This document shows positions 1 through 30,687 of a stretch of 30,687 nucleotides of DNA, in pieces (the first letter of the stretch is position 1; every line of letters begins with the position of its first letter). Below the pieces are notes generated by a model. It was given only the letters and a program-made list of their open reading frames with translations, made no database searches and had not been told where the DNA came from. Position numbers and translations under genes: made by a program. The stretch is from a virus: the IMG/VR virus record IMGVR_UViG_3300032285_001882, positions 1 through 30,687 of that record, one strand, 5' to 3'.

Positions 1-902
1 ACATTTTCATCGGCTCTTACGGCTTGTATGATGCACAGTTTGGTCATATTGGTGTTGTTGTGCGGGCGTGGGACGGTTCGACGTTTGGCACGATGGAGCA
101 GAATGTTGGCGGAGAATGGGTTTCACGCCATGACCGTACGATGCAAAACATTGACGGTTTCCTGCGCACCCACAATCAGGCTGCTATTGGTGGAGGTCAG
201 CCCGCTCCTGCACTTGCTGGCAACCAGCGTCAGGCTGGGTCGCTTGGTGTTTTCCGCCGTTCGGGTCCTACTCAAAACTCTGACCATCTTCAGCCTGACC
301 TTGAGGCTGGCGAGGTTGGTAACTTTGTTGGTTTTGTTCACGGTGAGAACCGCGACGGTAACGACGTTTGGTTCCAAGGTGTATCTGGGAACTTCTTTTG
401 GTCTGGCGCGTTTACGGATTCTGGAACGCATGACCTTCCCGATTTGACGGCTGGAGCAGTTTCGGAGCCAGCACCTATCGAGCCAGCACCGGTTGAGCCG
501 ACTCCTGAGCCAGTGAGTCCTGAGCCAACACCTGAGCCAATTATTGTTGAGCCTACGCCTGTAGAGCCAACACCTGTCGCACCTGAACCAACACCTATCA
601 TCCCTGTAACGCCGAAGCCGGAGAAGCCAATGCCTACGCCTGAAGAAATTGCTACACAAGAAGGACTTATTGCACAGGTTCAGCCTGTAGACCTTGGTGC
701 CATTATCGGTAACGGTACTGTCCGCAAAGTTGTGTGGGCTGTTTATGGTTTGCTTGGTCTGTTTATCCTTGCCGTTGGTGGCGGTTTACAGGCTATCCAC
801 GTTCTTGCCCCTGAATGGTTTATGTTCATGGTCGGTTCGTATGCTGCGCTGGGTCCCGCTTTCTCGGGTCTAGCTATGGCAAACATCAAATCATCTAAGT
901 AA
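1..902 (+). CDS. CHAP-type endolysin, C-terminal part, with membrane tail (5' partial)
   Basis: The frame is open from the left edge, so the start lies outside the window. The first visible residues read FIGSYGLYDAQFGHIGVVV, followed about 15 residues later by MEQN. This matches the second half of a CHAP amidase/peptidase fold, with the catalytic His in GHIGVVV and an E/N polar residue; the catalytic Cys would lie upstream. A middle domain follows, then about 55 residues of Pro/Glu/Thr repeats (PEPTP, VEPTPVEP), and then two hydrophobic stretches near the C-terminus (VVWAVYGLLGLFILAVGGGL and WFMFMVGSYAALGPAFSGLA). The layout suggests a peptidoglycan hydrolase tethered to, or fused with, a holin-like membrane module. 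CHAP assignment is good; the holin idea is inference. The gene ends just before a terminator, which fits the end of a lysis or late operon. Confidence 0.75.
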   Translation, partial: IFIGSYGLYDAQFGHIGVVVRAWDGSTFGTMEQNVGGEWVSRHDRTMQNIDGFLRTHNQAAIGGGQPAPALAGNQRQAGSLGVFRRSGPTQNSDHLQPDLEAGEVGNFVGFVHGENRDGNDVWFQGVSGNFFWSGAFTDSGTHDLPDLTAGAVSEPAPIEPAPVEPTPEPVSPEPTPEPIIVEPTPVEPTPVAPEPTPIIPVTPKPEKPMPTPEEIATQEGLIAQVQPVDLGAIIGNGTVRKVVWAVYGLLGLFILAVGGGLQAIHVLAPEWFMFMVGSYAALGPAFSGLAMANIKSSK

Positions 903-915
903 CCTCCCGTTACAG

Positions 916-941
916 ACGCCGCCTATATATGGCGGTGTTTT
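916..941 (+). terminator. Rho-independent terminator after the lysin gene
   Basis: An 8-bp stem pairs 916-923 (ACGCCGCC) with 931-938 (GGCGGTGT), including one G-U pair. The loop is TATATAT, followed by a short T run (938-941). It begins 14 bases after the lysin stop codon and probably ends the late or lysis transcript. Confidence 0.75.
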
Positions 942-969
942 GTGACCCCTAAAAAGAAAGAAGAAAGTA

Positions 970-1047
970 ATGGATAACGAGAACGTCGGCGGATATGTTT
1001 GCCCTATCGACCCTATGGATGCGATGCAATGCGAGTCTTGCCAGTAA
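970..1047 (+). CDS. 25-residue Cys-containing small protein
   Basis: A short frame, MDNENVGGYVCPIDPMDAMQ followed by CESCQ, sits between two terminators and follows a purine-rich GAAAGAAGAAAG stretch that can act as an SD. It has three cysteines in a C-x9-C-x2-C pattern, which could hold a metal in a dimer. No family is recognised. Its position right before the second terminator supports it being translated, but its size makes the call uncertain. Confidence 0.45.
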   Translation: MDNENVGGYVCPIDPMDAMQCESCQ

Positions 1048-1068
1048 GATAGTTACTGTTGAGAGTCG

Positions 1069-1101
1069 AGACCCCCTATTGCGGTAGGGGGTTTCGCTTT
1101 T
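1069..1101 (+). terminator. Strong Rho-independent terminator
   Basis: ACCCCCTA (1071-1078) pairs with TAGGGGGT (1085-1092) across a 6-base loop, with two more weak pairs at the base, and TTTCGCTTTT follows. It is the second terminator within 160 bp and isolates the lysis region from the leader downstream. Confidence 0.85.
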
Positions 1102-1119
1102 GTGCGTGCGCTTGAGTGC

Positions 1120-1163
1120 AAGAAATCCGTGGTTTCGCTGAAAGAAATCCGTGGAAACGCTGA
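1120..1163. repeat. Two tandem 22-bp direct repeats
   Basis: Positions 1120-1141 and 1142-1163 share AAGAAATCCGTGG and CGCTGA and differ only by TTT versus AAA in the middle. The swap keeps an internal complementarity (GTTTC and GAAAC) between the units. No frame is apparent across them. They lie between a terminator and the leader of the next small gene, so they may be protein-binding sites. Confidence 0.6.
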
Positions 1164-1164
1164 A

Positions 1165-1208
1165 GCAATATGCGTTCTCTGCATAATGCTTTTTTAGCTA
1201 CAGCTAAA
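1165..1208. promoter_or_regulatory. Two operator-like inverted repeats
   Basis: GCAATATGC (1165-1173) and GCATAATGC (1181-1189) are inverted copies with one mismatch and a 7-base spacer. Directly after them TTTAGCT (1193-1199) and AGCTAAA (1202-1208) form a perfect dyad with a 2-base spacer. Placed upstream of the gene at 1284 with the tandem repeats before them, they look like regulator-binding sites. The regulator is unknown. Confidence 0.5.
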
Positions 1209-1231
1209 TAATTTTGCCGTAGAGTTGTAGC

Positions 1232-1263
1232 GAGGACAGGATGCAGGGGTGTAGCCTGTTCTC
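1232..1263 (+). other. Leader hairpin upstream of the small basic gene
   Basis: GAGGACAGG (1232-1240) can pair with CCTGTTCTC (1255-1263) with one G-U pair and a 14-base loop. It ends 8 bases before the TTGAGGAG SD of the gene at 1284. It could stabilise or modulate the 5' leader. No T run follows, so it is not a terminator. Confidence 0.4.
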
Positions 1264-1283
1264 ACTAATCTTGAGGAGTATCC

Positions 1284-1412
1284 ATGGCTAAGGGTAAGGG
1301 CGGTAAGCCTGTCGCGTCGTCGTCGAATGATGGACGTAACAATAAGAAGGCTGCAAAGAAGTATCCGAAAGTTTTTGATGCTGTGAAGCGTCGTCTGGTT
1401 ACTGCGAAGTAG
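1284..1412 (+). CDS. 42-residue lysine-rich basic protein
   Basis: The start is chosen from a clear SD (TTGAGGAG, 1271-1278) 5 bases before ATG. The product begins MAKGKGGKPVASSSNDG and continues with a Lys/Arg-rich region (KKAAKKYPK, VKRRLVTAK). About a third of the residues are basic, which suggests nucleic-acid binding. No family is recognised. Its last 14 bases overlap the 3' end of the convergent gene at 1399-1920. Confidence 0.65.
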   Translation: MAKGKGGKPVASSSNDGRNNKKAAKKYPKVFDAVKRRLVTAK

Positions 1413-1920
1413 TTGCGGGGCAGGTTGCGGGTATCACATATTTGCCCGCGACGACTGACTCATTTTGGGTTATCTGTATCCACATTTCGGTTGAGCCTTG
1501 ACAGGCAAACTTTTGCGGGTTGACGTCTACTGTCATAGTGCAAGCGTTGTAGGTTTCTTTTGCCGTCCAACTGTTGCCGCCTATTTCTAGGTTGAGTCCT
1601 GAGCAGGGTTGTCCGTGACTGTTGTAACTGACTCGCACCCAGCCGTTTGCTTGTTGAGTGATTGTTGCGCCGATGGTAATTCCGGGTGTTGCGAGTTTGG
1701 GTGTGATTGTTCCTGCGTCTGGTTGTTGTTTTGCAACGGGCTGGGTTGTGTCAATTATTGGAGTGCCGTCTGGCGGCGGTGTAGGGGCTGCTGTGAACTT
1801 CGGAATTGTCGGTGTGGGGGTTTCTGTTACCGGTAAATCTTGTGGCTTTACAGAGCCGTATGCCGCACCTGCTGTTGCGATAGTAAGTAACGCTGTGGTG
1901 AATGCGATACCAATTTTCAT
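1399..1920 (-). CDS. Secreted protein with signal peptide and Pro/Thr-rich linker
   Basis: The start at 1920 gives MKIGIAFTTALLTIATAGAA, a good Sec signal peptide with a probable AYG/AAY cleavage region. An upstream in-frame ATG would add 12 charged residues in front of it and is less likely. A Pro/Thr-rich linker follows (PTPTIPKFTAAPTPPPDGTP), then a compact C-terminal domain with four cysteines (near PCSG, NACTM, FACQG, ATCPA) that could form two disulfides. The protein should act outside the membrane or in the wall. It is the last gene of a leftward unit and converges with the gene ending at 1412. A surface role such as superinfection exclusion is only a guess. 173 aa. Confidence 0.8.
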   Translation of the reverse strand: MKIGIAFTTALLTIATAGAAYGSVKPQDLPVTETPTPTIPKFTAAPTPPPDGTPIIDTTQPVAKQQPDAGTITPKLATPGITIGATITQQANGWVRVSYNSHGQPCSGLNLEIGGNSWTAKETYNACTMTVDVNPQKFACQGSTEMWIQITQNESVVAGKYVIPATCPATTSQ

Positions 1921-1922
1921 TT

Positions 1923-2138
1923 CTAATCTTTCTTTCGACGGACGGTGGACATCCACTCTTCGATTACTTTCTTATCCCAACGGGGTGAACGTCCAATAAA
2001 AATTGTTGGTTCTGGCATGTCCCGTTTTGCGGGGTTACCTTCACGACGTCGGCGGGTTGCCTGATTGTGGTAGAGGCGTGCCGTAACCGTTTTGACTTCG
2101 AGTAGTTCAGCGATTTGTTCGAGTGTGATTTGTTCCAT
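1923..2138 (-). CDS. Small helix-turn-helix DNA-binding protein
   Basis: The product MEQITLEQIAELLEVKTVTA begins with a MerR/excisionase-like HTH and continues with an Arg-rich segment (ATRRRREGNPAKRD), then IFIGRSPRWDKKVIEEWM. That end matches the usual 'selected the row, proceed to insert' layout of small phage HTH proteins. The start at 2138 is preferred because GAAAGAAATC precedes it; an ATG 12 bases earlier lacks an SD. It ends 2 bases before the start of the secreted protein gene. It could be a local repressor or an excise-like factor. 71 aa. Confidence 0.75.
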   Translation of the reverse strand: MEQITLEQIAELLEVKTVTARLYHNQATRRRREGNPAKRDMPEPTIFIGRSPRWDKKVIEEWMSTVRRKKD

Positions 2139-2156
2139 GATTTCTTTCATAAATAT

Positions 2157-2182
2157 GGGGGAGAGGTTTGACCCCCTCCCCC
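2157..2182 (-). terminator. Intercistronic GC-rich hairpin (possible attenuator)
   Basis: GGGGGAGAGG (2157-2166) pairs with CCCCTCCCCC (2173-2182) with one mismatch and a 6-base loop. On the minus strand it follows the DUF932 gene and precedes the HTH gene, with only ATATTT after it. It is probably a partial terminator or mRNA-stabilising stem rather than a full stop. Confidence 0.5.
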
Positions 2183-2192
2183 GAGCGGTTGT

Positions 2193-3191
2193 TTAGGCGA
2201 ATGAGAGTCGCTTGAAGGCTTCTTCCTTGAGTGCCATTACTGGTGATGGTAGGACTGCGCGGGCTGCGCGGGCGATGCCGTCACCCTTGCCGGTGTTGCG
2301 CACCTGCATAAAGTGGTCGGTGTATTCGGTGACGGCTTGGTAGGCTCCCCAGCGGGTTCCTTGGATTCCGTCCATCGTGGTTGAGTTGCGCCACAAGTTC
2401 ATTACTGCGTCCATGTGTTGTGCTGCCGTGTTTTCTTGACGCTTTGTTTTTGCGGAGTCTGCTTCAAAGAGTCCGGCGATGATGCGGTTGAACTCGATGT
2501 CGGTCATTGAGACTTGTAGCATCTGTTCTGCCGCGGTCTCGAATGCTTCCACATATTTGAAGGTGAGGTCGAGTGCTTCACGGGCTTCTTGAATGTGTCC
2601 CTGTGCTCCGCGGACGTGGCGGATACTGAAGCTTGATTTTGCTTGCTGGATTGCGGCTGCTTGAGTGTTGGCGCAAACCACACGGACTGGGGTGATTAGG
2701 AAGCGGAATGGTGAGCTTCCGTCGTGCGAGTTGAGTGCGACAAGGTAGAGGTCGACGGGGTCTTGCCCACCGACGTTCATGGTGTCTGGCATCTTCATCG
2801 AGATGAATGTCTGCTTTCCGCCACGGAGTGAACCTGCCGTCTCGAAGTGTGCGCCGGATTCGTCAACGAGTGCGTTGAGTAGTTCGGTGTGTTCTTCGTT
2901 TTGGATGGGCGTGTAGTTTCCGCCGACGACTCCAAGGTATTCGGTTGCGGATGTGATGGGGTTGGTGTAGGCGGTTGCCCAACGGTTGGGGAGTACGGTG
3001 TTGTTTCCGTTTTCGTCGGTCATTGTGAGGGAGAGTTTGCGGACGTTCCATCCAGCAAGGTGTGCCTTTTCGAGTGCGGTTTCTGCATCGAAGGTGTTTT
3101 CGAGGGTGACGCCTAGTTTGTGCCATGCGTCTTCGCGGGCGGAAACGAATGAGTGGATTCCGGGGGCGAGTTCGTTGATTTCGTGTGCCAT
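2193..3191 (-). CDS. DUF932 phage/plasmid-like protein (TIGR03299 type)
   Basis: The 332-residue product starts MAHEINELAPGIHSFVSARE, followed by AWHKLGV and a later LGVVGGNYTPIQNEE. These are hallmark segments of the DUF932 / TIGR03299 family found in many actinophages and plasmids, and the length is normal for the family. The biochemical function is not established. The gene lies second in the leftward unit, with an ACGAAAGGCAAAATC leader ahead of the ATG. It is the longest gene on the minus strand here. Confidence 0.85.
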   Translation of the reverse strand: MAHEINELAPGIHSFVSAREDAWHKLGVTLENTFDAETALEKAHLAGWNVRKLSLTMTDENGNNTVLPNRWATAYTNPITSATEYLGVVGGNYTPIQNEEHTELLNALVDESGAHFETAGSLRGGKQTFISMKMPDTMNVGGQDPVDLYLVALNSHDGSSPFRFLITPVRVVCANTQAAAIQQAKSSFSIRHVRGAQGHIQEAREALDLTFKYVEAFETAAEQMLQVSMTDIEFNRIIAGLFEADSAKTKRQENTAAQHMDAVMNLWRNSTTMDGIQGTRWGAYQAVTEYTDHFMQVRNTGKGDGIARAARAVLPSPVMALKEEAFKRLSFA

Positions 3192-3218
3192 GATTTTGCC
3201 TTTCGTTTTGTTGGTGGG

Positions 3219-3410
3219 TTAGATGTTGCGGTTGAGGATTTCAGCCTTTACTGCCTTCAGGTAGTGGCAGTAGTCGGTGATGAGGGAGAGGGAGTTGATG
3301 TCGTATGCGGCGGGGTTGCCGATAACTACGGTGTAGTAGTTGCGAGCAATGAGAAGCTCAGCGTCACTCAGGTTGGAGTAGATGTTTTCGGTGTTGATGG
3401 TGGTTTCCAT
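3219..3410 (-). CDS. 63-residue hypothetical protein, first gene of leftward unit
   Basis: The product METTINTENIYSNLSDAELL is small, neutral, largely helical by composition and not recognised. It is the promoter-proximal gene behind the -10 at 3446-3451, with a CGAAAGGCAAAATC leader directly before the ATG. The placement and SD make it a convincing gene despite the unknown function. Confidence 0.7.
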   Translation of the reverse strand: METTINTENIYSNLSDAELLIARNYYTVVIGNPAAYDINSLSLITDYCHYLKAVKAEILNRNI

Positions 3411-3443
3411 GATTTTGCCTTTCGTAGTGTTTGGGTGGTAATT

Positions 3444-3473
3444 CCATTATATATATAGTTCTAAAAAAGTAAA
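3444..3473 (-). promoter_or_regulatory. Leftward promoter of the phage consensus family
   Basis: On the minus strand TTTACT (3473-3468) is followed after 16 bp by TATAAT (3451-3446) and GG. The promoter body is nearly identical to the one at 5574-5603, with one difference over about 35 bp. The start codon it serves lies 35 bp downstream. It starts the 3410-to-1399 unit just after the terminator of the preceding leftward unit. Confidence 0.85.
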
Positions 3474-3494
3474 ACTATTCTGTAAAAAAGTTTT

Positions 3495-3539
3495 GGACAA
3501 AAAAGAGGGGCGGTTCCCACCACCACAGGGGAACCGCCC
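3495..3539 (-). terminator. Strong leftward Rho-independent terminator
   Basis: GGGCGGTTCCC (3508-3518) and GGGAACCGCCC (3529-3539) form a perfect 11-bp stem with a 10-base loop. On the minus strand the stem is followed by CTCTTTTTTGT. It ends the operon that runs from 5536 to 3608. Confidence 0.9.
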
Positions 3540-3607
3540 AGCCGAACAGTAAAGGCAAGAAAACTGTCCGGCAGTTGTTAGACCACTACGTCAACATTGA
3601 AAGCATA

Positions 3608-3877
3608 TCAGTCTAAAGACATTATGCCCATCTCTGCCTGTTCATCCAACGCTTCAACAAAGTATTGGAAGTCATACAACATGCAGAGTTTTCGTTTCAG
3701 TATCCAGTCAAAATCGTTTACTTCTCCACCCGCATATGCGAGGTAGGTTAGGAACATTTGTGTAACCTGCTGGCTGAGTTCTTTCAGGTCAGCATTGTGG
3801 AGCCTCGCCCATTCGATGGTTTGGCGGGCGGCGACGCGGATAGGTTCGGGCGTGCCGTCAGAATCTAATTCATCCAT
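3608..3877 (-). CDS. 89-residue hypothetical protein
   Basis: The start at 3877 (MDELDSDGTPEPIRVAARQT) is chosen because it lies inside the end of the preceding gene (13-base overlap), a typical translational coupling. The longer frame upstream has an Arg-rich reading that looks like out-of-frame DNA. The product is acidic and helical (NADLKELSQQVTQMFLTYLA). It is the last gene before the terminator at 3495-3539. No family recognised. Confidence 0.65.
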   Translation of the reverse strand: MDELDSDGTPEPIRVAARQTIEWARLHNADLKELSQQVTQMFLTYLAYAGGEVNDFDWILKRKLCMLYDFQYFVEALDEQAEMGIMSLD

Positions 3878-4110
3878 ATAACTAAGGCTACAAGCAGAAT
3901 TGTGCATGCTCCGGCAAGGTACGCTCCGGCGAGTGCCAGCCTGTTTACTACCTTTTGGTCTAACTCGATAGTTTCTTTTATCGGTTTGGCATACAACCAT
4001 GGGGTTGAGACTGTGGATGCTTTGACGGGCGGGTATTGGTCGAGTAGGCAACTGCGACAATATCCGGTTTCGGCTGATGCGCGTTTAGCACAGATAACAC
4101 AGGTGGACAT
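3865..4110 (-). CDS. Membrane-anchored zinc-ribbon protein
   Basis: The start at 4110 overlaps the preceding stop in TAATG, so translation is probably coupled. The 81-residue product has C4-x2-C7 and C18-x2-C21 (CVIC ... CRSC), a small zinc ribbon. A single C-terminal hydrophobic helix follows (LALAGAYLAGACTILLVALV), ending WMN. A soluble N-terminal ribbon facing the cytoplasm with a tail anchor is the likely topology. Function unknown. Confidence 0.7.
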   Translation of the reverse strand: MSTCVICAKRASAETGYCRSCLLDQYPPVKASTVSTPWLYAKPIKETIELDQKVVNRLALAGAYLAGACTILLVALVIWMN

Positions 4111-4412
4111 TACTTCACCAACTTCCAGACTCGCGCACGACGACCAGTAGGGGATACGCCCCACTCCTCAGCAAACTCGATACGACCCTTCTGTACGAGT
4201 TCGGCTCGACGGGAACGAAGCGACTGCGGTGTTTGGTAAACCTTGTAGGTTTCGTAGTAGAGGGTTTCTACTTGCGTGTCGGTGAGCTTCTTATACTTCT
4301 TGAAAAGCTGCAAAATCTTTTCTTGAGTTATGGTGGTGTCTTTCACCGAGTCGGCTGCCTCGTGTGAGGTTTCAGGGTCGGTGATTCTGGCTTTTGCCCT
4401 AAACAGTTTCAA
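4110..4412 (-). CDS. Winged helix-turn-helix phage protein
   Basis: The 100-residue product contains the segment TDPETSHEAADSV near residue 11 and LRSRRAELVQKGRI near residue 65. Both are typical of small phage winged-helix proteins that carry a 'TDP-TS-AA ... RRAEL' signature. It probably binds DNA. The ORF overlaps the end of ssb by 14 bases and is coupled to the next gene by TAATG. A role in regulating this operon is plausible but not shown. Confidence 0.75.
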   Translation of the reverse strand: MKLFRAKARITDPETSHEAADSVKDTTITQEKILQLFKKYKKLTDTQVETLYYETYKVYQTPQSLRSRRAELVQKGRIEFAEEWGVSPTGRRARVWKLVK

Positions 4413-4794
4413 GGTGTGCCTCCAAGTCTTCGGGAGCGACAGCTACTCGCTCGAATGTTGTTGTTCCCCATGACAGGTCGTGACCGATGGAGTCTGCTTC
4501 AACTTCGACGGTAGTACCGGAACGGTCGGGGTTCTCCCAGTCGCGGATGCGGAGTCGACCAACGATGATAACGCGGTCGCCTTTACCGACTGAGGATGCG
4601 ACATTGGTTGCGAGTCCACGGAATGCGGAAATCGTGTACCAGTTGGTGTCGCTATCAACCCACTTTTGTGTGGCGCGGTCGTATCGTCGCTGTGATGATG
4701 CGAGTCGGAACGAGCAGATTGCTAACCCGTCCGATGTGGTGAGGTATCGGGGCGTGGTGCCAACCAGCCCGGTAAGGATAATGTTGTCGGTCAT
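4399..4794 (-). CDS. ssb: Single-stranded DNA-binding protein
   Basis: The product MTDNIILTGLVGTTPRYLTT, with later WYTISAFRGLATNVASSVGK and DRVIIVGRLRIRDWE, is a classic SSB OB-fold. It should coat ssDNA during phage replication and recombination. At 131 residues it is shorter than bacterial SSB and ends EAHLETV, lacking the acidic DDDIPF-type tip used to recruit partners. An AAAGAAAGGCAAGAAA leader precedes the ATG. A second OB-fold protein with an acidic tip is encoded at 10140-10472. Confidence 0.9.
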   Translation of the reverse strand: MTDNIILTGLVGTTPRYLTTSDGLAICSFRLASSQRRYDRATQKWVDSDTNWYTISAFRGLATNVASSVGKGDRVIIVGRLRIRDWENPDRSGTTVEVEADSIGHDLSWGTTTFERVAVAPEDLEAHLETV

Positions 4795-4827
4795 TTTCTT
4801 GCCTTTCTTTTTGTTATCGGCTCCCGA

Positions 4828-5082
4828 TTAGGAGTCGAGGTCTTCAATTTCTTCTTCGAAGAACTGGATGGTGTGGTATTTCTGTAGAATCTCGGTTGCT
4901 TCATCCCACAAGAATTTGGTTACATCGTCTTCATCCCAAAAGTTGATGTTGACGCGCTGAACGGTTGGACGCAGTAGTTCGTAAGTGGTTGTAAGTGTCC
5001 AGTCAAGCCCGCTACCGAGGATGCCCTCGACTGTGAGCGTGAAGCCGGGTAGTTCTAATGTTGCGGTTGTTTCGGTTTGCAT
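4828..5082 (-). CDS. 84-residue acidic hypothetical protein
   Basis: The start at 5082 (MQTETTATLELPGFTLTVEG) follows AAAGGTAGACAA. The longer upstream frame overlaps the next gene in an unlikely way. The C-terminus is strongly acidic (FFEEEIEDLDS). The product looks like a small alpha/beta protein (beta strands in TLELPGFTLTVEG and WTLTTTYELL). No family recognised. Confidence 0.65.
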   Translation of the reverse strand: MQTETTATLELPGFTLTVEGILGSGLDWTLTTTYELLRPTVQRVNINFWDEDDVTKFLWDEATEILQKYHTIQFFEEEIEDLDS

Positions 5083-5092
5083 TTGTCTACCT

Positions 5093-5329
5093 TTACTTGA
5101 GTGTGCGGTGGGAGATAAAGAATGGATAAGAGCGAAGATTGTGGATGCCATCGGCTGCTGGTGCGATACCGTATCCAGAGTTTTTGACGAGTGGGCGGCA
5201 GGGGCAGTCGAGTGACTGTTCGTGGTCTTCCAGTTTGCCTTGAGCGAGGATGCTCATGTTGTGGATGACTGGCTGGTTGAGGATGTTGTCGGCTAGTGCT
5301 TTGCGAGCGTCTGAGATGTGGGTTGCCAT
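5093..5329 (-). CDS. 78-residue hypothetical protein
   Basis: A GCGAAAGGCAAACAAA leader precedes ATG at 5329. The product MATHISDARKALADNILNQP contains CPCRPL near the middle and a basic C-terminus. It is second in the leftward operon. No family recognised. Confidence 0.6.
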   Translation of the reverse strand: MATHISDARKALADNILNQPVIHNMSILAQGKLEDHEQSLDCPCRPLVKNSGYGIAPAADGIHNLRSYPFFISHRTLK

Positions 5330-5356
5330 TTTGTTTGCCTTTCGCTAGTTGGTGGG

Positions 5357-5536
5357 TTAGGCGTTGCGAGTGTATTCGCGAGCAGCAGCCAGAGTGTAGA
5401 ACAGTTGGTCGCCGATTAGATATAAGCGGCTCTTGTCTGCGTAGGCAACGTAAGACTTGATGTAGCGTCCGTTGCTCTTGATGTTGGTCTTCCAGTAGAA
5501 ACCGGTTCCTACAAGGTCCTTGTGTGTGGTTGCCAT
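5357..5536 (-). CDS. 59-residue hypothetical protein, first gene of leftward operon
   Basis: The product is MATTHKDLVGTGFYWKTNIK, continuing SNGRYIKSYV and ending REYTRNA. It lies directly behind the minus-strand promoter at 5574-5603, with a GAAAAGGCACATC leader before its ATG. The leader and promoter spacing match the other promoter-proximal genes, which supports it despite the small size. It is basic and rich in Tyr/Lys. Function unknown. Confidence 0.7.
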   Translation of the reverse strand: MATTHKDLVGTGFYWKTNIKSNGRYIKSYVAYADKSRLYLIGDQLFYTLAAAREYTRNA

Positions 5537-5573
5537 GATGTGCCTTTTCTGTAGTGGTGGGGTGGTGATATAT

Positions 5574-5603
5574 CCATTATATATATAGTTCTAAAAATGT
5601 AAA
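5574..5603 (-). promoter_or_regulatory. Leftward promoter of the divergent control region
   Basis: On the minus strand TTTACA (5603-5598), 16 bp, TATAAT (5581-5576) and GG. It drives the operon from 5536 to 3608. It faces away from the rightward promoter at 5645-5675; the two -35 boxes are about 40 bp apart across very T/A-rich DNA. Confidence 0.85.
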
Positions 5604-5644
5604 ACTATTTGAACAATTTTTTTGACAATTTTTTTTTAGAAATG

Positions 5645-5677
5645 TTTACATATATTCACGACTTATATATATAATGG
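5645..5677 (+). promoter_or_regulatory. Rightward promoter of the replication operon
   Basis: TTTACA (5645-5650), a 19-bp spacer and TATAAT (5670-5675) then GG. Upstream is a T-tract followed by AGAAATG, shared with the promoter at 12357-12388. The leader to the ATG at 5715 is C/A-rich and ends CGAAAGGCAAAATC. Confidence 0.85.
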
Positions 5678-5714
5678 TATTACCACCAAATATCCACCAC
5701 CGAAAGGCAAAATC

Positions 5715-5840
5715 ATGAAGGCACTAATTATTACCGGAACCGCCACCATCTTGTTTGGCGCGTTCATCGGCTTCAACGGAGCTTGGCTCCTACTCGCCGC
5801 CGCCACCGCATTCACCGCATTCAAAGCAATCACCAAGTAG
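5715..5840 (+). CDS. 41-residue small membrane protein
   Basis: The frame MKALIITGTATILFGAFIGF, then NGAWLLLAAATAFTAFKAIT and a final K, has two short hydrophobic stretches separated by a turn (GFNGAW). It probably makes a small membrane hairpin. It is the first gene after the rightward promoter, with the standard CGAAAGGCAAAATC leader. Function unknown. Confidence 0.65.
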   Translation: MKALIITGTATILFGAFIGFNGAWLLLAAATAFTAFKAITK

Positions 5841-5854
5841 AAAAGGCAACCATC

Positions 5855-5980
5855 ATGAACACCTACCAAATCATCAGCAAGCGTAACGGCAAGGTACTCG
5901 CAACAGTCACCGCCGACTCGCGAATCGCAGCAATCCAAACCCAGCCCGCACCCAACGCCGTCACGGCAGTTCTCGCATAA
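5855..5980 (+). CDS. 41-residue hypothetical protein
   Basis: The start is the ATG after AAAAGGCAACCATC, 14 bases past the previous stop. The product MNTYQIISKRNGKVLATVTA, then DSRIAAIQTQ, resembles a small beta-strand-rich fold. A longer frame starting at 5783 overlaps the previous gene and is not favoured. Function unknown. Confidence 0.6.
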   Translation: MNTYQIISKRNGKVLATVTADSRIAAIQTQPAPNAVTAVLA

Positions 5981-5990
5981 AGGTAAAACG

Positions 5991-6149
5991 ATGGACAAAG
6001 AACTTCTCAAGGCTTGGAAAGATGCCGGTAAGAAAATGATTACCGCACACCGTTCGGGGACGTGGGAGGAATTTCTCGCAGCCCGTGAGGAATATCGGGC
6101 AGCCCGCTCCGCCTTCTTCAACTCGTATGACGAAGATGTCCGTGGCTAA
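5991..6149 (+). CDS. 52-residue charged helical protein
   Basis: The product is MDKELLKAWKDAGKKMITAH, then TWEEFLAAREEYRAARSAFF. It is highly charged and almost entirely helical in composition. AAAGGTAAAACG precedes the ATG. It lies between the small membrane protein and the exonuclease gene in the rightward operon. No family recognised. Confidence 0.6.
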   Translation: MDKELLKAWKDAGKKMITAHRSGTWEEFLAAREEYRAARSAFFNSYDEDVRG

Positions 6150-6178
6150 GGATATAGTCAAAATCATGGAGGCAGCCA

Positions 6179-6769
6179 ATGATTGATGTGACCCGCTTTA
6201 TCGCTCCGTCGTCCGAACACTTGGCTTGGATGGATGCTCGGCGTAACGCCATCACGGCGACACAAGTGGCTGGCGCGGCTACACCGGCAGGTTTCAAAGA
6301 GGCTGTCGCTTATGCGCAAGCACCTGTCGAAATTGAAGACAACGACTATATGCGGTTTGGTCGCGACAACGAAATGTGGGTTGCGTTAGCACTCAAGAAC
6401 GACTACGGCATCATGCCTAACAACTGGCTTATCGCGGCTGACGAGGAACGCTGGCAAATGGCAACCCCGGATGGTTTGTCTTTAGACCACAAAATGATTG
6501 CCGAAATCAAAACGACTGGAACCGACTGGGGTCAACTCTCTAAGACACCTATCCGTTACCGTCGCCAGATTCAATGGCAGCTACATTGCACCGATGCGGA
6601 AATCTGTATTTTTGCTTGGCTGCTTCGGAAAGAAAACAAGTTTGGTGAGTTCGTCCCCGGATGGTTCGCACCTAAAACGCTTGTCGTGGAACGCGACGAG
6701 AAAATGATAAATCAACTAATCGACACAGCCCACCGGTTGCGGTCGGAACTAACGAAAGGCAAAAACTAA
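6179..6769 (+). CDS. YqaJ/lambda-exo-like recombination exonuclease
   Basis: The product carries the PD-(D/E)xK pattern of YqaJ-type viral exonucleases: ATPDGL (D98), AEIKTT (E109, K111), then RYRRQIQWQLHCT (helix with Q130, Q132, Q134). It should resect double-strand ends 5'-3' to make 3' overhangs for annealing. The 196-residue length suits the family. GGAGG (6168-6172) sets the start. It is joined to the annealing-protein gene by a TAATG junction, the usual exonuclease/annealase partnership. Confidence 0.85.
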   Translation: MIDVTRFIAPSSEHLAWMDARRNAITATQVAGAATPAGFKEAVAYAQAPVEIEDNDYMRFGRDNEMWVALALKNDYGIMPNNWLIAADEERWQMATPDGLSLDHKMIAEIKTTGTDWGQLSKTPIRYRRQIQWQLHCTDAEICIFAWLLRKENKFGEFVPGWFAPKTLVVERDEKMINQLIDTAHRLRSELTKGKN

Positions 6770-7317
6770 TGGCTCAGTTCAATCCTGAAGATTACGAAAC
6801 CGTAGCTTCCCGAATCCAGCGTTTCTACGAAACGTATCCTGACGGTCGCATCATTACCGAGAATGTGACCACCGAGAATGACCGCGCACAGTCCATCTGG
6901 ATTGTCAAGTCTTATGTCTATCTGACTACTGGCGACCAAGCTGCTGGACTGCCCAAGGCGACCGGCTACGCTTTCGAGGTTGACGGTGTCGGCATGGCAA
7001 ACAAGACCAGCGCACTTGAGAACTGTGAGACTTCCAGTATCGGACGCTGCCTCGCCAACATGGGAATGTCGGGTGACCTGCGCGGCAACTCTCAGACTCG
7101 TGTGACTCGCGAGGAGATGGAAAAGGTTCAGCGCGGTGTAACCCCGGGTAAGCCTGTCGCTAAGGTGGATGTCCCTGACGGGTTCCTTGATGCCGTAAAG
7201 TCGGCTGCCACACTTGATGAACTTCAGCCTTTGTGGGAGACCGCTACCGCCAATGGTTTCTCGGCTGACGTGCGTTCCGTATTTACAGCACGCAAGAACC
7301 AGTTGGGTGGAAGCTAA
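6769..7317 (+). CDS. Erf/Rad52-like ssDNA annealing protein (probable)
   Basis: Residues 76-99 read ANKTSALENCETSSIGRCLA followed by NMGM. This is close to the 'E-A/C-ETSAIGRALA-G' signature of Erf-superfamily annealing proteins. The N-terminal part is alpha/beta (SIWIVKSYVYLTTGD) and a short C-terminal helical domain follows after a Pro-rich linker. It should anneal complementary ssDNA made by the exonuclease encoded just upstream. 182 residues. Family placement is by motif and partner only. Confidence 0.7.
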   Translation: MAQFNPEDYETVASRIQRFYETYPDGRIITENVTTENDRAQSIWIVKSYVYLTTGDQAAGLPKATGYAFEVDGVGMANKTSALENCETSSIGRCLANMGMSGDLRGNSQTRVTREEMEKVQRGVTPGKPVAKVDVPDGFLDAVKSAATLDELQPLWETATANGFSADVRSVFTARKNQLGGS

Positions 7318-7679
7318 TGGCTGAACTAACTCCAGCGTCAGTAATGAGTACTCTTGCCAAGATTGGTAGAGAGATTGATGACACTACTGAGAAACTGAAA
7401 TTGGCTGATTGGGAGGAGCGTGAGGCTAGGCGAACTTATCGTCGCGCCTACGCGGTCTCGATTCTTGCCAACAAAATTGACGAATCCGGGAAACCCTATA
7501 CGGTCAATGAGCGTGAAGCGATTGCTTATCTTGCTACTGAGGAAGAACAACATTTGCTTGATGTGGCGGAATACAATCTTCAGTCCACTAAAGACGAGTT
7601 GAAAGCTTTGCGTGACCGTCTAGAAATTGGTCGTTCCATGTCGCCAATTATGCGTATGGAATTCACGGGTCAAAACTAA
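7317..7679 (+). CDS. 120-residue coiled-coil protein of the recombination operon
   Basis: The gene overlaps its upstream neighbour in TAATG. The product is charged and helical (AKIGREIDDTTEKLKLADWE and LDVAEYNLQSTKDELKALRD), consistent with a coiled coil. Its position after the exonuclease/annealase pair suggests an accessory recombination factor, but no family is recognised. Its stop codon overlaps the stop of the minus-strand gene at 7676-7846. Confidence 0.65.
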   Translation: MAELTPASVMSTLAKIGREIDDTTEKLKLADWEEREARRTYRRAYAVSILANKIDESGKPYTVNEREAIAYLATEEEQHLLDVAEYNLQSTKDELKALRDRLEIGRSMSPIMRMEFTGQN

Positions 7680-7846
7680 TGGTTTTCCAACTGTCCTTTA
7701 GCGGGTTCACCAGTAGCGATAGACACGGCAACCATCTGCTTGATGGCGTCCTCTTTCGTTTTGTGACATCCGATAACCTTGCCGTCCGCGTTGACGGTAG
7801 CCCAACCGGAGCAGTCTGGCTGGCTATCAGAAATGTAATAAGGCAT
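7676..7846 (-). CDS. Small DCSGWA/GCH-motif phage protein, antisense in the operon
   Basis: The minus-strand frame gives 56 residues: MPYYISDSQPDCSGWATVNA, then DGKVIGCHKTKEDAIKQMVA and VSIATGEPAKG. The pattern 'DC-GWA-V--DG--IGCH-TK-DAI-QMVAVS-A---EP-G' recurs in small phage proteins and at the ends of phage head-associated proteins. This is from memory and should be checked. It sits on the opposite strand to every neighbour. A plus-strand frame fills the same interval (7679-7888) but resembles nothing known. No clear promoter or strong SD was found for it. Confidence 0.6.
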   Translation of the reverse strand: MPYYISDSQPDCSGWATVNADGKVIGCHKTKEDAIKQMVAVSIATGEPAKGQLENH

Positions 7847-7884
7847 AGCAATAGGTTACCATTACTACCGAACGGAGGTTCATT

Positions 7885-8409
7885 ATGAACTTTGAGGACA
7901 CTCCCGCCGGACGGTTCCCTATCCTGAGTGAGAAACCTAATACGTCTCTCTATCTGATTATCCCGGGCGAACCAATCTCTAAAGGTAGACCGCAGTTCAA
8001 CCGCGCAACCGGTAGTGCCTACACACCAACCGCTACCCGCACGGCTGAGAAGGCTATCGCAAAACTGTATGTTGCCGAAAATAATGACAGCAAACTGGAT
8101 GGCGCAATATCGGTAGAAATTACTTGTTATGTGTCAAACCGTCGCCGTCGCGATGTCGACAATATGGGCAAACTTATTTTGGATGCTTTGAATGGTTTAG
8201 CTTTTGCTGATGATTCACAGGTTCACGATTTGATTATCCGCAAACGCTACACCACCAAGGAGCGCGCCCGCTCTGAAGTAGCAATCCATAAATTGAATGA
8301 AAACGAAATGGAGCAAGACCACTATGTTGAGCAAGAAGTATCGGAAGTCAACACCCATTGGACAACAATCGAAGAGGCAAGTCGCCAAGAACTTCCCGCT
8401 GGTTCTTGA
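7885..8409 (+). CDS. rusA: RusA-like Holliday junction resolvase
   Basis: The product has the RusA core: IIPGEPISKGRPQFN near residue 25, then RRRRDVDNMGKLILDALNGL (D90, D92) and AFADDSQV (D109, D110), the acidic residues expected for metal-dependent cleavage. It should resolve four-way junctions made during phage recombination or replication. GGAGG precedes the ATG. At 174 residues it is longer than the core fold, with an acidic C-terminal extension. It overlaps the downstream HNH gene. Confidence 0.9.
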   Translation: MNFEDTPAGRFPILSEKPNTSLYLIIPGEPISKGRPQFNRATGSAYTPTATRTAEKAIAKLYVAENNDSKLDGAISVEITCYVSNRRRRDVDNMGKLILDALNGLAFADDSQVHDLIIRKRYTTKERARSEVAIHKLNENEMEQDHYVEQEVSEVNTHWTTIEEASRQELPAGS

Positions 8410-8773
8410 GCGTGACAACCACCGCTGTGTTGTTTCCGGTTCTGTTTGGGCGTTGAAATATCCTTGCGCTGGCGGTTTGACTCCACAACATTCTGTCCGA
8501 CGCGGTATGGGTTCATCCGCAAAATATGACGGGGTTGACTACCTGCGTGCGATGTGTTCTTTCCATAACGGGTTGGAAATGTCTCGTGCCGATTTTCGTG
8601 AGGCTTGCTTCCGTATGGGATGGTCTGTCCGTGACTGGCTTGCCGACTTGGAGGGTATCCAAACAATCCCGGTCTGGTATGAGGATGGTTGGCATCTACT
8701 ACAAAACGGTATCCGTGTACCTATCAGCGATAATGTTGCGGAACAACTATGGGTTGACTTGGAGGGGTTCTAA
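8324..8773 (+). CDS. HNH endonuclease-like protein
   Basis: The product contains LERDNHRCVVSG, then GLTPQHSVRRGMGSS, and RAMCSFHNGLEMSRADF, the C...H...HN pattern of HNH endonucleases in actinophages. The start at 8324 (MLSKKYRKSTPIGQQSKRQV) has GGAG 10 bases upstream; an ATG 27 bases earlier is possible. Either choice gives a long overlap with the RusA gene (about 86 or 113 bases). Whether it acts in packaging, restriction or homing is unclear; its operon position favours a replication or recombination role. Confidence 0.75.
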   Translation: MLSKKYRKSTPIGQQSKRQVAKNFPLVLERDNHRCVVSGSVWALKYPCAGGLTPQHSVRRGMGSSAKYDGVDYLRAMCSFHNGLEMSRADFREACFRMGWSVRDWLADLEGIQTIPVWYEDGWHLLQNGIRVPISDNVAEQLWVDLEGF

Positions 8774-9531
8774 TGGCTTGGGGTAAAGTCGACGACAAAC
8801 TTGCTTTCCATCCAAAAGTTATCGAGGCTGGTAATGAGGCGATGGGGTTGTGGGTTCGCGCCATGTCCTACGCTTGCGACCACCTGACAGACGGTTTTAT
8901 ATCGCAAGGTATTGTTATGGCTTTAGGTGGCAGTAAAGCTTCAGAACGTCTTGTGGCTGCCGGATTGTGGCTTCCCGTCGACGGTGGCTGGATGTTCAAA
9001 GACTGGTTTGATTACCAACCCACTTCTGATGATGTTCGTGAACGTCGAGAAAAGTCTAATTCTGTCCGCGCTGAGGCTGGAAAGAAAGGTGCCGCAGCAC
9101 GCTGGAATGGCAAAACGGATAGCAAAACCGATGGCAAACCGATAGCAAACGGTATGGCAAACGAATGGCAAACGCCATGGCAAAACGATAGCCCCATACC
9201 CGTACCCGTACCCATAGACCTACCTAAAGGTAGCTCTAATAGGGGGCAACGAATTCCCGAAGATTTCCACATCACCGAAAAGATGCGGGAATGGGCTACC
9301 CGTGAAGCACCGAACCTCGATATTGACCGGGTTACAGAATCGTTTATAGATTATTGGCGGTCAAAGGCTGGTGCTGGTGCCGTCAAAACTGACTGGGTTG
9401 CGACATGGCGTAATTGGATGAGGCGAGACTATGACTCTCGACCTAAAACCACTCAACCACCAACTCGTTTCGAGAAGAACATGTCACTTGTTGATTCGTT
9501 CCGTGAAGGCGAAAGGAAGGCGCTGGCGTGA
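8773..9531 (+). CDS. Replication initiation-type protein, gene carries iteron-like repeats
   Basis: The N-terminus MAWGKVDDKLAFHPKVIEAG and WLPVDGGWMFKDWFDYQPT resemble the N-terminal winged-helix domain of phage replication proteins. The C-terminal region, with FIDYWRSKAGAGAVKTDWVA followed by TWRNWMRRDYD, matches the DnaD-like C-terminal motif (YW...W..W). The two are joined by a low-complexity linker encoded by seven 11-12 bp repeats (9107-9187). The arrangement is like lambda O, where the origin lies inside the initiator gene. It is followed by a likely loader-type gene. Function is inferred from domains; origin activity is a hypothesis. Confidence 0.75.
   Translation: MAWGKVDDKLAFHPKVIEAGNEAMGLWVRAMSYACDHLTDGFISQGIVMALGGSKASERLVAAGLWLPVDGGWMFKDWFDYQPTSDDVRERREKSNSVRAEAGKKGAAARWNGKTDSKTDGKPIANGMANEWQTPWQNDSPIPVPVPIDLPKGSSNRGQRIPEDFHITEKMREWATREAPNLDIDRVTESFIDYWRSKAGAGAVKTDWVATWRNWMRRDYDSRPKTTQPPTRFEKNMSLVDSFREGERKALA
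9107..9216. repeat. Iteron-like tandem repeats, possible replication origin
   Basis: Seven imperfect units of consensus ATRGCAAA(A)CSG start at 9107, 9119, 9131, 9142, 9154, 9165 and 9177, with lengths 12, 12, 11, 12, 11, 12, 11. Because 11-bp units shift the reading frame, the coded peptide is not periodic after the third unit, so selection looks to be on DNA. Four CCCRTA hexamers follow (9193-9216), then a CTACC/GGTAG dyad (9220-9233). Confidence 0.65.
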
Positions 9532-9869
9532 ACAAGGCAGAAGTTGCACAACTGTTGACCGTTATCGCTCAAGTAGATAACCGCAAGTTAGAACCAGCAA
9601 CGGTAGAGGCTTGGTTTGAGATACTCGGCTACCTTGATTATTCGATTGCTGCTGAAGCTGCGAAACTGCATTTTCGTGAATCTTCCGAATATCTGATGCC
9701 GGTACACATTATTACTCGCTCTAAAAAGCTCAAGGAATTGTTGGAGCGTGAGGAGCGCAGGTTACAGCCAGCAATCGCGGCTAAAGAAATTACTTTTGAC
9801 CGGCAAGAGTTTGACCGGCAAGTTGCGAAAGCTATCGAGTTCTACCGTAAGGAGAAGACAGATGTTTGA
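9528..9869 (+). CDS. Helicase-loader/G39P-like replication protein (probable)
   Basis: The GTG start overlaps the previous stop in GTGA. The product starts MNKAEVAQLLTVIAQVDNRK, then PATVEAWFEILGYLDYSIAA and YLMPVHIITRSKK. The pattern 'V..WF..L..L.Y..A..A...H......Y.MP..I' is typical of small N-terminal domains of phage helicase loaders or inhibitors (G39P type). No P-loop is present, so it is not an ATPase. Its place after the initiator parallels lambda O-P. 113 residues. Confidence 0.65.
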   Translation: MNKAEVAQLLTVIAQVDNRKLEPATVEAWFEILGYLDYSIAAEAAKLHFRESSEYLMPVHIITRSKKLKELLEREERRLQPAIAAKEITFDRQEFDRQVAKAIEFYRKEKTDV

Positions 9870-10140
9870 TGAACTATCTTTACGAGGTATTTCTATCGCC
9901 AAATTACTAGATGAATTACCTACTTCGGAATCGTCCATCCGTGAGTCGATTCGACACAACGAGGAAGCGGAATCATATTGGGAGTTCCATAACTACATCC
10001 CATTGGCTGTCTCAACTGCCCAACCTAAACGACGCAGAATGTCGGGGGCGCGGGCTAGAATTGAGATGTATGAACGCCGGGTCAACCGATACCGGCGAAT
10101 GGAGCGAGACTATGTGCTCGCACAAAAGAAAGTAAAATAA
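9862..10140 (+). CDS. 92-residue Arg-rich hypothetical protein
   Basis: The start at 9862 (MFDELSLRGISIAKLLDELP) is preferred for its AAGGAG SD 8 bases upstream and its short overlap with the previous stop. The N-terminal part resembles an HTH (ISIAKLLDELPTSESSIRES) and the C-terminal part is very basic (RRRMSGARARIEMYERRVNR). DNA or RNA binding is likely by composition; no family recognised. It is joined to the next gene by TAATG. Confidence 0.6.
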   Translation: MFDELSLRGISIAKLLDELPTSESSIRESIRHNEEAESYWEFHNYIPLAVSTAQPKRRRMSGARARIEMYERRVNRYRRMERDYVLAQKKVK

Positions 10141-10472
10141 TGGCAATCATAAAGGTAGAAGGCGAAATCGTATCCCTCAACCAAAGCGGATATGGTGTAA
10201 AACTTCTTGAGACAAACGAGTCTCAGGGAAAGACCTACAAGCAGCGTTACACGGTTTGGTTCAAGGAACCACACGGTTTGAACCCCGGCGATGTTGTCAC
10301 CGTTAGCGGCATCCTTGGTGCTAAAGGTTCATCATGGGAAGACAAGCAGACTGGCGAAACACGTCTCGGTGTAGACCTGTCAATCAACGCTCCCCGTGTA
10401 GAGGGTCAGCCACAGAAATCATTTTCTGCCCCAGCAGCATGGAAACAAACCACCGACGAAACACCGTTCTAA
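10140..10472 (+). CDS. OB-fold ssDNA-binding-like protein with acidic tip
   Basis: The 110-residue product has a beta-rich core (MAIIKVEGEIVSLNQSGYGV, then YTVWFKEPHGLNPGDVVTVS), a disordered linker and a C-terminal TTDETPF. The last residues resemble the conserved acidic-Pro-Phe tip of SSB proteins, which docks replication partners. It may be the working replisome SSB while the protein encoded at 4399-4794 plays another role. It closes the replication operon before a terminator. Confidence 0.65.
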   Translation: MAIIKVEGEIVSLNQSGYGVKLLETNESQGKTYKQRYTVWFKEPHGLNPGDVVTVSGILGAKGSSWEDKQTGETRLGVDLSINAPRVEGQPQKSFSAPAAWKQTTDETPF

Positions 10473-10487
10473 AGAATGATGAAGATT

Positions 10488-10526
10488 AGCCGATGTCGAA
10501 AATATATGCGATGTCGGCTTTTCTTT
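10488..10526 (+). terminator. Rho-independent terminator of the replication operon
   Basis: AGCCGATGTCG (10488-10498) pairs with CGATGTCGGCT (10509-10519) as an 11-bp stem that includes two adjacent G-U pairs, with a 10-base A/T-rich loop and a TTTCTTTG tail. The arms also contain a direct repeat CGATGTCG. Confidence 0.8.
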
Positions 10527-10565
10527 GTTATTGTGTGAAAAGACCACTACCGAGAGGAAAACATT

Positions 10566-10814
10566 TTGGCTTCAATGGCAGAGCGGGCTAAACAAAGTTT
10601 TAGACCTGCTGGTAAAGGTTGCACATTCAATGATTGGATTTCCACTCTTGATGTGGACGACCAGTTGACTGTCCGCGAATTGGTTGATGACCATTCTTGG
10701 ACGATAGAGAAGTTGGTGACTTTCTTCCAAAAGGAAGGTTCAACTTCTAGCGAGAAAACAATTTCTAGACACCGCAAACACCAATGTCGGATATGCGATG
10801 TCTCTGAAGGATAA
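10566..10814 (+). CDS. Small HTH-like protein upstream of phosphoesterase gene
   Basis: A TTG start at 10566 follows GAGAGGAAAA (SD 10552-10557) at good spacing; an ATG three codons later is the alternative. The 82-residue product contains FNDWISTLDVDDQLTVREL, a long helix, and a basic SEKTISRHRKHQCRICDVSE segment. The fold resembles a small DNA-binding homeodomain-like HTH seen next to phage nucleases, but no family is certain. It overlaps the next gene by 17 bases. Confidence 0.6.
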   Translation: MASMAERAKQSFRPAGKGCTFNDWISTLDVDDQLTVRELVDDHSWTIEKLVTFFQKEGSTSSEKTISRHRKHQCRICDVSEG

Positions 10815-12012
10815 AGCTGAAGCTTCAAAGCCAACAATGGCTTCGCGTATTCGCCAACCTGCGCCTAAAGGTTGGGAGCAAGGTATCCGTTTCGACCCGA
10901 AAGATGGTCGCGTCCAATATGTGACGACAGATATTCTTCCGGTTATGGAGGGTGAACCTGACTGGCGTACAGCCATCGAACAAATGGGTATCACCATCCC
11001 TGAAGGTTACCGTGTCCGTATCGCAGAGATGAAGTACGACCCTGTTGCTTGGACTCGTGAAGACCCTGAACAGCGTCGAGCCACGACTCAAGCAATTTGG
11101 CGTTACCGTTTTGTTGTCGAACCTGACACATCAGACCCGATAGTTGATGGTGTCGAATTACTGAATCTGTTGAAACGCGCACCCAAGCAGACTAAAAAAG
11201 TAAGTGGGTCAAACACTTTAGTTCTAAATTTGAATGATACTCAGATTGGTAAAGATGCGGGTGGTGGTACTGAAGCAACGCTTGAACGTATTGACCGCTA
11301 CTTTAGTCTTGCCGAGGAGCGTATCAAAGCGGAAAAGAAGCAACTAAGCGATTTAGTTATTTTGATGGGTGGCGACCTTGTCGAGGGATGCTCCATTTAC
11401 CCCAACCAGTCTTTTCAGATTGACCGTGACCGTCGCGCACAAATCCGCACAATGACCGCCGTCACTCTAGACATGATGGACAGACTTGCTCCATATTTTG
11501 ACCTTGTCCGTGTTGTCGCCGTCCCCGGCAACCATGGTGAACATCGACTCAACGGTAAACGAGTAAACCGTCACGACAACGACGACCAACTTGTTGCTGA
11601 AGGTGCCGCGTTGGCTGCCAGCCGCGACCCGAAACTTGAGCACATCGTTTGGAATATCGCATACGACCAGCCAGCGTTGACGATAGATATTCAGGGTCAC
11701 ATTACGGCGGTAACCCACGGCTCCGTGTACGGTAAGGCGGGCGGGGCGACACCAGCTCAGAAAGCCTACAACTGGTATAAGAACATGGCGGCATCACATC
11801 ACCCTGTTGGTGACGCGACCCTACTTGTCGGAAACCACTTCCACCACGACATCATCACCAACTATGGAAATCTGTTGTTTGTGCAAAACCCTGCCATGGA
11901 TGGTGGCTCGCCAGAGTTCGCAGACTACTCCGGTACAGACTGCCCACCGGGAATGTCCACTTGGTTGATGAACGAACATTCACGCTTTACCGGGTATGAG
12001 GTTCTACGGTGA
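10798..12012 (+). CDS. Calcineurin-like metallophosphoesterase (Mre11-type fold)
   Basis: The five metallophosphoesterase motifs appear in order: NDTQIG (D147), GGDLVEG (D193), GNHGE (N245, H246), THG (H307) and GNHFHHD (H347, H349, H350). The first motif reads D-T-Q where D-x-H is usual, as in other phage relatives. A 140-residue N-terminal region of unknown fold precedes the catalytic domain. It is probably a nuclease or phosphodiesterase acting on DNA or nucleotides. The HTH-like partner just upstream may help it find DNA. 404 residues, with no partner ATPase (Rad50/SbcC) nearby. Confidence 0.85.
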   Translation: MSLKDKAEASKPTMASRIRQPAPKGWEQGIRFDPKDGRVQYVTTDILPVMEGEPDWRTAIEQMGITIPEGYRVRIAEMKYDPVAWTREDPEQRRATTQAIWRYRFVVEPDTSDPIVDGVELLNLLKRAPKQTKKVSGSNTLVLNLNDTQIGKDAGGGTEATLERIDRYFSLAEERIKAEKKQLSDLVILMGGDLVEGCSIYPNQSFQIDRDRRAQIRTMTAVTLDMMDRLAPYFDLVRVVAVPGNHGEHRLNGKRVNRHDNDDQLVAEGAALAASRDPKLEHIVWNIAYDQPALTIDIQGHITAVTHGSVYGKAGGATPAQKAYNWYKNMAASHHPVGDATLLVGNHFHHDIITNYGNLLFVQNPAMDGGSPEFADYSGTDCPPGMSTWLMNEHSRFTGYEVLR

Positions 12013-12095
12013 GTTCATTTGAGGATTTGATTACGCCTGAGCAGAAAGCACAACTTGAGGCTCTAATGAAAGGCTTGGACGGTGAAGGGGCGTAA
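12009..12095 (+). CDS. 28-residue small protein
   Basis: A GTG start overlaps the phosphoesterase stop as GTGA. The product is MSSFEDLITPEQKAQLEALM and then KGLDGEGA, a short amphipathic acidic helix. The exact junction with its neighbour supports translation. Function unknown. Confidence 0.5.
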   Translation: MSSFEDLITPEQKAQLEALMKGLDGEGA

Positions 12096-12171
12096 CGTCT
12101 TTGTGCCGGACGGTCACGGGATTTTCATTTACCCGTTGGAGGTTGAGTCGGATGACGATTCAGACAGTTAG
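12082..12171 (+). CDS. 29-residue acidic small protein (tentative)
   Basis: A GTG start lies inside the end of the previous small gene. The product is MKGRNVFVPDGHGIFIYPLE, then VESDDDSDS. An AAAGG stretch lies about 8 bases upstream. It bridges to the gene starting at 12152. It is supported only by its tight packing in the gene string. Confidence 0.35.
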   Translation: MKGRNVFVPDGHGIFIYPLEVESDDDSDS

Positions 12172-12340
12172 ACTCGGTGTCATGATTGAACCTTCAGCAG
12201 ATGCGCGGATAATGGCTAACGCCTTATTCGATAAGTATGCTGCGTTCTCTCAGGCTGGGTTTAGTTCCCAACAGTCGTTTCAGTTGACAACGATTTTCTT
12301 TACTTCGTCGCTCTATTTTGAGGAATACGAAGAACAATAA
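12152..12340 (+). CDS. 62-residue hypothetical protein
   Basis: The start at 12152 (MTIQTVRLGVMIEPSADARI) has TTGGAGG 10 bases upstream; the longer frame from 12101 has no SD. The product is rich in Phe/Ser near its C-terminus (SFQLTTIFFTSSLYFEEYEE). No family recognised. It precedes the promoter at 12357 by under 20 bases. Confidence 0.6.
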   Translation: MTIQTVRLGVMIEPSADARIMANALFDKYAAFSQAGFSSQQSFQLTTIFFTSSLYFEEYEEQ

Positions 12341-12356
12341 TTTTTTTGCAGAAATG

Positions 12357-12388
12357 TTTACATTCCGCCACAACCATATATATAATGG
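12357..12388 (+). promoter_or_regulatory. Rightward promoter of the phage consensus family
   Basis: TTTACA (12357-12362), 18 bp and TATAAT (12381-12386) then GG. Upstream the T-tract and AGAAATG match the promoter at 5645. The leader is very C/A-rich with CCACC repeats and ends ACGAAAGGCAACTCAA before the ATG at 12432. Confidence 0.85.
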
Positions 12389-12431
12389 AACTATCAACCA
12401 CCGCACCACCACCAAACGAAAGGCAACTCAA

Positions 12432-12800
12432 ATGACTACCACCACCGAAGTAAACATTCACACCGCATCAAACGAAATCATCAACAAGACAATCGAAAAC
12501 GCAACCTACACCGTCACCATTACATACTCTGGCTTCTGCGTAGACCAGCACGGCACCGCCTCAACCCGCGAGGTAAAGAACACCGCACCCTTCAAGGTTC
12601 TTGAGTTTGGCGAGGTAGATGACCTGCTCAACCGCCTCTACCGCGAAACCAACATTCACCAAGGTCGCGCATTTGACGCACTTATCGCAACCGGTTATGA
12701 GGGTCGAATCACACTCAGCACCGGAGACATCATCACCATCAACTGCGTTCGATACATCGTCTGCGCAATGGGATTTACCTGCATCGACAACTGCTGGTAA
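12432..12800 (+). CDS. 122-residue hypothetical protein
   Basis: The start is placed at the first ATG after the promoter leader. The product MTTTTEVNIHTASNEIINKT, with later TYTVTITYSGFCVDQHGTAS and IITINCVRYIVCAMGFTCID, looks beta-rich with three cysteines close to the C-terminus. It follows the recurring promoter-leader layout used here for stand-alone small genes. No family recognised. Codon use is rich in C-ending codons. Confidence 0.7.
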   Translation: MTTTTEVNIHTASNEIINKTIENATYTVTITYSGFCVDQHGTASTREVKNTAPFKVLEFGEVDDLLNRLYRETNIHQGRAFDALIATGYEGRITLSTGDIITINCVRYIVCAMGFTCIDNCW

Positions 12801-12814
12801 CCCACCCACAAGCT

Positions 12815-12874
12815 GGGAGCCGACTTCCCCCATACGGCTCCCCGGGGCTGGCATACCCCCCAAGTGCCAGCCCC
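12815..12874 (+). other. Tandem hairpins with C-rich loops (structured RNA element)
   Basis: Two adjacent stems: GGGAGCCG (12815-12822) with CGGCTCCC (12835-12842), and GGGGCTGGCA (12844-12853) with TGCCAGCCCC (12865-12874). The loops are 12 and 11 bases and both contain a CCCCCA run. There is no T-tract, so simple termination is unlikely. An AGGAG SD follows at 12886-12890. It could be a regulatory or stability element. Confidence 0.6.
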
Positions 12875-12896
12875 ACTCAAACTTTAGGAGAACAAA

Positions 12897-13157
12897 ATGA
12901 ACAAATGTATTTATTGCGGAGACGACAGTTGGGATAGCCCTTGCGTTTCTTGTAACAACGTAAAAATTGAGTCCGCAAATCAAGACGGCTGGCATGACGA
13001 CGATGAAGTAACGACCACGTTTGGCTCTATCAAAGCGGGCATGGAACAGTCGCGTGAAGACGAGCGAGCTTACATCCTTTACTCGATACAAGAAGGATTC
13101 ACTGGACCATTAGCCTCAAGAAGTCAAATCCTAAGTTTTATCAAGGAATTGCCATGA
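12897..13157 (+). CDS. 86-residue protein with N-terminal zinc ribbon
   Basis: TAGGAG precedes the ATG by 6 bases. The N-terminus MNKCIYCGDDSWDSPCVSCN gives C4-x2-C7 and C16-x2-C19, a compact zinc ribbon. The rest is acidic and helical, ending FIKELP. It overlaps no upstream gene and sits just after the tandem hairpins. Function unknown. Confidence 0.7.
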   Translation: MNKCIYCGDDSWDSPCVSCNNVKIESANQDGWHDDDEVTTTFGSIKAGMEQSREDERAYILYSIQEGFTGPLASRSQILSFIKELP

Positions 13158-13187
13158 CCTTAGCTAGAATGATGCTGAGGAGGCGCA

Positions 13188-13418
13188 ATGACTTCAAGGC
13201 AATTACTTCAAACCGCAATCATAAAAGTTCAACGGTTGATGACATCAACTACTTCGGTAGAACCTGCTTGGTTGAAGGGGATACTTCCACCTGTTCTAGT
13301 TTTGCTTCAGCAGGGGCTTGCCACAATGAGTGGTGAGGAAGGTTCCCAGATTGATTCCGGGACGAGACAGTCAATCGCTATCGCAAAGTCTATTTTGGCA
13401 GAGAGGGAAATGAAATGA
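13188..13418 (+). CDS. 76-residue hypothetical protein
   Basis: The start at 13188 has the best SD in the area (GAGGAGG, then CGCA). The product MTSRQLLQTAIIKVQRLMTS has a helical N-terminus, a hydrophobic middle (LKGILPPVLVLLQQG) and a charged C-terminus. It ends in an ATGA junction with the next small membrane gene. A different frame at 13154-13336 overlaps it and was not accepted. Confidence 0.65.
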   Translation: MTSRQLLQTAIIKVQRLMTSTTSVEPAWLKGILPPVLVLLQQGLATMSGEEGSQIDSGTRQSIAIAKSILAEREMK

Positions 13419-13558
13419 TGTGGGCTTGGGATTTACTTCTTTGGCTTGGTTTGATTGCTGGCGTTTTGGTGGCGTTGACTTTCATCGCATTGAGTGGTCT
13501 AGCATTATGGGCGGTCATAACCGCAATAATCGAAACCCAGCGAGGTAACCGAAAATGA
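13415..13558 (+). CDS. 47-residue small membrane protein
   Basis: An ATGA overlap joins it to the previous gene. The product MMWAWDLLLWLGLIAGVLVA then LTFIALSGLA is almost one long hydrophobic segment, ending with a basic TQRGNRK. It should span the membrane once or twice with the basic end inside. It forms a pair with the next membrane gene. A holin-like role is possible but there is no lysin next to it. Confidence 0.65.
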   Translation: MMWAWDLLLWLGLIAGVLVALTFIALSGLALWAVITAIIETQRGNRK

Positions 13559-13725
13559 GTGAAGAGCTTTTCGGTTGGGTGGTTGCCTTTATTCTTGGTG
13601 TGGTGCCGGGGTTGGTTATAGCAATTCTTTTGGCTGGTAAATCATACGAAAACGGTTACCGGGTTGGTCACAAGTCGGGATGGCTAGACGGCTACGAGGC
13701 TGGGTATGATGACGCAAGACGGTAA
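13555..13725 (+). CDS. 56-residue small membrane protein
   Basis: An ATGA overlap joins it to the membrane gene before it. The N-terminal helix is EELFGWVVAFILGVVPGLVI, and the rest is a soluble Gly/Tyr-rich tail (NGYRVGHKSGWLDGYEAGYD). The tail has a repeated G-Y-x-x-G pattern. A single-pass topology with the tail inside is likely. Function unknown. Confidence 0.65.
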   Translation: MSEELFGWVVAFILGVVPGLVIAILLAGKSYENGYRVGHKSGWLDGYEAGYDDARR

Positions 13726-14002
13726 CGGTCGATGGAAATGTATCGAATCGACAATGACGCACACATTGTTCAAGTGCGAAGAACACCGTTGGACTTTTGA
13801 GGATGGCGAGAAATGCCCTGAGTGTGTCGCCGAGGAGCGAGTGGTTGACCGGATGCTGGTTGCCGTTCAGGGACTCGACCATCACGGGTGGGAACATTCC
13901 GACCGTTGTGTCGGATGGCATGAGGCTTTAGCTGCCGTATCCGCGGCGCTAATAATTGAAGGAGGCAAAATTGGTAGCGAACATATTCGACAAGTCGTCT
14001 AA
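13706..14002 (+). CDS. 98-residue zinc-ribbon-type protein
   Basis: The start (MMTQDGNGRWKCIESTMTHT) overlaps the end of the previous gene by 20 bases and follows GAGG. It carries CEEH then CPEC nine residues later, a C-x2-H ... C-x2-C metal site, and a helical C-terminus (EALAAVSAALI). No family recognised. Confidence 0.65.
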   Translation: MMTQDGNGRWKCIESTMTHTLFKCEEHRWTFEDGEKCPECVAEERVVDRMLVAVQGLDHHGWEHSDRCVGWHEALAAVSAALIIEGGKIGSEHIRQVV

Positions 14003-14279
14003 TGAGTGGGTTGAGGTTCTCAACATTTACCGCTCTAAGGGCGATGATGACATTCCATCAGCTGATGAAATCTGGGGCGAGACTCGCCTAGAGAAGCCGG
14101 ATTATTGTTGGACGGCATACAACACAAACAAGCCGCTTGAGACTGTCGCAATTTATCCAACCGAGTTGGAGGCGTTGCGAACCGCTAATGAGTTGAATTA
14201 CTACTCTGACGAGCGTTGGGTTGTGAAGCGTGTCCGTTTCGGTTTCGATTTGGCTGACGAGTTGGTTAGCGATGACTAA
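13971..14279 (+). CDS. 102-residue acidic hypothetical protein
   Basis: A TTG start at 13971 follows GGAGG at close spacing; a TTG five codons earlier would overlap the SD. The product starts MVANIFDKSSNEWVEVLNIY and has DEIWGETRLEKPDYCWTAYN and ERWVVKRVRFGFDLADE. It looks like a compact alpha/beta actinophage protein. Function unknown. Confidence 0.6.
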   Translation: MVANIFDKSSNEWVEVLNIYRSKGDDDIPSADEIWGETRLEKPDYCWTAYNTNKPLETVAIYPTELEALRTANELNYYSDERWVVKRVRFGFDLADELVSDD

Positions 14280-14526
14280 TGATATTCCTTCGACTGATGT
14301 GATTCGTCATTGGGTGGCTTGGGGTTTGCCTGACGGGGTAGATGTTGAACTTGACCATGATTTTGAGCGTGTGCGCTTGTTCGAGGCGTGGCTTCGTGGC
14401 GTGAAGGCGGAAGCGTGGTCGGCGGGAGCACTTTGGGCATTGGCTGAGGCTGGGGTTATTGCGGACGAAAACGCTGATTGGTTGGCTCCCGGAGACAACC
14501 CTTACCGAGAGGGAGAGAACAAGTGA
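14272..14526 (+). CDS. 84-residue acidic hypothetical protein
   Basis: The start at 14272 (MTNDIPSTDVIRHWVAWGLP) overlaps the previous stop by 8 bases. The product is rich in Trp and Ala with FEAWLRGVKAEAWSAGALWA in the middle. The end is coupled to the next gene by a GTGA junction. The layout (short N-terminus, then 'EAWL...AEAW..GA..A') resembles small helical proteins common in actinophage early regions. Function unknown. Confidence 0.65.
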   Translation: MTNDIPSTDVIRHWVAWGLPDGVDVELDHDFERVRLFEAWLRGVKAEAWSAGALWALAEAGVIADENADWLAPGDNPYREGENK

Positions 14527-14768
14527 GTGACTACACACCTACCATTGAGCAAGTTCGTGAGGTTTACCGCAAGACGCTTCGCAAGGTCGATGGCGTTTAT
14601 TCGTTGGTTCTTCCCGAGGATGCTGACGCAGCGTTTGACCGTTGGCTTGAAACCGAACGACTTGCTGAACGTGAACGCATCATCAAACTACTCGAAGCCG
14701 AGAACGAATACTTGTATGACGATGAACGCGAATACGTTATTGCCCTCATCAAGGGAGAAAAAGCATGA
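14523..14768 (+). CDS. Small ERERIIKLLE-motif protein, copy 1
   Basis: The GTG start overlaps the previous stop in GTGA. The 81-residue product ends with AERERIIKLLEAENEYLYDD and EREYVIALIKGEKA. The 'ERERIIKLLE ... ALIKGE' pattern recurs in the next two genes. The codons for IKGE contain AAGGGAG, which also serves as the SD of the following gene. Function unknown; the helix may be a dimer interface. Confidence 0.7.
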   Translation: MSDYTPTIEQVREVYRKTLRKVDGVYSLVLPEDADAAFDRWLETERLAERERIIKLLEAENEYLYDDEREYVIALIKGEKA

Positions 14769-15032
14769 ACGAGAAAACACAGTTCGAGAAGGATTTAGAG
14801 CAAGACTTGAAAGACCCAGAGTTTGCTAAAGAGTTCTATCTCGGGATTGGTGAAATAAAAGAGCGTGAACGCATCATCAAACTCATTGAGAACGAAGCCG
14901 GAATCTATGAGGACAAATTGATTGACCCGCACGAACTTATTGAACGCATCAAGGGAGAACAGTCGTGAGTGACATTGACGATAAAAGTTATCTGCTCGGC
15001 GTGAACTTAGAGCGTGAACGCATCATCAAACT
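14670..15032 (+). repeat. Three exact 20-bp repeats within tandem paralogues
   Basis: The sequence CGTGAACGCATCATCAAACT occurs exactly at 14670-14689, 14864-14883 and 15013-15032, encoding RERIIKL in each gene. A second shared block ATCAAGGGAGAA is at 14748-14759, 14948-14959 and 15091-15102. The exact identity of the DNA suggests recent duplication or gene conversion. Confidence 0.85.
14765..14968 (+). CDS. Small ERERIIKLLE-motif protein, copy 2
   Basis: Joined to copy 1 by ATGA. The 67-residue product MNEKTQFEKDLEQDLKDPEF then shows KERERIIKLIENEAGIYEDK and ELIERIKGEQS. It is the most diverged of the three in the C-terminal half (ERIKGE rather than ALIKGE). Highly charged and helical. Function unknown. 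Confidence 0.7.
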   Translation: MNEKTQFEKDLEQDLKDPEFAKEFYLGIGEIKERERIIKLIENEAGIYEDKLIDPHELIERIKGEQS

Positions 15033-15111
15033 ACTAGAAAGCATCCGTGTTGGTGATGACTGGATAGGTCGTGACTACGCCATCGCGCTTATCAAGGGAG
15101 AAGAAGCATGA
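14965..15111 (+). CDS. Small ERERIIKLLE-motif protein, copy 3
   Basis: A GTG start overlaps the previous stop (GTGA). The 48-residue product MSDIDDKSYLLGVNLERERI continues IKLLESIRVG and ends YAIALIKGEEA. It is nearly reduced to the shared motif, so it shows the minimal conserved unit of this family. The stop is coupled by ATGA to the next tiny gene. Confidence 0.65.
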   Translation: MSDIDDKSYLLGVNLERERIIKLLESIRVGDDWIGRDYAIALIKGEEA

Positions 15112-15203
15112 GCGACAAAAAGCAAGACAAAAAAATCGTTTTACGAAATGCCGCACAAGCATTAGCAAACGCTCAAGCCCTAATACAAAGAGCGTCCAAA
15201 TAA
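15108..15203 (+). CDS. 31-residue basic small protein
   Basis: An ATGA overlap and the AAGGGAG SD embedded in the previous gene support translation. The product is MSDKKQDKKIVLRNAAQALA, then NAQALIQRASK, an Ala-rich helix with a basic start. Function unknown. Downstream, the 10-bp repeat AATAAAGTCA occurs at 15199-15208 and 15232-15241, before the next gene's SD. Confidence 0.5.
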   Translation: MSDKKQDKKIVLRNAAQALANAQALIQRASK

Positions 15204-15250
15204 AGTCATAGTTTTCCTCGTGATTAGATAGAATAAAGTCAGGAGGAACG

Positions 15251-16063
15251 ATGCCCACTAAGCCTTTGCTGCGGCAGAACAGTGAACTAAGGGTTGACCG
15301 TATTTGGAACTGGACGCTTCCCGCCTATGCGGTGAGACTTACCGACGGTCGAACGATGAACGTTTGTCCGAATGCTGGGGCGTGTGCCAAGTTTTGTTAT
15401 GCGCTAAACGGCACCTATCTTTTCAAGAATGTTCGTGGTGCGCATGAACAAAATCTGCGGCTGGTTCTAGACCACTTGAATGACTGGAAGTGGCAGATGA
15501 TTGAGGAACTTCGACACAAAAGGTTTCGCCCTACTGGCAAAGAAAGACTTGCCGGGTATGACTTACAGTTGGATGAATGGACTGAGCTTTGGCGTAAAAG
15601 CGGCGGGGCTGCGGTTCGTATCCACGACTCCGGAGATTTCTTTTCCACAGAATATCTACAAGCGTGGATAGATATTGCCATTGTTACCCCGGACGTACTT
15701 TTCTACGCTTACACAAAAGAAGTTACGCGGTTCCGTGAACACGCTGTCGGTAAAACTCCAATGAACTTCAAATGGGTTTATTCGATGGGTGGTAAAGAAG
15801 ATTCACTCATTGACAAAGACACCGAACGTCACGCCGACGTATTCCCCGACCTTGATGCGATAGATGAAGCGGGATATGTAAGTCAGGCAGAAAATGACTT
15901 GCTTTGTGTCTTGTTGCCAACAACCCGTATTGGTATTCCCGCAAACAATATTCGTCATTTCAACAAGAAAATGGAAAGACGTTCTTTCTCGCAGCTTGAG
16001 ACTGAAAGAGAAAACTTTGTTGCGGAGAAGAAGGAGCGGGCTAATGCCGACCTACCTGTATAA
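15251..16063 (+). CDS. Gp88-domain phage protein
   Basis: The product has the Gp88 hallmark VCPNAGACAKFCYALNG with C39, C45 and C49, followed by NVRGAHEQNLRLVLDHL and, later, RIHDSGDFFSTEYLQAW. These features define the 'gene product 88' family seen in mycobacteriophages and relatives. No activity is established in what I know of the family. The cysteine cluster could bind metal or an iron-sulfur centre, which is inference. The SD is AGGAGG (15241-15246). It precedes an FmdB-type zinc ribbon and the sugar genes. 270 residues. Confidence 0.85.
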   Translation: MPTKPLLRQNSELRVDRIWNWTLPAYAVRLTDGRTMNVCPNAGACAKFCYALNGTYLFKNVRGAHEQNLRLVLDHLNDWKWQMIEELRHKRFRPTGKERLAGYDLQLDEWTELWRKSGGAAVRIHDSGDFFSTEYLQAWIDIAIVTPDVLFYAYTKEVTRFREHAVGKTPMNFKWVYSMGGKEDSLIDKDTERHADVFPDLDAIDEAGYVSQAENDLLCVLLPTTRIGIPANNIRHFNKKMERRSFSQLETERENFVAEKKERANADLPV

Positions 16064-16211
16064 GTGTCCGTCTTGTGAGGGCACCGCCGATGTTGTTCAC
16101 AGCATGCTAGAAGAAGTCCTAGTCACTTGTCCTAACTGTGATGTCGCGATGGTAAAGAAACCTATCAACGCGGCAATCTCATTCTCTGGCGGATGGATGG
16201 CAAACCGGTGA
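16044..16211 (+). CDS. FmdB-family zinc-ribbon protein
   Basis: The start at 16044 (MPTYLYKCPSCEGTADVVHS) follows GAAGGAG and overlaps the previous gene by 20 bases. MPTYLYKCPSC is the family signature, with a second CPNC and a SFSGGW tail. C8/C11 and C29/C32 form the zinc site. FmdB-type proteins are small regulatory or accessory factors with unclear targets. 55 residues. Confidence 0.8.
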   Translation: MPTYLYKCPSCEGTADVVHSMLEEVLVTCPNCDVAMVKKPINAAISFSGGWMANR

Positions 16212-16366
16212 GTTTGAAAGCACGCGCCATCGTTATTCAGTTTGACCCTGACAAAATGTTATGGACTGTGGAAGCATATCTTGAAGGTAAGTTTCTTGGT
16301 GAAGGTAGTGGACAGTCTTCTACTGAAGTATTCGATTTAGGTTTGGAGTTATTGTGGGACAAGTAG
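16208..16366 (+). CDS. 52-residue hypothetical protein
   Basis: A GTG start overlaps the previous stop (GTGA). The product MSLKARAIVIQFDPDKMLWT then VEAYLEGKFLGEGS has the strand pattern of a small beta-meander. The end overlaps the next gene by 13 bases. Function unknown. Confidence 0.6.
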   Translation: MSLKARAIVIQFDPDKMLWTVEAYLEGKFLGEGSGQSSTEVFDLGLELLWDK

Positions 16367-16604
16367 AAAAGCTGACGGTGGCTATTGAGTTCTTGGACTC
16401 AGTTATCAACATCCTGCCTCACCTTGATATGACAAAAGTCACCAAGGATTCTTTGAAGGCTTACAAGACTTTCCCTGACCAGCGGGCTGCTTTACAGATT
16501 GCTCTTGACGCTTTCAAGGGAGCCAATTCTGACGAGGCTCGCGCTGAGGCTGCGAAAGTTTTCAAGCCGGAACTTGACCTTGCCGACGAGATACTTGGTG
16601 AATA

Positions 16605-16605
<1 letters not shown>
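16354..16605 (+). CDS. 83-residue helical hypothetical protein
   Basis: A GTG start follows TTTGGAG. The product MGQVEKLTVAIEFLDSVINI then LKAYKTFPDQRAALQIALDA is all-helical in composition and acidic. The stop overlaps the GTG start of the epimerase gene by one base (TAGTG). Its link to the sugar module is only by position. Function unknown. Confidence 0.6.
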
Positions 16606-18706
<2,101 letters not shown>

Positions 18707-18732
18707 AGGTTTCCGCACTAATTGGATGGCAA

Positions 18733-19170
18733 ATGTTGAAGCACGATGGACGCACGGTAGGGTTTACCGCATCAGCGTTCGACCTGCTTCACGCCGGGCA
18801 TGTCCTCATGCTTGCCGAGGCAAAGAACCACTGTGACTATCTGATTGTTGCGTTACAGTCCGACCCTACGATTGACCGCCCCGAAAAGAACCGCCCTATC
18901 CAGTCGATGACGGAACGGTGGCTTCAGTTGGAGGCGGTAAAGCACATTGACGAAATCATCCCTTATGACACAGAGGATGACCTACTTGTTCTACTTCAAA
19001 GCATCCACCCTGACGTTCGCATCCTTGGTGACGACTACATCAGTAAAGATTTCACCGGTAAGCAGTGGTGTATCGACCACGGGGTAGAACTTATCTACGC
19101 AAACCGGGAACACAAGTATTCATCGACAACATTGCGTCAAAAGATTCACAAAGCAGAACAATCAAAGTAA
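18733..19170 (+). CDS. Cytidylyltransferase (glycerol-3-phosphate cytidylyltransferase-like)
   Basis: The HxGH motif is in FDLLHAGHVLMLAEA (H20, H23). ALQSDPTIDRPEK and RPIQSMTERWLQL follow, and the C-terminal REHKYSSTTLRQKI corresponds to the second catalytic motif. The best fit is the TagD/CTP:glycerol-3-phosphate class, making CDP-glycerol, but other nucleotidyl transfers (FAD or sugar-linked) cannot be excluded. It is the third activation enzyme of the module. 145 residues, close to TagD length. It lies 26 bases after glf. Confidence 0.8.
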   Translation: MLKHDGRTVGFTASAFDLLHAGHVLMLAEAKNHCDYLIVALQSDPTIDRPEKNRPIQSMTERWLQLEAVKHIDEIIPYDTEDDLLVLLQSIHPDVRILGDDYISKDFTGKQWCIDHGVELIYANREHKYSSTTLRQKIHKAEQSK

Positions 19171-19187
19171 ATAACTTAGGAGGAAAT

Positions 19188-19871
19188 GTGAAGCACAAAA
19201 TTGAGGAAGTAGACCTCGCAGAACTCAAGCCCAACCCCATCAACCCCAAGAACCACAACCGGGATTTGCTGGACAAGTCGCTGGGCAGTTTCGGCTACAT
19301 TGACCCTATCGTTGTAGACGAGCGCACCGGCTACATGATTAGTGGTCACGGACGACGCGAAACCCTTGAACTGATGAAGGAAGCTGGCAAGCCCGCACCT
19401 AACGGTGTAACTGTCAAGGGAGACAAATGGCTTGTCCCTGTCGTTCGCGGGTGGGAATCCAAGGACGACATTGAGGCTAACGCAGCACTAGTGGCACTCA
19501 ACCGCACCACCGAACAGGGCGGATGGGATAGAGAGAACCTGCTACCTATCCTTCAGGGATTGTCGGAAGCTAACATTCTTGACCTTGTAGGTTTCGCAGA
19601 GTCAGACCTGACCGTACTAGAGCGTGCAGTAGAGGCAGAGACAGTCTTTACGATTGACGTATCGGATGCTATCGACGAGTTCATTGACGACACCGGTATC
19701 GAGAAAGACCGAATCACCGTCCTCTATTCGAGCGTTCTCCGCGTCTACTTCCAGACCGAGGATGCCCGTCAAGAGTTCTTTGACACCATCGGTTACGACA
19801 ATGATGGCAAGCAACTCACCATCCGCTACCCTAAGTCGTTTGAGCGTCAGGCAGCCGAGAAATGGAGCTAG
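19188..19871 (+). CDS. ParB/sulfiredoxin-fold protein
   Basis: The GTG start follows an AGGAGG SD. The N-terminus is EEVDLAELKPNPINPKNHNR, then GYIDPIVVDERTGYMISGHG and RRET, the ParB/Srx nucleotide-binding motif (GHGRR). The rest is a helical domain of unknown role. In phages this domain is often beside DNA modification enzymes and may act as a nuclease, NTPase or substrate-recognition part. It overlaps the glycosyltransferase gene by 10 bases, so the two may work together. 227 residues. Confidence 0.8.
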   Translation: MKHKIEEVDLAELKPNPINPKNHNRDLLDKSLGSFGYIDPIVVDERTGYMISGHGRRETLELMKEAGKPAPNGVTVKGDKWLVPVVRGWESKDDIEANAALVALNRTTEQGGWDRENLLPILQGLSEANILDLVGFAESDLTVLERAVEAETVFTIDVSDAIDEFIDDTGIEKDRITVLYSSVLRVYFQTEDARQEFFDTIGYDNDGKQLTIRYPKSFERQAAEKWS

Positions 19872-21649
19872 AAGGTACTGGTCCACTCAATTTCCCTGTC
19901 TACATTCCCACACGAGGTAGAGCACACAAGCAACTCACAGCCGATGCTCTTATCGAATTGGGTATTAGCCCTTACCTTGTGGTGGAAGCAGCCGAGGAAG
20001 AAGCATACCGACTAGCCAACCCACAATGTAAAGTCATTGTATGGCCACAACGGTTGATGGACGAGTATGAGAAAACACCCGAACTTGACCCACACCCCAC
20101 CACTGGGGCAGCCCACAACTATGCGTGGGAACACTCACGCGAAATGGGTTACAGCCACCACTGGATTATGGACGACAACATTCGCCGGTTTCTTATCCGC
20201 CATAACGGTAGACGGGCAGTAGTTTCGGACGCTAAAGCACTTCGCTTCAATGAAGAGTTCATCCAAAAGTTCAAGAACCTTGCCGGAGTTAGCCTCGCAA
20301 TGTCCCCGTTTATGCAAGGGAAAACCTTCGCACTCAACACACGCCTGTATTGTGCAGTCCTCTACCGTAACGACTTACACGAGTACGGAATCAAATGGCG
20401 ACGCGGACTCAACGACGACACCATCGTATCCCTAGACATCCTCAAGACCGGATACTGGTGTACCGCCGAAAACCGAGCCATCGGCATCCTGAAACTAGGC
20501 ACAAGCCGTAAAGGACGTATTGAGGGCGGCATGACCGACTTCTACGCACAAGGTGGTTTCATCAAAAAGTCGGCAGAACTTGTCCGACTACACCCAGACT
20601 GCACCAAGACGGTAGTACGGTTCAACCGCATCCACCACGACGTAGACTTCAGCAGCTTCAAGCAGCAACTTATCCCGGTAGACCCTAACGAGTTCCCACA
20701 ACAAACTAAAGAACCCGCCCAGAAGGCACCAGAGGCTACCACGAAGGCTAAAAAGCCCACCAAGGCAGTAACCCCTCCGAAAGAAAAGAAGAAAGCTGTA
20801 GTGTCGGAAAGCCTACAAGCCGGAATCGACTTACTCGACGAAATAATCGCCAACCCTAAAACGGAAATCCTCCACCCTATCTACATCCCATCCAAAAACC
20901 GGGCAGACCGTGACGGGGCAGCAAAACTCCTCAAACAGTACGGTATCCCATTCAAAATCGTTATCGAACCACAAGACGCAAGTAAATACCTAAACCGATA
21001 CGACCCTAGTGAACTACTCGTCATGGACAAAAACGATGAAGGTGTCCATTACGTCCGCAACTATGCCAAACAACACGCAACCGACAACGGTCACGCATAT
21101 CACTGGCAGATAGACGACGACATCACCAAGTTCCTATTCCGCAAAGACGGCAAAAACAAAGCAACCAACCCCGCCCACGTCCTCAACGCCATAGAGACAG
21201 TAACCAACCTCTACGCAAACATCGGAACCTCAGCCGCCAAATACGACACTTTCGCATTCGGAGCAAACAGCCCAATACAACTCAACAAAATGGTCGCCAG
21301 CGCAATGCTATTCCGAAACGACCCAGATGTATGGTTCGAGAAAGACATGGTAGAAGACATAGACATCACCATGCAATACCTCACCAAGGGAGACTGTAGC
21401 CTCCTATTCGCCACCGCACTCTGCAAAGTCCCCACAACCCCAACAGACACAGGCGGACTAGGAGCAGACGCACGCATAGGCGGAATGGCAGAAACCCGAT
21501 GCCAAAACCTCATAAACAAATGGGGGACAGACTTCAAACTCATAACCAAAAACAACGCCCCACGCATAGCCCCATCACAAGTATGGAACACATTCAAACA
21601 ACAACCCACAATAAAACCAACTACTCCAAACCATCCCAAGGTAAAGTAA
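19862..21649 (+). CDS. Two-domain TAGT-like glycosyltransferase
   Basis: Two related domains lie in tandem. Domain 1 (about 10-265) begins FPVYIPTRGRAHKQL and has WIMDDNIRRF (D104, D105, N106). Domain 2 (about 325-585) begins HPIYIPSKNRADRDG and has WQIDDDITKF (D418, D419, D420). Both fit a GT-A fold with a DxD-like metal/nucleotide-sugar site, and resemble the TET-associated glycosyltransferases that glycosylate modified cytosine in phage DNA. A Lys/Pro-rich linker (about 279-316) joins them. The gene follows ParB and the sugar-activating enzymes and precedes the terminase genes. No TET/JBP dioxygenase is seen in the window, so the acceptor is unproven. Codon use in the second half is strikingly A/C-rich. 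Confidence 0.75.
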   Translation: MELEGTGPLNFPVYIPTRGRAHKQLTADALIELGISPYLVVEAAEEEAYRLANPQCKVIVWPQRLMDEYEKTPELDPHPTTGAAHNYAWEHSREMGYSHHWIMDDNIRRFLIRHNGRRAVVSDAKALRFNEEFIQKFKNLAGVSLAMSPFMQGKTFALNTRLYCAVLYRNDLHEYGIKWRRGLNDDTIVSLDILKTGYWCTAENRAIGILKLGTSRKGRIEGGMTDFYAQGGFIKKSAELVRLHPDCTKTVVRFNRIHHDVDFSSFKQQLIPVDPNEFPQQTKEPAQKAPEATTKAKKPTKAVTPPKEKKKAVVSESLQAGIDLLDEIIANPKTEILHPIYIPSKNRADRDGAAKLLKQYGIPFKIVIEPQDASKYLNRYDPSELLVMDKNDEGVHYVRNYAKQHATDNGHAYHWQIDDDITKFLFRKDGKNKATNPAHVLNAIETVTNLYANIGTSAAKYDTFAFGANSPIQLNKMVASAMLFRNDPDVWFEKDMVEDIDITMQYLTKGDCSLLFATALCKVPTTPTDTGGLGADARIGGMAETRCQNLINKWGTDFKLITKNNAPRIAPSQVWNTFKQQPTIKPTTPNHPKVK

Positions 21650-21653
21650 AACC

Positions 21654-22124
21654 ATGGCGAGTAAAAAAGCACCCGAACCGGCACTATTAGACGCTGAAGC
21701 AAAAGTCATCGAACTACGCCGTGCAGGACTAACATGGGCAACAATCGCGAAGGAAACCGGCTATTCGGGACCCAGTGGCGCATATAAGGCATACCAGCGT
21801 GCCGCCGAGAGGCTTATCCGCCCGAACCTTGAAGAGTATCGGGATATGGAGATTGACCGTCTCGACCGTTTACAGGCTGGAGTTTGGCAGTCTGCCGCGC
21901 AAGGGAATGTGAAGTCTATTGACGCTGTGTTGCGTATCATAAACACAAGGGCAAGATTGTTGGGGCTTGAGGCTCCACAGAAGATTCAGGCGGAGGTTAC
22001 TACTTATGACGGTTCAGAGCTTGAAGAGCGGACTAGACACTTCATCGCCCTTATTCGAGAAGCTAATGGCTCGCAGGGCAGTGTGGGAAGTGGACTTGGC
22101 GAGGACAGAGCAATTACCGGTTGA
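21654..22124 (+). CDS. terS: Terminase small subunit
   Basis: The product starts MASKKAPEPALLDAEAKVIE and has a helix-turn-helix region (RRAGLTWATIAKETGYSGPS), then RIINTRARLLGLEAPQK. This is the typical small-terminase layout in actinophages: a DNA-binding domain followed by an oligomerisation helix. It should recognise the packaging site and deliver DNA to the large subunit. The gene sits directly upstream of, and overlaps, the large-subunit gene. 156 residues. Confidence 0.85.
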   Translation: MASKKAPEPALLDAEAKVIELRRAGLTWATIAKETGYSGPSGAYKAYQRAAERLIRPNLEEYRDMEIDRLDRLQAGVWQSAAQGNVKSIDAVLRIINTRARLLGLEAPQKIQAEVTTYDGSELEERTRHFIALIREANGSQGSVGSGLGEDRAITG

Positions 22125-23391
22125 GGGTGATTGGTCGACTTGGCTGTTGTTGGCTGGTCGTGGTTTCGGTAAGACGAGGACTGCTGCTGAATGGTTGGCT
22201 TGGCAAGCGATTACACAGTCGGGTACTCGTTGGGCTGTTGTTGCCCCAACCTATGGTGACACTCGTGATACTTGTATTGAGGGTGAGTCTGGTTTACTAA
22301 ACATTCTGAACGATTACGGGGTTGTAGAGAATTACAACCGTTCGATTGGTGAGATTGTTTTGACGAACCGTTCCCGTGTGAAGGCGTTCTCCGCAGACCA
22401 GCCTGACCGTTTGCGTGGTCCACAACATCACGGTGCTTGGTGTGACGAGTTGGCTGCATGGCGGCAACCTGACACTTGGAACCAGTTACAGTTCGGTCTA
22501 CGTCTAGGTAACGCCCCTAAAACGCTGGTAACCACGACACCTAAAGCGATGCAGTTGGTGCGTGACCTATCTAAACGTGATGACGGGTCTGTGCATATTG
22601 TTCGCGGTTCCACATTCGATAACGCCGCCAACCTTGCCGCATCGGCACTGCGTGAACTGAAAGCCCGATATGAGGGTACCCGCCTTGGTCGCCAAGAGTT
22701 GATGGGTGAATTACTTGAGGATGTTGAGGGCGCATTATGGACTGGCTCAATGATTGAGGAAGCCCGTGTGGATAAAGCCCCCGAACTGCGTCGCGTCGTG
22801 GTCGCCATTGACCCTTCCGGCGGTTCAGCATCCAGTAATGACGAGCAGGGTATCGTTGTCGCTGGTGAGGGTGTCAACGGGGAATACTATGTGTTGGCTG
22901 ACCGTTCCGTAAAACTATCCCCGGCAGGTTGGGCGCGTGTAGCCATCGACGCATACCGCGAGTTTGATGCCGACCGTATCGTGGCGGAAAAGAACTTCGG
23001 TGGTGAAATGGTCGAATCAACTATCCGCCAAATCGAATACAACGTTCCAGTCCGTATGGTGTCCGCCTCACGCGGTAAAGCCCAACGTGCCGAACCTATC
23101 GCTGCCTTGTACGAGCAGGGCAGAGTCCACCATGTTGGTGTATTCCCACAGTTGGAAGAACAGATGGCTACATGGACACCCACAGCCGGTGTATCCCCTG
23201 ACCGTATGGACGCACTCGTGTGGGCTTTGACCGAACTCGCATCCGGCGTTTCCGCCTCAGCATGGTCTGCGTATATGCGGGAAATCGGTGACAACACTGG
23301 TAGAGTAGAGGCAGACGTTCCGCTTGACCCAAGAGAAGCAGCACGTCAGCAAGCATTCCGGCAGGGTTTAGACAGTCTAGGAAAGAACTAA
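22006..23391 (+). CDS. terL: Terminase large subunit
   Basis: Walker A is GRGFGKT in WLLLAGRGFGKTRTAAEWLA, a Walker B-like HHGAWCDELAAW follows, and the RNase H-like nuclease has VVVAIDPSGG, IVAEKNFGGEMV and DRMDALVWALTEL as its acidic sites. It cuts and pumps concatemeric DNA into proheads. The start at 22006 has GGAGG at 9-base spacing. An ATG at 22066 (MARRAVWEVDLARTEQLPVE) is an alternative with a weaker SD. Either start overlaps the small-subunit gene (119 or 59 bases), more than usual here. 461 residues from 22006. Confidence 0.93.
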   Translation: MTVQSLKSGLDTSSPLFEKLMARRAVWEVDLARTEQLPVEGDWSTWLLLAGRGFGKTRTAAEWLAWQAITQSGTRWAVVAPTYGDTRDTCIEGESGLLNILNDYGVVENYNRSIGEIVLTNRSRVKAFSADQPDRLRGPQHHGAWCDELAAWRQPDTWNQLQFGLRLGNAPKTLVTTTPKAMQLVRDLSKRDDGSVHIVRGSTFDNAANLAASALRELKARYEGTRLGRQELMGELLEDVEGALWTGSMIEEARVDKAPELRRVVVAIDPSGGSASSNDEQGIVVAGEGVNGEYYVLADRSVKLSPAGWARVAIDAYREFDADRIVAEKNFGGEMVESTIRQIEYNVPVRMVSASRGKAQRAEPIAALYEQGRVHHVGVFPQLEEQMATWTPTAGVSPDRMDALVWALTELASGVSASAWSAYMREIGDNTGRVEADVPLDPREAARQQAFRQGLDSLGKN

Positions 23392-23392
23392 C

Positions 23393-26300
23393 ATGGGCGC
23401 TCTCGACAATATTCGTCGCTTCCTCACCCCCAACGATTACGTCGAAGCAGCATCACGCTCCGCAGACTCCCTCGATAAGTTCTCTCCCGGTGTCCCTATC
23501 CAGCCCGCTGACGGGTTTAGCCGCACCCCTCGTGCACATGACTTCCTTACCGGCTACAACATTGCTGTACGCCCCCGCCGTAACGAGCGCGTATCCTTCG
23601 TCACTCTCCAAGGGCTTGTCGAAGCGTATGACATCGCACAAATGGCTATCACTCACCGTATCGACTCGATTCGTTCCATGGAGTGGTATCTGGAACCTGT
23701 TGAGGGTTATGACGGTGACACGGATGCGATTATCGCCCGCGCCAAGAAGATACTTGCCAGCCCTGACCGTGAACTACCATTCCGCGCATGGCTGTCCAAG
23801 TTCCTGTGGGATGTCCTCGCTTATGACGCAGGTACGCTTTACCGTATCCGCAATAATGCCGGTCAGGTTATCGGTCTAAAGGTTGTTGACGGCACCACGA
23901 TTGCTCCCCTGCTCGACTATCACGGTGGACGCCCAACCGGTGACGCACCAGCCTACGTCCAGTATGCGCAAGGTGTCCCATGGAACTGGCTTACACAAGA
24001 CGACATTATCTATGTGCCTTTCCGTCCGATGCCTAACTCGCCTTACGGAAAGTCACCACTCGAATCCATCCTGCTAAACGCCAACACAGACCTGCGTTTC
24101 CAAAACTACTTCCTTTCACGCTTCACCGAAGGAACTGTTCCTGAAGGTTTCGCCACCGCACCAGAGTCGTGGGGTCCCGACCAGATTTCTGACTTCCAAG
24201 ATGCTTGGGAAGCAATGATGTACGGTGACGACTCAAAGAAACACCAGATTCGTTGGGTACCCGGCGGAACGACCTTCACTTGGTCGCAAGAGAATCCTTT
24301 CCAATCCGAGTTTTCGCTGTTCCTTATGCGTAAGACTGCGGCAGCCTTCCACGTCACCCCTAACGACCTCGGTTTCACGGATACGGTAAACCTCGCCAAT
24401 GGTGAGACCCAGACTGACGTACAGTTCCGTATCGGTGACCTGCCTATGATTCAGCACGTCGAAGATATCCTTTCGGCGTTCCTCCAAAACGACCTCGGTC
24501 TGCCCTTGAAGTTCCAGTTCAACACTGGTCAGGAGAAGGAAGACCGTCTGATGGCAGCTCAGGTTGCCCAGATTATGATAAACAGCGGTGTCCTGTCGCC
24601 CTCCGAGGTTCGTGAGGAAATGTATGGACTTTCTGAACCTGACGGTGTGGTTATCCCTCGCTTCTTCAACTCTGGTCAAGGACCTATCCCTGTAGCTAAC
24701 CTGCTCGGTATTGCGGGAACGGTTGATATTGAGACCGCCATCCCTGACGAGGGTGCCACACTCCCTGAATCGTTTACCCCAGCATCTGGTGTTATCAGCC
24801 CTGCCCCTGTCGCTAAAGAAGCAACCGTAGGTATCACATCCGCCACCGGCACAGTCGCATCCCCCATGCTTGCTGAGGGAGACAACATTGCTGAGGATGA
24901 CGAGGACGAAGAAGATATTGTCAAGGCTATTGCTGAGGAGCGTTCCGCCTTCAAGCGTTTCGTGAAGGCTCGCAAGCGTGACGGTAAATGGCGTGACTTC
25001 CAGTTCAACCACATCACCAAGGTGGAAGCTGACATCCTGAATGCTGAAGGTAAAATGTCTGCCACCCCTGACCGCCCCCTCGGATGGATTGCGGTTGTAG
25101 CAAACGACACTGGTCGCGTCCTTATGGAGCAGCGACTCTATGACCCGGTAGACCCTAACGCGGGAATGTTTGATTTCCCCGGCGGTCACGTCGAGGACGG
25201 TGAATCGTTCCGCGATGCTGCTATCCGCGAGTTCAAGGAAGAGATTGGTTTACCACTCCCTGACGGTGAATGGGGTGGCACATGGACAACGAAGGATGGT
25301 CTCCGTCACGGGTTCGTTTACCGTATCCCTAAAGAGGCTTCCGTCAACTTGCGTTCCGCCCGCCTTGGGGAAGACCCTGACATGGCAAATACGGGTGAGG
25401 CAGATTCCGTACTGTGGCTACCTATCGACGCACTTGAAGGTAACCCTCTTGTTCGACATGACATTAGAGAGAATGTGGACAAGATTACTGAGGCGGTTGA
25501 TGCCGTCCCTTTAGCCAAGGGCTGGCGCGACCAGCCTGACACAGTCCCTCAACACAAGTACGACCGTCTCATTGTTGACGAGTATGCTCCCCGAATTGTT
25601 GATGCCCTAAACCGCATCTTGGAGAAGTCCCCCGTGGTGGACTCTATCCGCGCTACCCGCAATTCTTTCCAGAAGGCAACACCCAACAATGCCGACTTTG
25701 AGGAAGACGTTGACGACTTTGGTGAGGAAGTTCCCTATGGCGGGGCAACTTCTGGTGGTGCGGCAAAGATTGAACGTAAATCTATGGCTGCCGAAATTGC
25801 CACCTCACTCGCTATCGCTGCCGGTACCGCCATCCTCTCTGAGGTTATTCGAGCAATCTATTTGGATGCGATAACCTCTGCTGCTTTTGCGGCTTCAGAG
25901 CAGACCGGTCGCCCCCTAAACACAACCACCGAGTTTGGTGTTTACACGACAACATTAGACTTTGCTGACTGGACTCCGGGAAGTAGTCGAACTGCCGAGT
26001 TTATTCGTGGGGATGCTTTCTCTGCCCTACTTGATTCCGCAGGTATCACCCTTGCGTCTGTAGACCAACGTACTGAGGACATCTATCAGACAACACTAAA
26101 CGCTATGGGTAACCGTATCGCTGACGGTATCCAGCAGGGTTTATCTGTCTACCAGATTGGTGCCACTCTCCGCGAGTATGTGTCTGACCCTCGCCGGGCT
26201 GACATGATTGCGCACACTGAGACTTCACGGGCGATGCACGCGGCAACAATCTCTACCTATAAAACTAATGGTATTGAGTTGATGGATTATCTGGCGGAGA

Positions 26301-26524
26301 GTGACGCTTGTGAGGAGTGTGAGATGCTCGCTGAGGGGTCGCCTTACAATGTTGATGATTTGGCTTTAGCCGATTTGCCTATCCACCCTAATTGTCGTTG
26401 TGCGTTGGAGCCTAACATGGATGCCTTGTTGGGTGTCGAGTCTGAGGCTTCAACTGTTGATGATGGGGTTGATTTGGGTGCGCCTGTTGAAGTGACTGAA
26501 GATGGTGTTGACGAACAGGGCTAA
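23393..26524 (+). CDS. Portal-NUDIX-MuF fusion protein
   Basis: This 1043-residue protein combines three modules. Residues about 1-450 are portal-like (ITHRIDSIRSMEWYLEP; RLMAAQVAQIMINSGVLSPS then EVREEMYGL). An acidic linker (DDEDEED, near residue 505) follows. Residues about 562-695 form a NUDIX hydrolase with an intact box: G598-x5-E604-x7-R612-E-F-x-E-E-I-G (GHVEDGESFRDAAI then REFKEEIG). The C-terminal region is MuF-like, with AHTETSRAMHAATISTY, then CEECEMLAEG and HPNCRC. Separate portal and MuF genes are usual. The frame is unbroken, so the fusion is real in this sequence. NUDIX activity on a nucleotide substrate is likely but the substrate is unknown. Confidence 0.88.
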   Translation: MGALDNIRRFLTPNDYVEAASRSADSLDKFSPGVPIQPADGFSRTPRAHDFLTGYNIAVRPRRNERVSFVTLQGLVEAYDIAQMAITHRIDSIRSMEWYLEPVEGYDGDTDAIIARAKKILASPDRELPFRAWLSKFLWDVLAYDAGTLYRIRNNAGQVIGLKVVDGTTIAPLLDYHGGRPTGDAPAYVQYAQGVPWNWLTQDDIIYVPFRPMPNSPYGKSPLESILLNANTDLRFQNYFLSRFTEGTVPEGFATAPESWGPDQISDFQDAWEAMMYGDDSKKHQIRWVPGGTTFTWSQENPFQSEFSLFLMRKTAAAFHVTPNDLGFTDTVNLANGETQTDVQFRIGDLPMIQHVEDILSAFLQNDLGLPLKFQFNTGQEKEDRLMAAQVAQIMINSGVLSPSEVREEMYGLSEPDGVVIPRFFNSGQGPIPVANLLGIAGTVDIETAIPDEGATLPESFTPASGVISPAPVAKEATVGITSATGTVASPMLAEGDNIAEDDEDEEDIVKAIAEERSAFKRFVKARKRDGKWRDFQFNHITKVEADILNAEGKMSATPDRPLGWIAVVANDTGRVLMEQRLYDPVDPNAGMFDFPGGHVEDGESFRDAAIREFKEEIGLPLPDGEWGGTWTTKDGLRHGFVYRIPKEASVNLRSARLGEDPDMANTGEADSVLWLPIDALEGNPLVRHDIRENVDKITEAVDAVPLAKGWRDQPDTVPQHKYDRLIVDEYAPRIVDALNRILEKSPVVDSIRATRNSFQKATPNNADFEEDVDDFGEEVPYGGATSGGAAKIERKSMAAEIATSLAIAAGTAILSEVIRAIYLDAITSAAFAASEQTGRPLNTTTEFGVYTTTLDFADWTPGSSRTAEFIRGDAFSALLDSAGITLASVDQRTEDIYQTTLNAMGNRIADGIQQGLSVYQIGATLREYVSDPRRADMIAHTETSRAMHAATISTYKTNGIELMDYLAESDACEECEMLAEGSPYNVDDLALADLPIHPNCRCALEPNMDALLGVESEASTVDDGVDLGAPVEVTEDGVDEQG

Positions 26525-26542
26525 AAAAGTTTGTCTAAAGTG

Positions 26543-26574
26543 TTTACATTAGTTTGATTTCATATATATAATGG
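26543..26574 (+). promoter_or_regulatory. Rightward promoter after the portal fusion gene
   Basis: TTTACA (26543-26548), 18 bp, TATAAT (26567-26572) then GG. It starts 18 bases after the portal-fusion stop. The leader is C/A-rich and ends CTCGAAAGGCACATC before ATG at 26612. Confidence 0.85.
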
Positions 26575-26611
26575 AACCATCACCACTTACCACCACCTCG
26601 AAAGGCACATC

Positions 26612-27112
26612 ATGTCCGTCACATTCTCCCCCGCCGAAGACTTCAACCTCCCTTACCGTCACGTCTGCTCTTGCGGCGAATACTGGGGTCGCACCTTCCC
26701 CACCTTCTACGAGGCTGACAAGCAGCTCGGCTTCTACAAGTCACACTGCCGCAATCAGCGTTGTCAGGCAGACCCAATGTGGGTTGAAGCACTTGACCGC
26801 ACCCCAGAGGTCAACGTCAGCAACACCAACTCGGTTGTTATCCTTGACGCACTCGACATTCAGCAGGGGGTCGATTTTGCTGACCGTTGCTTCGGGACTA
26901 TGACCGGTCAAGAGTTTTCCGACCGTATCCTGTTCGCCCGAGCATCGAGTGTCTCAGATGCTGGACTACCCGCATACCAAGGAACCCACCCCGTGTTGGG
27001 TAGCGTCATCAACTGTGGTCGCCCCGAGGGTTACCTTGAGAACATTCTTGAGGAGCTTCAGGAGATTGCGGATTACGCAGTCGCCCACAACCTTACCGTC
27101 TCTTGGGGTTAG
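26612..27112 (+). CDS. 166-residue Cys-containing protein of the inserted cassette
   Basis: The product begins MSVTFSPAEDFNLPYRHVCS and has CSCGEYW plus CRNQRCQ, a possible C-x-C ... C-x4-C metal site. The C-terminal half is acidic and helical (YLENILEELQEIADYA). It is the first gene behind its promoter and its stop abuts the -35 of the next promoter. No family recognised. Codon use is rich in C-ending codons, as in other promoter-proximal genes. Confidence 0.7.
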   Translation: MSVTFSPAEDFNLPYRHVCSCGEYWGRTFPTFYEADKQLGFYKSHCRNQRCQADPMWVEALDRTPEVNVSNTNSVVILDALDIQQGVDFADRCFGTMTGQEFSDRILFARASSVSDAGLPAYQGTHPVLGSVINCGRPEGYLENILEELQEIADYAVAHNLTVSWG

Positions 27113-27114
27113 GG

Positions 27115-27145
27115 TTTACACCCAACCCATCTATATATATAATGG
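27115..27145 (+). promoter_or_regulatory. Rightward promoter of the consensus family
   Basis: TTTACA (27115-27120), 17 bp, TATAAT (27138-27143) then GG. The -35 starts 2 bases after the stop of the upstream gene. The leader contains CCACCACC and ends AGAAAGGCACCAA before ATG at 27183. Confidence 0.85.
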
Positions 27146-27182
27146 TCTCATGATGTACCACCACCTAACAGAAAGGCACCAA

Positions 27183-27377
27183 ATGCTCAAGCAACGCAAA
27201 CACCTAATAGTCATTAGTTTCGATGACACCTACAGCGGAACTCACCACGAGTTTGAATCCGACAACCCGGAACAGTCCGTAGCCAAAGCCTACAAGCTTC
27301 TCGATACCACCAAATCTGGGAACGTAGTTTTGAAGGATTCCATTACCGGTGAGGTCTTCGACTACTTCGAGAAGTAG
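27183..27377 (+). CDS. 64-residue hypothetical protein
   Basis: The ATG follows the leader SD GAAAGG. The product MLKQRKHLIVISFDDTYSGT then HHEFESDNPEQSVAKAYKLL has a small beta-alpha look and ends FDYFEK. An in-frame ATG 36 bases earlier falls in the leader and lacks an SD. Downstream is the first copy of the two-copy RNA element. Function unknown. Confidence 0.65.
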   Translation: MLKQRKHLIVISFDDTYSGTHHEFESDNPEQSVAKAYKLLDTTKSGNVVLKDSITGEVFDYFEK

Positions 27378-27418
27378 CCCCCACACCTGAGTACGTGCCT
27401 AAACTGCTCACTATCCAC
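27378..27418 (+). other. Two-copy intergenic RNA element, copy A (possible pseudoknot)
   Basis: It follows the stop of the 64-residue gene directly. A 27-base core (27384-27410) matches 28715-28741 at 24 positions. CAC (27384-27386) can pair with GTG (27395-27397), and the enclosed TGAG (27388-27391) can pair with CTCA (27407-27410), an H-type pseudoknot topology. A GAAAGG SD follows for the next gene. Confidence 0.6.
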
Positions 27419-27434
27419 TACGAAAGGCACCACC

Positions 27435-27923
27435 ATGCAAACCTTCCTCACATCCCCCAACTACACCACAACCGCCCAACAACTCGACAACAAGCGACTC
27501 AACAAACAAGCACTAGAGGCGTGGCAGATTATGATGACCAATCTGCACCTCGACCCTGCCGGTAACTACCGCAAACCTAGAGGCTGGTCTAACCATCCAG
27601 CATCCCGAATGTGGAAGGGTTACGAACAAGAGTTGATGGTTTATATTGACGCGATGTGTAACGAATGGAGACGCCGCGGCTACAACACCACCATTGACGG
27701 TAAAGCCCACGCCACCCTAGAGGTTGCCCGCCGTAATGGTTTGTTAGGCGACCATCGTATTCCGGATTGGATGCTCGACCCCGAACTATTCGATGCCATC
27801 ACCGTCACCCACCGCACCGCACTACTCGCCAAAAACTTCGACCACTACCACCAGTTTGGTTGGGTCGAGGACACCGGTACCGCACCCGATACTTACGAAT
27901 ACATTTGGGCGGTGGCAGCATGA
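27435..27923 (+). CDS. Pyrimidine-dimer glycosylase-related (Pyr_excise/MSMEG_6728-like) protein
   Basis: The product begins MQTFLTSPNYTTTAQQLDNK then RLNKQALEAWQI, and has RGWSNHPASRMWKGYEQELM followed by IDAMCNEWRRRGY. This fits the family that includes T4 endonuclease V-related proteins and actinobacterial MSMEG_6728 types. It could repair UV damage in phage DNA or recognise unusual bases. DNA glycosylase activity is not proven from sequence alone. It sits in a small-gene cassette inside the structural region, coupled by ATGA to the next gene. Confidence 0.75.
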   Translation: MQTFLTSPNYTTTAQQLDNKRLNKQALEAWQIMMTNLHLDPAGNYRKPRGWSNHPASRMWKGYEQELMVYIDAMCNEWRRRGYNTTIDGKAHATLEVARRNGLLGDHRIPDWMLDPELFDAITVTHRTALLAKNFDHYHQFGWVEDTGTAPDTYEYIWAVAA

Positions 27924-28150
27924 CCAGCAACTTCAAACTTGTTGACGACAACTGGAACTGGGACGTCACTATCGTCTGCCCTTGTGGTAACACGTCTTAT
28001 TGGCGAAACTGTCCCAGACACGAAGCTGATGACACTACGAACTGTCTGTCGATTGAGTGCCCAACCTGCCTCTACCTTGAAACCGAATGTGAGGAGTGGG
28101 GTGGGAAGATTCCAACCTTTACCGTAGTGGAGAGTCATGTCACAACTTAG
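27920..28150 (+). CDS. 76-residue Cys-rich zinc-binding-type protein
   Basis: An ATGA overlap links it to the upstream gene and sets the start. The product MTSNFKLVDDNWNWDVTIVC contains CPCG, NCPRH and ECPTC, enough ligands for one or two zinc sites. The C-terminus is acidic. No family recognised. Confidence 0.65.
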   Translation: MTSNFKLVDDNWNWDVTIVCPCGNTSYWRNCPRHEADDTTNCLSIECPTCLYLETECEEWGGKIPTFTVVESHVTT

Positions 28151-28373
28151 TAAAGCGGACACTCTTTTGAAGGAGACAAACCCTGACCTGTATTTTGTAA
28201 AGAATCAGTTGCCGGGGTACGCAGCCAAGTGGCGGTGTGGTGACCGTGGTGCTGCACAGGCAATGCTAAACGAATGGAACGGGATACTAAAGGTTCGTCT
28301 TGAGGTGAATCGTAGTCAGGAGAAGATTGACGAGGCTCGACGTTACATAAAAATCTTGGAGAGTCTTATCTAA
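28137..28373 (+). CDS. 78-residue basic helical protein
   Basis: The start (MSQLSKADTLLKETNPDLYF) follows GGAGAG and overlaps the previous gene by 14 bases. The rest includes LPGYAAKWRCGDRGAAQAML and SQEKIDEARRYIKILESLI, a helical and basic protein. It ends just before the next promoter. Function unknown. Confidence 0.6.
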   Translation: MSQLSKADTLLKETNPDLYFVKNQLPGYAAKWRCGDRGAAQAMLNEWNGILKVRLEVNRSQEKIDEARRYIKILESLI

Positions 28374-28390
28374 AAAGATTGTTCTATATG

Positions 28391-28422
28391 TTTACTTTTG
28401 TTCTGGTGTATATATATAATGG
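28391..28422 (+). promoter_or_regulatory. Rightward promoter of the consensus family
   Basis: TTTACT (28391-28396), 18 bp, TATAAT (28415-28420) then GG. The leader ends CACAACGAAAGGCAACATC before ATG at 28457, and its opening GGAACTATCAAC is identical to that of the 12357 promoter. Confidence 0.85.
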
Positions 28423-28456
28423 AACTATCAACTCCACCACAACGAAAGGCAACATC

Positions 28457-28705
28457 ATGGCAAATCTCACCCTCGTAATCGGAGACATTGTAAAGAACAA
28501 CCGCTTCGAGCACATCGAAGTTCTTCACTCTACCGACTGCCGCGACCTCGTAAAACTCAAGTCAGGTATCAACCGCAACAACGTCAGCTGCCTCGAATAC
28601 AACACCATCGAAGAAGCCCGCAGCGAATATGAAATCGATGTTGAGGAGATGGGTTACTACTTCGATGCTGAAGTAAAAATCCTCCCCTGCGTCCACAACC
28701 ACTAA
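28457..28705 (+). CDS. 82-residue hypothetical protein
   Basis: The ATG follows the promoter leader. The product MANLTLVIGDIVKNNRFEHI then EVLHSTDCRDLVKLKSGINR has an alternating strand-turn pattern, with the C-terminus VKILPCVHNH. The two Cys and C-terminal His residues could bind metal, but that is a guess. The second RNA element copy follows its stop. Confidence 0.65.
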   Translation: MANLTLVIGDIVKNNRFEHIEVLHSTDCRDLVKLKSGINRNNVSCLEYNTIEEARSEYEIDVEEMGYYFDAEVKILPCVHNH

Positions 28706-28707
28706 AT

Positions 28708-28749
28708 CCCCCACCACCTGAGCATGTGGCTAAACTGCTCATTCCCCAC
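28708..28749 (+). other. Two-copy intergenic RNA element, copy B (possible pseudoknot)
   Basis: The core 28715-28741 matches copy A (27384-27410) with three changes. CCAC (28714-28717) can pair with GTGG (28726-28729), and TGAGCA (28719-28724) with TGCTCA (28736-28741), a longer H-type pseudoknot than in copy A. It lies just after the stop of the promoter-led 82-residue gene. Confidence 0.6.
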
Positions 28750-28774
28750 GACACGCCATATATCCACAAACGTA

Positions 28775-28810
28775 CCCTTCTACTGTTACGATAGGAGATA
28801 GTACGAAGGG
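28775..28810 (+). other. Hairpin enclosing the SD of the protease gene
   Basis: CCCTTCTACT (28775-28784) pairs with AGTACGAAGGG (28800-28810) as 10 bp with a single bulged base and a 15-base loop. The right arm holds GAAGGG, the only good SD for the ATG at 28817. Translation may depend on the stem opening. Confidence 0.5.
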
Positions 28811-28816
28811 ACAAAC

Positions 28817-29200
28817 ATGGCTGACCCACAACGCTATCTTCTTGGCATCGCATACCAAGCAGGTCGCGACCCACGCATCGCTAAAGGTGCCGACGGTTCA
28901 CGCGACTTCTTCACCGCCGATGAACTCGAAAAGGCTGCATGGGCTTTCGCCAAATCATCCCAGTCCGTTGGACTCTTCCACGCTGACGGCACCGAGGGGC
29001 ATGCCGAAGTTGTTGAATCGTACATCTACCGCGGGAACCCTTGGGTCGTAGACGAGACTCCCGGTCACGAAGTAATTGTCCGCAAGGGCGACTGGCTTAT
29101 CGGCGTAGTGCTGGACGAGGTCGCTTGGAATATGTATCAGAAGGGTGAAATTACTGGTTTCTCCCCTCAAGGTGCCGCACGCCGTAGGAAGGCTAAGTAA
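28817..29200 (+). CDS. XkdF-like prohead serine protease (Peptidase_S78_2 type)
   Basis: The 127-residue product MADPQRYLLGIAYQAGRDPR has SRDFFTADELEKAAWAFAKS, then VGLFHADGTEGHAEVVESYI and GDWLIGVVLDEVAWNMYQKG. These match the XkdF / S78_2 family, a putative capsid maturation protease with His in VGLFHAD. The SD, GAAGGG, lies in the hairpin just upstream. It is coupled to the scaffold-like gene by TAATG. The protein probably matures proheads built around the scaffold. It is shorter than fused XkdF proteins because the scaffold-like part is a separate gene. Confidence 0.8.
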   Translation: MADPQRYLLGIAYQAGRDPRIAKGADGSRDFFTADELEKAAWAFAKSSQSVGLFHADGTEGHAEVVESYIYRGNPWVVDETPGHEVIVRKGDWLIGVVLDEVAWNMYQKGEITGFSPQGAARRRKAK

Positions 29201-30687
29201 TGACTCGCCACGATAAAAAGTTCACCGATGCACTCAACGACTTTGACGATATGTCAGAATTGGTTGATGCGTTCATTGACCGGGTTGACCTTGTAGGTAA
29301 AGCCGCAAACGGTCACCGTTTCATTCTTGCCAAGAGTGATTCAAACAACATGCTTCCCGCCGAACTGGTTAGGGATTTGATTGCGAAAGCGAATGAGGAA
29401 ACAATGCCTGAAGTAACTGAAGAGGTAGCAAAGGCTGACCTCGACGCCAACACCATCCTTGCCGACGCTGTTGCCGCTGGCGACACTGACGAGGTTGGTT
29501 CTGCCGCATGGGAGTCGGTCGATTCTGAGACTGCCGCCAAGTGGGCTGCCATTCTTGGTCGCGCCAAGACCGCTATCTGCGAGTTGAAGGAACGCGAAAA
29601 GATGGAGCGTGACGAAATCGGTGAGGACAACGATGACGAAATTGACGGTCTCCACGATGCTGTTGATGCTATCGACTTCGCTATCGCCATTCTTGCTCCT
29701 TTCGCTGTTCACGAGGCTGCCGAGGCTGACATGGCTGGCGACCTTCTGAAGTCTGAGGACATTCGTGAGGAACTGGTGAAGGCTGGTCGTTCGCTGTCGA
29801 GCGCAAACGAGTCGGCTTTGCGTGCTGCCTCTGAAGCCATCTCAAAGGTTCTTGACTCGCTCCCCGCACCTGTCAAGGTTGAGGGCGAAACCGACCTTGG
29901 TGCTGACGCCGAGAAGCCTGAACCTGTCACCATCGACGACGACAAGGCTGACGACAAGGCTGTTGCCAAGACTCGCGCTGAGGAAATCATCGACCTCGCC
30001 ATTGAGGAAGTTGAGAAGGGCGACGACAAGGACATTGAGGAACTTGCTGTCCCTGACGAGGAGATTGTCAAGGCTGGCGTTGTCGCTGAAATGTCTGACG
30101 ATGACCTCGCCCGTCTCGCACTTACCGGTGTTGATTCGGAGCGTAAGGAAGCACTTCAGGAGATTGGTCTCCGCTCACTAACCTCTCACATGAAGCACGA
30201 GGCTGAGGAAACTCCCGCCGAGGAAGCTATCGAAGAGGCTGCCGAAGAGGAAACCCCCGAGGATGTCGCAGTTGATGAAGCTGCCGACATGAACGAGGAG
30301 GACGGTGCAATCACCGAACCTGCTGAGGAAGACATTGAACCCGCTAACCCTGACGAGGTTGGCACTTCTGCCAGTGCAGAACTCACTAAGACTCGCGGAC
30401 TTAAGAAGTCTGTGAAAGCAAAGAAGGTTGAGAAGTTGGTGAAAGAAGCCCGCGATGAAGAGAGCGACAAGTATGCCGCTATCATCAAGGGGCTTGAGGA
30501 CCGAATCGCAACACTCGAAGCACCCGCACCATCGAAGGTACTCACCAACGGAGCTTTGCCTCCAGAGCACATGCTTCGCGGTCAGAACGCTGGCGCACCA
30601 ACCATTGGTGACGCTTCCGCTCTCCGCAAGGCTATCGATGACGCACCCGACGCAGTAAGCAAGTCTGAAGCTAGTGAAGCAATGCGA
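29200..30687 (+). CDS. Acidic scaffold-like capsid assembly protein (3' partial)
   Basis: The ATG overlaps the protease stop (TAATG) and the frame stays open to the window end, giving at least 496 residues. Near residue 28 it reads RVDLVGKAANGHRFILAKSD, the pattern that opens scaffold or XkdF-type C-terminal regions. Most of the rest is Glu/Asp/Ala-rich and helical (AEEAIEEAAEEETPEDVAVD), with a coiled segment late on (KYAAIIKGLEDRIATLEAPA). Strong acidity and low complexity fit an internal scaffold that the protease would digest. The major capsid gene is expected just beyond the window. It may also contain other head-assembly domains past the edge. Confidence 0.75.
   Translation, partial: MTRHDKKFTDALNDFDDMSELVDAFIDRVDLVGKAANGHRFILAKSDSNNMLPAELVRDLIAKANEETMPEVTEEVAKADLDANTILADAVAAGDTDEVGSAAWESVDSETAAKWAAILGRAKTAICELKEREKMERDEIGEDNDDEIDGLHDAVDAIDFAIAILAPFAVHEAAEADMAGDLLKSEDIREELVKAGRSLSSANESALRAASEAISKVLDSLPAPVKVEGETDLGADAEKPEPVTIDDDKADDKAVAKTRAEEIIDLAIEEVEKGDDKDIEELAVPDEEIVKAGVVAEMSDDDLARLALTGVDSERKEALQEIGLRSLTSHMKHEAEETPAEEAIEEAAEEETPEDVAVDEAADMNEEDGAITEPAEEDIEPANPDEVGTSASAELTKTRGLKKSVKAKKVEKLVKEARDEESDKYAAIIKGLEDRIATLEAPAPSKVLTNGALPPEHMLRGQNAGAPTIGDASALRKAIDDAPDAVSKSEASEAMR

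Follow-up and report, generated by a model that had tools for sequence, protein, structure and literature searches.

A candidate internal start precedes a probable holin fused in frame to a phage endolysin

The lysis gene at the beginning of a tailed-phage contig is probably an endolysin-holin fusion that has retained, or regained, the ribosome-binding site and start codon of the holin, with two predicted products: a tethered lysin and a free holin. We give this reading, which is based on comparative sequence analysis, a probability of roughly 0.7. The window, i.e., the whole stretch of 30,687 nt that was analysed, is IMG/VR virus record IMGVR_UViG_3300032285_001882, whose terminase and portal genes, found with Pfam, are those of a tailed phage. 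Comparison with related contigs establishes the fusion, its modularity, the place of the membrane part in a holin slot and the conservation of a putative start signal. The original prediction described a CHAP lysin that continues via a Pro-rich linker into C-terminal membrane segments, and this architecture is confirmed by the open frame, by PHROGs matches, by the CHAP domain of homologues and by hydropathy. The relevant features of the window are:

3 to 902, plus strand: endolysin-holin gene, 3' part; open frame of 299 codons to a TAA stop, with 7 related loci in a first scan
3 to 104 (approximately), plus strand: last part of the CHAP domain, from alignment to the homologue L005, in which the CHAP match ends at residue 115
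222 to 446, plus strand: middle domain, probably wall-binding; tblastn matches to Microbacterium/Arthrobacter phage endolysins (query 74-150), and a PHROGs match to phrog_7470 (66-173)
453 to 629, plus strand: Pro-rich linker, residues about 151-208, read from the translation
620 to 623, plus strand: Shine-Dalgarno-like GGAG, separated from the internal ATG by 6 bases; duplex energy -6.6
630 to 902, plus strand: predicted nested in-frame holin ORF, 90 residues with ATG start, from the conserved start and the synonymous test
714 to 794, plus strand: predicted TM helix 1; AlphaFold2 helix 29-55 of the 90-residue tail, and Kyte-Doolittle hydropathy
813 to 881, plus strand: predicted TM helix 2; AlphaFold2 helix 62-84 of the tail, weaker in hydropathy
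917 to 934, plus strand: weak terminator-like hairpin after the lysin gene
1067 to 1096, plus strand: strong terminator-like hairpin, 13 pairs

The lysin gene starts off the contig, its 5' end being cut by the contig edge before window position 1, and alignment of the window protein to L005 places the Cys half of the CHAP domain off the contig as well. The truncated protein has no Pfam match at E ≤ 1; in PHROGs, it matches endolysin/amidase families (phrog_7470, 2e-11; phrog_8577, 7.9e-07). Longer homologues pass the Pfam CHAP cut-off of 26 bits, with 31.5 to 37 bits for L002, L004, L005, L006 and L007 and 26.8 bits for the more distant L008. The middle domain is 35% to 55% identical to 6 phage endolysin records over a quarter of the query (tblastn); we take it to be SH3b-like, although no profile match under that name was obtained. 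The 90-residue tail, modelled by AlphaFold2 from 25 sequences, forms a two-helix hairpin with a mean pLDDT of 82.6, so that Kyte-Doolittle hydropathy and structure prediction both return the membrane segments that the original prediction had proposed. A model of all 299 residues (mean pLDDT 39.6) was too poor for use. As had also been proposed, the gene ends before terminator-like sites, of which window positions 1-1500 contain 4 versus 1.4 expected. The idea that the tail might be a wall anchor is not borne out: it has two helices, LPxTG is absent from the window protein, and a sortase-type wall anchor is unlikely.

Protein and tail searches of viral contigs yielded 34 distinct contigs, window included, with a hairpin of one of two unrelated families, A and B. 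The tail lies within one long open frame in 28 of the 34 (counting both the window and L020, the contig of which begins in the linker with the lysin part off contig) and is a separate gene in 6 (L028, L030, L031, L033, L046 and L052); tail B was seen only fused, in 3 contigs. The lysin parts are of several types, assigned by profile only where scanned: CHAP (L002, L004-L008), Peptidase_M23 plus PG_binding_1 (L029, L032, L047), M23 alone (L059), M23 plus Amidase_2 (L019), VanY-like plus PG_binding_1 (L042, L043, L050; VanY-like score at or below the Pfam cut-off) and phrog_12298 (L022, L024). Alignment places L021 with the CHAP lysins and L060 with L059, and L035-L039 and L041 are M23-like by reading of the sequences only. 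In the alignment, the closely similar lysin parts of L002 and L007 carry unrelated hairpins (A versus B), while different lysins carry identical hairpin regions in L006 and L022 and nearly identical ones in L004 and L024, showing that lysin and hairpin recombine as modules. Given that fused frames recur in contigs of many samples, the fusion is, on this comparison, genuine and modular rather than an assembly artefact. In a tree of tail A (25 rows), the fused versus separate state needs 3 changes and 5 of 21 inner branches are well supported; the tree does not fix the direction of fusion.

What is the tail? In four distinct cassettes, tail A is encoded by its own gene directly after the lysin gene:

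L033: CHAP lysin, ATGA overlap with the tail A gene
L046: M23 lysin, ATGA overlap with the tail A gene
L052: phrog_12298 plus LysM lysin, TAATG overlap with the tail A gene
L030/L031: VanY-like lysin followed by the tail A gene; L031 is near-identical to L030

At the ATGA and TAATG overlaps, the lysin and tail A genes do not share a reading frame, so that an in-frame fusion would need more than the loss of a stop codon. The contig L016 encodes a CHAP relative without the tail and has an r1t holin in the tail slot (PF16945, 4.5e-23; phrog_443, 4.6e-20). Next after the r1t holin gene of L016 comes a coiled-coil/TM gene that differs little from the one after the fused gene of L004 and is related to the one after the fused gene of L006; the latter two match phrog_689, annotated as "holin", at 1.2e-05 and 3.6e-07, respectively. 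In L033, L046 and L052, the gene next after tail A is small and encodes a C-terminal helix. The position of tail A after the lysin in four cassettes, together with the r1t holin in the same slot of L016, makes a holin the most likely identity of the tail. The L016 cassette has two TM segments in the same slot and the same kind of coiled-coil/TM gene next to it, but there the holin is a separate gene. As a side observation, the separate tail A gene of L028 (1116-1466) has an extra acidic C-terminal extension and no recognised lysin adjoining it.

The tail may function as a holin, but it lies outside every curated holin family tested. The window tail has no profile match at E ≤ 1, and profile searches with the tail hairpin gave no wall-binding match. 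The best holin family for tail A is phrog_29195, at a non-significant E of 0.036-0.088 (L032, L005, L030), and it is outscored by families of unknown function (E 0.0021 for L033 and 0.0045 for L029). PF16945 is matched neither by the scanned tails (L028, L030, L033) nor by the full proteins scanned, and no sequence similarity is detectable between tails A or B and the r1t holin of L016. When tails were compared by tblastn with 50,697 phage records, the window tail gave one irrelevant weak match (E 6) and the L007 tail matched five records with E values of 0.8-1; nothing at E ≤ 1 was returned for the L033, L029 and L019 tails. No predicted viral protein matched the tail hairpin at E ≤ 0.001 in Foldseek, but the three best stand apart: a 380-residue M15B peptidase at E 2.7e-3, a protein of 85 residues at 3.2e-3 and one named Holin at 5.3e-3, the next being at 1.1. 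No C-terminal two-helix hairpin is present in the endolysins of Cece, Fransoyer, Wyborn and Kovu (4 of the 6 tblastn records), CMP1 and CN1A; the highest 19-residue hydropathy among these six isolated-phage endolysins is 1.44, and a C-terminal stretch of the Wyborn protein is moderately hydrophobic (1.42). We also compared a tail A profile with 11 membrane proteins, comprising the three tails B, the L016 holin and lysis-region proteins of Clavibacter phages CMP1 and CN1A and Pontimonas phage phiPsal1; the best E was 0.072, without real similarity.

In 27 of the 28 fused genes, an in-frame ATG or GTG with a Shine-Dalgarno-like string precedes the hairpin; L050 has none. A site was defined as a duplex energy of -4.9 or lower versus the 16S tail in the 75 codons that precede the hairpin motif, the cut-off being that of the weakest of the 27 and chosen after the energies were known; the weak sites (-4.9) are those of L003 and L004. 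After removal of near-copies (L003, L037, L041, L048), the site is present in 23 of 24 genes. The string is AAGGAGG in L002 and L007, AAGGAG followed by GTG in L006, L021 and L024, AAGGAG within another amino-acid context in L020, and AAAGGA with ATG or GTG in L029, L032 and L038; overall, the start signal is retained despite a different amino-acid context in L019, L020, L022, L029 and L032. The distance to the hairpin motif is 26-49 codons for the internal starts and 19-37 codons for the starts of the separate tail A genes of L052, L028, L033 and L046 (longer in L030). Of the separate genes' own Shine-Dalgarno sequences, that of L046 is strong (-11.9), those of L028 and L033 are moderate (-6.1 and -5.6) and that of L052 is weak (-2.9), with little at the ATG of the stand-alone L030 gene.

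We redrew synonymous codons with the protein kept and scored the best site wherever it fell within the 75 codons. Per-gene P values range from 0.004 to 0.57 (median 0.08; window 0.08), with 6 of 24 below 0.05. The Fisher-combined P is 9.1e-8 with 1000 draws, 5.7e-8 with 400 draws and 4.8e-7 when TTG is allowed, values that overstate the independent evidence because the genes are related. Control stretches gave no such signal: 2/23 sites (P 0.92) at 75-150 codons upstream, 7/23 (P 0.77) at 150-225 codons upstream and 0/24 (P 0.87) on the hairpin itself. The contrast between the linker and the control stretches is the firmer result, and the resampling supports selection on the putative internal start. 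The share of GTG among valine codons (15/15 at the site versus 101/723 elsewhere) is circular, given that the site is defined as ATG or GTG, and was not used.

Taken together, a two-helix holin, probably with N-in/C-in topology (class II type), would be fused in frame to the endolysin. The first product would be the full-length lysin, held by the hairpin at the inner face of the membrane, and the second a free holin of about 90 residues initiated at window 630; both would end at the common stop. Basic residues lie before TM1 and after TM2 and the loop is devoid of them, except for an Arg in L059 (judged by eye), which suggests that the tail is N-in/C-in. Such a topology would keep the enzyme cytoplasmic until the membrane is breached. 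The long and short forms have the hairpin in common and could co-assemble, and we infer that when holin assembly triggers, the tethered enzyme would already be at the lesion for export and lysis, its long Pro-rich linker giving it access to the wall. With about 58 residues, the linker would span roughly 18 nm if extended (our estimate), and the tethered enzyme could reach the wall. That the long frame is open in 28 contigs suggests that the full-length form matters too, but the existence of unfused relatives indicates that it is not obligatory. The original prediction held that enzyme and membrane component would be one polypeptide, in place of the usual two. The single open frame of 28 contigs and the membrane part in a holin slot agree with it; from the conserved internal start, by contrast, the membrane part is expected as a separate product too, and "one gene, two products" appears to fit better than "one polypeptide instead of two". 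A more far-reaching version, which we consider rather unlikely, is that one gene constitutes a complete holin-endolysin system, with the free holin made from inside it and the full-length enzyme acting as a preloaded holin subunit that imposes an antiholin-like delay and is delivered to the wall via its own lesion.

Other membrane proteins could also take part. Small hydrophobic ORFs were scanned on the same strand at 24 fused loci, over about 1.6 kb where the contig was long enough. A gene with a C-terminal helix occurs near the fused lysin in 5 of the 24 loci (L004, L006, L022, L024, L039) and one that pairs an N-terminal helix with a long hydrophilic part in 3 (L007, L008, L060). A two-segment ORF is present at 3 loci (window 1658-1999, L005 7089-7295 and L039 3635-4198); that of the window is antisense to ORF 1399-1956, and that of L005 matches no family better than E 0.037. 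The original prediction that no other holin adjoins the lysin gene agrees with what we see on the downstream side, where ORF 1658-1999 is the sole flagged hydrophobic ORF on the same strand to about 1.7 kb and has no support. A second membrane component may take part in some phages. About 1.5 kb past the fused lysin of L005, there is also a minus-strand ORF (10463-10972) whose product has a hydrophobic segment at its N-terminus and, judged by eye, another part resembling NlpC/P60.

These neighbours bear on two other explanations. The fused protein might be a membrane-anchored endolysin only, as for Enc34, M4Lys and LysAP, with the hairpin tethering or inserting the enzyme, the internal start being a little-used relic of the fusion and the holin encoded elsewhere. 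Endolysins with C-terminal TM segments and separate holins do exist, other small membrane genes are present at some loci and L050 lacks the internal start. A relic should decay, yet 27 of 28 genes keep ATG or GTG with the Shine-Dalgarno-like signal across amino-acid contexts and with synonymous choices in its favour, and unfused tail A genes occupy the holin slot; we regard this alternative as doubtful. Much less probable still is that both products are made but that the short (or long) one is mainly a regulator, e.g., an antiholin, with the pore formed by another small membrane protein. The dual start of lambda S107/S105 provides a precedent, and the 8 of 24 fused loci with coiled-coil/TM or N-terminal-helix neighbours would offer candidates for the pore. 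However, such neighbours also lie beside r1t-type and stand-alone tail A genes (L016, L033, L046, L052) and look like partners, not replacements.

The K/E-rich nature of the linker raises the concern that the internal start arose by chance, just as the fusion could in principle come from assembly. Shine-Dalgarno-like sites with start codons also occur 150-225 codons upstream, and the per-gene P values are modest. Nevertheless, protein-preserving resampling is significant for the linker only, and the number of samples with fused frames argues against an artefact, making this explanation highly improbable. A fused holin with its own start remains our preferred reading.

Endolysins with internal starts are already known, as are endolysins with C-terminal membrane domains; an internal start that would yield a holin is unreported in the literature searched. 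Two-polypeptide endolysins, in which one gene has an internal RBS and start between domains and a shared stop, are common in phages of Gram-positive hosts (PMC9430671; Ms6 lysA, PMC3111421), and the short product is described as the wall-binding domain or as a second catalytic domain plus the wall-binding domain (PMC9430671). The fused genes have, as predictions, the features that genetically define this (iTSS) class, namely an in-frame internal start with its own RBS and a shared stop, but the predicted short product is a two-helix TM hairpin instead of a wall-binding or catalytic domain. The main text of PMC9430671 uses "holin" once and "membrane" zero times. In Enc34 ORF39 (PMC8943055), M4Lys (PMC7143992) and LysAP (PMC8879335), a catalytic domain precedes one or two TM helices at the C-terminus; lysis upon overexpression of M4Lys and LysAP is reported to require the TMD, and a separate holin is described for Enc34 and LysAP. 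Hydropathy and AlphaFold2 indicate that the genes studied here share the C-terminal two-helix TM domain with the Enc34 type. By contrast, those phages infect Gram-negative hosts, and the catalytic family of Enc34 and M4Lys differs from that of our fused genes: the Enc34 domain is of PHA02564 type, whereas the relatives scanned here match CHAP, M23 or VanY-like profiles. The searched text on Enc34 contains no occurrence of "internal" or "alternative start". The TpeE-family fusion of Clostridium sporogenes (PMC9527704) likewise combines holin and endolysin in one polypeptide, but there an N-terminal holin has a single TM helix plus an amphipathic one, while the membrane part here is C-terminal with two helices; an internal start for a separate holin was not found in the accessible text of that report. 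A survey of Gordonia lysis cassettes, in the portion available, mentions a potential holin-capsid fusion and no endolysin-holin fusion, and no internal start yielding a holin is reported among the matches listed in our search of titles and abstracts of the openly licensed literature.

The middle-domain homologues in Microbacterium and Arthrobacter phages, together with non-significant matches of a neighbouring small peptide in Clavibacter and Pontimonas phages, point to a host among Actinomycetota, perhaps Microbacteriaceae. Prophages gave no host, since a search for tail A in one genome per species returned 56 pattern matches, of which 0 were confirmed. The small peptide is encoded by a 25-residue ORF at window 970-1047 that ends ...PIDPMDAMQCESCQ. 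A similar ORF is located near the lysis genes in 14 of 35 contigs compared, with differing flanks. Its weak matches (E 0.2-2) are in six phage records, in five of which it is unannotated. Pontimonas phage phiPsal1 and Clavibacter phage CMP1 both have it immediately downstream of the hol/holin gene.

Elsewhere in the window, a single 1043-residue ORF (23393-26524) combines portal, NUDIX and Phage_Mu_F domains, and shortly past it lies a gene for a pyrimidine dimer DNA glycosylase (PF03013; 27435-27923). A sugar cluster at 16605-21649 encodes an epimerase, UDP-galactopyranose mutase, a cytidylyltransferase-like protein and a TET-associated glycosyltransferase (TAGT), the gene of which also matches phrog_842, beta-glucosyl-HMC-alpha-glucosyltransferase; this cluster suggests that the phage carries glycosylated modified DNA bases.

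In the textbook account, holin and endolysin are separate proteins, and this separation lets lysis be timed. A recurrent fusion that includes a holin start would be a way in which phages could merge both and still make free holin, and the notion of an endolysin as a subunit or regulator of the holin becomes directly testable. Nested holins without a gene of their own would escape gene finders. If both predicted products are made, the whole system for bacterial lysis would be contained in one gene.
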